NCBI GenBank assembly: GCA_025677825.1 | Contig: JAIXMO010000042.1 | Span: forward strand, 124,001 to 188,000 | Direction: 5' to 3' | Length of the DNA stretch: 64,000 nt | Source of the DNA: Helicostylum pulchrum | Taxonomy: Eukaryota; Mucoromycota; Mucoromycetes; Mucorales; Mucoraceae | Shown here: piece after piece, positions 1-64,000 of the stretch | Layout of the letters: every line of letters starts with the position of its first letter | Position numbering within the stretch: position 1 is the stretch's first letter | Notes under the pieces: generated by a model | Database searches by the model: none | What the model was told of the DNA's origin: nothing | Seen by the model: only the letters and a program-made list of their open reading frames with translations | Made by a program: the position numbers and the translations under genes

Positions 1-569
1 CCACCACCATGGCCACCGCTTCCTCCATGACCACCACCATGACCACCACTTCCTCCATGTCCACCATCATGATCACCACTACCACCACTGGCAACATTGA
101 CATCAGCGTTATTGAGATTATCAGAGACGACGAGATTATTAGCAATATCGGAGAGAGTATTATCAAGTTGAATATTGAGGTCATGAGCATCGACTAAACT
201 AGCACCGCCACCACTACCGCCATGTCCACCGCCATGTCCACCATCACTACCACCATGAGAACCAGAATCAAGATCTAAATTAGAAAAAGGGAGTTGTTAA
301 TTTAAATCATTATCAAAATTCGCTCCCTAAATCGTACCTGGATTACCAAAGTCTCCAAAGTCGAAGTCATCATGGTCATTATGGCCACCACCACCACCAC
401 CACAGCTGGAATCACAACATCCAGAAGAACAACGAGCAACGAGATGAGTGCTTGAATAACTACTGGGCCCGTCAGAACCACTAAGGGACTTTTCAGTGTA
501 CAAAGAACGTGCAGAAACAGAAGCCAACATACTGGCAATAAGACCAAGGGGGACGAATTTCAATTGCAT
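1..569 (-). CDS. Secreted Gly/His-rich protein, paralogue 1 of 3 (3' end outside window)
   Basis: Two exons are visible, 338-569 and 1-274. The intron at 275-337 (GTACGA...TTTAG) keeps the frame and joins in an Asp codon. The protein starts MQLKFVPLGLIASML, a hydrophobic signal peptide with likely cleavage after SVSA. A Cys/Gly-rich stretch follows (CSSGCC), then Gly-Gly-His repeats. Exon 2 carries a conserved ~40-residue motif starting SLVDAHDLNIQL and ending NADVNVASG. The same motif and almost the same signal peptide recur in the genes at 2542-4040 and 6772-8118, on the same strand. After the motif the coding sequence becomes a (G)nH(G)n repeat and runs off the left edge, so length and C-terminus are unknown. 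No enzymatic domain is visible and the function is unknown. By the signal peptide it is exported, perhaps to the cell wall. No KR-delimited units are seen in the part available. Confidence 0.8.
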
Positions 570-2541
570 TTTATATGAGAGCTAATAAATATAAAGTTTA
601 ATTCGTTGTAATAAATATCAAGTAATATATAAGATGAATACCTAAAAGAGAGCTTAATGTGAATAAAGAATGAATATATAAATTCGATTTTGAAATGAAA
701 AATCGAGCTTCTTATATAAGAAAAAGAAAGTAAGGGATGACTATTATTAGACTATCTAGAATACAAGAAGAGGGGTTCTTATGCATGATAATTCAAGGAC
801 AATTCACTCAACTCGATGGCCCAAAAGGAAATATACAACAAGTATATGTTTTTATGGGTCTGTTTCTCGGGGCGATCATGCAGTATAAAACAGAATTAAA
901 GGGGGGTTTTTTTTTTATTTATCTTCAACTTTAACAACAACAACATTGGAAATAACATTCCTCCTTGTCACTTTTTATTATTTTATTTATAATATGTACA
1001 CTAAAAAAAAAAAAATTTGTGTATATCAATTTTTGTATAAGAAGCAGTACGTATGTGTATAGCACAATAGAGTGTAATAGTCTTCCATTAAACTTTATAT
1101 AACGAATGGCCATATTTATCAGAAACCTCTGTTTTATCGCTTATGCATGTCTACTAAAGTCCCTGTATAATCAAAAAAATCACGAATCGTTTTAAAAACT
1201 GCGTAAAAAAATAAAAATAAAAAATTATCCAGGATGTCACTCATTCGTACCCTTATAAATTGATACTTTTTGTTATGCATAGTACTACTATTATATTACA
1301 TATATTTATAGTAGGTTTAAGACAGATTCCATACAAGGATTTTTTTTGTTAGTATAGACGAGGAACTTGATAAGCACGTAGTGTATAAAATCGGATTATT
1401 TAAGATTGCTAATGATATTACTACTTCATCTTGATCTATTTATTTTTATTTTTATCTCCATGGTGCATTAACATTTATATAGTAAGATTTTCATGAGGTA
1501 TATCAAGAATTTAAAACAGAAGTCAAGAGCTCCATTAGGATAGCAATCAGGCTTATATTACCGCCTAATTAGTTTTGTTTGGATCTACGGTGCAGATTGC
1601 TTCTATGGCCACAATAATGCAACACATGTAAAAAAAATTAAAAATTAAACACGCTCTGTAAATGTACAGCAGAGGTATTTTGAATCAAGTAAAAAAATAA
1701 ATAATATCTTCTACTTTTTTTTTTTTTAAAAAAACAGGTAATCTTTCCTATCTTGGTTTACGCTACATGTTATTACTATGTTTTTATACGCTTAAAATCT
1801 CAATTTTTGTATATTTTAGTTCACTTTTATCCTCACACAGGATACTGCATGAGTCTGGAAAACGATCCTACTTTTTTTTGTCTCCTTTTTTTTTAAAGGA
1901 ATAATGAAAAGGGAATTGGTCGTATGACACCAATTGAAAACCTGTTTAGAGTAACGTAATAGCATGAAATAAACACAAATACAGAATAAAAAGTATTATA
2001 AATAGTAAAACATATACTCTTACTGTTGTATTGACACACGAATATATAAAGTAGCTAATTTGAGTTTATAAAGTCCCTTAACTATCAAGATCAAACTCAC
2101 TTTAACCTAATTACAACCAAGTGTAGCATAGCAGTCACTTTTAAGGAGGATATGCATGCTTTTAAGTAGCACTTCTAGCTAAATAGAGTGCTCGTTGTGA
2201 CAAGTATATTATATTGAGAAGACAATCCAATGTACCAGTAAACCCCCTCGCTCCTAATAGAATACTATACACATGCATGTGTTTTATCAGCCAGATATAA
2301 CACAAAACAAAAGATATTATATTATACAAAAAATAAATAAAACAATAGCATCGCAATAAAGGTTATAGTTTTTTTTTATTATAAGGGTGTCAGTAGTAAA
2401 TGGAGAGAAAAAAATAAAAAGAAAATTAGATAAACCTATTAATATTTGGAACTTTTATCCTAACGAAAAAAGAACTTAATACGAAGGCACAGAAGAATAA
2501 AATAAATAAATAATAATTATATCAAGTTGAGGGCAAATGTA
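570..2541. other. Intergenic, upstream of paralogue 1 and downstream of paralogue 2
   Basis: AT-rich and free of convincing coding sequence; short ORFs here lack domain-like or splice structure. Positions 881-903 hold a TATAAAACAGAA-containing block that recurs at 4457-4478 upstream of paralogue 2. It lies about 310-440 bases before each start, suggesting duplicated promoters. AATAAA-type sequences near 2500 may serve the 3' end of the gene at 2542. Confidence 0.5.
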
Positions 2542-4040
2542 TTAGAGAGTTCCTAAAGAGCCAGCGAGACCCTCTTCTCCAATAAGACCCTCTTCTCCAA
2601 TAAGACCCTCTTCACCGACAAGACCTTCTTCGCCAACAATGCCTCTCTTAAGGACCTTTGCTCTTAAATTATTGGCATTACCAGCAACAACTGCATGCTC
2701 AGCGATATGGGAAAGAGTTTCCTTGAGTTGAACATTGGGACGTTTAGCGTCAACTACAGAAGCACGCTTCTTTAAACCAGAGGCAACATTAGCAACAGCA
2801 TTATTAGCTACACCTGCGACAACTGCTTTATTGGCAATATGAGCAACAGTGTCCTGGGCTTGGACATTGAGATGTCCAGCGTCAGCTACAGAAGCACGCT
2901 TGAGGACTTTGACACGAGGCTGGTTGGCATTACCTACAACCTTGAGACAATTGAGAATATGAGAACCGGTATCCTTGGCTTGCAGATTGAGGTTACTAAG
3001 GTCAACCAAACCACCACGCTTGAGAACCTTGACATGAGGCCGGTTAGCATTACCAGCAACAACTGGGCGTTCAGCAATATGAGCAAGAGTATTTTTGAGT
3101 TGAACATTGGGACGTTTAGCGTCAACTACAGAAGCACGCTTGAGAACCTTGACATGAGGCCGGTTAGCATTACCAGCAACAACTGGGCGTTCAGCAATAT
3201 GAGCAAGAGTATTTTTGAGTTGAACATTGGGACGTTTAGCGTCAACTACAGAAGCACGCTTGAGAACCTTGACATGAGGCCGGTTAGCATTACCAGCAAC
3301 AACTGGGCGTTCAGCAATATGAGCAAGAGTATTTTTGAGTTGAACATTGGCGTGGCTAGCGTCTACAGCAGCACGCTTTTCTAACCCAGCGTCCTCCTCT
3401 TCGGTATCGAACTGTTCGTCGACATCACTGTCATCTTCAACGATATCATCATCATCAGGTCCACCCTCTTCAATTGAATCTTCAACAACGTCATCAACGT
3501 CACCTTCAACCGCATCTTCAACAATATCATCGGTATCGAGATCATCTTCGACAGAATCTTCGACAATATCGTCAAGATCAGCAACATCATCAAGATCGTT
3601 TTCAATTTCGAAATCGTCTTCAAGATTGTCATAGAAATCTATCAAGGTTATGGAATAATATCAGAATTTGATAATAATACATATATATCTAAAATTTTTT
3701 TACCAGGACGAGAGTTATGACCACCACCGATGCCACCGCCGTGATGAGAACCCGAACCCAAACCCGAACCTGAACCAGAGGAAAGGACATCTGCGTCAAG
3801 ATTATTGGCAACACCGGCTATAAGAAGACCATTGAGGATATTGTAACCAGTACGGTCAAGACCAACGTTAATTTTGGAAGCATCGACTAAAGAATCTGCA
3901 CTACGAGCTGCGAGACTAGATTTAAGGGCACCTTGAACTGCATTTTGTGTATCGAGAGAATTCTCAGAGTATAAAGAACGAGCGGAAACAGAAACCAAAA
4001 TACTGGCAATAAGACCAAGAGGAACGAATTTCATGTGCAT
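2542..4040 (-). CDS. Secreted repeat precursor with KR-delimited ~40-residue units, paralogue 2 of 3
   Basis: Exons 3704-4040 and 2542-3638, intron 3639-3703, about 477 residues. Order: signal peptide (MHMKFVPLGLIASIL, cleavage near SVSA); one copy of the shared motif (SLVDASKINVGLD...NLDADVL); a Gly/Ser/His linker; a very acidic DDIVED-type repeat region ending in KR; then six tandem units of about 40 residues. Each unit reads like ASVVDAKRPNVQL...VVAGNAN...KVLKR and ends in Lys-Arg. The tail is a five-residue repeat (LIGEEG type). Dibasic KR ends are the cleavage signal of the Golgi protease kexin (Kex2), so the inferred product is a set of similar secreted peptides. Units 1-3 are nearly identical. 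No known peptide family is recognised. It could instead be a structural wall protein, with KR incidental to the repeat. Confidence 0.85.
3019..3375 (-). repeat. Tandem ~120-bp coding repeats in the peptide precursor
   Basis: The KR-encoding ACGCTT falls at 3016, 3136 and 3256, exactly 120 bases apart, and again at 3373 (117). The three intervening units are almost base-identical, including third codon positions. Diverged units of the same length extend down to about 2640. This indicates recent duplication or gene conversion inside the coding sequence. Confidence 0.9.
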
Positions 4041-6771
4041 TTTTTTAAGTGTAGAAAATCTATTATTTTTTAATAGTATAAAAAAAAAATCTAAAGAATA
4101 AATTGAAAAGAAAATTAATATGTCTGAGAGTAAAATATATAAAAGATGAAGCTACTGTGTTTTTTTTTTACCTCTATGGGCTTTTCAAATGAAGAGTGTT
4201 TATTTTTTTCCTTTTTCTCGAGAAAAAAATAGAGTTCTTTTATATGTTTTCTTTTTGCTCTATCTTCTTATAATCTCAGTAAGAAATTAGGGTATTTTGT
4301 TCTTGTTTTTTTTAGTCGCAATCAAACTTTAATAAAGAGGAGAAGAGTTTAGGTACATGATAATCATAGTGGTACATTCTATATCTTACGGACCGAATAT
4401 AAATTTCGTAGTATAAATGCGTGATTCGTTATTGCAGATGGGTCATGCATAATGTGGTATAAAACAGAATCAAAGGACTATTATTGTATCTATTTATTTA
4501 TAAAACAAGTAGTAAAGAGACTTATTTTATTTGAAAAAAAACATTGACAAATGCTGATTATATCTATGTATTACATAATTTATTCCTTTTTATTTTTCTT
4601 TTCCTAATAAGATTTATTGCTTAAAATTGATAGATATAAATACAGTACAGTTTTTTTTTCAGCAGAAAATATACGTCTTACATACATGTACGTAAATCTT
4701 TTATTTTTTAGCTATAATAGAAACCCATAATAAAAACCCGTAAACACCTCTATTTTGAATACGTACATAAAATATAGATCATTTCCTTTTTTTTTATATG
4801 CACCTCAACTAAGTAAGCATAACATGGATTTACTACTTCTGGGTTCACATGTAATAATGAAACAGAATATGGAATCTCAATTGTACTTCTAGTATATTTA
4901 CCTTTACGTTATAATATAAAAGAAAACTATTCTCTTTTATTAGGTAATCAGAAAAAATATACAGCGAATAAATATCGGTAACTGACAGCTATAGCTAGAA
5001 ATAATTAGAGTTGGAGGATATGATTTGGTACCCCTCCTAAAACCAAAATTATTTGTTCCTATTATATTTCATCTTCAAACTCAGATAGCTTATATGGAAA
5101 AAATGTATACGACAAGGGAGAAGCTGTTATTATTTTATTTCAGGGAGATATATACCTCTTTTTTTTCACGCGCGATAATATACGCACCCGTAGTCAAATA
5201 TCAAATATTAGAATATACGTGCAGTACTATTTCAATAGTTTATGATTCCTTGTTTTCCTTTTCAGCAGCAATTCCACGTATTATACGGTAAAACAAACAC
5301 ATTGAACAGCGTTATTTATGTGACACGATAGTATCTAACCACGAAGGCATGTAAACAATATGGTTTTTTTTTTGTAATTTATAAATCCGTTATTGAATTA
5401 AGCCAATTCCACACTTTAGTACGACTGTTTCTAAAAAAGTAGTAGTTGTAAATTAGCGTATCCTTAGTTTAAGTAAGTATAGTATTTTGTAAATGGATCG
5501 GTCTAAGGGGTGAATTTGTACGCGAGGGACAGTTTTTAGATATGCTTTATAGTTTTTATACATGTTACGTAAAACTATTCCTATTTTTTTTCCTCATATA
5601 ATTTGTGACATTATTTCTTAAATTATACTACCAACAGAAAGAAGGAGCATTTACTTAATTTAGAATGGTTCAAATGCTATTTACTGACAACAGTTACTAT
5701 ATCTTTGTCGATCCCTTTTTTTCTGTATCTCAATCTGCATGCATTTTATTTCATGTGATAAACCGCTATGTTAGCTAAATAGCTTCGAAGCCAACATTTA
5801 GTAAATATTGTTTTATAACATGTACAGTATTTTCCCCATTTTTCCTTGTGTATCTTTAGTTAGTTAATGAAAATAAGCTGTCGTAAATAAAAGTTATTTT
5901 TTTTTTGATATTATTATCTCTAAAATTTCCTATAGGTGTATATAAATATATATGCACTTCATCTTCTCATAAAATCCAAAAACTATAAAGACGAAAATTG
6001 TTTACATCAAATCCTCATTAATTTATTATTATGTCAAACTTATTTAGATTGAAACGCTTGTGACATTGTTTTTATAAAAAAGTTTTCTCGGTAATAATTA
6101 TTGTGAAATACCGAGACCCCATAAATTAATTATAGTCGTTTAATATTAATTCTGAGTTAAAGAGGCTAATTGTCAATATTGGAAACCTATAAAATGGGTA
6201 AAATTTATTTATCAAGTAACAATTATATTATTAGAAGGTATTTAAAGCTATATCGTTTTTTTTATAGTTAGCCTTTTTTTTTTAAAAAAAAAGGGATTTT
6301 AGAAGAGACAATATCTAAAAAAAGAAAGAACTAAACGCTCAAAGTTTATTGGGCTATTTTTTTTTGAGCAGTAAATGTTGGGAGTACCCTAGACAAATTC
6401 ACAACAAAATAAGCTTTGAACGCCCTAATCAGTCTATTGCATGCATTGTAATTTCAGCTTAATGTTTATTGGAACACCTATCTGTGTCTGTGCATAAAAA
6501 CAGGCAACTGAAGTTACCACGCATGTAATTAGCAAGTAATGATATAGGCTACTTATAAGATTACAGAAGATTATCCCTCGGCACTATTTAAATAAACTTA
6601 CTTTTATGGAGAATCTATATATTCGTTATTTTAGTTTGATTACAGACTTTTATTAGATTAGAGTTAAAAAATTCCAAAAAAAAAATGCGTTATAAGTTTG
6701 TATAGTAAGAAAATGCTGGATGTTTAAAAATATGATAATGTGAAAGTTAACCAATTGTACGTAACGACAAT
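4041..6771. other. Intergenic between paralogues 2 and 3
   Basis: About 2.7 kb of AT-rich DNA with no supported gene. An 88-codon plus-strand ORF at 5025-5291 has no recognisable domain and is not accepted. A T/A palindromic run lies near 6270-6295. The block at 4457-4478 is shared with the region upstream of paralogue 1. Confidence 0.5.
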
Positions 6772-8118
6772 TTAATTAAGATGTCCACCTAAAATGCTAC
6801 CGACAGTAGGGAGACCACGGCGCATATTATTCATCATTCTCTTTTTCATAATGGCCTTGACTTTGTTAGAAGCAGCGCTGACTTCATCACTACCAAACTC
6901 CTCCTTATCCCCTTCATCCTCTTCATCCTCATCTCCTACAACAGAGCGACGCTTCCAATCGAATTCGTCTTCATCCTCCTCCTCTTCGTCCCACTCGTTC
7001 TCATCTTCATCTTCCTCATCACCCCAGTGACGACGAGCGAGTTCATCATCACCCAATTCATCTTCATCGGCCTCATCTTCATCGACTTCATCTTCAGAGC
7101 GACGAGTGAGCTCTTCATCACCTAATTCTTCTTCTTCTTCTTCGTTTTCATCTTCATCCACTTTGACAGAGCGACGCTTCCAATCGAATTCGTCTTCATC
7201 CTCCTCTTCTTCGTCCCACTCGTTCTCATCTTCATCTTCCTCATCACCCCAGTGACGACGAGCGAGTTCATCATCGCCCAATTCATCTTCATCGGCCTCA
7301 TCTTCATCAACTTCATCTTCAGAGCGACGAGCGAGTTCGTCATCACCTAATTCATCTTCTTCGTTTTCATCTTCATCAACTTCAGAACGACGCTTCCAAT
7401 CATTCTCGCTAACTTCATTCTCATTCTCGTCCCATTCATCTTCATCAGCCTCGTCTTCATCAGCCTCATCTTCATCGGCTTCATCTTCATCAGCTTCATT
7501 TTCATCTTCTTCTTCCTCATCGGGCTCGTTCTCATTCTCATCTTCTTCCCAGCTACGACGCTTCCATTCATCGGTCTCTTCTTCATCCCACTCCTCCTCA
7601 TCTTCATCCCATTCAGCCTCGTTTTCATCTTCTTCCCAACGACGAGCAAGACCATCTTCATCGGCTTCATCTTCATCAGCTTCATCTTCGTCCTCCTCTT
7701 CTTCATCGGCTTCATTCTCGCTACGACGACGCATGGCTTGAGCTACACTGCTTTCGTTGACTTCATTTTCATCAGCCTCTTCTTCATCAGCTTCATTCTC
7801 ATTCTCCTCAGCTTCATTCTCGTTCTCATCAGCCTCGTTTTCATCCTCCTCTTCCTCATCAGCTTCGTTTTCACTGCGGCGAGTCTGACGACGACGAATG
7901 GCATCAGCAACCTTTCTACGGGTCATGACACTACGCTTGCTGGCGACTTTAGCACGGAGGTTATTGGCGTTATCAGCAACTACGAGATTATTAGCAATGT
8001 CATAACCGGTATCGTAAAGCTGGACGTTGAGATCACTGGCATCAGCTACAGAACCAGCGGCGTGGACTGACATAAGAGAAGCGGCGATTAAACCGAGAGA
8101 TACAAATTTAAGTTGCAT
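6772..8118 (-). CDS. Secreted hyperacidic precursor with RR/KRR-delimited segments, paralogue 3 of 3
   Basis: Single exon, 448 residues. It starts MQLKFVSLGLIAASLMSVHA, a signal peptide matching the other two paralogues. The shared motif follows (SVADASDLNVQLYDTG...NNLRAKVASKR). After a basic stretch come about eleven Asp/Glu/Asn-rich segments of roughly 20-55 residues, each closed by RR or KRR (ELARR, FDWKRR, LTRR). One pair of segments (SEDEVDEDEADEDELGDDE and HWGDEEDEDENEW) occurs twice in the same order, showing internal duplication of about 220 bases. The C-terminus after the last RR is GLPTVGSILGGHLN, a neutral, mildly hydrophobic 14-mer unlike the rest. The layout suggests a kexin-processed precursor in which acidic spacers separate or neutralise something, or are themselves the products. 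Function unknown; no homologue recognised. Confidence 0.85.
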   Translation of the reverse strand: MQLKFVSLGLIAASLMSVHAAGSVADASDLNVQLYDTGYDIANNLVVADNANNLRAKVASKRSVMTRRKVADAIRRRQTRRSENEADEEEEDENEADENENEAEENENEADEEEADENEVNESSVAQAMRRRSENEADEEEEDEDEADEDEADEDGLARRWEEDENEAEWDEDEEEWDEEETDEWKRRSWEEDENENEPDEEEEDENEADEDEADEDEADEDEADEDEWDENENEVSENDWKRRSEVDEDENEEDELGDDELARRSEDEVDEDEADEDELGDDELARRHWGDEEDEDENEWDEEEEDEDEFDWKRRSVKVDEDENEEEEEELGDEELTRRSEDEVDEDEADEDELGDDELARRHWGDEEDEDENEWDEEEEDEDEFDWKRRSVVGDEDEEDEGDKEEFGSDEVSAASNKVKAIMKKRMMNNMRRGLPTVGSILGGHLN

Positions 8119-9502
8119 TATTGTGTATTATATATAAAATATTAGAAATAATAGTATAATAAAAATAAAAATAAAAAGTTTAAATCAAAATTGGTTTCTT
8201 TTATATTAGATTTTAGTGGTCACTTGTAATTAAATAAGAATCAGTAGGAGATATGTGGTAAATACAACGATAAAACTGATAAACACTGTACATTATATTT
8301 TGATATGCACATTATAAACATTTCTTTTTCTCACCCTTTCTTTCTCCCATTACAATATCCTCCGCCCCCTTTCTTTTTTTTTCGATGTAGTTTCGACTTA
8401 CACATCAGTATATATAAATAAAATGCTGATGGTATTTGAAAACTAACTCTCGAGAAAAAGGGGTGGTTATTCGTTAATACATTATTCATGTACAGATAGC
8501 TCATAATACATTAAAAATAACGATAAAATAGACGTACCGCTCATTTTATTAACTGATGCACAGATGTCTATTGTTTGATAAGCATTGTGTTTTGTTCTTT
8601 GTTTTGAGATTTATTATTCGAATAACAAACACACATTGTATTATCCCTTTTATCATACCGGGATATTTAATAAAAGTTTATACTTTGCTATGTCAACATA
8701 TACGTGTTACGTGTATAAAAACGTCTTCTAGTGTGTATATCAAGCTTATTCTTTTTAGTTTGCATATGTGTTACTCTATACACAAAAGTTATTTATCTTA
8801 GATTACGCTATAATATCTAGTAATAGCAATACATTAATCTCTCTGCAGTAAATAAGAAAACAATTCTCATTGCACCCAAAGATTTACAAAAGTAAAAAAA
8901 AAAGGATCCGCCGCTGGTGCATCAAATTTTGATATTTTTAGTTTTGACATATGAGATAGTTGTTACTTTACATGTAAAACTCCTGTTTTTACTTATTTGT
9001 TTATTAGTTTTTTAGATCTTGTTTATTGAGATAAACAAAATAGGATCATACGGTTTATTTTTATTTTATCAGATTGGCCGTAATGGTAGAATATATACGG
9101 CCGTACCAAAAAGACTCGTAGAGAACAATGATTTGATACTTTGTAAAAAAAAGGATGTACACACATTTAATAATATTCAATGAAAAGGACCAAATCTCGC
9201 GCATGCTTTTTCTTTCTCCTGTTTTTCGGTTAATAAATGTACATTGTTATTATAGATGCAGTTACACTACATGCAATAATGGAGAAAGAAAAAGGTAGTG
9301 ATTTTTTTTTTTCCATATACTGATTTTTGGGCAAGCAGGAAAGTTCTATTCATCCAATATAAAAAAATAAGTGCATTGATAGAAATTCCATAGTAAGCAA
9401 TGCGCAATATATAGAAAGATCATCATGCTTTGTTGATTTAAGCTCGATATATATTTTATTTTTATTAAAAGGTTCCACCACTAAAAGCTTTTTATAATAC
9501 TA
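8119..9502. other. Intergenic, no gene seen
   Basis: AT-rich spacer upstream of paralogue 3 and downstream of the INTS2-like gene. Short ORFs such as 8556-8801 have neither composition nor motif support. Confidence 0.5.
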
Positions 9503-11231
9503 TTAAATGCTATTTGTTTTCAAAGATCTGAATAGTTTTTGCATTTCGAAAAGGCCTAATTTTGCTATTACAAAAAAAAAGTTAGTCTTTTTCCAACTCC
9601 TTTTTTTTTCAGAGTATACTACAACTCTTGACTTACGTATCGGTACCTGCATCCCTAAAACAGATCGAATACTATCTTCTATTTGTTGAATAGCATCTGT
9701 TTGGAAGTAGACCAATATTAACAAAGGCATTTCAGAGATCTCCGATTGAAGGATTTGGACAAGCACTTGTGATAGTTCCTTCTACAGTATCAAAAAAAAA
9801 AAGTTAGAATTTAAAGACTATTAAATGCTTTATTTTACCTGTTTCTTAAGGTATTGATCAGCTGACAATAGTATTAAACAAAGTGATAACTGAACTAGTC
9901 TATAAAATATGTTAATGTACATTAAGTATTATCATCTTTTAGTATCAAGAAATACCTCTCCGTGCCGGTTAGGCGCAGTAATTTTAGTAGAGAAACAACT
10001 TCAGTATCGACTAGTTTAATACCGAAGTATCCAACAATACCAGCTAGTGCGCGAATGGCTGATGATATTGCCAAATGATTCGTTTGCAGGTCCGACTACA
10101 TCATGTACATGTTAGAAAATATCAATATTAATATAATGTATTCTACCACACCATGTTTGTCTCTATTTCAGCAATAATTCTTTGCTTCATTTTCATAAAG
10201 TATTGTCCACTATTAGCGGATTGCACTAAAAACCAAGTAGATTTCCCATAGAACACACCGTTCAAAAATTCAACCTTTTATGACTCATTAGTACCAGTAT
10301 TGTATTATATGTGTATTTGACTCACTAGGTCTCGACAATAGATAACGGTTAATCTTGTAACAAGGTCGGGTAATATTTGCATTTCAACTAATTTAAATCG
10401 AACCATGGGAGCATAGTCAGGATATTCCTCTATTATTTTAAAAATCATTTCGCTAATATAAACATTTAATATGTATGCCCTAGCAATATGTTGCTCAGTG
10501 TATCGAATGTACCTTAGTTGTATAGCATAAATCGAGTTTAGTTTATGAACGCATTGCAATAGTTGATCGATAAACTATACAATAAAATTTGAGTCATCGT
10601 TTCCACTATTCCCCCTATTTTTTACTTTACATCTCTATACGTATACGGGTTGTCCTTTGATAGCCCTTTTATTAACTCGCATCTTGTCGATATATGAACA
10701 AATCCTTCCAGTAAATACTAATTAAATTACGTAAATGCCACGCTATATTTCCAACACGCGCGTTCCCATACTTTCCAACAACATATATCGCCTTGATTGT
10801 ATTCAATTTCATCGTATAATTCAATAACTTCAAATATAAGAACTCCATTTTCCCTCAAGAAGGCTTCATTATTCAAAAGTCGCAAGTTGGCTCGAATATT
10901 TTTATTAGCGCGTTCAGTCACTTCATGTTGAACATTGAGTTGAATGTAGAACAATTCACATAGTACTTCACTATATTTTTTTAAAAAAAAAGGAAGGAGG
11001 GGGGTTCTTACTCTTAGTTTGACAATCGTAGTAAAAAAAACCTTCAATTCTTACAATTTCCAGTCTTGTTGCCCAAATGTTTTGAATTGCATCTACCATA
11101 GATCTTTAGTAACATTGTATAAATGACATTGTCTTTTAATATACCAAAGCTTCTTCCAACCCTATTTTTGATGAGGATCTTTTAAACTCGAGGAATCGTT
11201 TCGTTAATTCTGCTTCTGCTTCAGGATTCAT
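9503..11231 (-). CDS. INTS2: Integrator complex subunit 2-like protein, short form
   Basis: A multi-exon minus-strand gene. Likely exons include 11145-11231 (ATG, MNPEAEAEL), one ending at 10970, 10631-10717, one through 10305-10580, then pieces near 10163-10275, 9965-10095, 9840-9905 and 9640-9780, and a last exon ending at the stop 9503-9505. Successive segments match the order of animal INTS2 as I know the family: a VEMQILPDL block; LNGVFYGKSTWF followed by QYFMKMKQRI; IRALAGIVGYFGIKL; LVQLSLCLILL; and SEMPLLILVYF with SIRSVLGMQVPIP. Integrator is a nuclear complex that acts with RNA polymerase II in snRNA 3'-end processing and promoter-proximal termination. INTS2 is a helical scaffold subunit. 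This gene stops right after the last block, whereas animal INTS2 continues for several hundred residues, so it is a short form or a truncated remnant. Exon 2 (near 11055-11092) and the junction near 10720-10770 are uncertain. Confidence 0.65.
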
Positions 11232-12852
11232 TGGATTCTCTTAAACGCAACCAGAAAGTGCAAATAAGATTTAAAAAATGAAGCATACTGAGATTTAAAA
11301 AAAAAACTTTTTCCCGCGTATGTTTAATATGAAAGCAGTTAACGTACAGTACTCACGGTATCAATATTAACAGTGTAAGAAAAATGGACAAGTTCAGAAA
11401 AAAAAAAACCCCCTCTCTTTTTCATTAAAGATGCTTCTCGTTTCAAAAGAAGAAGCTGCCTGCGTTTTTTATGGTCAAGAATTTACCAAACCAAACGTTG
11501 AAAGGTATTTGAAAAGAATAGAGGTGCCACAGGAATAAGATTGATTTATTTTCAGTCGAACCTGAACGAAAAGTTCTAATTATATTTATTGAGCGTGCTT
11601 GATACAAAGTATCATGGTATTGATGAAGTGGTATATTAGTACTAAAATTTATCTTAGATAATGTAGTAAGCAATATTCAAAATATTTAACATCGTCACAA
11701 AGCACAAATCAGTAATTTAAAAGAAGATGGCCTGAGTGATATATACACGTTATATATTCACATCTTTTGATTACTATTTTAAAGTCTGTTCTGCTGGCTT
11801 TATTTTGACAAGTACAGATTTATTACAGATAAATCTATAAAAGATGTTCGTGGCACTGTTACGCAAATTACCTATTCAAAATAGCATAATAATTAAACCG
11901 ACTTGTTTGTAATTCTTTATTGTGATCTGCTCAAATAATTCTATACTTCTTGTTATTCACAACTCCCTATTTTACTATCATTTGATTCAACTGTCATTGA
12001 ACCCTATACTCTTTTTATAAAAATAGCCATTCTTTTTCCATTCAAATAATAAAATCTCTGCTTTTACTTTTATCAATTTTTTTGTTTATTTATATTTAGC
12101 AAATATACCACTGAGCATAGTTGGTTATTGTCGTATCGTTTTTGTTTTTGTTTTAATAGCCTATCACTATATGTGGCATCATCGCTTTTCCGTATTTTAT
12201 TTGTCTCTTTACAAATAGATTTTGAGAAACCTTCGATTTTTTTTTTTTGGCGCCGGTACTTCTAATTGCCGCCGATTGTTTTTGTTTGTTGTTAGGCCAA
12301 GTTTTTTATAGGGGTTAATGTGTTTATAGCTAAAAAGCCACTACATGTCAAACAAAGCGCATGCTTGTAAATAAACTTTCTCGTACCTTCAATTAACAAA
12401 CTATCTAGTGTATATTTCCTTTCCCGATGTACAGTTTACTTTTATTTATTATTCGAATGTTTTCTACTGCTGTGTAGTATTTGGTGTTATTATATATATG
12501 AATATATATGTATATATATATAAAGACTTTTTATCTATGCGTCTTTTTTTTTTTAAAAAAAACGAATATATCATTATGATTGGTATATTAAATGAATCAT
12601 GATGCTTTTAAAAATCAAGAGTTTTCCGTTACTGGCGTATAGACATAGACTACTGTGTTTGTGCTATATCTCTATGAAATGAACTATGTTTATGGGTTTA
12701 TAGCGCTTTCTGTTTTTTTTTAACTGCTTAAACGAATATACAGCATTAAGTAATATGTAAATAAGAAATAAAAGGAGGGGAAATAGGAGTATGTGGTTAT
12801 TAATTTTTATTATAATGTAATTTTAAAATAAGGCATTTGAAAGTCTATTTTC
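11232..12852. other. Intergenic, no gene accepted
   Basis: A 76-codon minus ORF at 11443-11673 could be an upstream exon of the INTS2-like gene, but no splice chain links it convincingly. The rest is AT-rich, with a T/A palindromic run near 12545-12560. Confidence 0.4.
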
Positions 12853-13803
12853 TTAAAAAATAGGATAAACTGGTTTCAGGTAATGAAAGGAGGAGGGGCT
12901 TGGGACACTTTTACTCTCCTCTAGGTCTCCTTGATGAAATGAATTTTGTTGTTGGTATATGGCAGTTGCAGCGAGTAAGATAATTAAAGCAGCAGTAGCA
13001 AGGGTTTTTTTGTTTTGTTGAATGTTAGAGGATCTTTTTATGGTGGGGGTGATGGAGAGGAATGTTGGGGTTCTGCAGTCTCTGAAACTAGAAGCGCGAG
13101 GACGTTGATTAATATTTACAGATAATGATGATTCTGAAAAAGTAGAGGAGGTCTTACAGCAAGTAATGGACTCTGACCTTCTTGTTCTTGTTTGTATATT
13201 ATGTTTTTTAGTTGGTAGAATGACAAATTTTTCGTATTCTTGTAATTGATATAATAATTCCATATTGGGTCGAATTCCAGGCGCCCTTTCCTGTACATAT
13301 TTCAATGCACGATCCAAGGACCAATTTTGGCCTGCTAAAGAATTTTCAACACAAGTAATTTTTGCTAATTGACGACTGACGCATAATAAATAAGCAATTA
13401 CTAGAGCTGCTGATCTTTCAATACCTTGTTGACAATGGATGAATACATTTTTTCGTTTGCTGTGTGCCAATTGTATTTTTGAAATAGCTTGCGCGAATTC
13501 GACATGGGCTAAATTATTTTGACTATGTGTCCAACGTATATGATGATATTCTTTAATATTGGGAATTGCAGTAATGTTAATTTCGCTAGCGACGTTGATC
13601 ACACAGTTTATATCGAGTTTATTTAACTGAGTCCCATCTAATGCGTTATAATAAGAGCCCAAGTATAAATTAGGTAGAATACAAGCTGGGCCATGCTTAT
13701 ATAAATCGTTTTTATTATCTTGTTCTCTATAAAGTAGAGATGATTTCGGTGAAGAAGCAAGTTTTAAAGCAAGTTTTTTAGGATTCTTTTTTAAGTTAGT
13801 CAT
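12853..13803 (-). CDS. Dual-specificity protein phosphatase with C-terminal membrane anchor
   Basis: Intronless; 316 residues from the ATG at 13803. An in-frame ATG at 13857 would add 18 residues, but those are hydrophobic and unlike the family start. The catalytic domain covers about residues 35-200. It has the DSP opening (GPACILPNLYLGSY), INCVINVA, and the signature HCQQGIERSAALVIAYLL, in which Cys is the nucleophile and Arg binds phosphate. The region that normally carries the general-acid Asp reads IRWTHSQNNL, with no Asp. After a Ser/Arg-rich linker the C-terminus has a hydrophobic segment (TLATAALIILLAATAIY) typical of a tail anchor, so the enzyme probably sits on an intracellular membrane facing the cytosol. 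The family dephosphorylates Thr/Tyr in MAP kinases; the substrate here is unknown. Confidence 0.85.
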   Translation of the reverse strand: MTNLKKNPKKLALKLASSPKSSLLYREQDNKNDLYKHGPACILPNLYLGSYYNALDGTQLNKLDINCVINVASEINITAIPNIKEYHHIRWTHSQNNLAHVEFAQAISKIQLAHSKRKNVFIHCQQGIERSAALVIAYLLCVSRQLAKITCVENSLAGQNWSLDRALKYVQERAPGIRPNMELLYQLQEYEKFVILPTKKHNIQTRTRRSESITCCKTSSTFSESSLSVNINQRPRASSFRDCRTPTFLSITPTIKRSSNIQQNKKTLATAALIILLAATAIYQQQNSFHQGDLEESKSVPSPSSFHYLKPVYPIF

Positions 13804-14161
13804 AATAGTGTAATAAAGAGGAAAAAAGAAGAAGGTAATATATGTGTATGTGTACAAAAAGAAGAAGAGATATTTATAATTAAAATTGAATCATCAACAT
13901 GCATGTAGATCTAATTAATTTAACATTACCCAACCAAAATCAAATATTCCAATTCCAAAGGGAGGCTTTTTCCCTCTTTTTTAAATTCATGTAATTTACA
14001 ATATTCTCCTACACGCGCGGCGAGAAAAGACCTATTTTTGGAAGGAATTATCAGTAAAAAATATTTTGACCAATGGTTGATTTTACGTACCCTTTTGGTT
14101 GTGTAATACCTTTAAGTGCAGAGCACACCATATTCGAAATGGCGGTTTAATATTAAAGAAA

Positions 14162-16735
14162 TTATTGTTGTTCGGATGATGGGCTTCTACAAAATATGCC
14201 AGGCCTTCCAGAACCAGACCAGACGGATGAACAAATATCCCACATATTCTTTGAAGCATCGGTATCTCTATTCCATAATAATGTTCTGCAATTGGTACAA
14301 CAAAGAACCTTATTATTAGACTGGAGACGAACGTTACTTTTGGTTTTACAAGTATTACAGACCTGGATAATTATTTTTAGATTGTGTAGCTTGTTATTAT
14401 GAAAATATTATGTACTTACGACGGAAGTTCTAAATTCGTTAATGTCCAATAGACACAATTCTCCTAGTTTTTCTCGTCTTCTGAGATTTTTATAGACTAT
14501 AGAAGTTATGCCATGCTGGTGGCCTTTAAAGTGAACGCCATCTTTGTTAAACATGCCATCACCAAAAATAACCAGAGGCATTTTACCGTTGTCGAACTTT
14601 TTGAATTTACCATGTCTCAATTTATTTAGCTTATTATAGAATCACAAAAATGAAATTATTTACCTGGAGAATGGTGTTGTAACCGGAGCAGACGCAGAAG
14701 GCAACACTGGTGCATTAACAAGTCTATTCTTCCTGTTATTGCGTCTTCGTCTCTTGTTCTTGGAGGTTTTTGGTCGCTTTCATCTTTTCTTGTTATATTT
14801 CTCTCCTCTATTTATCAAAATATTAACGGCAGCATCGTGTGCCTTTTGTTTTGCCATATAATTCAGCCATCCCATCTCGGATGTGTTAAAGCCATAGAAT
14901 TCAAATAAATCGGCCATATGTAGAAGCATATATCGTGCATGCTCTCGATACTTGACCAAGCTAGTAGTCTTTGTGGTCGGGACGCTGGATTCAATAGTGC
15001 TAACACCCATTCTTCTCTTCACCTCTTGTTGAAATTTTAAATGTTGTATAGTACCACCGTAGGAATAAAACTCTTTAGTGGACATTCGCCGGATTTCGTT
15101 ATCTCCACGAAAGCTAGTAAACACATGGTTTCTTCCTGGATTAATGGTGCAAGGCCTAAAGTAAAGATCGATTTCATCTTGTGTAAAACCTTGCAACTCA
15201 AGCTTCACCATCGGGTTTTCCGTTCTGATTCTAGCAAAGGTAAAGTGACAAGTATATTCGTCTGTCTTGACTTCATTGATGAAGATCTTGTTCATTCTAT
15301 CAGATAAAGTAGACACATATTGAGCCCTATTATTATCAAGTTATATTAGACACGTTGCTTTTTTTATAATATTTAGTGTTACTTACGATTTTATCTTCAA
15401 ATTGGGAAATTTACTGAAATCGAAAGCTTCATAAAATTTGGTAAGAGTACTTTCATAATCAATCTCAGCTATATTTCCTTGACGCGCAAAAGAATTTATA
15501 TTGGTGCCATCTATCTTTATAAATCTCCATTGCAGCCCGGGTGTTGGAAATAAAGAAAATAACTTTTGCAACCGGATGGATTCTGTACGAGTAGTATTAG
15601 TTTCGGCACCGGAAACAATTCGATGATCTATCATCACAGAGTCAGTCAAATCTTGAAGTATTTGCAACAATACTCTAGAAGCGTTCCTGCCACCTTCCGC
15701 TTGAGGGATGACGGCTTCACTAACTGTGACATTATTTCTTGCTTGGGTTAAAGTATTTTGTATAGTAGTAAGTATATCAGTAGACAACCTATCAATTGAC
15801 CGGATGTAGTTGTTGATGGTTTCGGATGAATTAACAGAGCCGAGGATAGCAGTAGCCAATCTTTCAGAAGTATTTCGAATATTAGTAATACACAATGATG
15901 CGGTTTGTATGAGTTATTTTGATCTACTTGATGAGGCCAAGTTATGATTCATGCTGTTGGTAACATCAGTAACATTAGTCGTGATAAGTCTAGAAGAGCG
16001 CAATATGATATCTACATTTACATTAAAGTTAAATGAGACGGGTTTGAGGTCGCTGATGCTCTGCGTATGATTCTAAAACATGTTGTTAACAGCAATTGTT
16101 AGTCTTCGTCTTCATTAGGTGCTTGAGAGGCGACAACAGCAGTTTCAGTTAAGCTTACCAGGACTTTCGCGCTATTAATTGTACTTTCTACTGCTGAACA
16201 GTTGCGTGTGTTCCTTGTAAGAGGATTGTTGCTAGTCTTGGTAGCTTTTCTGTTGCCTGAAGGATATTTTCGGAAACCGTTACATTATATCTTTCTTGTA
16301 ACTGTTCCTTGAAATTATTGCTTTGGTTAACGGATTTTGTCTGGTAGATGTAGGTAACTTCTTTATATTGTTAATCAGCGTACCATTATCAATAAAAAGT
16401 CTCGATCTTGTTCGAAGTTGTTCATTTTCGATAGTAGCAAAAGCATTTTTGTCGGGTTCTTCGGTGTTGGTTATTAAAAGTAACGCATAATCATCCACAA
16501 TTCTTTTAATGATATAAGAAGCGATTTCAGGAAATTCTACGGATAATTTGTAAATCAGATACTTTCAAAATTTTCCTTGATATGTTTCTACATAGTAATT
16601 GGCATATGTTGCGGAGATCGTAACGCAAGCTGTAGAGAGACATTGTGCATATCCTCTTATAGCCCCAATAGGTTTGATGGAAGTTGGAAACTGCACGAGA
16701 AAGTCATTATAAGTTTGTACGAAATCTGGAACGGT
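14162..16735 (-). pseudogene. Fanzor (eukaryotic TnpB-like RNA-guided nuclease) pseudogene
   Basis: Exons readable on the minus strand: about 16735 down to 16210 (broken), about 16070 down to 15387, 15326-14664, 14615-14420, and a last exon from about 14350 to the stop at 14162-14164. Introns at 15327-15386, 14616-14663 and about 14351-14419 preserve phase. The C-terminal half has the Fanzor/TnpB order: a RuvC-I-like PGRNHVFTSF segment; a KR-rich region; VIFGDGMFNKDG with FKGHQHG; INEFRTSVVCNTC; a second Cys pair (LCCTNC) completing a zinc finger; and LWNRDTDASKNM (RuvC-III). The family are nucleases guided by an adjacent noncoding RNA, spread by transposons and later domesticated or decayed. 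Lesions: in-frame stops at 16565-16567, 15914-15916 and 14780-14782; frame changes near 16300 and 16200; and AAT (Asn) at 15140-15142, where the RuvC-I Asp is expected. The element is therefore very probably dead. The N-terminal boundary is unclear. Confidence 0.8.
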
Positions 16736-17210
16736 ATCGGGAAAAGTAGAGAAAAAGCAAAGAAAAAGAAAAGGTACTTTATTGTGGCACTGATAAGAAA
16801 AAGACGATTTATAGAATCTGTATTTTATTGATTTATTGGGAGCCCCCGATACATACAGGTAATATTAGAGTGATATAATTTAGACGTAATTTTAAACAAG
16901 TAAAATACCTGATTATCAACTTACATAAAACTATATACGATGTTATCTACATATTACTTTGATTCCTTGCCACTACGTTATAACAATTGATAAATATATA
17001 GAACAGAGCGTGGTGTAACAGCTATTTAAGAGTTGTATTACTCGAATACCCTTGCCTATCCCCCTATATACTGCAATCGCTTTTTTTTTAAAACACTGCA
17101 ATTTAAGCCCGACAGGACTTTTTTCGTCAAAAGGCCTACCAACTGACAACCTTTAACTGACCTGAAAGAGGGAATCATATAAGGAAAAGATAGATTTTGT
17201 AAAGTACTGC

Positions 17211-17252
17211 AAGTCTCTAAACCCGCAGGGAGACGACTCCGTCGAGCGTAGC
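17211..17252 (+). repeat. Dispersed 42-bp repeat, copy A
   Basis: Begins AAGTCTCTAAACC and ends CGAGCGTAGC. It matches positions 35298-35339 on the opposite strand at 38 of 42 bases. It is clearly GC-richer than its surroundings. Confidence 0.75.
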
Positions 17253-17946
17253 GAGGTAGCAGGCTAGTCTTTTCTTTTATATTATTTTAGAACTTAGTTT
17301 ACAATACGTCTTTCTCTCATAATTTTACAAGCTAATTTTAAGTCTTAAACTAACACAATGATACAATACAAGTAATAATCAGATATGTAATGTTCGGCTG
17401 GGAACAGAATTAAAAAGTAGAGCAGATAGATATAGATGAAATGGGGGGGGGGGGCATAGATATCTTGCTAAAATGATTCAAATAGTTAATTAAACAGGAC
17501 TAAAAGTTGTAATCGATGGTTATATCAATAAAATGTATCTTTTCTGGTTCCAACTCTAAAAGTTATATTTCTCTAAAAACTAGGATAGCTTAAAATTAGA
17601 GCTTCACAAATAAGATTATATAAAAATTTCAGAAGAGCCACATACTAAAGAAAACAGTTATATTGTAATTCCTTTGACACACTGCTTTATCTGGTTGTCA
17701 TTTGTTTAAAGGTATTTGTTTATATGTATTACACAGATAAAGAATTACTCATATATGTCATTTTTAGGCAATGTTTTTGGTCTGCTCTAGTCCATTATCC
17801 GTTGTTGCATTCATTCGTTTGTCAATTTGACGGAGCAACGCTCGCTAGTTACTTTTTTTTATCCATAGAGCAACCCAATTACTCGACAGGTACTTCTACT
17901 CATTACCTAGTCTTAATATAAATTAATTCGGTTTTATATTACCTTT

Positions 17947-18013
17947 CATCCAAGTCTTCATCAGTTTCGACATCGGCAACTGATGAAAAAGCTATTCGAT
18001 AATAGCTTGGATG
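17947..18013. other. Nested inverted-repeat element (predicted three-way junction)
   Basis: The outer arms CATCCAA (17947-17953) and TTGGATG (18007-18013) enclose two hairpins. The first is TTCATCAGTT/AACTGATGAA (17957-17966 with 17978-17987). The second is GCTATT/AATAGC (17991-17996 with 18001-18006, loop CGAT). All three stems are perfect, so the element folds as a Y on either strand. It matches no RNA family I recognise and is not a tRNA. Confidence 0.55.
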
Positions 18014-18174
18014 TCAGAAAAATACCAAGTGTATAGTTAACGTAAAGATACGTCACATAAGTAGATATTACGAAATATTTTTAAATACGAATTAAATTTT
18101 TTTTTCCCTTTTCTTTCATTTTATTTTTTTATGTATACCTTTTACAAAAGCTGGTCGCTAACTTTTTTCTTCAG

Positions 18175-18766
18175 TAGGTGTATTATCTGTTAAATTAAGT
18201 AAATTGATCTATGAACAATTAAATGTTATGGTAAGTTAAACGTTTTTTTTTGCTACTCTGTTTTCTAATACGTTTTATTAATTAGAGAAACATTCAGATA
18301 TAAAAAAAGGTAAAACGAAATGTATACACTTTTTTAAATGAAATACTAATTATTCTTATTTAGCTACTTATATGTTCTCTGTCTACTTCATATCTGCTCT
18401 ATATAATACTTCTAAAGGTATATATCATTTAGTTATTTTCTTTAATATTCAAAAACTAATAGTATTTGCTATTCATAGGTAAGCCTTTTTACTATTGCTT
18501 TCTTCTTTTCTGTATACTTTCGCTGCTCTCTATTTACTGGTATACATGATACTAGTTAGTATACCATGATGCTCTGCTCCATCCTGTACCATTTGTATAT
18601 TTGAATATAAATTTTTTTTACGAATAATTTTGAATTTTCAGTAACAGAAACTGAATTTCAATCCAATCTTCAAAAAACTGTTCATTCCCAAATAGGAAGG
18701 TTTTATGAACAAAATGCTCAAACCCCATTAGCTTTTAAAGAGCCGAAAATCTTAATGAGTGTGTAA
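18175..18766 (+). CDS. Possible small multi-exon gene or gene remnant, 5' end not found
   Basis: Several stretches look like exons on the plus strand. 18175-18230 reads GVLSVKLSKLIYEQLNVM and ends at GTAAGT. The last, 18642-18766, follows a TTTTCAG acceptor, begins TETEFQSNLQKTVH, ends at a TAA, and is followed by AATAAA at about 18800. Between them at least two short exon-like pieces can be read (KHSDIKK..., TYMFSVYFISALYN). I could not close a single in-phase chain or find a start codon, so it may be a pseudogene. The product is not recognised. Confidence 0.3.
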
Positions 18767-18909
18767 GGAAAAAAAGCGTTGTACTTATTTTAAACAAATA
18801 AAAAGGAGAAAGTTTGTTGAATATTCTAAAAGTTCTTTTATAGTATTGTATGTGTGTTTGTGTGTTTTTTTATTAATAAAAAATAGATGTTATATTTTTA
18901 TAAAATAAT

Positions 18910-20142
18910 TTAAGCGGAAGCACCGAGAGTAGGGAAAGCGGAAGCATCTTGGAGGTTGACAGCGGGACCGTTGCTGGTCTTGGCGGAACGACGACCGTTA
19001 GACTTGGTGTTGTTATTACCACCACGACCACCACGACGTTCGTTAGTCTTGCGGAATTCAGGACGAGCCTTCTCTTGGAATTTTTGCTCGATTTCAACGA
19101 AAACCTTTTGGTTACGGACCTTTTCGGTGGTCTTCTTGACAGACTTGGTTTCCTTGGAGATATAGAACTCCTCGAAATCTTCCTTGGTGAAGGTAACAGT
19201 ACCCTTGAAAGCAGCCTCATCAGCATCGTTAGCCTTACGGGCTTCAGGGAGAGAGACCTTCAAGGCCTTGTTGGCCTTCTCGGCGAGGTATTCCTCGAGA
19301 GTCTTGACTTGCTCTTCTTCCTCAACGGGAGCGGCCTCTTCGGTGGCAACGGCTTCAGTGGATTGAACATCCTTGGCAGCCTCAGCTTCGGCATTTTCAG
19401 CCTTACCCCAACCCTTGTTGACCTTCTTTTCAGTATCACTATGTTGAAGTTTCTTTAGAAACTTTCATTCGACATAATATCTCTTTTTTTTTTGGTTTAC
19501 TTACACAATACCGGTACCGGAGTGACGGTCGAATTGACGACGAGGGGCACGACCACCTTCCTTAGGGGCACGACCACCTTCCTTGGCTTGACGCTTGGGG
19601 TTGGTACCCTTGGAAGCACGAGCAGCTAAAAGATTAAAATAAAAAAAAGGTTAATTTTACAGCCCTTAAAATTTTTTTTTCCGAAAAATAATTTCTTCCA
19701 GTAACCAAAAAGTGAATAGTGTTTGAGTTGTATAAAATATAGATTCAGTTGAATGTAAATATAAATCTCGGTGCGATCGACATGGAGACTTTATTCAAGT
19801 AACCAAAGCTCGGCCCTGAACTTTTTTTTTTTTTTTTTTTTTGTCTTCAAAAATGTCTTTTGACAGTAACATGGTGAGTACTTCACTTTTTTTTTTGTTA
19901 TTGTCGAGTGTATTTGTTGAGTTATACTGAGTGTTACTTTTGTTGTTACTATATTCACTTTCTGATCGTTTGGTTGTAGGGAAGAAAAAAATAATTAAAT
20001 GTCAACATTTACCATCCTTGTTAATCTTGCTGACGTTCTTCTTGTCAATAACGACAGGGGCAGCCTCTTCCTTGACAGGTTGAGGACGAGCGACCTCACC
20101 GTCACCGAGGATGTCAAAAAGGTTCTTGGAATAAGTGGACAT
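18910..20142 (-). CDS. SERBP1/STM1-like ribosome-associated RNA-binding protein
   Basis: Three exons, 20013-20142, 19505-19625 and 18910-19438; 259 residues; introns of 387 and 66 bases. It begins MSTYSKNLFDILGDGEV, an STM1-type N-terminus. The middle has basic repeats (KEGGRAPKEGGRAPRRQ) running into FDRHSGTGIVDTEKK and KGWG, the hallmark of the hyaluronan/mRNA-binding family. The C-terminal half has an acidic segment, an EEYLAEKANKAL helix, then an RGG-like tail (ERRGGRGGNNN) ending in FPTLGASA. Members bind the mRNA channel of idle 80S ribosomes and eEF2, preserving ribosomes in starvation. Cytosolic role inferred from the family. The long first intron and GC-rich codons fit a highly expressed translation gene. 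Confidence 0.9.
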
Positions 20143-22867
20143 ATCTATAAAAGAGCTAGTTTGCTATGGATGCCTCGATCGAAAGGATGGATGGATGGGA
20201 TATCACAAAAACACAAAGGGAAGGATTCTTAAATTACATGACTGATTCTAAATTTTATAATGAAAAAAATCGAAAAAAAAAAGTTCGAGCTTTTTTTTTT
20301 TAATGTTCCGCTTAAAATAAAAAAAAAGGAGACAGGTACACTTCCTTTAAAATGAGCAAATACACTGTTAATTTAAAAGTTCAAAAAAAAAAAAAAATGC
20401 GCAGGATATTATTGCTCACGTAAATGTTCTTGCGTGCTTGTTTTATATGTCTTGTGTAGGAGGAAATACAAGCTTGGTCTTTTTGAGTTTACGAATTGGT
20501 CTTGAAAGAAAGGAAAAGGTCATACTTGCCCCTTTTTTTTTACATCTTTTTGGAACCTCACAGAATGTTTTATTTCATACGTAGTATGTATCTTCTTCTT
20601 AGAATGGAGATATCCTCGCGTTACGGAAGATTCGAATCACCTGTTACTACGTAATCTCAGTGTACTGGAGGGAGTACACTGGAGTAGTAAGGTGTCATAC
20701 TTTTTAAGAGAAAGTACTATACACATTTCTCTTATTTAGTCTGGAACCCACTAATGTTAATTTGCATGATTGTAATATTAGCTGTCAGAACATCTACTGA
20801 GATTTATATATATTTGGCTTACAGTGAAATTTAAGAATACTGTTCACAGTAAACTATATATATTTGTATATATTTTGAAACATGAAAGAAATTTCGTCAT
20901 TATTCATGCTTCCCTTTGAAAAAGAAACTGTTTGTAAGATATATGAAAAAAGTCTTTTCATTTCGATCATAGGCAGTATATTTAAGCATATATTTATGTT
21001 GTTATGACTTTAAGTAGTAATTTTGGATAATTAAGCTAAAATAAGGTAAGACGGGAAACCTATGTTTACACATTTACTGGGTTTTCTATTTAAACCCCAT
21101 GATTTGTAAAAACTCTTACCAGCCCGCACCTTTCTTTTTGTTGCTTTTTATAGGCACACAACATGCTCCCCTTAAACAGTGTCCTTAACATTAAATTGAC
21201 GGATCTCAAAACATACCGAGTGGAAAATAAAATATCCTTAATGACGGCTTTTTTTTCGAAACATTCTTTTTTTTTATCGAAAGAGTAGGCAAGTTATCGT
21301 TCGAGTGAGCTTTATTCTAGTGTACTTTCTATTAGATATTACCGATAGAGTATTAGAAAAAAAACCACCCTCTATTAGATAATAGGATTTTGCTATTTGC
21401 AGGTCCATACAACGGTAGGCGTTTATCGATTATCTCTCCAAATTTTGTAGCTATACTGTGAGGTTTTTTTTACAGTCCTCGTTCTATTATTTTTTTAAAA
21501 TAAAAACCTTCGAATTAAAGTTCATTGTAGTGGTAGTACGCCGAATAGACTGCATATACTTGCTGATTTGTTAATTGATGAGATGATGTGATTTAATGAC
21601 GTTTAGCTACTCCATATTATTTTTCGTTCAGAATTTATAGAAGTGTCCTTATTTGTAAGCGATATGCTGACTAATGTATTTAGATACACATATGTATAAA
21701 TACAAAAAAGCGTTTATTCACAGGCTATTTCATAAGTAGTGGTGTCCTTATTTCTTTTAATGCGCATTTATGTGCTAAAGTTCCAAGTATATTGATGCGT
21801 ATCGCGAAAGTGTATCAAGATTTTTTTAAACAACCACTCGTCTTTCTGTGATACCTTACTTTTGGAGATCTTTTTTGGGCGAGTAAAATAGATACGCTCT
21901 GTCAATATGATAAGTTGTATTCCTTGGTAATCAGGAATAATACGTCCATTAATCATGCTAGAGCTCCACCTTATATATATATATAATTGTCAAAACCTAC
22001 AAGACAATATTATAAGAATAGCTTGAATCTTGATAGTCCAGGCTAAAATTGTTTAAATGTATTAGAAAACAATGTGTGTGTGGCTCAGAGATCCTGTGCT
22101 ACTTTTTTCTTTTGTCAACTTTGAATGGTTTTTTTTCGGAGTTAAGTAGCCATTACAACATGGATCGTCGTTTTAGTATATATTTCGACGCTAAACAGGT
22201 ACGAAACCTTACGTTTATTCCAGGCACCAAATAAAAATATATTATATTCGCTACACATCTTTTTTTTGTAGCCACACTTTTTCCTAAAGTGGATGCTTGT
22301 TTTTCTAAAATTACCTGGAAGGCACGGTGTAAAAATACCATGTGTCTGATTTAAATAGATTTCTGTTTGTATGACATGATAGTAATGACTTTTTTTTTTT
22401 TTTTTTCGTACCGATTAAATTATTCCAAGAGTGATAGCTTTGGTTTATTCGGCTTTAGAGACAGTAAACGGCAAGGTTGCCGATAGGTTTTATTTAAGCA
22501 TAAAGTAAGTACGCATGTAATTGGTTACATGCAGTAAATCATACTTCAAATCTCGAGATTTAATTATTTTAATTTAAATTGGTAAAAATAGGCAAAGAAG
22601 CTCGTCTTGATACTTTACTAAAAAAAATTTAGCGTGCTATAGCTGAAACCTAACCAAGGGTTTTATATTTTTAGCGTGCTTGGTAAAGTAATATAAGCTT
22701 TTGATATATATTTTAGAGTTTTTGTTGTTGATAATTTAATAAAGTTATAGTTAGATTTAATTGGGGGGACTATTAAGGTATTAAAAATCTTATTGTTTAT
22801 GTTATTCCCAAGCCTCATTAGAATTTAAAAATAGAAAAAAAAAGTACAAGCGTTTATTACATTAATA
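20143..22867. other. Intergenic, no gene accepted
   Basis: About 2.7 kb, AT-rich. 20658-20681 is a perfect 9-bp hairpin (CAGTGTACT, loop GGAGGG, AGTACACTG). Short ORFs at 21768-21956 and 22049-22341 show no recognisable motif. Confidence 0.5.
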
Positions 22868-23995
22868 TTACAAGAAGGCTGCAAAAGCAGTGGCGACAAT
22901 AGATAACAAAGCGGTGGAACCGTAAATAATACGTTTAGTTTGAGCGGAAGAAGAATAAGTATCACTACCTTGAGCATCAGGAGCATTCTTTTCATAAATG
23001 GTACATTGTAATTCGCCAGGAGCAGTATAAGTTACATTGTTCAATTTGGCGGCAATGTCAAGTGCAGTGCCTCTATTATAAAAATCTATTTCTAAAAAGT
23101 TGGGTTGACGCCCAAAGGTTTGTGTACAATCGTTGGCCTGTTTCAAAAGAGAAGTATCACCATTTGTTACATCTGCTGTACCTTTTTGAGGAATCTCAAT
23201 TACTGTTGAGCCCAAATTGAGCGTACCGTATAAAAAGTGGTTCATAACATACATATATCCAGTTTCACTATTGATGCTCGATGGACGGTCAATAACACAG
23301 CTAAATTGAGTTTCGTTATGATTGTCATAGGGAGTTTCAAAGACATAATCCCATTCACGCATCAGCCTAGTAGCGTCATTGTTAGTTACCATAATAACAT
23401 TATTATTTCTATAACAACTAATTTACCAGGGATAGGTTTTAGGATCGGCACCTTCATCCATAAAGTTTACGACTCTTTTACCACTAGAAATCATTTCGGC
23501 TAATGTTGGCCAAGTATAATTATCAGCATTTTGAACATATGTGTAGTCCAAGATACCACTAGCGTTATAAGCAGCAAAGAAATCATCAGGTTCAAAGGAT
23601 CCCAAGTTATTCCACATAATAGTAATTACTTCATTTGGGTTACTCTTGACCCAATTTGAAATGGTAGTTAATGTATCAACAGCTGGTCCCGCGTTTAATA
23701 TACTACACGATGTGTGACAGAGGTAGATGCTATTAGCCGAGTTGGTTGTTGTAGTAGCGTTGCTAGGTCTAATAGCAGATAATTTAAGACCTCTCACGCC
23801 ATCATCAAGTTGGACATTTGTAGGACATAACTGGTTAGATGCTGGATTAGCAACAAATCCGTAAGAGTTATGTGTTAATAAATATGTTAAACTGTTGTAA
23901 GGTTTATCACAGTACTCTGCAAATCCATTACAGAGTTGCTGAGCATTAACAGCTGTAGATAAAATAGCAAGAGCTAGTAAGGTAGGGATATGCAT
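22868..23995 (-). CDS. Secreted, probably GPI-anchored PI-PLC X-domain protein
   Basis: Exons 23427-23995 and 22868-23366; the 60-base intron has a GTAACTAAC branch sequence and rejoins a Trp codon (YPW/LMREW); 355 residues. Signal peptide MHIPTLLALAILSTAVNA. The phosphatidylinositol-specific phospholipase C X-domain core is present: YLLTHNSYGF (first catalytic His), VQLDDGVRGLKL, IYLCHTSC (second His position), and VITIMWNN. There are several Cys and N-glycosylation sites (NAT, NYT). A hydrophobic C-terminus (YGSTALLSIVATAFAAFL) after a Ser-rich stretch suggests GPI attachment. The family cleaves PI or GPI lipids. Extracellular fungal members are poorly characterised, so activity is inferred. 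Confidence 0.85.
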
Positions 23996-24708
23996 TTTTT
24001 TTTTAAAAAAAAATAATAATAATAAAGAAAGCTAAAAAAGAAGGAACTGAATGAAAAAAAAAAAAAAAAAGGTTATTTATGGATCATCGAGATTTTTTCT
24101 TTTTTTTTAGTGTTCCGCCTGAAAAGTTCTGCCAAGTGAATTTAGATTTCAGACCTGATGGAAAAAAAAGCATGCTTTTTTAGTTATTTTCTCTCTTTAT
24201 TTATTTTATGCGCTTTGATATTAAGAATGTATGTAAAGGGGAATATCTTAAGCATAGGCTTACAGCTGCGTATTTAAAACGAACTTGGTGTAGTGCTGTA
24301 TTTCAACTTTATAAGTTAGCCTAAAATAACCCTCTACTGTTAAAAAGATAGTTACCCGAGATGTTGTACTACTTGTTTCTTTTGGGTACTGAAATAGATA
24401 CCGTATACGTGATTAAACGTCATGGATAGAAATAAAAGAAATAGGTACACCCCTTTTTTTTTTAACTGAAAAAATAATAATCTGTATTACGTCAAAAAGA
24501 ACAGTGTTTGTTACTGTTGACGTGCAGGTCTGGAATCATCACGACTGAGTTCTATTTTAGTCAACCACCACCACCACCACCACCACCACCATGCTACCAC
24601 ATTGATAATTACCTTTTATCGCTCTCGATCCCTTTTATTTATTTTTTCTTTTTTCTTTTTTCTTTTCCCCCCTTTTTTACCCTCTTTTGGTTCAAAAAAG
24701 AAAAAAGA
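23996..24708. other. Divergent promoter region between the PLC-like and kinase genes
   Basis: A T/A run (about 23996-24011) abuts the start of the PLC-like gene. A (CCA)n run lies near 24560-24590. Pyrimidine-rich DNA precedes the kinase start. The two genes diverge, so both promoters probably lie here. Confidence 0.5.
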
Positions 24709-27416
24709 ATGAGCTTGTTGGTACCTCAAGATTCAATTGGTAAACAACATTGTTTAGCAAAACATTGGTTGGAATCTATACTTCAACACCCACTACCAAC
24801 AGACGATTTGTATACCAGTTTAAAAGACGGAATATACCTTTACGAGTCAGTAAAAATAAAGTAATAAATAGTTATTATGGGTGTATTAAAAGTTAAAAAG
24901 TAGAATAATACAACAAATTGAAAATAACGAACAAACAATCTTTTATCATCTCCCGGTAAATTATTTAATTACTTTTTCTTTTATATGTGAGTAGGGACCA
25001 TATAGGAGGAAGACTTCTAACCATTTCTCTCTTTCTCTCTCTTTTTCTATTTCTCTCTTTTTTTTTTTTTTTTTTTGTATACGTGCTTATTAGGAAGATA
25101 GGGTTAAACAATTCTTGAAATCGACAAAAGCAGTAAGTCTACATAACATACAGCAGAATAGAAAGAAAAAAAAAATATATTTACTTAATTAAAATCAGTT
25201 TGGTCTGCAATCGTCCGACTTATTTAGTGTCAATGATTTGATTAATGGAGAAAATATGAATAATGTAAGATTTTTTTTTTGTTACCTGTGCATTTTAACC
25301 CTTTTTTTTTTGTTGGTGTACACTCCTTTTTTCTGATTCTTATATAAAAATCTCTCTCTCTCTCTTTATTTTTTTTTTTTTTCTTTTTTTCTCTTGTATT
25401 TTTTTTTCTTCTGTAGGTTGTTTCAACTATTTTAATTTTAGCGCATACTTATTCTTTTAAAAGATTTGCAGGCAAATCAATATCATTTTTACCCAAAAGA
25501 TCCCAATCTTATAATTTTGGAGTTGCCATAAAAGAAAGCAGCATTCAAAGATCCAACAGCGAAAACTTAATATTTGATAACGACAGTTTAAACATGAAAA
25601 GCAGTACAAGTCAACAGGGGTCAAAGGAGAAGAAGGAGATGAAGAAACAAAACATTGAGGAGATTACTGCTATTAACAATTGGGATCCACCATTTGATAT
25701 CCAAAGACCCAACTGTATACCTGGATATGGTCCCTATACCATTGACAACTTTAAAAACGACGATGATGATGATAATGATTACGATGAAGATGACAACGAA
25801 TACGAGTACGGATTATCACAACCTTCTATCCATTCATTTGATGAAGAAGACATGTTTGATACTAAAAAGAGTAATACACCTTCTTCTTCTGGTGATAGCG
25901 GTTATGGTACGACAAGAAGAAAATCTAATAATAGCAACAAAAAAGTGCAAGATTTATTTGAAGCTTTATTTGCTCCTGTTACTCCTCCAACTGTAAAGCA
26001 ACCACCATCATTAAAAATACAGCCATCTTCAAGTCTTAGTAATACCGTACCTCATTCCGGTGTAAATAGCAAATTATCCTTGTTATTTTCTAAAAAAGTA
26101 GATCCTCATTATGTCAAATATCAAACTTGGTCAAATAACCAACACCAGAAATCTGCTGTAATTACAAATTTATCTACTCCACTAAAGAAAGGAACAAGTG
26201 TTCGTAGACCTCATGAAGAAAGTCTTTTCAAGTCTTTACCTCCAATTATTAAAGTAGAAAAAGAAATTCCTGATTCATTAACAAGAAGACCAACACGTAA
26301 TAGAAGAAGAACTGATGCATCTATACTTCAACCTACAGCTATCCTTTCTTCGACTACTACTAACACTACTACTACTAATACTAATAGTAGCAAACGAAAT
26401 AAGCATGTTAGGTGCAAATCAATAGGTTCGACACAAGATATGAAGCCTTCTGTCGCATCTCCCATTGATCCAGCAGCAGATATTTTAGATCATTTTGATG
26501 AAAAGGGAACATTAACCGCGCGATATGTAAGTATAATGCACAAATAAATGAGCACTTGTACTCACCCGACAATAGAGACTAGGAAATGTGATTGGAAAAG
26601 GACATTTCGGAACAGTATTCAGAGCATTGGATTTACTATCAGGAAAAACAGTAGCTATAAAGCAAATCAGTTTAAAAGATTCCCGAAAGAGTGACATAGA
26701 AGATATGATGCAAGAAGCTACTTTACTAAGCTCTCTTACGCACACAAATATTGTTAAATACGAAGGATTTATACAAACGCATGAACACATGAATATAGTT
26801 TTGGAATTCGTCGAAAACGGTTCACTCCTCAATACTTTAAAATCTTTTGGTAATGCTTTACCGGAACATTTAGTAGCTAGTTATTGTCAACGTATTTTGG
26901 AAGGCTTGACTTATTTACATAAGCAAGATGTTGTTCACTGTGATTTGAAGGCTGCAAATATACTGACGACAAAGTCTGGTGATGTCAAGTTATCAGATTT
27001 TGGTGTTTCACTTAATTTGAAATTGAAAAATCATGAAGATAGCTTAGTATCTGGAACACCTTTTTGGAGTAAGTTCTTTTTTTATTTATTTTATTATTCT
27101 GATTGATTAACAAATATTGTTTTTTTAACAGTGTCACCAGAAGTAATTGAATTGAAAGGAGCGTCAGTTCAATCGGATATATGGTATAAACACATTTATA
27201 TACATCTTTTTTTGTATCTAATTCATGCCAAAATTTATAACAGGTCATTAGGTTGCACAGTAATTGAATTATGTACAGGAAAGCCACCTTATGCAGATTT
27301 GATTACAATGACTGCCATGTTTAAGATTGTAGAAGAAGACTGTCCGCCATTACCAGCTAACATTTCGGATGTAAGTGAATGCATGTCATTTATCGAGTAT
27401 TCTTCTTATATTTAAT

Positions 27417-27450
<34 letters not shown>

Positions 27451-28536
27451 GATTTAGAAAACTTTTTAAAACTTTGTTTTAAAAAGAATCCAGTTGAAAG
27501 ACCTACAGCACAGCATTTATTATATCATCCATGGGTAACTCAACAACCTGTTACGACTACACCACTTGTCAGTCCTATTATACCCAAACCAGAAACAAGA
27601 AATAATAGTACTATACTCGATAGCTATTTAAAAAAGAATACCCAAAAAGACGATAAGATTATTATTGATACATCTAGAGAATATAATTCTCCACCTGTTC
27701 CTCGATGCTCTCCTATACCTCCTAATACTACTGCTACTGCTACTACTACTACTACCCCTCCTCATCATTCATTATCACCAAAGGATCATTCATTGCCGTC
27801 ATTTCAATCAAAGAGTTTGTTTGCAAATAAGTTTAGTCAACGTCAACGTGGAGAAGGTGCTTTATTAACTAGGCAGTCTATGCCAGTAGTATCAAACCAA
27901 TTCCAACAACAACAGCAACAAAAACAACAGGAACAACAGGCAGGTTTATCACCTCATGTACATAATTTAATAGAATGTTCTTTTCCAAAAGGTAAATGGT
28001 TTATATAAAACAATGAAAATTACAATAGAAAAAAAAAACTAATCAATAACTATAAAAAAAATAGGGGCTGGTAAATGTAAAGTATGCAGTAATCATATTA
28101 AACACGATGCTTTAGTATGCAAAGGTAATAATTTAAAATGCGACAAGAAAGAAAACTATTCTTGACAACTATTATATAATAGATTTCTGTGGTTATATTT
28201 GTCATAAACAATGCAAAGTAATTAATGTAAGTAATTAGAGCTCTTTTTTTTTTTCTTTCTTTTTGTTCCCTATTTAATTCTTTTATTATGTGTACATAGA
28301 CCTTCAATGGAGGTAGACGTAGAGCGAGTGATCAACGTTCACCTTCACTTGCTATGGGACCCACCCCAAGATCATCCGTGTCTTCTCAATTACGTGAAAA
28401 GTTTTCGTTTTCAAGAATATTATCAAAACCTCATCATGAGCTAGATGATATCATTGAAGATAATACTTTAGTTTCAACCACTTTGAAATCACGAAGCTCC
28501 TCGTGGTGGAAAAAGAATAAACAAACCAACTTTTAA
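24709..28536 (+). CDS. CH domain-STE-type protein kinase-C1 domain protein
   Basis: Exons read: 24709-24849, 25094-25132, 25199-25264, 25417-26526, 26576-27068, 27132-27183, 27244-27370, 27451-27991, 28065-28124, 28183-28226, 28300-28536; about 969 residues. The N-terminus resembles a calponin-homology domain ([40 protein letters not shown]); a further small exon may lie at 24850-25093. A long disordered acidic/Ser-rich linker follows. The kinase domain has [14 protein letters not shown] (Lys), [10 protein letters not shown] (Asp), SDFGVS and GTPFWMSPEVI, typical of the STE group near Cdc7/SepH and MAPKKK. HCD in place of HRD is common in this group and is not damage. The tail has poly-Gln and a Cys-rich C1-like finger (CKVCSNHI...CGYICHKQC). 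Inferred role: septation or cytoskeletal signalling. Confidence 0.85.
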
Positions 28537-28609
28537 TAAAATACATACACACACACCTCCTTTTTTTCGATACAGTTTAATTCTTTTTTATTTTGATATC
28601 ATTTCGGTA

Positions 28610-28843
28610 CTATAGTTTACTAAAACTGGTACTGGTATATCCAAAAAACATGGGACTCATAGCAGATGCATTAAATTCTTGTGGGGGCATATTTTGATAG
28701 TGAGGTAGTTGGTTTGAGTATCTATTATTTATCCCTTGAAACGCAGGATGTATTTGTTGAAATGGAACCTGCAATGGAGGCGAACGGTGAATGTTCCTTG
28801 TTGGAATGTTGCTGTTACCATTATTTGAAGAATTGTTGTTCAT
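28610..28843 (-). CDS. Small Asn/Pro/Gln-rich hypothetical protein
   Basis: A 77-residue ORF starting MNNNSSNNGNSNIPTRN and ending FFGYTSTSFSKL, convergent with the kinase gene and only about 75 bases past its stop. Low-complexity polar composition; no signal peptide or domain. It may be real or chance. Confidence 0.4.
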   Translation of the reverse strand: MNNNSSNNGNSNIPTRNIHRSPPLQVPFQQIHPAFQGINNRYSNQLPHYQNMPPQEFNASAMSPMFFGYTSTSFSKL

Positions 28844-29740
28844 TATAATCTCGCTCTTTCTTTTTTTCTTTTTTAAGCTGTAAAATTTGGGTGAGAAAAA
28901 AGAGAGAGAGGGAGAGACAGAAAGCTTATGACAAATGTATATGAAACCATTTCCTGTAGCACGGCGGCGCTTTAACGTGGATATTCTTCTCCTTTTTATG
29001 TGCTAATTTGCAAGATCCTTCACTGTTGTATATAGCATCATATCATCATGTACTCCTCCGTAATAGTAATAATACTAGGTACACATCGCCAGGTGATATA
29101 ATACCCAAATTTGACAGCACAATTCTCTCACACTCATAAGCATAAACATACGTATACATACAATTTACTTGTATACTGAAGGGTTCCTACATATAAAAAA
29201 AACAGAGTCTTGATTTGAATTTTGAGAAGAAAAAAAATGTACAATGACAATGCATTATTCTGTCGATTCAACACAGAATTCTGTATCGATTTGGATGATC
29301 TTCCAGCCAAGATAATCTAGCTCACAAAACGAAAAAAAAAAGGGTCTTTATAAGATGTGAAAATGTGTGCGCTAATGTCAAAGCGCTAAAAAAAAAGAAC
29401 AAAATCCTTTCGTAATACAGTATTGTAGATTTAGATGTGTTCAGCATAAAGGTAATGTATACATACTTTTTTTTTTAAGGGAGATTAAATATAAAGGTGC
29501 ATTTTGTTTATTTCAAAATCAAGCTTTTCATATTTTAGGGAGCTTATCCTCGTTTCCTTTTTGTTAAACCACAGTAGTTTTTATAAAAAGTAAAATAGAT
29601 CATTTGAACAAGATGCTTTTTAGTGTATTAAACATGATCTTTTGATTTTAATAACCCTTAGAAAAAAAAAACTCCTTGTTTTCTTACTAACTAGACAAAC
29701 TGGCAGCTGTAAACATGTCAAATTCTTTTATAAAGCTGTA

Positions 29741-29786
<46 letters not shown>

Positions 29787-29864
29787 TTTAATATATAGAA
29801 GTTAAACTAAAACATCATGAACTTTACTGTTATTTTAACTAAGGCCGTATATAAAGCTTTTTTT
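28844..29864. other. Intergenic with A43 tract
   Basis: No gene seen. An uninterrupted run of 43 A residues lies at 29742-29784; no retrogene is recognisable upstream of it. Confidence 0.6.
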
Positions 29865-30149
29865 TTATTGTCGTTCTTGTTCGCTTTCTTCTTGAAAAAA
29901 GAATTCATCATCTAAATCAAATGCGTCGTTAAGATCAAATAAAAGTACAATAACAAAAAGCATGGGTAAAACAACTTTGGGTCTCATGACCTGCTTTGTG
30001 AATTGAACAACTATGCTTCCAAAGTAAGAGGGTGATTGTACTAGAGGTGCAGAAGAACTTGTTGCTGCTGTCGCTGCTGCTGCTGCGATCACTCGTGAAC
30101 TCACATATCGATATGGAAACATTGAAAATCCTCCTCCATTCGCTGACAT
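29865..30149 (-). CDS. Small single-pass membrane protein, unknown
   Basis: 94 residues from the ATG at 30149 (MSANGGGFSMFPYRY). The polar, Ala-rich N-terminal half includes AAAAATAATSSSAP. One hydrophobic segment (VVLPMLFVIVLLFDL) precedes an acidic C-terminus (DLDDEFFFQEESEQERQ). The ORF extends upstream but that part is hydrophobic and A/T-driven, so I chose this start. It lies 160 bases past the stop of UBA1 on the same strand. No family recognised; a tail-anchored orientation is inferred. Confidence 0.55.
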   Translation of the reverse strand: MSANGGGFSMFPYRYVSSRVIAAAAATAATSSSAPLVQSPSYFGSIVVQFTKQVMRPKVVLPMLFVIVLLFDLNDAFDLDDEFFFQEESEQERQ

Positions 30150-30308
30150 GTTATCTATTTCTTTTTTCTTTTTTACTGAGAGAAAAAAAAAATATGTAAA
30201 AAGTGTAGCAAACAATTTAATAAAGAAAGCGATATCAAATAAACTGGGTTTAAAGCAAATTGATGCCAAAAAAAAAAAAAATATGTTTTATTTTAAAAAA
30301 GGAAAAAG

Positions 30309-33300
30309 TTATTGTCTGATCTTGACTCTAACATAAGGAACATCAACGTCCTCATCATCAGCGTCGTTAACACAGATTTCAAAGATTAAAGACTTGACAT
30401 AAGCAGGAATAGGTTTCTTTGATACAGTTTCAACAACCTTGGATAACTTCATATTTAATCTTTCAGCAGCCTTCTTCTTATTCATAAAGAAAGAGTAAAC
30501 CATCGAGACACCAGAAGAAACCATAGTGACTTCCAATTTATGTTCGTTTTGGAAATAATCAATGAATTCTTGCAAGGTCATATCTCTATCGATATCAAAG
30601 CGATCCCATAAACTAAACTTGATACCATTGTATTCAAGTTCGGGCATAGCAATAGGTTCAGAGAAACCAAAGAATGGTAAAGCCAAATTGACAAATCCGT
30701 TCTTATATTTCTCCAAATCCTTCTTACCGTCAATAATCTTGTAGAGTTCAAGACAGACAAGACCAGTCACCATAGCAGTTGTAGTTGCAATAGCAGGGAT
30801 AATCTTACCAGCAATAAACTTGGTCTTGTAACGATCGGCAGGTGCAATACCGTAGTTCATAGCACGCAAGTTGGATGCGGCTGTAATGAAATCAATATGA
30901 TGGTTGGAGTCATCATCCTTTTCAAATTCGGCAGGTTGTAAACGGAAGTTACCAACTTGAGCAGGTGATGGCAAGTTAGCAATAACATCATCTAAACTAT
31001 CGTTTCCATTATCGTTATCAACATTTTCATTTTCTTGGACTTGAATCTTGACACCTTCTTTAGGCTTAAATTCAGGAACAATAATGTTATCAAGTTCCTT
31101 ACGGAAATAACTATCATCGTTCTCCCCCTTAATACCATAGTTAAAAGCGTGCAAGTTGGCAGCATCAATAACAAAATCAAGATGAGCACGGTTATTGACA
31201 TCAAATGTAAGCGGTGTAGGCGCACGCTTAGGTCCAGACCAGAACAATTGACCAGTAGATGTAACGGCATCAGGAGGGAAATTGAACAACAATTGACGAA
31301 TGGTGTTACTGAACAAATCTTCAAACTTGAGACGAGCCCAAGCAACACAATCAGCAAAGTTGGCTGGCTTATCGTTTGTCAAATAATTGGAAACGGTTTC
31401 AATGGTTTCCTTGGCAGTACCACCTTGCTTTAAAGTAGCTTCAACAAAGTTGGGTTGGGTCAAGTATAAGTTGACGTTATCTGCAGGTTGCTTAAAGTAA
31501 CCTTCAAATAAATCACGAGCCCATTGAATGGTATGCTCAATGGCATTGGGGAAGTTCTTGAGGGTACAGATAGGAATAGACTTCTCAGGAGGGTCTTGAG
31601 ATGAAGAGTAAGATTCGGTTAAGAAGGGAAGAATCACTTGAGTATTACCCTTGGTACCAAGTGTACCAGACTCTAAAAGAGGTTTGCGGTAGTAAACGCA
31701 TCTTCTGTCCATATATTTACGAGCTTCAACGTTATCAAGAGCATTGGTAACACCGTCTAATGACTCAAAGAAGTCATCGTCATAAATGTTCTCAGTTTCA
31801 GGACCAACACGTTCTTGATGAATAGTGATATGGTTTAATAAATCAGGATTCATCTTGGTTACAGCAGCAGAAGCACATTCAGACTTCAATTTCTACACTC
31901 ATAAAAAAACACAGATAAATATTATTTTTTTGCTTGAGCAATTTTTTTTTTTTTACTTACACCAACATCGGTAGATCTAAACAAGAATTGTCTGTTCAAG
32001 TTACTTTTTTCGATTGTATCCATATCAGTAATGGTTAAATGACCTTTAGGACCACTACCTAAACCCATCAAAGCCCAATTCTTGAGCATTTCACAACCAA
32101 TAGCACCAGCACCAACAAGGAACTCATTGGTGTTTGCAATCTTTTCTTGGAAGGCCTTACCAAACACAGCAATTTGACCATCATAACGAGAACCGATAGG
32201 AGCACAAAGCTCTTCAGTTAAAGGAACACTTTCGGGGAGTGCCTCAAGGGCATCAAAGTACATGTATTGATGAATAGGACTGAATTTACCACTAACGGCT
32301 TTCAAGACCTCTTGAGCAGCTAAACCACCAAGAACAGCAACCATAGGAGCCAACTCACCAGCAGATTGGTATGCTAATTCCTTGACCAACTTTTCATCTA
32401 ATTCAGGTTTTTCATCAACGGATGCAACAAGAGCTTGAGTTTGCTCAAAGACCTCGGTAGCATCAGCTTCATTTCTAGGCTTAGGGTAACGACCGTGCTT
32501 TTCAACAAAGGTAGATAAAGCTTGGAAGGCAAGGTGTAATTGCATAGGGCGATCAAATTTGGCAAAATCAGATACCAAGAATTCAGGTTGAGTTAAGGAT
32601 TCATTCATGGATTTGAAATCGACGTATTTGGGCATCTTGACTTGTGTGAATAATCCGCCGTTGGTGTATTCGCCAAAGTTGGAGGTATCGCCAATACTGA
32701 AACTGTAGGGTCCAAATACTTTAATAGGGCGGGGTTCAATATCGTTCAATTCGGTCATGCCTTGAATCTCTTTAAAGGTCACGTAATCACCGTCTTCTAA
32801 ACCATGACGGACTTCGTCTAAACAAGTAACAATACCTTCTTCTTCCTAATCTCTCTTTCATATCAATATACATATTATTTGTGTGTGTGTATGTGTATGT
32901 ATATACTTTACCCTGGAGACGTTGGCAATCATACCGTGTAAAGCTTCTTCACCAGTAGTATCAATAACTTCAAATTTAGATCCAAAATCATTAAAGATAC
33001 GACTATAATAAAATTTAGTCCCTTTTTCTTTTTTGTATGCAGATATATTTTCTCTTACCCAAAGAGACCACGAACTTCAGTAGAGGTAAAGTGAATGTTA
33101 TTGGCGTGACAAATTTCAGAAATAGCCAATTGCTTTGATAAAGGCATCTCAGTAATAACTACAACCTTGTACTTTTTCAATTCTTCCTCGGTTAATTCAC
33201 CTTCACAAAGGTTAACAGGAACGTATTGATTCAATTCAGCTAATTTAGGTTGAGTGACCTTTGCGCGTGGTTGACCAATATCTTGTTCGGTCAAGTAAAA

Positions 33301-33749
33301 CTATTGTATTTTTTGGGTAAGAATATATCGATTTTATAATATATATTTTTTTAGTACGTACTTGAGCTGATAAATCAGAAATTTCGACAGGTGTAGGGTC
33401 CCAGAGAGTGACACTCTTGACACCAGCCAAAACAACATTTTTAGCTAAAAGATAAAGAAAAGGAAAGGGGGGGGGGTCATACGATTAAAAAAATATTCTA
33501 TAGTTGAAATATTCTATTTTTTTAATCTTACCAATCTCAACACCAAGACCCTTTAAACCAACAACTAAAACATGAGCAATACTCATCTTTTTCATGGCGT
33601 CATGGCCCAAGACGTAACTAAAAAAAAAAATAACGCGTGAGAAATAGACACTCTTTGTTTTAAAAAGGAAAAAGTAGTACTTACAGTTGACGAGAGTACA
33701 AACCTTCGTCAATAGTTTGTTCAGAATCAACATTCATATTATTAGACAT
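30309..33749 (-). CDS. UBA1: Ubiquitin-activating enzyme E1
   Basis: Seven exons: 33685-33749, 33532-33617, 33362-33444, 33059-33300, 32912-33002, 31961-32845, 30309-31892; 1011 residues, normal for the family. It uses ATP to adenylate ubiquitin and then holds it as a Cys thioester for E2 enzymes (cytosol and nucleus). The inactive adenylation half includes [16 protein letters not shown]. The active half has the nucleotide-binding [17 protein letters not shown] followed by [19 protein letters not shown]. The catalytic Cys lies in [19 protein letters not shown] (second catalytic Cys half-domain). The C-terminal ubiquitin-fold domain ends near YVRVKIRQ. All splice junctions keep frame. No sign of damage. 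Confidence 0.97.
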
Positions 33750-33926
33750 TTTCTAATTAACTTAATAACAAAGAAAAAAAAAAAGAAATAAATAGAACAA
33801 AAAAAATAACTTTTATGTAGTTTTCAAACGTAAATTTTTTACGTCATTGCCCTTCTTTAAGTGTATGTAGACAGTATCATTACAAATATGTTTTTATGAG
33901 TACGAAGGAACGCTTTATTTATTTAT

Positions 33927-34744
33927 TTATAATTCAGCATGTTCAATAACATCAACGGGTAAGACACCAGAATCAGCAATAACAATATCAACCTTGGGCT
34001 TATCACCATATCTATTATATACATGTTAACTATCTCTCTCTCTTATCCTACATGTATAAAAAAATCACTTACCCCTTGGGAGTCTTTTCAATGGCCTCAA
34101 CAACATCCATACCTTCAATAACCTTACCAAATACAACATGCTTACCATCTAACCAAGAGGTCTTTACAGTAGTAATGAAGAATTGAGAACCGTTAGAGTT
34201 AGGACCAGCATTAGCCATAGAAAGAACACCCTACATAAAGAAAAACATGTCAAAAAACATATTTCCCTATTATTATTATTGTCATATACTTACAGGACCA
34301 GTATGTCTTAACTTGAAGTTCTCATCAGCAAACTTATCACCATAAATAGACTTTCCGCCAGTACCGTTACCCTTGGTGAAATCACCACCTTGAATCATAA
34401 ACTTCTCAATAACACGATGGAACTTGGATCCCTTATAACCAAAACCCTTTTCACCAGTAGCTAATTGCTTGAAGTTTTCGGCAGTCTCGGGAACAGTCTT
34501 ACCGTATAAACCGATAACAATACGGCCAAGGTTTTCATCTCCTTGCTTAATGTCAAAGTAGACTTTTTTAAAAAAAAAAGTGTTAGTTTATATATTTATT
34601 TACACAGAACAAAAAAAAAAAAACGCGTGGAAATAAGTTACCCTTGTCAGTGATAAGAGGACCAACAGTGGCAGAAACATAGTTAAATGTTGTAAGTGCA
34701 AGAAGCACAGTTAAAAGAAGTGCTGTAAAGTTAAAACGAGACAT
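33927..34744 (-). CDS. ER cyclophilin (peptidyl-prolyl cis-trans isomerase B type)
   Basis: Four exons, 34642-34744, 34294-34562, 34073-34230, 33927-34011; 204 residues. Signal peptide [20 protein letters not shown]. The cyclophilin fold is complete: [16 protein letters not shown] (catalytic Arg), [13 protein letters not shown], and [10 protein letters not shown] (active-site Trp, His). It ends VIEHAEL; the final HAEL resembles the HDEL/KDEL retention signal with Ala in the second position, so it is probably kept in the ER lumen to help proline isomerisation during folding. It shares a 177-base divergent-free gap with UBA1 on the same strand. Confidence 0.95.
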
Positions 34745-35297
34745 TTTTTTTTGGGGGAAAAAAAGAAAAAAAGAAAGTTGATTAGGGAAAGTGGGTTAAA
34801 TACCAATATCTTGTTGTGTTACAGGTGTTTTTTTATTAACCAATAATGAGGTGCTTTGTATCTCTGAGTTTCTAACAAACAATTGGACCTTCTCTTTCTT
34901 TTAAAAATGGTAAAAACTATGGAAGAATAATCTCAAGTATGGGAGAGAGAATAGTTTGAAGTAAAGGGGAGTGTGTGCGTATGTGTTGATTTTTTTTTTG
35001 GGGGGGGGGGGTAACTAGGTATGAAAAACCTAGTGGTTCCCATTTTGTAAACTGTAGAAGTTTCCTATCAAAAAGGTACGCGTCGTACATTAACAAAATA
35101 CGTATGGGTTTAAGAGTCATATCGTACTAAGTTTGCATATGCAGAAAGTACAAGGTTTTGGCATGCTATCCGTATCTACTGCAGACAGCACTCATTTTCT
35201 TAATGCGAATTAAAGAATTATTTTGATCCAGTAAAAGCGTAACACATATCTTTATTTTTACGGCAAGGTTTTTATATATTGTGGTATATCTGAACTA

Positions 35298-35339
35298 GCT
35301 ACGCTCGGCGGAGTCGTCGCTCTGCAGGTTTAGAGACTT
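35298..35339 (-). repeat. Dispersed 42-bp repeat, copy B
   Basis: Reverse-strand match to 17211-17252, differing at four positions. The shared core includes GACGACTCCG and CGAGCGTAGC. Confidence 0.75.
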
Positions 35340-36385
35340 ATTACAAACATGATATTCATTTTTTATAAATACAAGTGGTACGTCCGGCATCGACTTTTTA
35401 CCTCTGACCTTCTTTTTTGTTGTTGCGTTCTATAATGGGCAGATTTATTGAAATTCCTTCTTTCTTCTGCAAATAAGAAGATAGATAGTATACCAATTAA
35501 TGATGATGTTTCGTTTTTATTAACGCTACTTGTTAATGCACTTTAATACAAACAAAAAAATGGATTCTCCTACCATTGAAACTGTAAAATCTATTTCTTT
35601 CAAGTGGACAAAAAAAAAAAAAGATATAAATATCAAATATGTCGGTTAATCATTTTTAAAATGCACATAGTAATCCCACGGCATCGAAATGCAGATAGTA
35701 GCCGTTTAATGCGTAATTATACACGATAGCCTTAATCTTATTTTTTTTTTTATCTAATAGTATGACATATTTGTTTTAATCATTGATATAATAATATCCG
35801 TGATACGTTGACAGCTATCATTATGTAGATATATGCAAGGCGGTAGGACTCTTTGATTTTCATAGATCAAATCCCAAGATCACACAAGGTTTTTCAAAAG
35901 GGAAAACGATAGTGTCTTATCTGATAGCAATGAGTGGCAGTTGAGTGTTTTTTTTTGGGTGGGGGGGGGGAAGTTTATATTATGATCAGGGTGAGTGTAC
36001 TGTTCCGTGTATTGTATATATGATACTTGTTTTACGAACAATAGTAGCAACATTAGAAGTAAAAAACTGTTTGAATACAATTAAGGTGGAGAATCAAATC
36101 TCGCTTTATCATTCATGCTCAAGTGACAATTTCTTTAATTCGGTCCGTTTTTTTTCTTTGTACACCCCTTGTCGTACCTTTAAAGAAAAACCTTTTTTTT
36201 TTTGTGTGGATGAACGGAAACTGGTTGCGGTTTATAAAATGCACACGTCTTTTGTAAACGCTGTAAACCAAAACTGAGAGCTACATGAATTTAACTGTCG
36301 TTCTCTCTTCTTTGTTTCGTTTTTTGATTGTTTTCTTTTTTTCTGAGTGTACAACTGATTAACGTTACAGAATATGCAAAGAATT

Positions 36386-36417
36386 GAGAGAGAAAAAAGC
36401 GCACTTTTTTCTCTCTC
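36386..36417. repeat. Perfect 14-bp inverted repeat, 4-base loop
   Basis: GAGAGAGAAAAAAG (36386-36399), loop CGCA, then its exact complement at 36404-36417. It could extrude as a hairpin or act as a terminator-like or binding site. No gene overlaps it. Confidence 0.7.
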
Positions 36418-36819
36418 TTTGTGAAAGTGTTAGTAGATAATATACACTTTTTTACTCGAAATAATCATATGGAATACTAAATAGGTAGTTTATATTAAAT
36501 TATCAGGTCATGTTATTCAAAATACCGAATAACTCTAACAACATGAAACTCACAATATAATTTTCGCTCATATTACCCCGACGCATTTATTTTTGCGCTC
36601 CATAAAATTACTCTTTTCGATTCAAATGATGAAAACAGTAGTTATTTTTTTTTAAAACATTAAATTATAGACACAATGAGTTTATTCTAAATATTAATAA
36701 ATCTATCCATAGAAAACAAAACAAAACAAAAGGAAGCAAACGATAATCGAAACTTTAAAGATAGATCTAATGTCAATTAAATATTTGTATCACAAGATTG
36801 TGTCGAGTCACCACTTAAG

Positions 36820-37080
36820 CTAACCAGTTAGTAACGCAAGAGACAAGAAACGATTTATTACCGATTTTTCAGGTACAATCAAAATAAGTGAAATATAGAG
36901 AGTAAAGTAACAAGCCGTCAATAGCAGATAAGTTACTTTTCTTTTTCTTCTTCTTCGTAAAGAGGAGGGAATACAATAGTAAAAAAAAAGAGTAAATAGA
37001 TCTGTAGAATAGAACGAAAAAAGAACAAAAAAGTAAAAAACAATAACAATAACAATAAACATGGTACCCCCAACCCCCAT
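36820..37080 (-). CDS. Weak candidate small hydrophobic protein
   Basis: 86 codons from the ATG at 37080 with two hydrophobic stretches (MFIVIVIVFYFFVLFSF and YLLLTACYFTLYISLILIV) around a basic RRRRKRK. A-T-rich DNA gives such ORFs by chance, and a possible internal intron (TTCTACAG acceptor) muddles the frame. Not recognised. Confidence 0.2.
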   Translation of the reverse strand: MGVGGTMFIVIVIVFYFFVLFSFYSTDLFTLFFYYCIPSSLRRRRKRKVTYLLLTACYFTLYISLILIVPEKSVINRFLSLALLTG

Positions 37081-37211
37081 TTTATATTGTAGAAATTAAC
37101 AATTTTAATATAAGGAATTAAATGACAGTGATTGTAGAATAAGAATATTTCTTTGGTTAAATGGGAGGTATCAAAAGATTGCATCAGTATGAATATATAT
37201 ATGTAGAAAAT

Positions 37212-38953
37212 TTATAAACATGAACAAATGCCGCAGGATATAGTAGAAAAGCATCTAGATATAAATCCTCGCTTTTGAGAAGAATTTATATCTTGTTGTT
37301 GTTGTTGTTGTTGTTGTAGTAATAAAGGATGAGAAGAATCCATGGTACGGTAATTAGCGATAGCTGCATCACTCAACATTGGTTGAGCAGATCTATACAT
37401 ATTTTGTTGGTTGGTGTATCTTTTATTCGATAAGCGACGTTGATGATGTTGTTGTTGCAGCTGTTGTTGATGTTTAGAAGAATTGGTTGTATTTTGTCTG
37501 GATGGTCTATCACTTGCAACCGCATTATTGAACGCGGCAACTGCACCGTGTCTGTTGGAGTTACGGTAAAAGTTGGAACGATACTATTATATAGTAAGTA
37601 ACTTTTATCTCACATATGTACATATAATAACGATAACTTACCTCCCAACCCTTTCCATCATTCAAAAGCATCCAGTCATAAATACCATCATCAGTTTCTC
37701 CCATGGAATTAAGAACTTTATCAAACAGATCTTTCATGTATTCATAATCGGGGTTTTCGTCAAAATCAAGTTTACGAGCGTAATGTAAGTAACGTCCAAA
37801 TCCCTCTATTTACTTTTAATGTTAATAATATAAAAAACAAAAAAAAGCGTGAGTTTGATTGTACCTGGAAATCCTTCGCATAAATCTTTAACAGTGGTTG
37901 TTTGTTTTTTATCACCAATTCTTTCATATTTTTGTTTATTTGTTGCAGCTTTTAATCCTTGCCATGGTAAAGAACCTCTTAAAAAGTACATGAATACGTG
38001 ACCTAAAGATTCTAAATCGTCACGCCGAGATTGTTCTAAATGATAAAAAAAAGTATATAAGTAAATGCAAAAAAAAAGTCAGATGTATAAACTATTACCT
38101 CTTCCTAAATGAGTATTAATACTCATATAACGAGCAGTTCCAGATAGACTCTTTCTTTCACGGTAAGGGATATGTTGCTTTGTCTTTGGATCGCGATATA
38201 ATTTAGCCATACCAAAATCAATTAAATAAATGGTGTTGGCATATTTTGTATTTGGGCGCCCAATTAAAAAATTATCCGGTTTAATATCACGATAAATGAG
38301 GTTACGTTCATGGATCGATTGTACACGAGTAATCTTTTTTTTTTTTGAAAAAAAATAACAGTTTGTTAAAAAATCATGTTCTTTTTTTTGATTTCTGTCT
38401 ATTTACCATTTGCTTGGCAAGCATTGCAACTGTTTTAATCGAAAATTTACGAGAGCACATATCAAACAAGTCTTCTAGACTTGGACCAAGAATATCAATA
38501 ACCAGTATACTATGAAGTCCTTCTTGACCAAAGTAATATGCTGTAGGTATACCACCTTTTTTGTTGTTGATTTTAGATTTTTTTTAAAAAATAATACATA
38601 TCAAGAAGAAAAAAAAAAATACTTTACTAATTCCTGCTAATACTTTGTATGTTCTATATTCATCTCTTAATTGAGGCGCATCTGACTTTCGAGATTCAAA
38701 TTTAATAGCAACTTGCTGATTATTCATTAGATTAATTCCTACAGGATTTACAATTTACTTATCCTTTCTCATATATAAAAGATACAGAAACTCCTCCCCC
38801 CCCCATTTTTTTATTTTATTTTTTACCTTCATAAATAATACCAAAACTTCCTTCACCAATTTTTCTACCAACTTTATAGTGTACACCAACAACATTGGAC
38901 GAAGAAACAGAATTTGAAGAACTAGTACGTGTTTGACGATGATGACCCGCCAT
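37212..38953 (-). CDS. Casein kinase I, YCK/CK1-gamma type
   Basis: Seven exons: 38827-38953, 38628-38738, 38407-38555, 38099-38333, 37865-38035, 37642-37805, 37212-37583; 442 residues. CK1 kinase domain: [15 protein letters not shown] (P-loop), VAIKFE (Lys), [14 protein letters not shown] (catalytic), LIDFGMAK (DFG), and [16 protein letters not shown] with [18 protein letters not shown], the CK1-specific substitute for the APE motif. The C-terminal tail is His/Gln/Asn-rich (polyQ near 37300) and ends [14 protein letters not shown]. The terminal cysteines suggest palmitoylation and plasma- or vacuole-membrane attachment, as in yeast Yck proteins. It probably acts in nutrient sensing, endocytosis and polarity; inferred from the family. 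Confidence 0.93.
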
Positions 38954-39916
38954 TTTTTATTATTATTGTTAAATTAAGGGTTGGCAAAAAGTGTAACTAG
39001 ATAGAACTTTTTCTATTTTTTTTTTTGTACAAGCAGAATATTTATTTTTAAGGAGAAAAGAAAGAAAAAGGCAAGTTTTTTTTTTTTTTTTTTTTTTTTT
39101 TTCCCTTTTGAATAAAAAAAAACTAAGATGCTGTACCAGTGTTTCTACTTTAAATTCAGACACCTTTTTTTTGTTTTTTCAGATGAGATAAAATTAAACT
39201 ACAGATGAACGTTGAATAAAAGAGGGAAGCGCAAAGATAAGTTTGTGTTCTGTCAATTATCTGCCAAGATACTAAACTTTTTTTTTTTTTTAATTGCTAA
39301 GACACTATAGACTTTCTTTTTTTGGTTGCCTCTGTAAAAACTCTTTTGTGTAACTGTCATGGATTCATTGATCCATTCAAAACCTGTTTCTACACAATGA
39401 CTTCCCCCACCAAAAGAAAACTGTCAATTTGTATCACTGAGTTGAGTCCAAATTTTTTTCATGTCAAATTACACATTTTGTACATATAAAAAAACAGGGT
39501 ATAAATGATTTTTCTTCATATCGCGTATTAGCCGGGGGATTCACATAGGATTGTAGATCATAAAGTATATATACAATACCTATATATGATTAGAACCTTG
39601 GTATTAGAAAATAATATTACTAGAAATGGATATCGCCCACTTATTCCTGCAGTAAATGCAGATCCTTTCTCATTCTTGGATCCCCTCCTCCTTCCCAAGT
39701 CGGAGGTATATTATCCTGTGTAATGGGCCTACGTTATTAGTCTGCATGATTTTTATATATGAGAGAGAAAAAAAATTGTTGTTTTATTGAGGGGTGTTGC
39801 ACTTTATAAAAAAAAAAAGCAACTTGAGAAAATTTTAAAATGTAGGAAAAAAAAAAAGGTTTCCTAATGTACGACGAATTGTATATGTATATAAATAAAA
39901 AAGAAAAAAGTGTGTA
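38954..39916. other. Intergenic, CK1 promoter and RPC1 3' flank
   Basis: No gene seen. A T22-type pyrimidine run lies near 39076-39101. Confidence 0.5.
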
Positions 39917-42900
39917 TTAAATGTCGAAAAGAAGAGGTCTTGGGGAAGGAATAGAAGCTTTCATTGATTTTTGAATCAATTTGAATAAACCAGTACCAAT
40001 AGACATTGGAATACCCTAATAGCAGAAAAAAAATATATATATATATATTAATTTCAAATAGAAAAATAAAAACAAGAACCAAAAACTCTTACCATAATAA
40101 TTTGTTCAGATACACCAACAATAGCATCCTTTTTACTGTATAGCGCTGCTTCAAACAAATGATCGGTTGTCTTTTCAAAGGAAGCAATACTAAGAACACT
40201 ATCCTTCATCTTGGAAATACCGAAACGAGTAATACCCAATACTTCACCCTTACTAGTCATAATATCTCCTAGTAAGAATACGTGACGATGATCGATTGTC
40301 ATACCGTGAGAAGTCATGACGTTTGTAAGTTCGTCAATAATTGTATTTCTAAAAAAAAAAAAGTTAGTGAATGTTATACTGTACACAATATTTACAAAAT
40401 GCTTACCTTGCAGCCTCAATACCCAATACTTGAGCAACTTCCATAATATGATTGGATGTGGTTTCACTACCAATAATACCATCTGTAGTCATAACCTCAA
40501 GTAAACCATAACCTTCTACCAACAATTGTTTTGCACCCTTTCCACCTTTCTTTTCACTAATAACAGCACGAACGACAGATGGTAAACCTGTAATCACAAC
40601 ATTTGAAACAACACGTTTAAGAGCTTGCAAACTATAATACATGGATTCATCTTGTTTAGCGTGAACATAAACACGAATGATATCAGGTCTACTTGTTTGA
40701 ACATCCAATTGACCCATCTTCAACTTGGTAGCTGTCTTGATAGCATGAGCAATTTGATGAAGGTTAGTTTCTAATTGAAGACGGTTGATAGCGTCTAAAT
40801 CAATACGTAATAAGATGTAAGCCTCGTTAGGCTCATATACTTCTTCCATATACATGGCAATATCACCAAGTATGGTTTTTTCAATACGACCCTTTACAAC
40901 ACGAGCAGATCTTACATCTCTGTTGAAATGAAGTTCACACTTGATAATAGGGGTAGAAATAACCTTGGCAGCGTTAATAATTTCCTTAATACGGGGTACA
41001 CCAAGAGTAATATTCATACTAGCAACACCAGCAAAATGGAAAGTCTTCAATGTCATTTGAGTACCAGGTTCACCAATAGATTGAGCACCAATAGCACCAA
41101 CGGCAGTACCAGGTTCGATTTTAGCCTTGAGATATTTGGAAATACAAACAGCAAGGAATTCACGTAATTGACGTTCAGTAATAACAAACAAGTTACGAAC
41201 AACATGTTTGATAACTTCATCCTCATCTTCATCAATATCAATATCCATATAATCTTCATCAGGAATAGCCAAACCAGATTGCAAACCATGTAACTTTCTG
41301 ATGGAAGCCATTTTACCAGCCATCTTTTCAGAAACAAATTTAAGGACGATATCGATGAATGTTTGCATACAATTCTTTGTCCAGACATCTCTCTTTACTT
41401 CCTCTCCGGCAATAAGGTTAATCTCCCAAGGTAAAAGACCTCTATCTTCTGTAGGAGGTGTAGTTAACTTAACATGTCTTAAATTACGATCGAATTCAAC
41501 AGGAATACCATCACCTTCAATTGTCATAGGATCTAAACCATCAGCACCATAACAGAATTGAAGCATAGCGCCTTCAGAGTTACGAACAGAAAGATCATAA
41601 TGAGCAGTTAAATCTTCAAAAGCCTTCATCAAACGTCTAGCCATATAACCAGTTTCAGCAGTTTTAACGGCAGTATCAACCAAACCTTCACGACCTGAAA
41701 TTGCGTGAAAGAGAAACTCGGTAGGACTAAGACCGGTATAGAAACTGTTTCTAACGAAACCCTTGGCAGGAGGAGATTTGGAATGCTTCAAGAAATGAGG
41801 CAAAGTACGATCTTGGAAACCATTAGGAATACGACTACCACTAATAATTTGTTGACCGACACAAGCAACCATTTGAGATACGTTAATCTGAGAACCCTTG
41901 GAACCACAACGGGCCATAATACTAGGAGAATTGTACATGTTCAATTCGTCCATACAGACCTTACCAAGATCACCACGAACAGCAGATAAAATACCAGACA
42001 CAAGCGATTCCATAGTTTCTTCTTCGTCACAACCAGCCATGGTTTCTAATGAGCCGGAATTAAATTGAGAAATAACATCGTCACACTTGGCATAAGCGGT
42101 TGTAACTTCCTCGTATTTAATTTTACTTAAACGTTCACCAGGAGTAACATCACTGATACCAATAGAGAAACCACGATTAGCTAACCAACGAGCACAAAGT
42201 TTGGCTAAACGATTCATACATTTGGCAGCTTCGATTGGTCCATAATCACGCAAAATAACATAGAAACATGAATTCTTGTTACCATCACCGACAACCGCTT
42301 TATCAACAAGACCACACATGATCTCACTGTTTTGAACGACCAACCAACCATCATTAGGACACAAGTCAGGAATACGGCCTTCCTCTTTAATATATGACTT
42401 TGTCTTTGCTTCCACATTTAACAATACCTTACTATCCTTATTGGGTCTAAACAAAACGTTAAATACTTGTTTACCAGTCCATAAACGTTGAGGTTTCCAG
42501 ATAACAGGAGCAGGAAGATCAATCATCATTTCAGCATCACCCATCATAGAACACGTTTGAGTAAATTCACCACGGGTATAGAATGTATCTTTATGAGATA
42601 ACAGGTAAGATGCAGTAATGAAATCTTGAGTGGCAGCAATAAGTGGTTCACCGTTACGAGGAGTAACCAAATTGTTTTTAACACCCATCAATTCAATAGC
42701 TTCAGCCTTTGCTTCTTGAGTTTGGGGTAAATGCATATTCATTTCATCACCATCAAAATCAGCATTGTAAGGAGAACATACACACTCGTTGAAACGGAAA
42801 GTTCTCCAGGGCATAACTTTAGCAAAATGTGCCATAATAGAAAGTCTGTGAAGAGAAGGTTGACGGTTGAACAGGACAACGTCGTTATCAGATAAATGAC

Positions 42901-44419
42901 GTTCTACTAAATCACCAATTTGTAAATCAGCAGCAATATCCTCTCTGTTACCAAACTTTAAGAACTTTTTGAAACCGTTGGAACCTTGAACGAAATTAGC
43001 ACCAGGATGAACAAATGGACCGTTAATAACGTTTTGACGCAATTTATGAATATTGTGTCGATTAACACGTTCAGGGAAAGTGAGTACTTTAGCAACACGT
43101 TCAGGTACAGCGATTTGATCAATACGCATGTTGGGATCAGGAGAGATAACAGTACGACTAGAGAAATCAACACGCTTACCACTCAAGTTACCTCTGAAAC
43201 GACCTTGCTTACCCTTCAAACGTTGACAGAGACCACGACTGGGTTTACCTGTGTTGGCATTGGGTACACCAGGAAGTTCACTGTTAATATACATGGCAGC
43301 AGCTAATTGTAAAAATTCCCATTGTTCCATTAAATTCATCACAGTGACACCTCTTTCTAAACCAGCACGAATAATAGCATTTGTAAAGATAATTTCAGTT
43401 AATTTTGCGGTAAGATCATCTTCGTTACTACTGTTATCATCTTGAAGAACAGAAGGACGTACACAAGAAGGAGGAACAGGAAGATACTGCCAAATATACC
43501 ATTCAGGTCTACCATGCTCTTCACTCAAACCTAATAGTTCACAATCTTCAGGCGTAATACGTTGAAATAATCTCAAAACACGAAGTGGATTTAAATCATC
43601 TTGGGCTTTACTGATATGAGGTTTAATTTCGGGCATAGATGCTGCTGCTGCTTCAAATGTCTTTCTAAATTGTTCAGCTTCGGCATCAACTCTCTTTAAA
43701 CGATATTTATCATGAGTGATCTTCATGGGTCCAACTTTCTTTACAACACCATTTACTGCGTTACAGTGAGGACAATAGGTCACTTTTTTACATCGGTCAT
43801 TGACTTGTTTAATAATTCGATTACGTTGTAAGTTATCTAAACCAGGTGCTCTCAATCTTCTTAAAAATGTACGACGATCGGTTTCTTCCAACATGACACG
43901 ACTACAAGTCTATACATATCATAAGTTACACATATAAATATATAGTATATCAATACAACTTACTTTACAAATCTCTTGTAAAATATTAATGACAGGTCTG
44001 AAGTAACCAATATGGAAAATAGGTAAAACTAACTTGAGATAACCCCAGTGACCTGCACATTCTTGCATTTTTTGACCACAGGTGTCACAAACACTATCTT
44101 TCATGGTTGTACCCTATTTTTTTTATTTTTTTTATCGATTTAGTTTGAAGGTCGTATATGTATATGAAATATATCTTACCAGTCTTAAATCCAATACACC
44201 ACCCTTGATAGGTGTACGACTCTCTGGCATGTAAAGATCTCTCTGTGTAATTTCAAATTCAGCAATCTTGACCATGTTTTGAGGTGACAAAACACCAAAT
44301 TGAATGTACCGACTAAATTGACAACAAGAGTTTTTTTTTTTAGTAAAATCAATGCAAGTTATAAATTGTTTATTCATTTACATTTTTTTCGGTGTGTTAT
44401 CAATAACTTGTTCCTTCAT
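39917..44419 (-). CDS. RPC1: RNA polymerase III largest subunit
   Basis: Six exons: 44382-44419, 44180-44312, 43964-44113, 40407-43909, 40093-40348, 39917-40015; 1392 residues. It forms the catalytic cleft of Pol III, which makes tRNA, 5S rRNA and U6. N-terminal zinc-binding sequence: [18 protein letters not shown] and CKTCSRVML, then [10 protein letters not shown]. The metal-A loop is [16 protein letters not shown]. The funnel and trigger-loop region includes [20 protein letters not shown], followed by [12 protein letters not shown]. The Cys pattern and the CSRVML...[10 protein letters not shown] context fit RPC1 rather than RPA1 or RPB1, and no CTD heptads follow the end (PLLFDI). Intact. 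Confidence 0.96.
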
Positions 44420-45631
44420 TTTATTAATTGTTGAGGGTCGTAACTTTTTTTTTTTTTTTTTTCGAAATTCAAATGGTAGAAGAAGACAGTTATATAATTG
44501 TTTTTTTAAAAAAAAATAGAAAAAATAGCACCCTTATTCTATGTTCTCTTTCCTTTTTTTTCGAACTCCAGAAAGTTTCTTTTTACAAGTAAAAAAAAAG
44601 ACACCTCTTGTGGTGTTAAATAAACTTTTTTTTTTCAAAAGGAAAAGGGAAAAAAAAATTACATTGTGACGATTGCCCAAAAGCAGTCCTACCAGTGGTG
44701 GTTTTTTTTTTGGTGTCATGCAGTTCTGTAGATGGATAAGTGTCAACTGCAATTGAAGTCTCACAGGAGCTCATGCGATTTTAAGTTTATTTGTAACATC
44801 ATTTTTAGGAGTAGAAAGTCATTCAATTGGTACAAACGAACTAGCTATAATAGATCCCAAGTAGCTTGAAGAAAAACACTTGTTTACAAATAAACTTACT
44901 ATTTAATTATATGAATGATTCGACGATGTTTTTTGCCTCTGCTAGCTACTTTTTATTGCGTTGCAAGTTTTATGTAATGCTATGTCTCGTCAGAAATAGC
45001 GGGATTTGTAAAGAAAAAGCTCGATTGCGGACACTTTATGCTTACTAGTCGGGATGCGACGATGCACATGCTTACCAACCTTTTAACTTACCTAATAAAC
45101 TAATCTTTGTATATTTTCTTATCTAAAAAAAAAACTATTCTTTTAATCCCGTGGTGCTTAGAGATTAGTTAAAGTGGGATATCGCCTTGGCATTTATATC
45201 CAAGTTATTCTATCTCAATCTTTTTTTTTTTTTTGTTATTACACTCTGTAATTGACAGTACATTTTCTTTTGTGATACTAATCTTTATACTTACAAAAAG
45301 ATCTCTATACAAATAAATCTTCAGAGAGTTTGCACACATGATAATCCATGAACCAAGCATAAAAAAATGCAGCTACCGATTCGCCAGATGAAAGAAATAT
45401 GTTAAGTGTGCTTACCTAATGCTTCATACAATTATTAATAGTATAGAATTGGAAGTAAAAGAATCATAGTCTCAAGTATGTATTTGTAAGAAGATGTCAT
45501 ATAATTTTAAAAGTATTTACTTGCAAAAAAAAAAAAAGTGTGGCTTAATTAAAGTGTGTTTCTCTTGGTTCTCAAAGCAGATTTTTTTTTATACATGTAT
45601 AAAAAAGAACACTTTGATATTAACAGGATCA

Positions 45632-45672
45632 GCCATGTGAAGGCGGAAACACATCTGGTCCCGTCCGATCAG
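45632..45672 (+). other. 5S rRNA-like segment
   Basis: Reads GCCAT, then GGAAACACATCTGGTCCCG and TCCGATCA in the spacing of the first ~40 bases of 5S rRNA (GCCAT, AACACC, CCCGTCCGATC). The rest of 5S, including the box C region, is not found downstream. It could be a 5S-derived SINE head or a truncated pseudogene. Confidence 0.4.
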
Positions 45673-46301
45673 TTTCCATCACGGACCCCAGATACTGTAC
45701 GGTACATGCCCAGACTACCTTACTTTGAGCTGAGGACAGCCTCTAAATATCGCAGCTCTACGCCTAAAGATCAAAGTATACAGAGCCGAGTTACTACAAG
45801 TAAGCACACCACGACACTTCTATATTTTATCCCTGTGTTGATTACATCTCACCAGGTGTACACACCTATAACCCTCAAGCTAGCGAGACACAGCGACTCA
45901 GGTTAATTTATATACTATACCTGAAGGTCTAACCTTATTATGTAAGTCTATGCTTCCATACCAATGACTTCTTTGTACAGATGCAGCAATCAACCCATCG
46001 TAGCTTCACGAAAAAGGCTATGTAGGTGCAGACAATCTTTTTTCACCTTGATTTCACCTTCAGATCCGAAACCACCTGTTCCCATTTACGATTTCTTGAC
46101 ATGGTTTTAAAAGCTACAGTTACCCAATCCTCACCAAGGATCAGAGAACACTGTCACCGAGATCTACGGCCAACCCAAGTTCTTTCTTACTGATCCAGTG
46201 TCGGCTATAAGAGGAAGAGGAAGAATACCAGCTTTTTTTTTTTTTTTTTTTTTTTTTTGTTTCTCCATGAAAATTTGTCTGTCAAAAGTTTCTCTATCGG
46301 T

Positions 46302-46404
46302 CTAAATGACCAGCACCATCAAACTTTTTACGTGGCCAGCACCAAAATTGCGTAAGTGACCAGCGCCGTAAAAAAAATATTATTTGGTCTAAGTGACCGG
46401 CACT
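46302..46404 (+). repeat. Four copies of an AAGTGACCAGCACC-like motif
   Basis: Copies at 46302-46318, 46331-46344, 46352-46368 and 46389-46404, spaced about 20-37 bases. The consensus is TAAGTGACCAGCACC with small changes. The array sits just upstream of a TATATAAGG-like sequence near 46650. Confidence 0.7.
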
Positions 46405-46531
46405 GTCTATGTTTCTACTATATTGTTCAAAAAAATTGCTCGAAGAGGCAAAAGATACGAGATACAAGAAAGAGAATATATACAAGAGATGAGATATATA
46501 CACTATATACAGAATATACAATAGGCGCCAG

Positions 46532-46630
46532 AGATACAAGAGATACAAGAGATACAAGAGATACAAGAGATACAAGAGATACAAGAGATACAAGAGATAC
46601 AAGAGATACAAGAGATACAAGAGATACAAG
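46532..46630 (+). repeat. 11-copy 9-bp minisatellite (AGATACAAG)
   Basis: Eleven perfect head-to-tail copies of AGATACAAG. The period is a multiple of three, so open frames run through it on both strands, but these have no flanking coding support. Confidence 0.9.
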
Positions 46631-48826
46631 AGATACTATATATACAAGAGATATATATAAGGAGAGACCGATAGAGAATGAAAGCAGACAGAAGAGACAA
46701 GGAAGAGAGTTATTTTTTTTTTTTTTTGGCCGGTATTCTTTAGAGCTCTCAAATAGAAGACACTTTCACGGTAATAGGAACTTGAGAAGGAAGTAAATTA
46801 CGGATCAAGTGGACCCATAACCAAGGATCTGATCAAGTAATAAAGTTAAAAAACCAGAGGTCAAGAAACCAGGGAAGCAAGCGGAACTATCACATCCAGT
46901 AAAACCAAGAAAGAAAGTCCACACCTAGGAGCTTTCCCGATTCACCACAGCAGGAAGATCACTATATTAGTACGCCAGAGCCACCAGTACATCCACATAA
47001 ACAAGTATTAAAAGGCGTCGATTATCAGGAGTCGTAAAAGTCTCACCCGAATCGCGTACCTCTTGTTGACTTGAGGAGGTGTGTGTAATACCTTGATTAC
47101 CCTCGGAGATGTAACCAGAGGAGAAAAAGTGGCAAGGAAATGATGCAGTGTACTTGGCGCACAACTGTACGACGTACCCCTGACCGATAAGCATAAAAAG
47201 ACAAACGGTATGTAGAGCATCAATCCATCACAAGGCTTCAAAGAGCACTTATTTCGGATACATCTGCACCCTCGGCAGTGCCCGAGATAGAAAAAAAAAC
47301 CGAGTTATTAGGATGAATTAAAGTTAATATACAATAGGATGAAGTAAAACTATTATACACGTACCGTTATTGATAAAGAAGTAAAGAAAGAGTGGGAAAA
47401 AATCCTTTTTTTTTCAGAAAAAGATTATGATTTTTATGTGCACTTGTTGTTCTACACTCGTTTCATGCAAGATGTCGAAAAAAAAACGCTGTGACATTTT
47501 TGCCGACCGTCTGCTTAACTTTTATTTTTTAAAAGCTGTTCATCTTTTTTTTGGATGATTCAGTCCCTTTTAAACTTTGTATTTTTATTTAGAACATCAT
47601 ATTGCGATAAAATTTTCTATTATTATTACTTTCTTCCATTTATTGAAAATAACTTTTGTTGAACTCAAACAGCCAATTTTTTTTTTTTTTTTTTTTGCTG
47701 CGTTGGCTTGTTAAATCAGTTTGAAGAGGACAATTCTACACCCCAATTTTTATATACTTTTAAACGTAAAAAGCTAATAAATATGCAGCATTAAAATGAA
47801 ATTCCGAGAAAGGAGGTACAAGCGAATGAATTATAAGCCTCTTTACTTTGATAACCATGCATTTTCTCTACTTGTGTTTTCTTTTTTTCTCCTCTCGGTA
47901 CTATGTAAAAAATATACGGCCACTTTTTTTGCGCAATTGTAATGTCAGTGTTACTCTTTTTTTTTAGTAAGGGCCTCAGCCTCATAAATATACATTTGGT
48001 ATTGCGCCGTTTATTTTTTTCATGGCAACAAGTAACTTAACTATACGTATTAAAGTAAATTTTGATCTACTTACTAACACAGGTGTATAAGAAAACCACT
48101 ACATCGCATTTATATACTCCCACACTCCTCAATTTAAATATAGCTAGCTACTAATTTCTTTCTCTTAATTATAAACTATAATTTGTACAATTAAAGAACG
48201 CTTGACCTCCCTGTATTCTTCGAGATTACACTGTGTCACTAAAATTTACTTGGTCAACTCAAGTAAACGTTATTTCAAAAGATGCCACTTGGTATAATAC
48301 AAGTAGTATTATTATAATGTAGAAATAAAGAATAAAAAAGACTCTTCATATGTACAAATAGTCTATTTAGAGCAGTATTATAGGTGTTACACCTATTTGT
48401 TTGTTTTCTAGTTGAAAAGGGATAGATCTTTTTTGCCTCGCGTTTTTTTAAAGATGATGGATGCTTCATAGTTACAGGGCAATTGACCGGTTTATGCCAT
48501 GATACAAAAATGGCGATCTCTATTTAGAGTAGTTCGAGTGGTCTGTTCAGATATCTTGATTCGCTACAGCATAATATTGTTAATAAAGTGAGGCGACTAA
48601 ACTTTGTTTCGTACTCACAGCTGTTCTATATTCTAACTAAACTAATTTTTTTTTTTCCATTTCTGTGATCTATTTTTATTATGACGTATTTTTTTTTAGA
48701 AGTTTAGCAATAAAAGATAAACTCTTACACTACTAACGCACTAGTTCCATATAAACAGTTGAATTGGGTTTAAGAATGGCGCTTTTTCTTTTTTCCTTTG
48801 TTTTTTTTTAAAAAAAATAATATTGC

Positions 48827-50968
48827 ATGCATCAATTTTTTATATCTATATTCTTACTCTTTAACATTTTGATTTATTCGCTTGCTCAGGTTCCTGATAG
48901 ATTTGACACATGTAAGATACAAGTATATATTTAATTCACTGAAATTATTAATAATTAAATAGCGTGCGGTTACTTGTCACAAAAAATATACTGTTTTGGT
49001 GGTTCAACGGGCTCAGATGTAGACTCAGTTCTGGACTCTAATCTTATGTATCTTGATATAGTCTACGGTAGCGGAAACTCTACAAAGGAATTAGCAACTA
49101 GATGGACCACTATTGCGGCAAACACAAATGGCGTCAACATACAATCCAGACGTAATCCACAATCAATGGTACTTCCGGAAGGGAAAACTATGCTTTTAAG
49201 CGGTGGCTGGAATTCAGACAAGTCTGGTTTAGTTTCGCAGACAATTGCTTATAGTGCTGATAACAACTCCTGGTCTGCTTATCCTAGTTATACAGAGCCA
49301 CCTTTTGGCGTCAGGCAGATGTGAGAAGAATATTTACACATATACATTTATATATATATAAACTAAAGAGTATTCTCTTTTCTTTTTTGGCCTCTTTCGA
49401 ACAACAGTTATTACGCTTCGTCCGTATATATCCCAGAGTACGGTGTTGGATTTTACGGAGGCTATGAAATGTAAATCAGCCGAATTTGTATGTTTTACAA
49501 TTCTTTAGACTAATATTAATGTTTTATGTGTAACCTATATAGTAGAATAAACCAAAGCTGGACATACAACGGTCAAAACATGAGCCAATATGATAGAAAT
49601 GGTAGTCTCAGGTATATTGGGTATACAAGTTTGACCTTTTTCGACATTAAAAAAAATGTCGACGTAAGTCCGTAATTTTTTTGATTGTCCCATCGCAAAA
49701 CCTAATCTATTTGTTTTTTATATTTAGCCTTGGTTTGTGTTCCCTACTCAAAATAACCTGCCTGAAGTTTTTCCTAGATCTCAAACATCAGTCTTTGATA
49801 CTTTAAGTAACAGAATATTTTTCTTTGGCGGTAAATACCGTAATTCTTCAGCAGGAGAATCTTTCCATTATTCGTTCGAAAACTCTGTTACATTTAATGT
49901 TATATCCGGTGCCTGGGATTCACAAATATTAGGCGGATTTCCTCCTAGTGGGAGAATAGGCCACACAACTACGTTATGTAAAGTTATTTAACAATTGCTG
50001 AAATTAAAAAACTCTTGATTATTAACTATTTATCCCTATAGTACTGTCTACCAATAGAGATGTTTTGTTGTACGGAGGAGAAAACAGCTTGAATGACGAC
50101 AAACGTAAAGATAATTTATTTTTATAGTTTGACGGACACTAATTTATATTTGTATTACTATATTACTATTATCATTTTAGCATCACTTGACTACCTTTTT
50201 ACTTTAAACCTTGATTCTTACAAATGGGTACAACAAGGTATTCCAAACTCGGAAGAATTAGATCTGACCCGTAGCCGCCATTCAGGTAGAATATTTACTT
50301 AAATATTTGTGCTGTACTAATATAATATTTTGCTATTAAGCCGTTCCTGTATACAATGACACACTATTTATTGTTTTTGGAAGAGGTGTGTCCGGAATAG
50401 CAATATCTTCGATGGTAATATTGAATGTAACAGTGCCCTCAAATATTTCTTACTTAAGTGCTTATGTTGATCCTAATGGAGTAGCACGCCCGATTAGTAG
50501 TCCTGGATTAAGTACAGGCGCTACAGCTGGTATCGCCATTGGCGCTATAGCCGGAGTGAGTATGGTTTGCAATTTTTTTTAATGATACGGGTTAACTAAA
50601 TAATGTAGGGTTTTATACTTATCACTGCTCTTTTTTGTGTATGGAAAAAGAGTAAAGATAATAAAAAGAAGAAAGAGCTAGAAGAAATGAAAAGACAAAA
50701 CGAAAGAATCGAAACACCTGAAATCGAAGTAAATTGGGAAGCGATAGATAGAAAATTCGCAACTAACCCAAATATTAATCTTGCGTTTACTCCTCGATTG
50801 GTCGATGACGAAGCGACTGTGGCGGATAGCAGATCGGAACCGTATACGCACCCAGTGGTAATACCAAATGCTTTAATATCTCAACGTCCAAATGCTATCG
50901 AGAATAATGCCAATATTACCCTTCCTGCTCATCCTATAATTTTACAGAAACCAGACGGTAGTCTTTAA
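48827..50968 (+). CDS. Kelch-repeat type I membrane protein, copy A
   Basis: Nine exons: 48827-48911, 48963-49320, 49408-49470, 49543-49663, 49728-49977, 50042-50104, 50181-50285, 50341-50555, 50609-50968; 539 residues. Signal peptide MHQFFISIFLLFNILIYSLA. The ectodomain has kelch-like blades with Gly-Gly and aromatic signatures (YCFGGSTGSD, LLSGGWNSDKSG, GFYGGYE, FFFGGKYRN, VLLYGGEN, FIVFGRG) and several N-glycosylation sites. One transmembrane helix (GATAGIAIGAIAG joined to FILITALFCVW) is followed by a basic stop-transfer (KKSKDNKKKK) and a ~100-residue cytosolic tail with conserved IEVNWEAID. Kelch propellers bind proteins or glycans, so a surface receptor or adhesin role is inferred. Copy B at 52591-54752 is a tandem duplicate. 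Confidence 0.9.
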
Positions 50969-52590
50969 GTATTATTCTATGTAATTTACTTTTTGATTTT
51001 ATTTTTACAAATTATAATAATTAAAAAAAAAATAACCCTATAAATGTATATCTGATAATTCATCCATCAATATGACGCTGGTGTCAACCTATAAACATCT
51101 ACTTCTAGATATTAGCGTTTAAGTTAATATGGGCTATCGAGCCATATTAACTAAATAACTTATTTTGACTTATTTTTTAACATTTAACGACTTAACTTGA
51201 TACATTTCATATTTAAATGTAATAATGTTGTTGATTAGTCACATGTCTTACATATATAACCTTTTATAAGTACATGAGAAAGCTCAAAATAAAATATAAC
51301 GCTTCATTTAATAGTTGATATGTAAGCATTAATGTTTCGGTCATCTCGCGTATCGAAACAATGATCGAATCATATAATATCAACATAGCAATAGGAGCTA
51401 ATATAATATATAAATATGAATAATATACTCTGTTGTGACGATTAAAACTTATAGTTATTAGTTAATAATATAGAGAAAAAGCCGGGTCATTCATGCTCTC
51501 CCATCATTATAAATGAATTGGAAAGAACGACCATTTTTTCAATTGCCATTTTCGGGCATACTTTGAAACCTCAGCCTCATAAGTTCACAATTTATGGTAT
51601 ATACAAATATGACATTACAATGTCTAAAAGTGACATTTAGGGAATCTATTGATCTTTGTATCTACGAAAATATGATCCAAGTGCGTGAAAACTAATAAAT
51701 CTTATTTTTCTGCCCCGTACTCTTCAATTAAAGCTTATCTAGTAATTCTTTCTCCCAATTGTAAGTCTATCAAACTAGTTATAAAGAAAAATACTTTATA
51801 TAATTAAAGGATGTATGACTATCGCAGTGTTATTTGACAGGTTTACACGGTGCTATCGACTTTCAATTACAGCCTGAGTTTTTTCGACGGAAGCACATTA
51901 AAAAGGGCATAATACAAATATTAAAGTTACACGTATAGTAAAAAACATGGGTATGCATTACTACTGTATCATTATAATGCAGGATCAAAGAATAAAGAAA
52001 AAAAACGCCAAAAAAAAAAGTAAAAATTGAATACTTATATTCTATTTGGCGCAGTACGCCTATTTGTTTATTTACTTCTCAAAAACGGATAGATCGTCCC
52101 TTCACCTTATTTTTAAAGATGGTAGAGAGCAACGGTAATTGTATGAATTGTTTAGATCTACAAAAGTATATGGTGTTTTATTGCCATAATACCACAATTA
52201 ACAGCTGATGCTATGGTGCAAAAAAAGGTGATATCAAAGGAAAGCAGTAAAATTGTATGTTTATTTAGAATAATCCAAATAGTTTATTTGGCCCCCTGAT
52301 AATGAATATGTATTACAATAATTTCCTAAAATGCTCCAAAAAGTGGCTAAGCATAGTATTACACTTACTGCCGTCTTATATTTGAAAATAAACATTTGAA
52401 CTATTAGAGACCAATCATATACATAATGTCTGTTGAATTAGAAGTAAAATAATTTTTGAAGAAAAAGAATAACTGTCTTTTTTCGGATGCATATTGCACT
52501 ACTAACGTACCCGATCAATATAAAAATAAATGTAGTTTTAGAAAAGACATTTTTTTCTTCTCTTTTCTTCTTCTAGAAATAGTATATTAC
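50969..52590. other. Spacer with a dead phosphatase copy and the copy B promoter
   Basis: Includes an 11-bp-stem hairpin at 51122-51152 (AGTTAATATGG...CCATATTAACT) and the relic at about 51235-51545. 51560-52590 resembles 47960-48826, the flank of copy A. Confidence 0.6.
51235..51545 (-). pseudogene. Dolichyldiphosphatase relic 1
   Basis: Similar at many points to the intact gene at 58098-58893 (compare TTCATTTAATA, ATCTCGCG, CGAAACAATGA, and the GTCATTCATG region near the start codon). It joins exon-3-like sequence directly to exon-1-like sequence, so the exon carrying the PSSH catalytic motif is deleted. No open frame remains. Confidence 0.7.
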
Positions 52591-54752
52591 ATGAATCTAC
52601 CTTTTATATTTATTTTTTTAGCCTTAAATGTCGTAGGATATTCACTCGCTCAGGTCCTCGGTAGATTTTCCCCGTGTAAGATATTACTATATATCTGATT
52701 CCAATCGAAATTATAAATGAACGCTTTCTTTAATAATTATATAGCATGCGGTTATTTGTCGCAAAAAATATACTGCTTCGGTGGTTCAACAGGCTCAGAT
52801 ACGGATTATAGTGCCGATTCTAGTCTTATGTATCTTGATATCGTCTACAGTAGCGGAAACTCTACAAAGGAATTAGCAACTAGATGGACCACTATTGCGG
52901 CAAACACAAATGGCGTCAACATACAGTCCAGACGTTTCCCGCAATCGATGGTACTTCCAGATGGTAAAACTATGATTTTAAGTGGTGGATGGAATACAGA
53001 CAAGTCTGGTTTAGTTTCGCAGACAATTGCTTATAGTGCTGATAACAACTCCTGGTCGGTATATCCTAGTTATACAGAGTCACCTTTGGGAGTCAGACAA
53101 ATGTGAGAACCATATTTACCCAGATTTATATGTATGTATGCAATCGTTAATTGATCTTTTCTTTTTTAAACAACAGTTATTACGCATCATCTGTGTATAT
53201 TCCAGAGTATGGTGTTGGATTCTATGGTGGCATCGAAACGTAAGTATACCGCGTTTTTACATTTTCCAATTTCTTTAGACTAATATTAATACTTTATTAT
53301 AATATATATGCAGGAATATAAATCGAAACTGGACATACAGAGGTCAGAACATGAGCCAGTATGAATATCCAAAAGATATTACAGCTAGAGCTATTGGGTA
53401 TACAAGTTTGACATTTTTCGATATTAGAAAAAATGTTGATGTAAGCTTCGAACTCTGTTAACTGTTATAAAGCAAAGCGTAACATTTTTTTTTAAAAAAA
53501 AATTTATAGCCTTGGTTTGTGTTCCCTACTCAAAACGACTTGCCTACAGTCTTTTCTGGTTTTCAGACATCAATTTTTGATAATTTAAGTAACAGAATAT
53601 TTTTCTTTGGTGGTGCATACCGTAATTCCACATTTTATCCACTTTTGTATTATTCGTTTGGTACTTCTATCACATTTAATGTTGAGTCTGGTGCCTGGGG
53701 GTCTCAAATTCTCGGCGGAATTATTCCAAGTGGAAGAGCGGAACATACGACTACTCTATGTAAAATTATTTAACTGATCGTAAAATTGCAAATACTCTAT
53801 TATTAACTATATATTCCTATAGTGTCGTCTACCAACAGAGATGTTTTGTTGTACGGAGGACTAGACTTTTCTAATAATAACAAACGTAATAATATTTTAT
53901 ACAAAGTATTTGATAGAAGTTAATTTACCTTTTTATTACTCGTTATTATAGCGGTTCTTGACTACCTTTTTACATTAAACCTCGATTCCTATGAATGGAA
54001 ACAACAAAATATCCAAAATCCGAATGCATTAGATTTAATCCGTGCTCAACATTCAGGTACGTTATTTAATTAAATATTATACTGAACTAATATGTTATTT
54101 TAGCCGTACCTGTATACAATAATACACTGTTTATTGTTTTTGGAAGAGGTGCAAGCGGAGTATCGGTCTCCTCAATGGTCATATTAAATGTAACAGATCC
54201 TTCGAATATTTCTTACTTGAGTACTTATGTTGACCCTAATGGAGTAGAGCATTCAAATATTTATGAAGAGGAAAAATCTAGCGATAGTCTGGGATTAAGC
54301 GAAGGAGTTACGGCTGGTATCGCTGTTGGTACTATAATTGCAGTGAGTATGATTTGAGTTACTTTTAAGTGACAGGAACTAACCAAGTGATATAGTGTTT
54401 GATAATTATCAATGCTCTTTTTTGTGTATGGAAGAGAAATAAAAACAAGAAAAAGAAAGATGAACTCGAAGAAATTAGAAGGCGAAACGAAAGAATTGAA
54501 GCGCCTGTAATGGAAGTAAACTGGGAAGTGATCGATCAAAATTACGAAAAGTTTGCTACTAACGCAACTAAAAATTCGCCATATTCGTCTCGACTTTCTG
54601 ATAGCCCCACGGCTATGGCACCTAACAAACCGGAGTTTTTTACTGGTCCACTGCTAGTACCAGAAGGCTTGGAACATCAGCGTCCGGATGCTATCGAGGA
54701 CAATGTTAAGAGTTTTCCTACGGTGTTACAAAAACCAGACGGAGTTCTTTAA
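52591..54752 (+). CDS. Kelch-repeat type I membrane protein, copy B
   Basis: Same exon layout as copy A, starting at the ATG at 52591 (MNLPFIFIFLALNVVGYSLA signal peptide). Ectodomain blades include YCFGGSTGSD, ILSGGWNTDKSG, GFYGGIE, FFFGGAYRN and VLLYGGLD. The transmembrane segment is TAGIAVGTIIAV with LIINALFCVW; the basic stretch is KRNKNKKKKDE; the tail has MEVNWEVID and ends QKPDGVL, where copy A ends QKPDGSL. Exon 2 is almost base-identical to copy A, whereas the juxtamembrane stalk differs (copy B has an insertion around NIYEEEKSSDSLG). Receptor-like function is inferred. Tandem position and collinear flanks show a block duplication of about 3.76 kb. Confidence 0.9.
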
Positions 54753-56682
54753 GTCTTACTCTATGTAACTTACCCTTCAATTTTATCTTTAAAAAATATA
54801 CTAATTAACCCATCCTAGTGAATATATTTTTCACTATCCATCTATCGATATCAAACCATTGTTAAACTTTAAATAATTTCTTCTAAAGAAAATGGTTTAG
54901 ATTATTACGGACATTCGATTCCCATTAAATAACTTATATGTATTTATTATTCAACTGTTGCTGTCTTACCTTGGCCCATTGTTCATACCCAAATCGAGCA
55001 ATGTAATCGATTAACTCTATGTCATTTATATAGTTGATTTTCATACATTTAAAGTATTAACAATCTCACGTTTCGAAACAATGATTGAATCATAGAATAC
55101 GGACATAACAATAGGAACTAGTATAATATATGAAAATGAATAAGATATTCTGTCGTGATGATTAAAACGTATGTAAGTTAATGATATAGTAAGAAAAAAC
55201 ATCAGGTCATTCATGATCTCCCATCACTTTAAACGGGTTTCTTTTGTTAATGTATAAATATCATAACGTAGTACAATAAAATCCATATTTACGCATTAAT
55301 ATCGTATAATTACAACGCTGGAATAGAGAGTAATACTAAAAACGCCAAAAAAAAAAAAATGAAATAAGTGATAAGCTTGTTTACACATGTACAATCCGCA
55401 TATTTGGTTTTTTTTTAGTCTTAAGCTCATTTACTGCTTTGTTTTTCTATATATATATATTTTTTTTCATAAAAAAAAAGACTACAAAACCAGTAAATTA
55501 CACATAACGCCTTGATGTTATACAAGCGAATGGTAATGAACTAATCAGTTGTAACTTTGGGCTGTTGTAGTTACACGTATCCTGCAACAGAAAAAATCAA
55601 GTTACACCTTCATGCTCAAATAGAATCATGTAGTGTAAGGGTACTGTGTTACAATGTCGAAGACATACTTTTATTTATGGTAGCAACTACCAGTCAGATG
55701 ACCGTACTGCTTTTTTTAAAAATTCAAATTTTGGGGAAGAAGAAGAAAAGATTGGCGCATCCCGTGCAAATCAATTGCTTTTCGCATTCGTTACAAAAAC
55801 TTGTAATACATTATGTATTACTTACCGTCGAATCGATTAACATCCTTGTACCCAATCAGAAATATTAAAATAGCCAGAAGGGAGGGGGGAGGGGGGGGAG
55901 ATCATTTTTGCTTGCAATCGGTATAACATTGAATATACGCACACACTCACTAATGAATCCACTTACATGTGTTTTTTTATTTGCCTTTAAGACTTTTCCC
56001 CCCAAAAGTTACAATTTAGTATATAAAATTTATCAAAATGAGTATTATTTTATTTTATTCGCACAGAATTGTTATAGCATAATCTTAGGTAGAGTGAAAG
56101 TAATATTCAATGGAACGCGTCTTCTTCTTTTTTCCCTCTTTTTTTTTACCGTCCCACTGGGTTATTTGAATTTTACATCCAAAAAAGATTATTTCTTGAA
56201 GAGTAATCAGATTTAAAAGCGAAAAGGGTATCACGCGTTACACTTCAGTTAAGATCTGATTATGCATAGCATGACTATAAGCTGTGTTAATTGACGGGTT
56301 TTAAGCTGTTTTTATAAAAATTTACCAATACGGGGTGACATGAGTAAACACGAAAGCCCGAATTTCCATCGCGAGTAATTGTACCGTGACCTTTTTCAAT
56401 CATATAGTTAATATTAGACACAAGTAAAGCATGTATTCGATCGAAGTAATACACACATACATGTCGTTGGGAATATAAAATAATTATTTATGTTTGAGTT
56501 ACCTACTCCCTCGTAAATACATAACCTTGTTTCATGGGTGGAAAAAAAATGAATTCATGTTATGCTGTGGGCTCCTTTTTTTTTCATGGTAGAACAAAAA
56601 AGTAAAATTGATATAAATACCAGGTCAAACATTTCAATTTTCAAAATCTCTATCTAACAATCTTCAGATAACAACTTCTAAT
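54753..56682. other. Spacer with a second phosphatase relic
   Basis: Apart from the relic at about 54850-55240, no gene is accepted. Plus-strand ORFs at 55557-55868 and 55908-56216 have no motif or splice support. A G-rich run lies near 55880-55900. Confidence 0.5.
54850..55240 (-). pseudogene. Dolichyldiphosphatase relic 2
   Basis: Collinear with the 3' part of 58098-58893 (shared CCATTGTTCATA, CAAATCGAGC, ATTGTTAAACT) and then with its 5' part (ATCTCACGTTTCGAAACAATGA, GGTCATTCATGA-like). As in relic 1 the middle with the PSSH exon is missing. It lies just downstream of kelch copy B, as relic 1 lies behind copy A. Confidence 0.75.
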
Positions 56683-57369
56683 ATGCGCGCCTTCTCTACT
56701 CTCTTCATTGCTGCTGCCTTCGCTCTCTCTGGTAAGTAAAAAAAAGAAAAAGTATTATATATATATTGATTACTCAAGTGAACTTTTTCAATAGCCAATG
56801 CTGCTTCCGTTAGCAAGCGTGACATTTCCCCTGCTGTTCAACTCTGTCTTGATAGTATTACCTCTGCTGGTGCCCAACTCGAAGTTGTTAACACTGCTGT
56901 AAATTTTAATCCTTGGTTATTTCTAGTAAAAAATAAACTAATTATTAAGATATAGGTTCTTGCTTTCACCTCTTCTGTCGGTATTATCGGTGCTAACAAA
57001 ATCCACACCTTGGAACAAGTCCTTGAGACCCGTCTCAAGAAGGCTGGTACTGACTGTTGTGTTCAAATTGGTGCCATTACTCTTCCTGAAGCCGATGCTG
57101 TTCTTGCCACTGTTGAGGTTCTCGTCCCCAAGGTCACTAGTGCCTTAAGCGCCATTACATCCAAGAAGTCCCAATTCGATGCTATCTTCTTGGCCACTGC
57201 CATTGTCAAGAACGATATCAAGGCATTGGATACCCAAACCAAGACCTTGGATGCCTGTTTGATCGCTAAGACACCCATTGATCCCCCATCTTACTTGATC
57301 ACTGCCAACGGTTATGTTACCGAGATCAACAACGCTTTCAGTGCTGCCAGATCTGCCTATGGTATCTAA
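56683..57369 (+). CDS. HsbA-like hydrophobic-surface-binding cell wall protein
   Basis: Three exons, 56683-56731, 56795-56898, 56956-57369; 188 residues. Signal peptide MRAFSTLFIAAAFALSANA followed by a KR site. The mature part is predicted all-helical with CLDSITSAGAQLEVVNTA, CCVQIGAITLPEADA and LDACLIAKTP, matching the hydrophobic surface-binding protein A family of secreted fungal proteins. These coat hydrophobic surfaces and can recruit hydrolases. Its coding sequence is C/T-rich with biased codons, unlike the AT-rich flanks, which suggests high expression. Confidence 0.85.
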
Positions 57370-58097
57370 ATACCTTCGTCATCTGTTTATGATTGACTTT
57401 TTTTTTCCATCAAAAAAATATATATTTTCTAAAATAATATCAAAATAATAAATAATTTATTGTCTTTAAAAACTTATTTTACTGTCTTAATTATCTTTTC
57501 CCCCTGGTTAGTTACCGGGAATTATACGGTAGCAGCTCTATTTAATGATGAAAGATCCCCATCCTTAATCGAACATATCATTATATCAAACAGTGGACGG
57601 GGTAATTATATCCAGCAACAAAAATACTACACAAATTTATATTCAAAGTGACAATAATAAAAGTATCCAGTCTTTAACGGTGCATTATCAATCGATGTTA
57701 CACATCGAGCAAAGGGATAATCATCAATCTGATAGAGAGAACATAATGAAATAAATCTTAAGTACAAAGTAATTAAAATACGAAGGCAATAATTTTAGGT
57801 TTGAATGGAGTATGAATCTTTAAAAATTTAACTAGGAAAGTAATTAAATACAGATGGCTGCCAGGTGACGAAAGATTAAAAAGGGAAGCAGTATAAACCA
57901 GATAAAGTGAACACAAAAATATTTTTTAGTCCTATATATCATACCTAGTAGTTTTTAAATGCATTGTTATGTTGTATTCTAATAAATAGCTCTTCAAATT
58001 TTTACTAACTAATAAAAATAAAACCAGAAATTTATTCTTAACCATTGTTAAACTGTAAACAATTGTTTCGAGAGAGAATTATTAAAACTGACATAAT
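57370..58097. other. Intergenic
   Basis: 3' flank of the HsbA-like gene, with AATAAT/AATAAA signals near 57440, then AT-rich spacer. No gene seen. Confidence 0.5.
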
Positions 58098-58893
58098 TTA
58101 TTCCGATTTATTATCAAACTTTTGCTGCCTTAACTTGGTCCATTGTTCATATTCAAATCGAGCGACATTGTCGATTAATCCCATGTCTCTTATATATAGT
58201 TTTTTAGATACGGGCAAGTCCAAAATAAATTCAATTGCACCAAATGAATGTAATAGTTTTGTAACAGTGTACCACGTCAATCCAAAAGAAATTCCGACTA
58301 ATGATCCTATAATGACTTGATTCAATGTATGATATCCTAAATAAATACTATAGTTTAACTTGTTAAAAAAAACTCCATAATCGTTTGTTATAAATGACCC
58401 TATTTACTTTACCGAGAGACAGAAACTAAAATAGCTAGAGAGAACATGGCAAAAATAGTCAAAATCTTCCAGATATCATGATCCAATTGAATAAATCTGT
58501 GAAGGTAAAGCGACCCGTAGACTGCAAAGTACCAAATAAATTGTGAATGACTAGATGGCATACCATACCCATCACCAAGATGACCTATTGATCTTATTTT
58601 AATAAATCGAATCCCCCCCTTTTTTTACTGTATATTTTATACTTACCGTACGGTCTATCTTGTTCAATATTTTCTTTTAATATAAAGTTTAGTGCTTCAT
58701 TTAATAATTGGCCTGCAAGCATTAAGATACCAGCCATCTCGCGTCGCGAAACAATGACTGATGCATAGAAAACCATGATAGCAATGGGGGCTAGTGTAAT
58801 GTATGCGAAAGCATAAGATATTTTGTCCTCGGGATTGAAATATACGTGTGTTAATGATATAGAGGCGAGACCATGTCCTTCATGACCTGTCAT
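58098..58893 (-). CDS. CAX4: Dolichyldiphosphatase (PAP2 family)
   Basis: Three exons, 58647-58893, 58412-58584, 58098-58347; about 222 residues. It hydrolyses dolichyl pyrophosphate in the ER lumen, recycling the carrier for N-glycosylation. Conserved phosphatase motifs are spread across the exons: KENIEQDRPY (C1), GMPSSHSQF (C2, exon 2) and SRIYLGYHTLNQVIIG (C3, exon 3 joined to exon 2). The N-terminus has SLTHVYFN and a first membrane helix (FAYITLAPIAIMVFYASVIV). The SR-YL-YHT form of C3 is typical of CAX4/DOLPP1. It is the only intact copy of three in the window. Confidence 0.92.
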
Positions 58894-59112
58894 TGCAAAA
58901 TAAATTGGGAAAGAAACAACCTGTTTTTTTCAATTGACTTATTTAGATACAATGTGGAAAATCCGCTGGTTTCAAAAACCGCTACGAGTACTTTATTGTT
59001 TTGAAGTGGTATAAAAATGTATACAATGTAAGTTAAATTAAAAAGTTAAATATTAATAATGCGATTGTTTGAAAACGCTTTTGTCTCTAGACCGCCCAAG
59101 TATAGCTTGAAT

Positions 59113-59974
59113 TTAGCATTGCTTCCAAGTTATTGGAATGCGACCGTCGAAAAAGTCACCAACTTTCGCAAAAACAGCAGGAGATAAATCGACAGATCCT
59201 CTACCGCAACCAGCAAAAGGACACTGTATTGTATGTTAGTAAATGAAAAAAAAAAAAAAGTTACTGTTTAAAAGAAATTAAACTTACAATATCTTGTACT
59301 TGTGCCTTTTGAGAGCCATTCGGACCAGTAATAATGACACATCGACCGCAAGTAGGACTAGTATTTGGATTAGGCCAACTTCCAAAATCATGTTCATTCT
59401 AAAAAAAAAAATTGACATGTTAGCAGATACAAATTGATTACTCCTGTATTAACTATTACCATCGCAACGATATTATCTTCAGCTGTAGATTGAGTACCAC
59501 ATGCTGATAATCCTACACCAGGATCTAAGTAACAAAAATTAAAATTAAAACTCTTTTTTGTTTTGTTTAAGAAACATTTTACTAACCATAGTATGTACCA
59601 TCACCTTGGCCACTCATATCATTTGTTTCCCAAGCACCAGAACTACCGCCTGGATATTTGGGTTTTCCAATAGATATTCCTGCTTCATTTTGATATCTTT
59701 TGTTGTGAAATACGTCTAAAACACCGAGTACAATAAACATGACTACAAAGACACCGATGGCACCTGCAGTAACCAAAATTATCTTTCCAAATCGAAATCT
59801 TGCATTGAATTTGGTCCATATGGTAGGCGGAGGAGTAATTAATGGGTCTCGTTCAGTGAATTTGGAAGATACATGGCTGCTACTATCGTTGATCTCGCCA
59901 AAGGGGTGAGTAGCTACATCAGGTAAAGTGCCATTGCTTTTCTCAACATCTACTTGTAATGTTGAATTCGACAT
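59113..59974 (-). CDS. Membrane-anchored RlpA/expansin-like double-psi beta-barrel protein
   Basis: Four exons, about 240 residues, starting at the ATG at 59974 (MSNSTLQVDVEK). A ~55-residue cytosolic region and one transmembrane helix (IILVTAGAIGVFVVMFIVLG, about residues 65-85) give a type II topology. The external domain reads GDGTYY, GLSACG, EDNIVAMNEHDFG, CGRCVIITGPNGS, VQDICPFAGCGRGSVDLS and PAVFAKVGDFFDGRIPITW. That order and the Cys pattern match the RlpA-like/barwin fold, in which the HDF and VDLS Asp residues form the expansin-like site. It ends KQC. A role at the cell wall is inferred. Membrane tethering of this domain, rather than simple secretion, is common in fungi of this type. 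Confidence 0.85.
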
Positions 59975-60398
59975 GCTGGATAAATAATAAGAATAAAAAT
60001 AAAAGATAAGAAGGTTTATTTTATTTTTCAAGAGAACTCTCCTGTTTTCAGTTAGGAGTTTTTGGCTCGTAAACCCGATTTAAACAATTTAACAAGAGTG
60101 GGACAAAGTGTAATTATTCATGTTACACTTGCTTAAAAGAATTCTATGCAGGGAACTTAAAGAACAATAGGCTATTCGCTTATTTATGTAGATCTTTTTT
60201 TTTTTTTCAGAAAGAAAAAAGAAGTAGTTTTTTAATATTGGTATTTTTATTTATAATACATGTGAATTATTTATTTTTTTTAAAAAAAATAAAAAAAGAG
60301 GATGGAAAAAAAGCAATAAAAGAGGGATAAGTTGTAAAATAATGAAATTTGAGAGAATAATATAAATAAAAAAAAGAGGGGATCTAAAGTATTTTTTT
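59975..60398. other. Intergenic: 5' flank of the barrel protein and 3' flank of MET5
   Basis: AT-rich with a T/A run near 60270-60290. No gene. Confidence 0.5.
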
Positions 60399-63300
60399 TT
60401 AAATAATATTTTCATGGAAATCCATACCAGTGATGGTCTTCTTAACGTAACCAGCACGAATAACAAAGTCACCGAAAGGCTCACCAGCTTCACGTTCAAG
60501 GGCGTAACGTTTAATGATGGGATTGATTTCAGCCAAGATTTCTTCTTCCTTTAAACTTTCCTTGTATAATTTGTTTAAACGTTCACCCTTATGACCACCG
60601 CCAAGATAGACGTTATAAGTGTTGGGAGCCTTACCGACAAAAGCAATTTCAGCAACATAGGGACGAGCACAACCGTTAGGACAACCTGTCATACGAATAG
60701 TAATAGCATCGTCCTTAAGACCAGAAGCTTCAATAGCGCCTTCAAGAAGTCCGACCAAAGTAGGCAGGTAACGTTCGGATTCAGCCATAGCAAGTCCACA
60801 AGTAGGTAAAGCAACACAAGCCATAGCGTTCAAACGAAGACCGGTGAAGGAAAGGTTATCCATCTTGTATTTGGCCAAATGAGCCTTGGTCTTTTCGAGA
60901 TCAGCTTCAGGTACATCAGCAATAACAAGATGTTGGTTAGGAGAAAGACGGAATTCACCCTTGTGCCATTTAGCAAGTTCTCTAAGACCAGTCTTGGGTT
61001 GGAAATCAGGCCAGTCCTTGATCTTACCGTTTTCAATAAACATACAGAAGTGCCACTTATCATCAACACCCTTGGTCCAGCCATAACGATCAGCGTTATC
61101 AGTAAAGTTATATTCAGCAGCAGGTTGGAATTTGGTACCCATACGAGTTTCGATTTCGTTGACAATGAAGTCCAAACCATGAGTATCAATAGTGTACTTG
61201 AAACGAGCATGCTTACGGTTGGTACGGTCACCGAAATCTCTTTGGGTGGTCATTACAGCTTCACCGCAAAGAACAGCCAATTCAGCAGGAACGTAACCAA
61301 CAAGATTAGCAGGACGAGGATAGGTCTTCTTGTTACCGTGAGTCATACCCATACCACCACCGATAGTAACGTTATAACCAACAACCTTCTTGTTAGCATC
61401 CACAATAGCAATGTAACCCAAATCATGAGCAAAAATATCAACATCGTTGTTAGGAGGGACAGCAATAACAATCTTGAACTTACGAGGCAAGTAAGTAGGG
61501 CCATAGATAGGTTCGAAGTCTTGAACAGCGTTACCAGCAATTTGCTTATCGGCTAACCAGATCTCATGATAGGCAGTAGTCTTGGGAGCTAAATGTTCCA
61601 TAAGCTTCATACCGAAATCTTGAACTTGAGGATGTACTTCAGGGATTTCAGTGACAGGAGTGATCATAATGTTACGGTTAACATCACCACAAGCAGCAAG
61701 AGTACTAAGAAGACAATGGTTGATGTTGCGAAGCGTACTACGGAGGTTTTTCTTCAAGATACCGTGAAGTTGGAAAGCTTGACGAGTAGTCATCTTGATA
61801 GCACCGTTAGCATGACTATCAGCCAATTCATCCATCATAAGCCATTGGGCAGGGGTAGAAACACCACCGGGCATACGCACACGAATCATGAAAGAGAAAG
61901 CCTTCTCGAGACCCATCTTCTTACGTTCATCTCTGATATCACGATCATCTTGACCATAAGAACCATGGAACTTGAGCAATTTACCGTTGATTTCACCAAT
62001 AGCACCAGTAGATTCATCCAAGAGATCTTCAGCAATGGTACCACGGAGATAGTTGGAGTTAATCTTCATTTGGTCATCGGTTAACTTGGGTTCATCATCT
62101 TCTGCACCAACGTCCTTGACACCAAGGGCCTTCCAGAACTCAGGTTGCCAGAGACCTAAAGCAGTTTCGAATCCATCGGCATCTTGATCATCACCTAAAC
62201 CAATAGGCACCAAGCGATTGGCACCCAAGTTTTCAAGCTTGGCATCAATAATCTTACCAGGACGGTTATAGAAACCAGCATCTTCAGGACGAGGCCAGTA
62301 GTGACTATCACCCATAGCAAAGATGGCATAGTTTAATTCGGAGAAGTTGACGTCGCCAGCGTTTAAACTGTTAAGGGCCTTCCATAAGTCACGAGAGTTG
62401 GAGGGTAATTCACCTTGACCGGCAGTAGAGATAACAATAGCAAGATTGGTTTCATTTGCAAGCTCTTCAACATTTTCATAATCATCCATGGCCATGAACT
62501 TCACTTGAAGACCTCTAGATTTAGCACGGTTAGCAATCTTCTTAGCGACACCTTCAGCGTTACCGTTATCAGAACCGAACAAGACAGTAAGAGGAGGACC
62601 GTTAGCAGCACCCATACCAGATAATAACTTAGCAAAGTCTTCACGAGCCTTACGTTTCAATTCTTGATGTCTCTTTGTAACATCCTAAAAATAAAATAAA
62701 ATAAAATTAATAAAGTTGTAAATATATATATATTTTTGTAATTGTTTTTTACCTTTTCTAATGAACTAACGAGAACTTGAGATATATCGGGATGTTGAGC
62801 AACAATTTGAGAGAAATGGTTTTCACGTTCCAAAAACTTTTCAAGGTCCTTCTTGATACGTTGAGAATCCAAAGAGAAAGCTTCTTTACCTTCAGCTTCT
62901 AAAGTAGGGTTCCAACGGTAAAGAGGCCAAGACCCATTATCAACAGAGACCTTGGTTTCCTTCATGGTATAAAGAGGGTTGACAGCAGCAGAGTTTGGCT
63001 CTTGAGGCAAGTAAGCAAGCACAATAGAGGGACCGTTGTATGCATCGGCTTCCATAAGAGCGTGCAAGACACCAGTGTAAGAAGAATAGACAGCGACAGA
63101 GGCAACATAAGCAGTACCAAAGTTCATTGCATAGAGACCGATATCCTTTTTACGTTGTTCACGATCCAATTCCGAAGAATAAGGAAGTGTATCCACAATC
63201 AACATATTAACGTTCTCGCCCTGAGAGATAACATGATGAATACCAGATTGACCAAGATCATAAGCCCAAGCATCGGATCCAATTAGCCAGTTAGACTTGT

Positions 63301-64000
63301 TAAATAAAAGATGCTTGTTATTGACAACATACTCAGCAGCAGGAACGTTAGTAACAGCCTCAACGACAGTTTCAGCAGCCTTGTTAATAGCCTTGACATC
63401 AGCCTTAGAAGATTTAACAGCTAAAAGCCATTGAGACAAAGCTTTGTAAACTGCTTGAGAAACCAAATTCTTCTTGACCAAAGTCTCCACTTCATCAATG
63501 AAACGAGCACGCTCTTGAATTTGGTTCAAGATTTTACCATAACCGTATTCAGGAGCAGATGCAGAGGGGTTCAACTCATCACGAGACCAAACAGATGCAC
63601 TATTAACAGCATTGGCGACTTGAAGACGGTCTTGGAAGACTTGATCCAACATCTTGAGGTAAGGAGTCTCAATTGGAAGAGCAGATTCAGTCTTGGCAGC
63701 AGCAGCAGAAGCAGAGACTTGACCAGAAGAGCTTTCTTGAGCAGCTAATTGAGACCAACCAGAAGGAACAGTTAATGCTTTAGCCTTGGATAATAAACCG
63801 CTGATACCAGCAGTAAATACATCCTTGACATTATCAACATAAACAACCTTAGCACCAGAAGTAGCAATAGCACGCTTCAATGGGTTAGGTAAATAAGACT
63901 CTAAATCCTTGACGGCTTCATCAACATCAGAAAAGATAACAGTACCATCGACATCAAGTTCGCTGACAGCTTTGACAGCAGCATCGCTGGTGGGCTCACC
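60399..64000 (-). CDS. MET5: Sulfite reductase (NADPH) hemoprotein beta subunit, 5' end outside window
   Basis: Exons 60399-62684 and 62753 to the edge, where the coding sequence continues. Reduces sulfite to sulfide with NADPH via siroheme and a 4Fe-4S cluster, in cysteine/methionine synthesis. The N-terminal part seen here is the degenerate pyruvate:ferredoxin oxidoreductase-like region. Next is a flavodoxin-like domain (TVLFGSDNGNAEGVAKKIA, STAGQGELPSNSRDLW). Two nitrite/sulfite reductase repeats follow with TTRQAFQLHG. The cluster and siroheme Cys lie in ACVALPTCGLAMAESE and MTGCPNGCARPYVAEI. The C-terminus is GMDFHENII. The POR-flavodoxin-SiR fusion is typical of fungal Met5. Intact in the portion visible. 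Confidence 0.95.

Follow-up and report, generated by a model that had tools for sequence, protein, structure and literature searches.

A Fanzor1 remnant on the minus strand

The window (the whole 64-kb stretch analysed, positions 124001-188000 of contig C106 in a genome of 32.2 Mb and 168 contigs) holds the remnant of a Fanzor1 gene at 14162-16735, on the minus strand. The original prediction had read a decayed Fanzor locus from six peptide blocks, PGRNHVFTSF, GDGMFNKDG/GHQHG, INEFRTSV, VCNTC, LCCTNC and LWNRDTDASKN, and all of them lie where it had placed them. The splice that it drew between INEFRTSV and VCNTC is borne out as well: a 57-nt intron can be removed there with the frame kept. Two further frame-keeping introns, of 48 and 60 nt, can be placed upstream in the gene. 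All three are short putative introns of the GT-AG type, and with them removed the four exons read as a single frame with one internal stop. The spliced frame carries RuvC-I, RuvC-II and TNB zinc-finger/RuvC-III blocks, arranged in Fanzor order. The remnant lies within a larger element, and the features of both are as follows, in the direction of the gene.

14010-18765, minus: whole transposon copy, 4756 bp including the terminal TA on each side; no gene other than the Fanzor remnant was recognised in it; its ends are common to copies elsewhere with other flanks
18755-18765, minus: element 5′ end, reading TACACACTCAT along the gene strand; C106b, C102 and C90 begin identically, C54 and C1 with slight differences
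16732-16733, no strand: point where the window copy is without about 600 nt of N-terminal coding sequence present in C90 and C140 (in blastn the alignment is interrupted at W 3267-3269, where both have an extra 602-609 nt)
15914-16735, minus: remnant of the N-terminal half, frame-shifted and with stops (tblastn with sibling frames: frame changes 2-1-3-2, stops met); 16735 is the start of homology to the N-terminal part of sibling C90
15387-15913, minus: open exon 5′ of RuvC-I, from frame reading
15327-15386, minus: putative intron, 60 nt, GTAAGT...ATAG, from splice-site reading
14664-15326, minus: exon with the RuvC-I block INPGR (Asn; Asp in most relatives read) and one in-frame stop
14616-14663, minus: putative intron, 48 nt, GTAAAT...TGAG
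14420-14615, minus: exon with the FGDGMF block and INEFRTSV (catalytic Glu position)
14363-14419, minus: putative intron, 57 nt, GTAAGT...CCAG, the splice of the original prediction
14162-14362, minus: last exon, closed by a stop at 14162-14164; contains the zinc finger CxxC...CxxC and LWNRDTDASKN, in which the RuvC-III Asp is retained
14010-14161, minus: about 150 nt from the stop codon to the transposon end, the place expected for a Fanzor omegaRNA; can be aligned among sibling copies
14010-14020, minus: element 3′ end, CCGCGCGTGTA on the gene strand; the 11-nt pattern is found once in the window

Beside the element, at 12853-13890 on the minus strand, lies an ordinary host gene for a dual-specificity phosphatase (345 aa; PF00782, E 3.7e-25). 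Within the 5′ non-coding part of the element, 16853-17024 and 17386-17634 recur at many places in the genome at 73-88% identity, and are perhaps small nested repeats.

Ends and copies of the element

The ends of the element, TACACAC...GCGTGTA, recur elsewhere beside different flanks. Across sites the copies begin with TACACACTCA[TC]TGAG and finish with GGTCTTTTCCCACCGCGCGTGTA, with small changes in some of them. A 20-position pattern with this 3′ end occurs 11 times genome-wide at up to 2 mismatches, against once for the reversed control. Since these ends are common to several places with different flanks, the Fanzor1 gene of the window is carried by a transposable element.

When the DNA of 13900-18600 was searched against the genome, it matched long copies in C90 and C140 (about 90% identity), others in C144, C88 and C102 (85-92%) and many shorter pieces. 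The comparison of copies covered eleven places including the window, with C104 entered in both orientations. Different interior parts are missing from the C1, C92, C132 and C102 copies, and in C104 about 46 nt of the 3′ end follow directly on 8 nt of the 5′ end. For C140, C132 and C92 the 5′ end is cut short or hard to make out, C54 is seen at its 5′ part alone, the C102 matches stop short of the 3′ end, and C144 is without either end.

The flanks of the window copy, C90 and C106b have no target-site duplication beyond a possible TA, nor, by eye, a 9-bp duplication of the MuDR type. A TA, such as target duplication by a Tc1/mariner-type carrier would leave, stands at the outer edge of the whole ends, but it may belong to the element itself. 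No exact inverted repeats of 12 nt or more join the two sides of the window copy, and around the Fanzor loci such repeats are scattered pairs of 12-13 nt, with nothing longer. The likeness between the two ends is a short imperfect TACAC[AG]C alone. On these observations the window element does not fit a MuDR-type carrier, which would have long terminal inverted repeats and a 9-bp target duplication. No transposase was recognised by eye in the open frames of C140 or C90, which held Fanzor-like sequence only. The window element is a non-autonomous-looking DNA transposon with Fanzor as its sole recognised gene.

Two other loci deserve mention. At C106:105500-111300 (L034), 560 nt from the 5′ part and 60 nt from the 3′ part of the window element, in the same orientation, flank what looks by eye like an MCM-helicase gene; the content is that gene plus end fragments, and we make no claim of a single 5-kb element with different cargo between these ends. 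Genome searches also found two, and only two, proteins of the Tc5/pogo type, at L043 (C152:15500-22000) 3629-5200 and L012 (C112:33000-40800) 5360-6094, each with a Fanzor exon about 1-1.5 kb away. By eye, the protein of L043 resembles a pogo-type transposase of greater length that contains a stop. Fanzor and transposase may be paired at these two loci. As a partner for the window element the pogo-type transposase was dropped, because L043 has no good match to the element's ends and L012 has none to its 3′ end.

Identity of the gene

The profile PF07282 (Cas12f1-like TNB) is the domain named OrfB_Zn_ribbon by Bao and Jurka (2013; PMC3627910). The original prediction held that the spliced exons should match Fanzor or TnpB profiles with RuvC and zinc-finger blocks in order. 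The blocks are in that order, and the last two exons (3 and 4), when spliced, match PF07282 at E 2.1e-5 and 25.0 bits, 1.3 bits short of the curated cut-off (26.3). Taken separately, the window pieces match no Pfam nuclease family at E≤1, and the last exon (14162-14362) alone does not match PF07282. Against the PDB, one single exon gave no match. The spliced C-terminal half has a sole match at E≤10, to Spizellomyces punctatus Fanzor1 (SpuFz1), at E 7.4e-4. A profile of five copies (window, L014, L024, L027 and C140) matches SpuFz1 at 3.2e-15 and Parasitella parasitica Fanzor1 (PpFz1) at 2.5e-8, so that by this profile SpuFz1 is the closest solved relative in sequence and PpFz1 the second. Weaker matches follow to LaTranC (2.2e-6), Cas12m (1e-3), Cas12f (0.0065) and IS605 OrfB entries (from 0.035). 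As judged by profile scores, the window gene appears closer to Fanzor1 than to TnpB or Cas12. It should be added that the window copy's own PF07282 score is below the cut-off and its own PDB match modest; the strong scores come via paralogues.

An open Fanzor-like frame at C158:323164 (L042), found separately, can be aligned with the spliced frame over 255 aa (E 1.6e-19, 26% identity). As this alignment exists, and as the spliced exons match PF07282 where the pieces apart do not, the resemblance goes beyond chance. The [TS][TS]xxC..C ... RD motif of Fanzor1 (PMC3627910) is also present in the spliced frame, as RTSVVCNTC ... CCTNC ... NRD. The Fanzor/TnpB identity proposed for 14162-16735 is thus upheld by the PF07282 and SpuFz1 matches and by the motif order.

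An unspliced six-frame search of the genome with PF07282 gave 18 matches, 17 of them above the cut-off. The window locus is not among them, as expected, since an intron splits its domain. In a control, PF07282 matched in 6 of 14 genomes, all six of bacteria or archaea. An Rfam search over the whole 64-kb window returned no family at the gathering score.

Catalytic residues and decay

In SpuFz1 the catalytic residues are D383, E541 and D606 (PMC11423790). At these places the alignment puts Asn, Glu and Asp in the window copy. The first Asp is present in sibling C140 and in most paralogues read. A motif scan for RuvC-I over 21 sequences (the window and 20 other loci with longer DNA) found the pattern in the right context in nine, with Asp in seven and Asn in two (the window, and L009 with the C90 copy). 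In the remaining 12 the block was missed by the pattern or is absent; by eye, Asp is found in L012, L014, L027 and L028. We take the Asn of the window copy to reflect loss during decay, which leaves its place in the Fanzor1 family unaffected. Guillardia Fanzor1 has a natural Asn at the third catalytic place (PMC11423790); this precedent does not apply to the window copy, whose Asn is at the first.

The decay is otherwise plain: with the change at RuvC-I go frame shifts, stops and the absence of about 600 N-terminal nt. All four copies read (window, C140, C90 and C144) have stops, frame changes or both. The window copy retains 76 nt at 14177-14252 that are missing from both C90 and C140, and C144 has a gap-free counterpart of the same length. 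This deletion, common to C140 and C90 and inside the last exon, suggests that both derive from one damaged copy; segmental duplication is an alternative. Of the 4379 columns without gaps in the three long copies, 91.0% are invariant; the figure is 91.7% for the mostly exonic 14162-15913, 90.7% for the non-coding sequence on the 5′ side and 91.0% for that on the 3′ side. Such equal conservation of coding and non-coding parts is as expected for sequence drifting without constraint. Of the original prediction, then, identity, order and decay stand; the copy is not only decayed, as its N-terminal part is missing, and the locus is more precisely a Fanzor1-like gene within a 4.76-kb element.

Relatives elsewhere in the genome

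Live relatives were expected elsewhere in the genome; relatives were found, with two candidates for intact copies among them. The RuvC-II exon of the window has at least 43 matches at at least 41 places, the window included (two each in C90 and C140); both counts are lower bounds. Longer DNA was taken around 20 of these places besides the window, and around C152, and frames were read by eye in L016, L024, L027, L020, L011, L012, L014, L023, L028, L013, L018 and the C90 and C140 copies. C144, C132:2400-5600, C106:105500-111300 and C158:323164 came from other searches.

Two of the relatives, C158:323164 and C102:24330 (L014), look open and are the candidates for intact Fanzor-like genes. The former has two long frames (383 and 476 aa) with, by eye, a cysteine-rich N-terminal knuckle, VDPG, VNEYLTS-CxxC and NRD; its second frame matches PF07282 at 1e-10, and its best PDB match is Guillardia Fanzor1 at 0.07. 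The latter has, by eye, long frames across most of the protein; its last exon alone scores 0.058 against PF07282, below the cut-off. Paralogue L027, with its zinc-ribbon part in one exon, is above the cut-off (2.4e-10), as is L042, and its PDB matches are to TnpB-like, Cas12m and, weakly, Guillardia Fanzor1 entries (E 1.9e-4 to 0.18). With 26-36% identity to the window frame, the open frames are members of subfamilies further removed from it.

About 2.2 kb downstream of the C90 copy, at L009 6479-6713, there is another Fanzor C-terminus of a different kind (RDINAALNM). Over 48-70 nt, the DNA just after it matches the 3′ side of Fanzor loci L014, L016, L017 and L021.

The 3′ end and a putative omegaRNA

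By analogy with Fanzor and TnpB, a live Fanzor1 protein would bind an omegaRNA transcribed from the element's 3′ end and carrying a guide that comes from the adjacent DNA. It would cut sites matching the guide, probably helping the element to persist. Movement of the element would need a transposase from another element, acting in trans.

The 3′ end might then outlast the protein: a locus whose protein is dead could still yield an omegaRNA with a flank guide and serve an intact Fanzor in trans. The last 150 nt do align well in six copies, with 60 of 67 columns invariant at 14050-14116; the flanks differ between copies, open Fanzor-like frames are present in the genome, and in Spizellomyces ghost elements are reported whose omegaRNA scaffolds work (PMC10432273). 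Yet conservation of the 3′ non-coding part does not exceed that of the element at large: across the three long copies, the fraction of invariant columns is 0.91 for either. Among these copies the 14050-14116 run is 95.5% invariant, a value equalled by 952 of 4313 windows of that length, and the run was dropped as a sign of a constrained omegaRNA. Folding of the 150 nt is no better than that of shuffles in all four copies folded (z -0.38 to +0.98). A conserved end may be a mere transposase binding site, and the open frames come from the more distant subfamilies. We consider such a locus unlikely. An extension of the idea is that the dead copies and the internally deleted derivatives, down to the roughly 50 nt of C104, form a guide library used in trans by an intact Fanzor of another subfamily, each copy keeping the 3′ end with a different flank. 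This is a speculative reading, and an improbable one.

Other readings

Could the locus be a host zinc-finger gene, unrelated to TnpB and Fanzor and alike in its CxxC pairs only? The failure of single exons to match a Pfam nuclease, and of one to match the PDB, would agree with this. Against it, RuvC-I, RuvC-II and RuvC-III blocks occur in Fanzor order, the dispersed matches number at least 43, there are transposon-like common ends, and the PF07282, five-copy profile and PDB matches are taken as refuting it; the reading is very improbable. A nuclease-dead Fanzor, retained as an RNA-guided DNA binder after the change of the RuvC-I Asp to Asn, is hardly credible: INPGR is seen in both the window copy and L009/C90, but these copies also have stops or frame shifts, the window copy has lost its N-terminal part, the near sibling C140 has Asp, and exons are no more conserved than non-coding parts (0.917 vs. 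0.907-0.910). A bacterial TnpB, from contamination or recent transfer, would have the same C-terminal motifs, but the three putative spliceosomal introns and the better profile match to Fanzor1 are taken as refuting it, matches lie on many contigs, and it can be set aside.

We thus prefer the view, with a probability of about 95%, that a DNA transposon, with a multi-exon Fanzor1 as its single recognised gene, is present in the window as a dead copy. The gene identity, the frame-consistent splicing, the element ends, the multiple copies and the decay are each shown from the sequence.

Relation to known elements

Mucor, Rhizopus, Phycomyces and Parasitella are mucoralean fungi, and the short introns, low G+C and Fanzor content seen here suggest a mucoralean host for the window element too. 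Bao and Jurka (2013; PMC3627910) describe ten Fanzor1 families in Mucor circinelloides, four in Rhizopus oryzae and three in Phycomyces. The window element resembles those of M. circinelloides, R. oryzae and Phycomyces blakesleeanus, where Fanzor1 is described in DNA transposons without their own transposase and in several families per genome (PMC3627910). The window gene and these elements have in common the motif D-X-[TS][TS]-xx-C4 zinc finger-X-RD. In contrast, ROr-4, PBl-3 and MCi-4 are described there with MuDR-type inverted repeats and 9-bp duplications, whereas the window element, compared with them by description, has no long inverted repeats and at most a TA.

The Fanzor1 and ghost Spu-1 elements of Spizellomyces punctatus are also similar: they occur in multiple copies, some complete, some partial and some without Fanzor, and their ends are related. 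For Spizellomyces the published numbers are 42 Fanzor loci and 134 ghost elements (Saito et al.; PMC10432273). SpuFz1 differs in having a single open frame, 30-nt inverted repeats and an omegaRNA seen by RNA sequencing (PMC10432273), whereas the window element has introns, no such repeats found, and a putative omegaRNA. The Parasitella parasitica Fanzor1 (PDB 9cf0) is an active nuclease in which a domain inserted into RuvC binds cyclophilin (PMC11423790). With the TnpB of IS200/IS605 and IS607 the window gene shares RuvC and the TNB zinc ribbon (PF07282), but the profile match is weaker and TnpB sits in other transposon families. Fanzor transposons are reported to reach up to hundreds of copies (PMC10711439).

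In closing, mucoralean Fanzor1, its amplification and Fanzor-less ghost elements are already in print, and the window copy is a further decayed member. A Fanzor1 transposon family has been amplified and has decayed in a fungal genome, where derivatives with internal deletions remain and some Fanzor-like frames are still open. This adds one well-bounded family to the known pattern, with the overall picture unchanged, and is useful for gathering fungal Fanzors that may be active.
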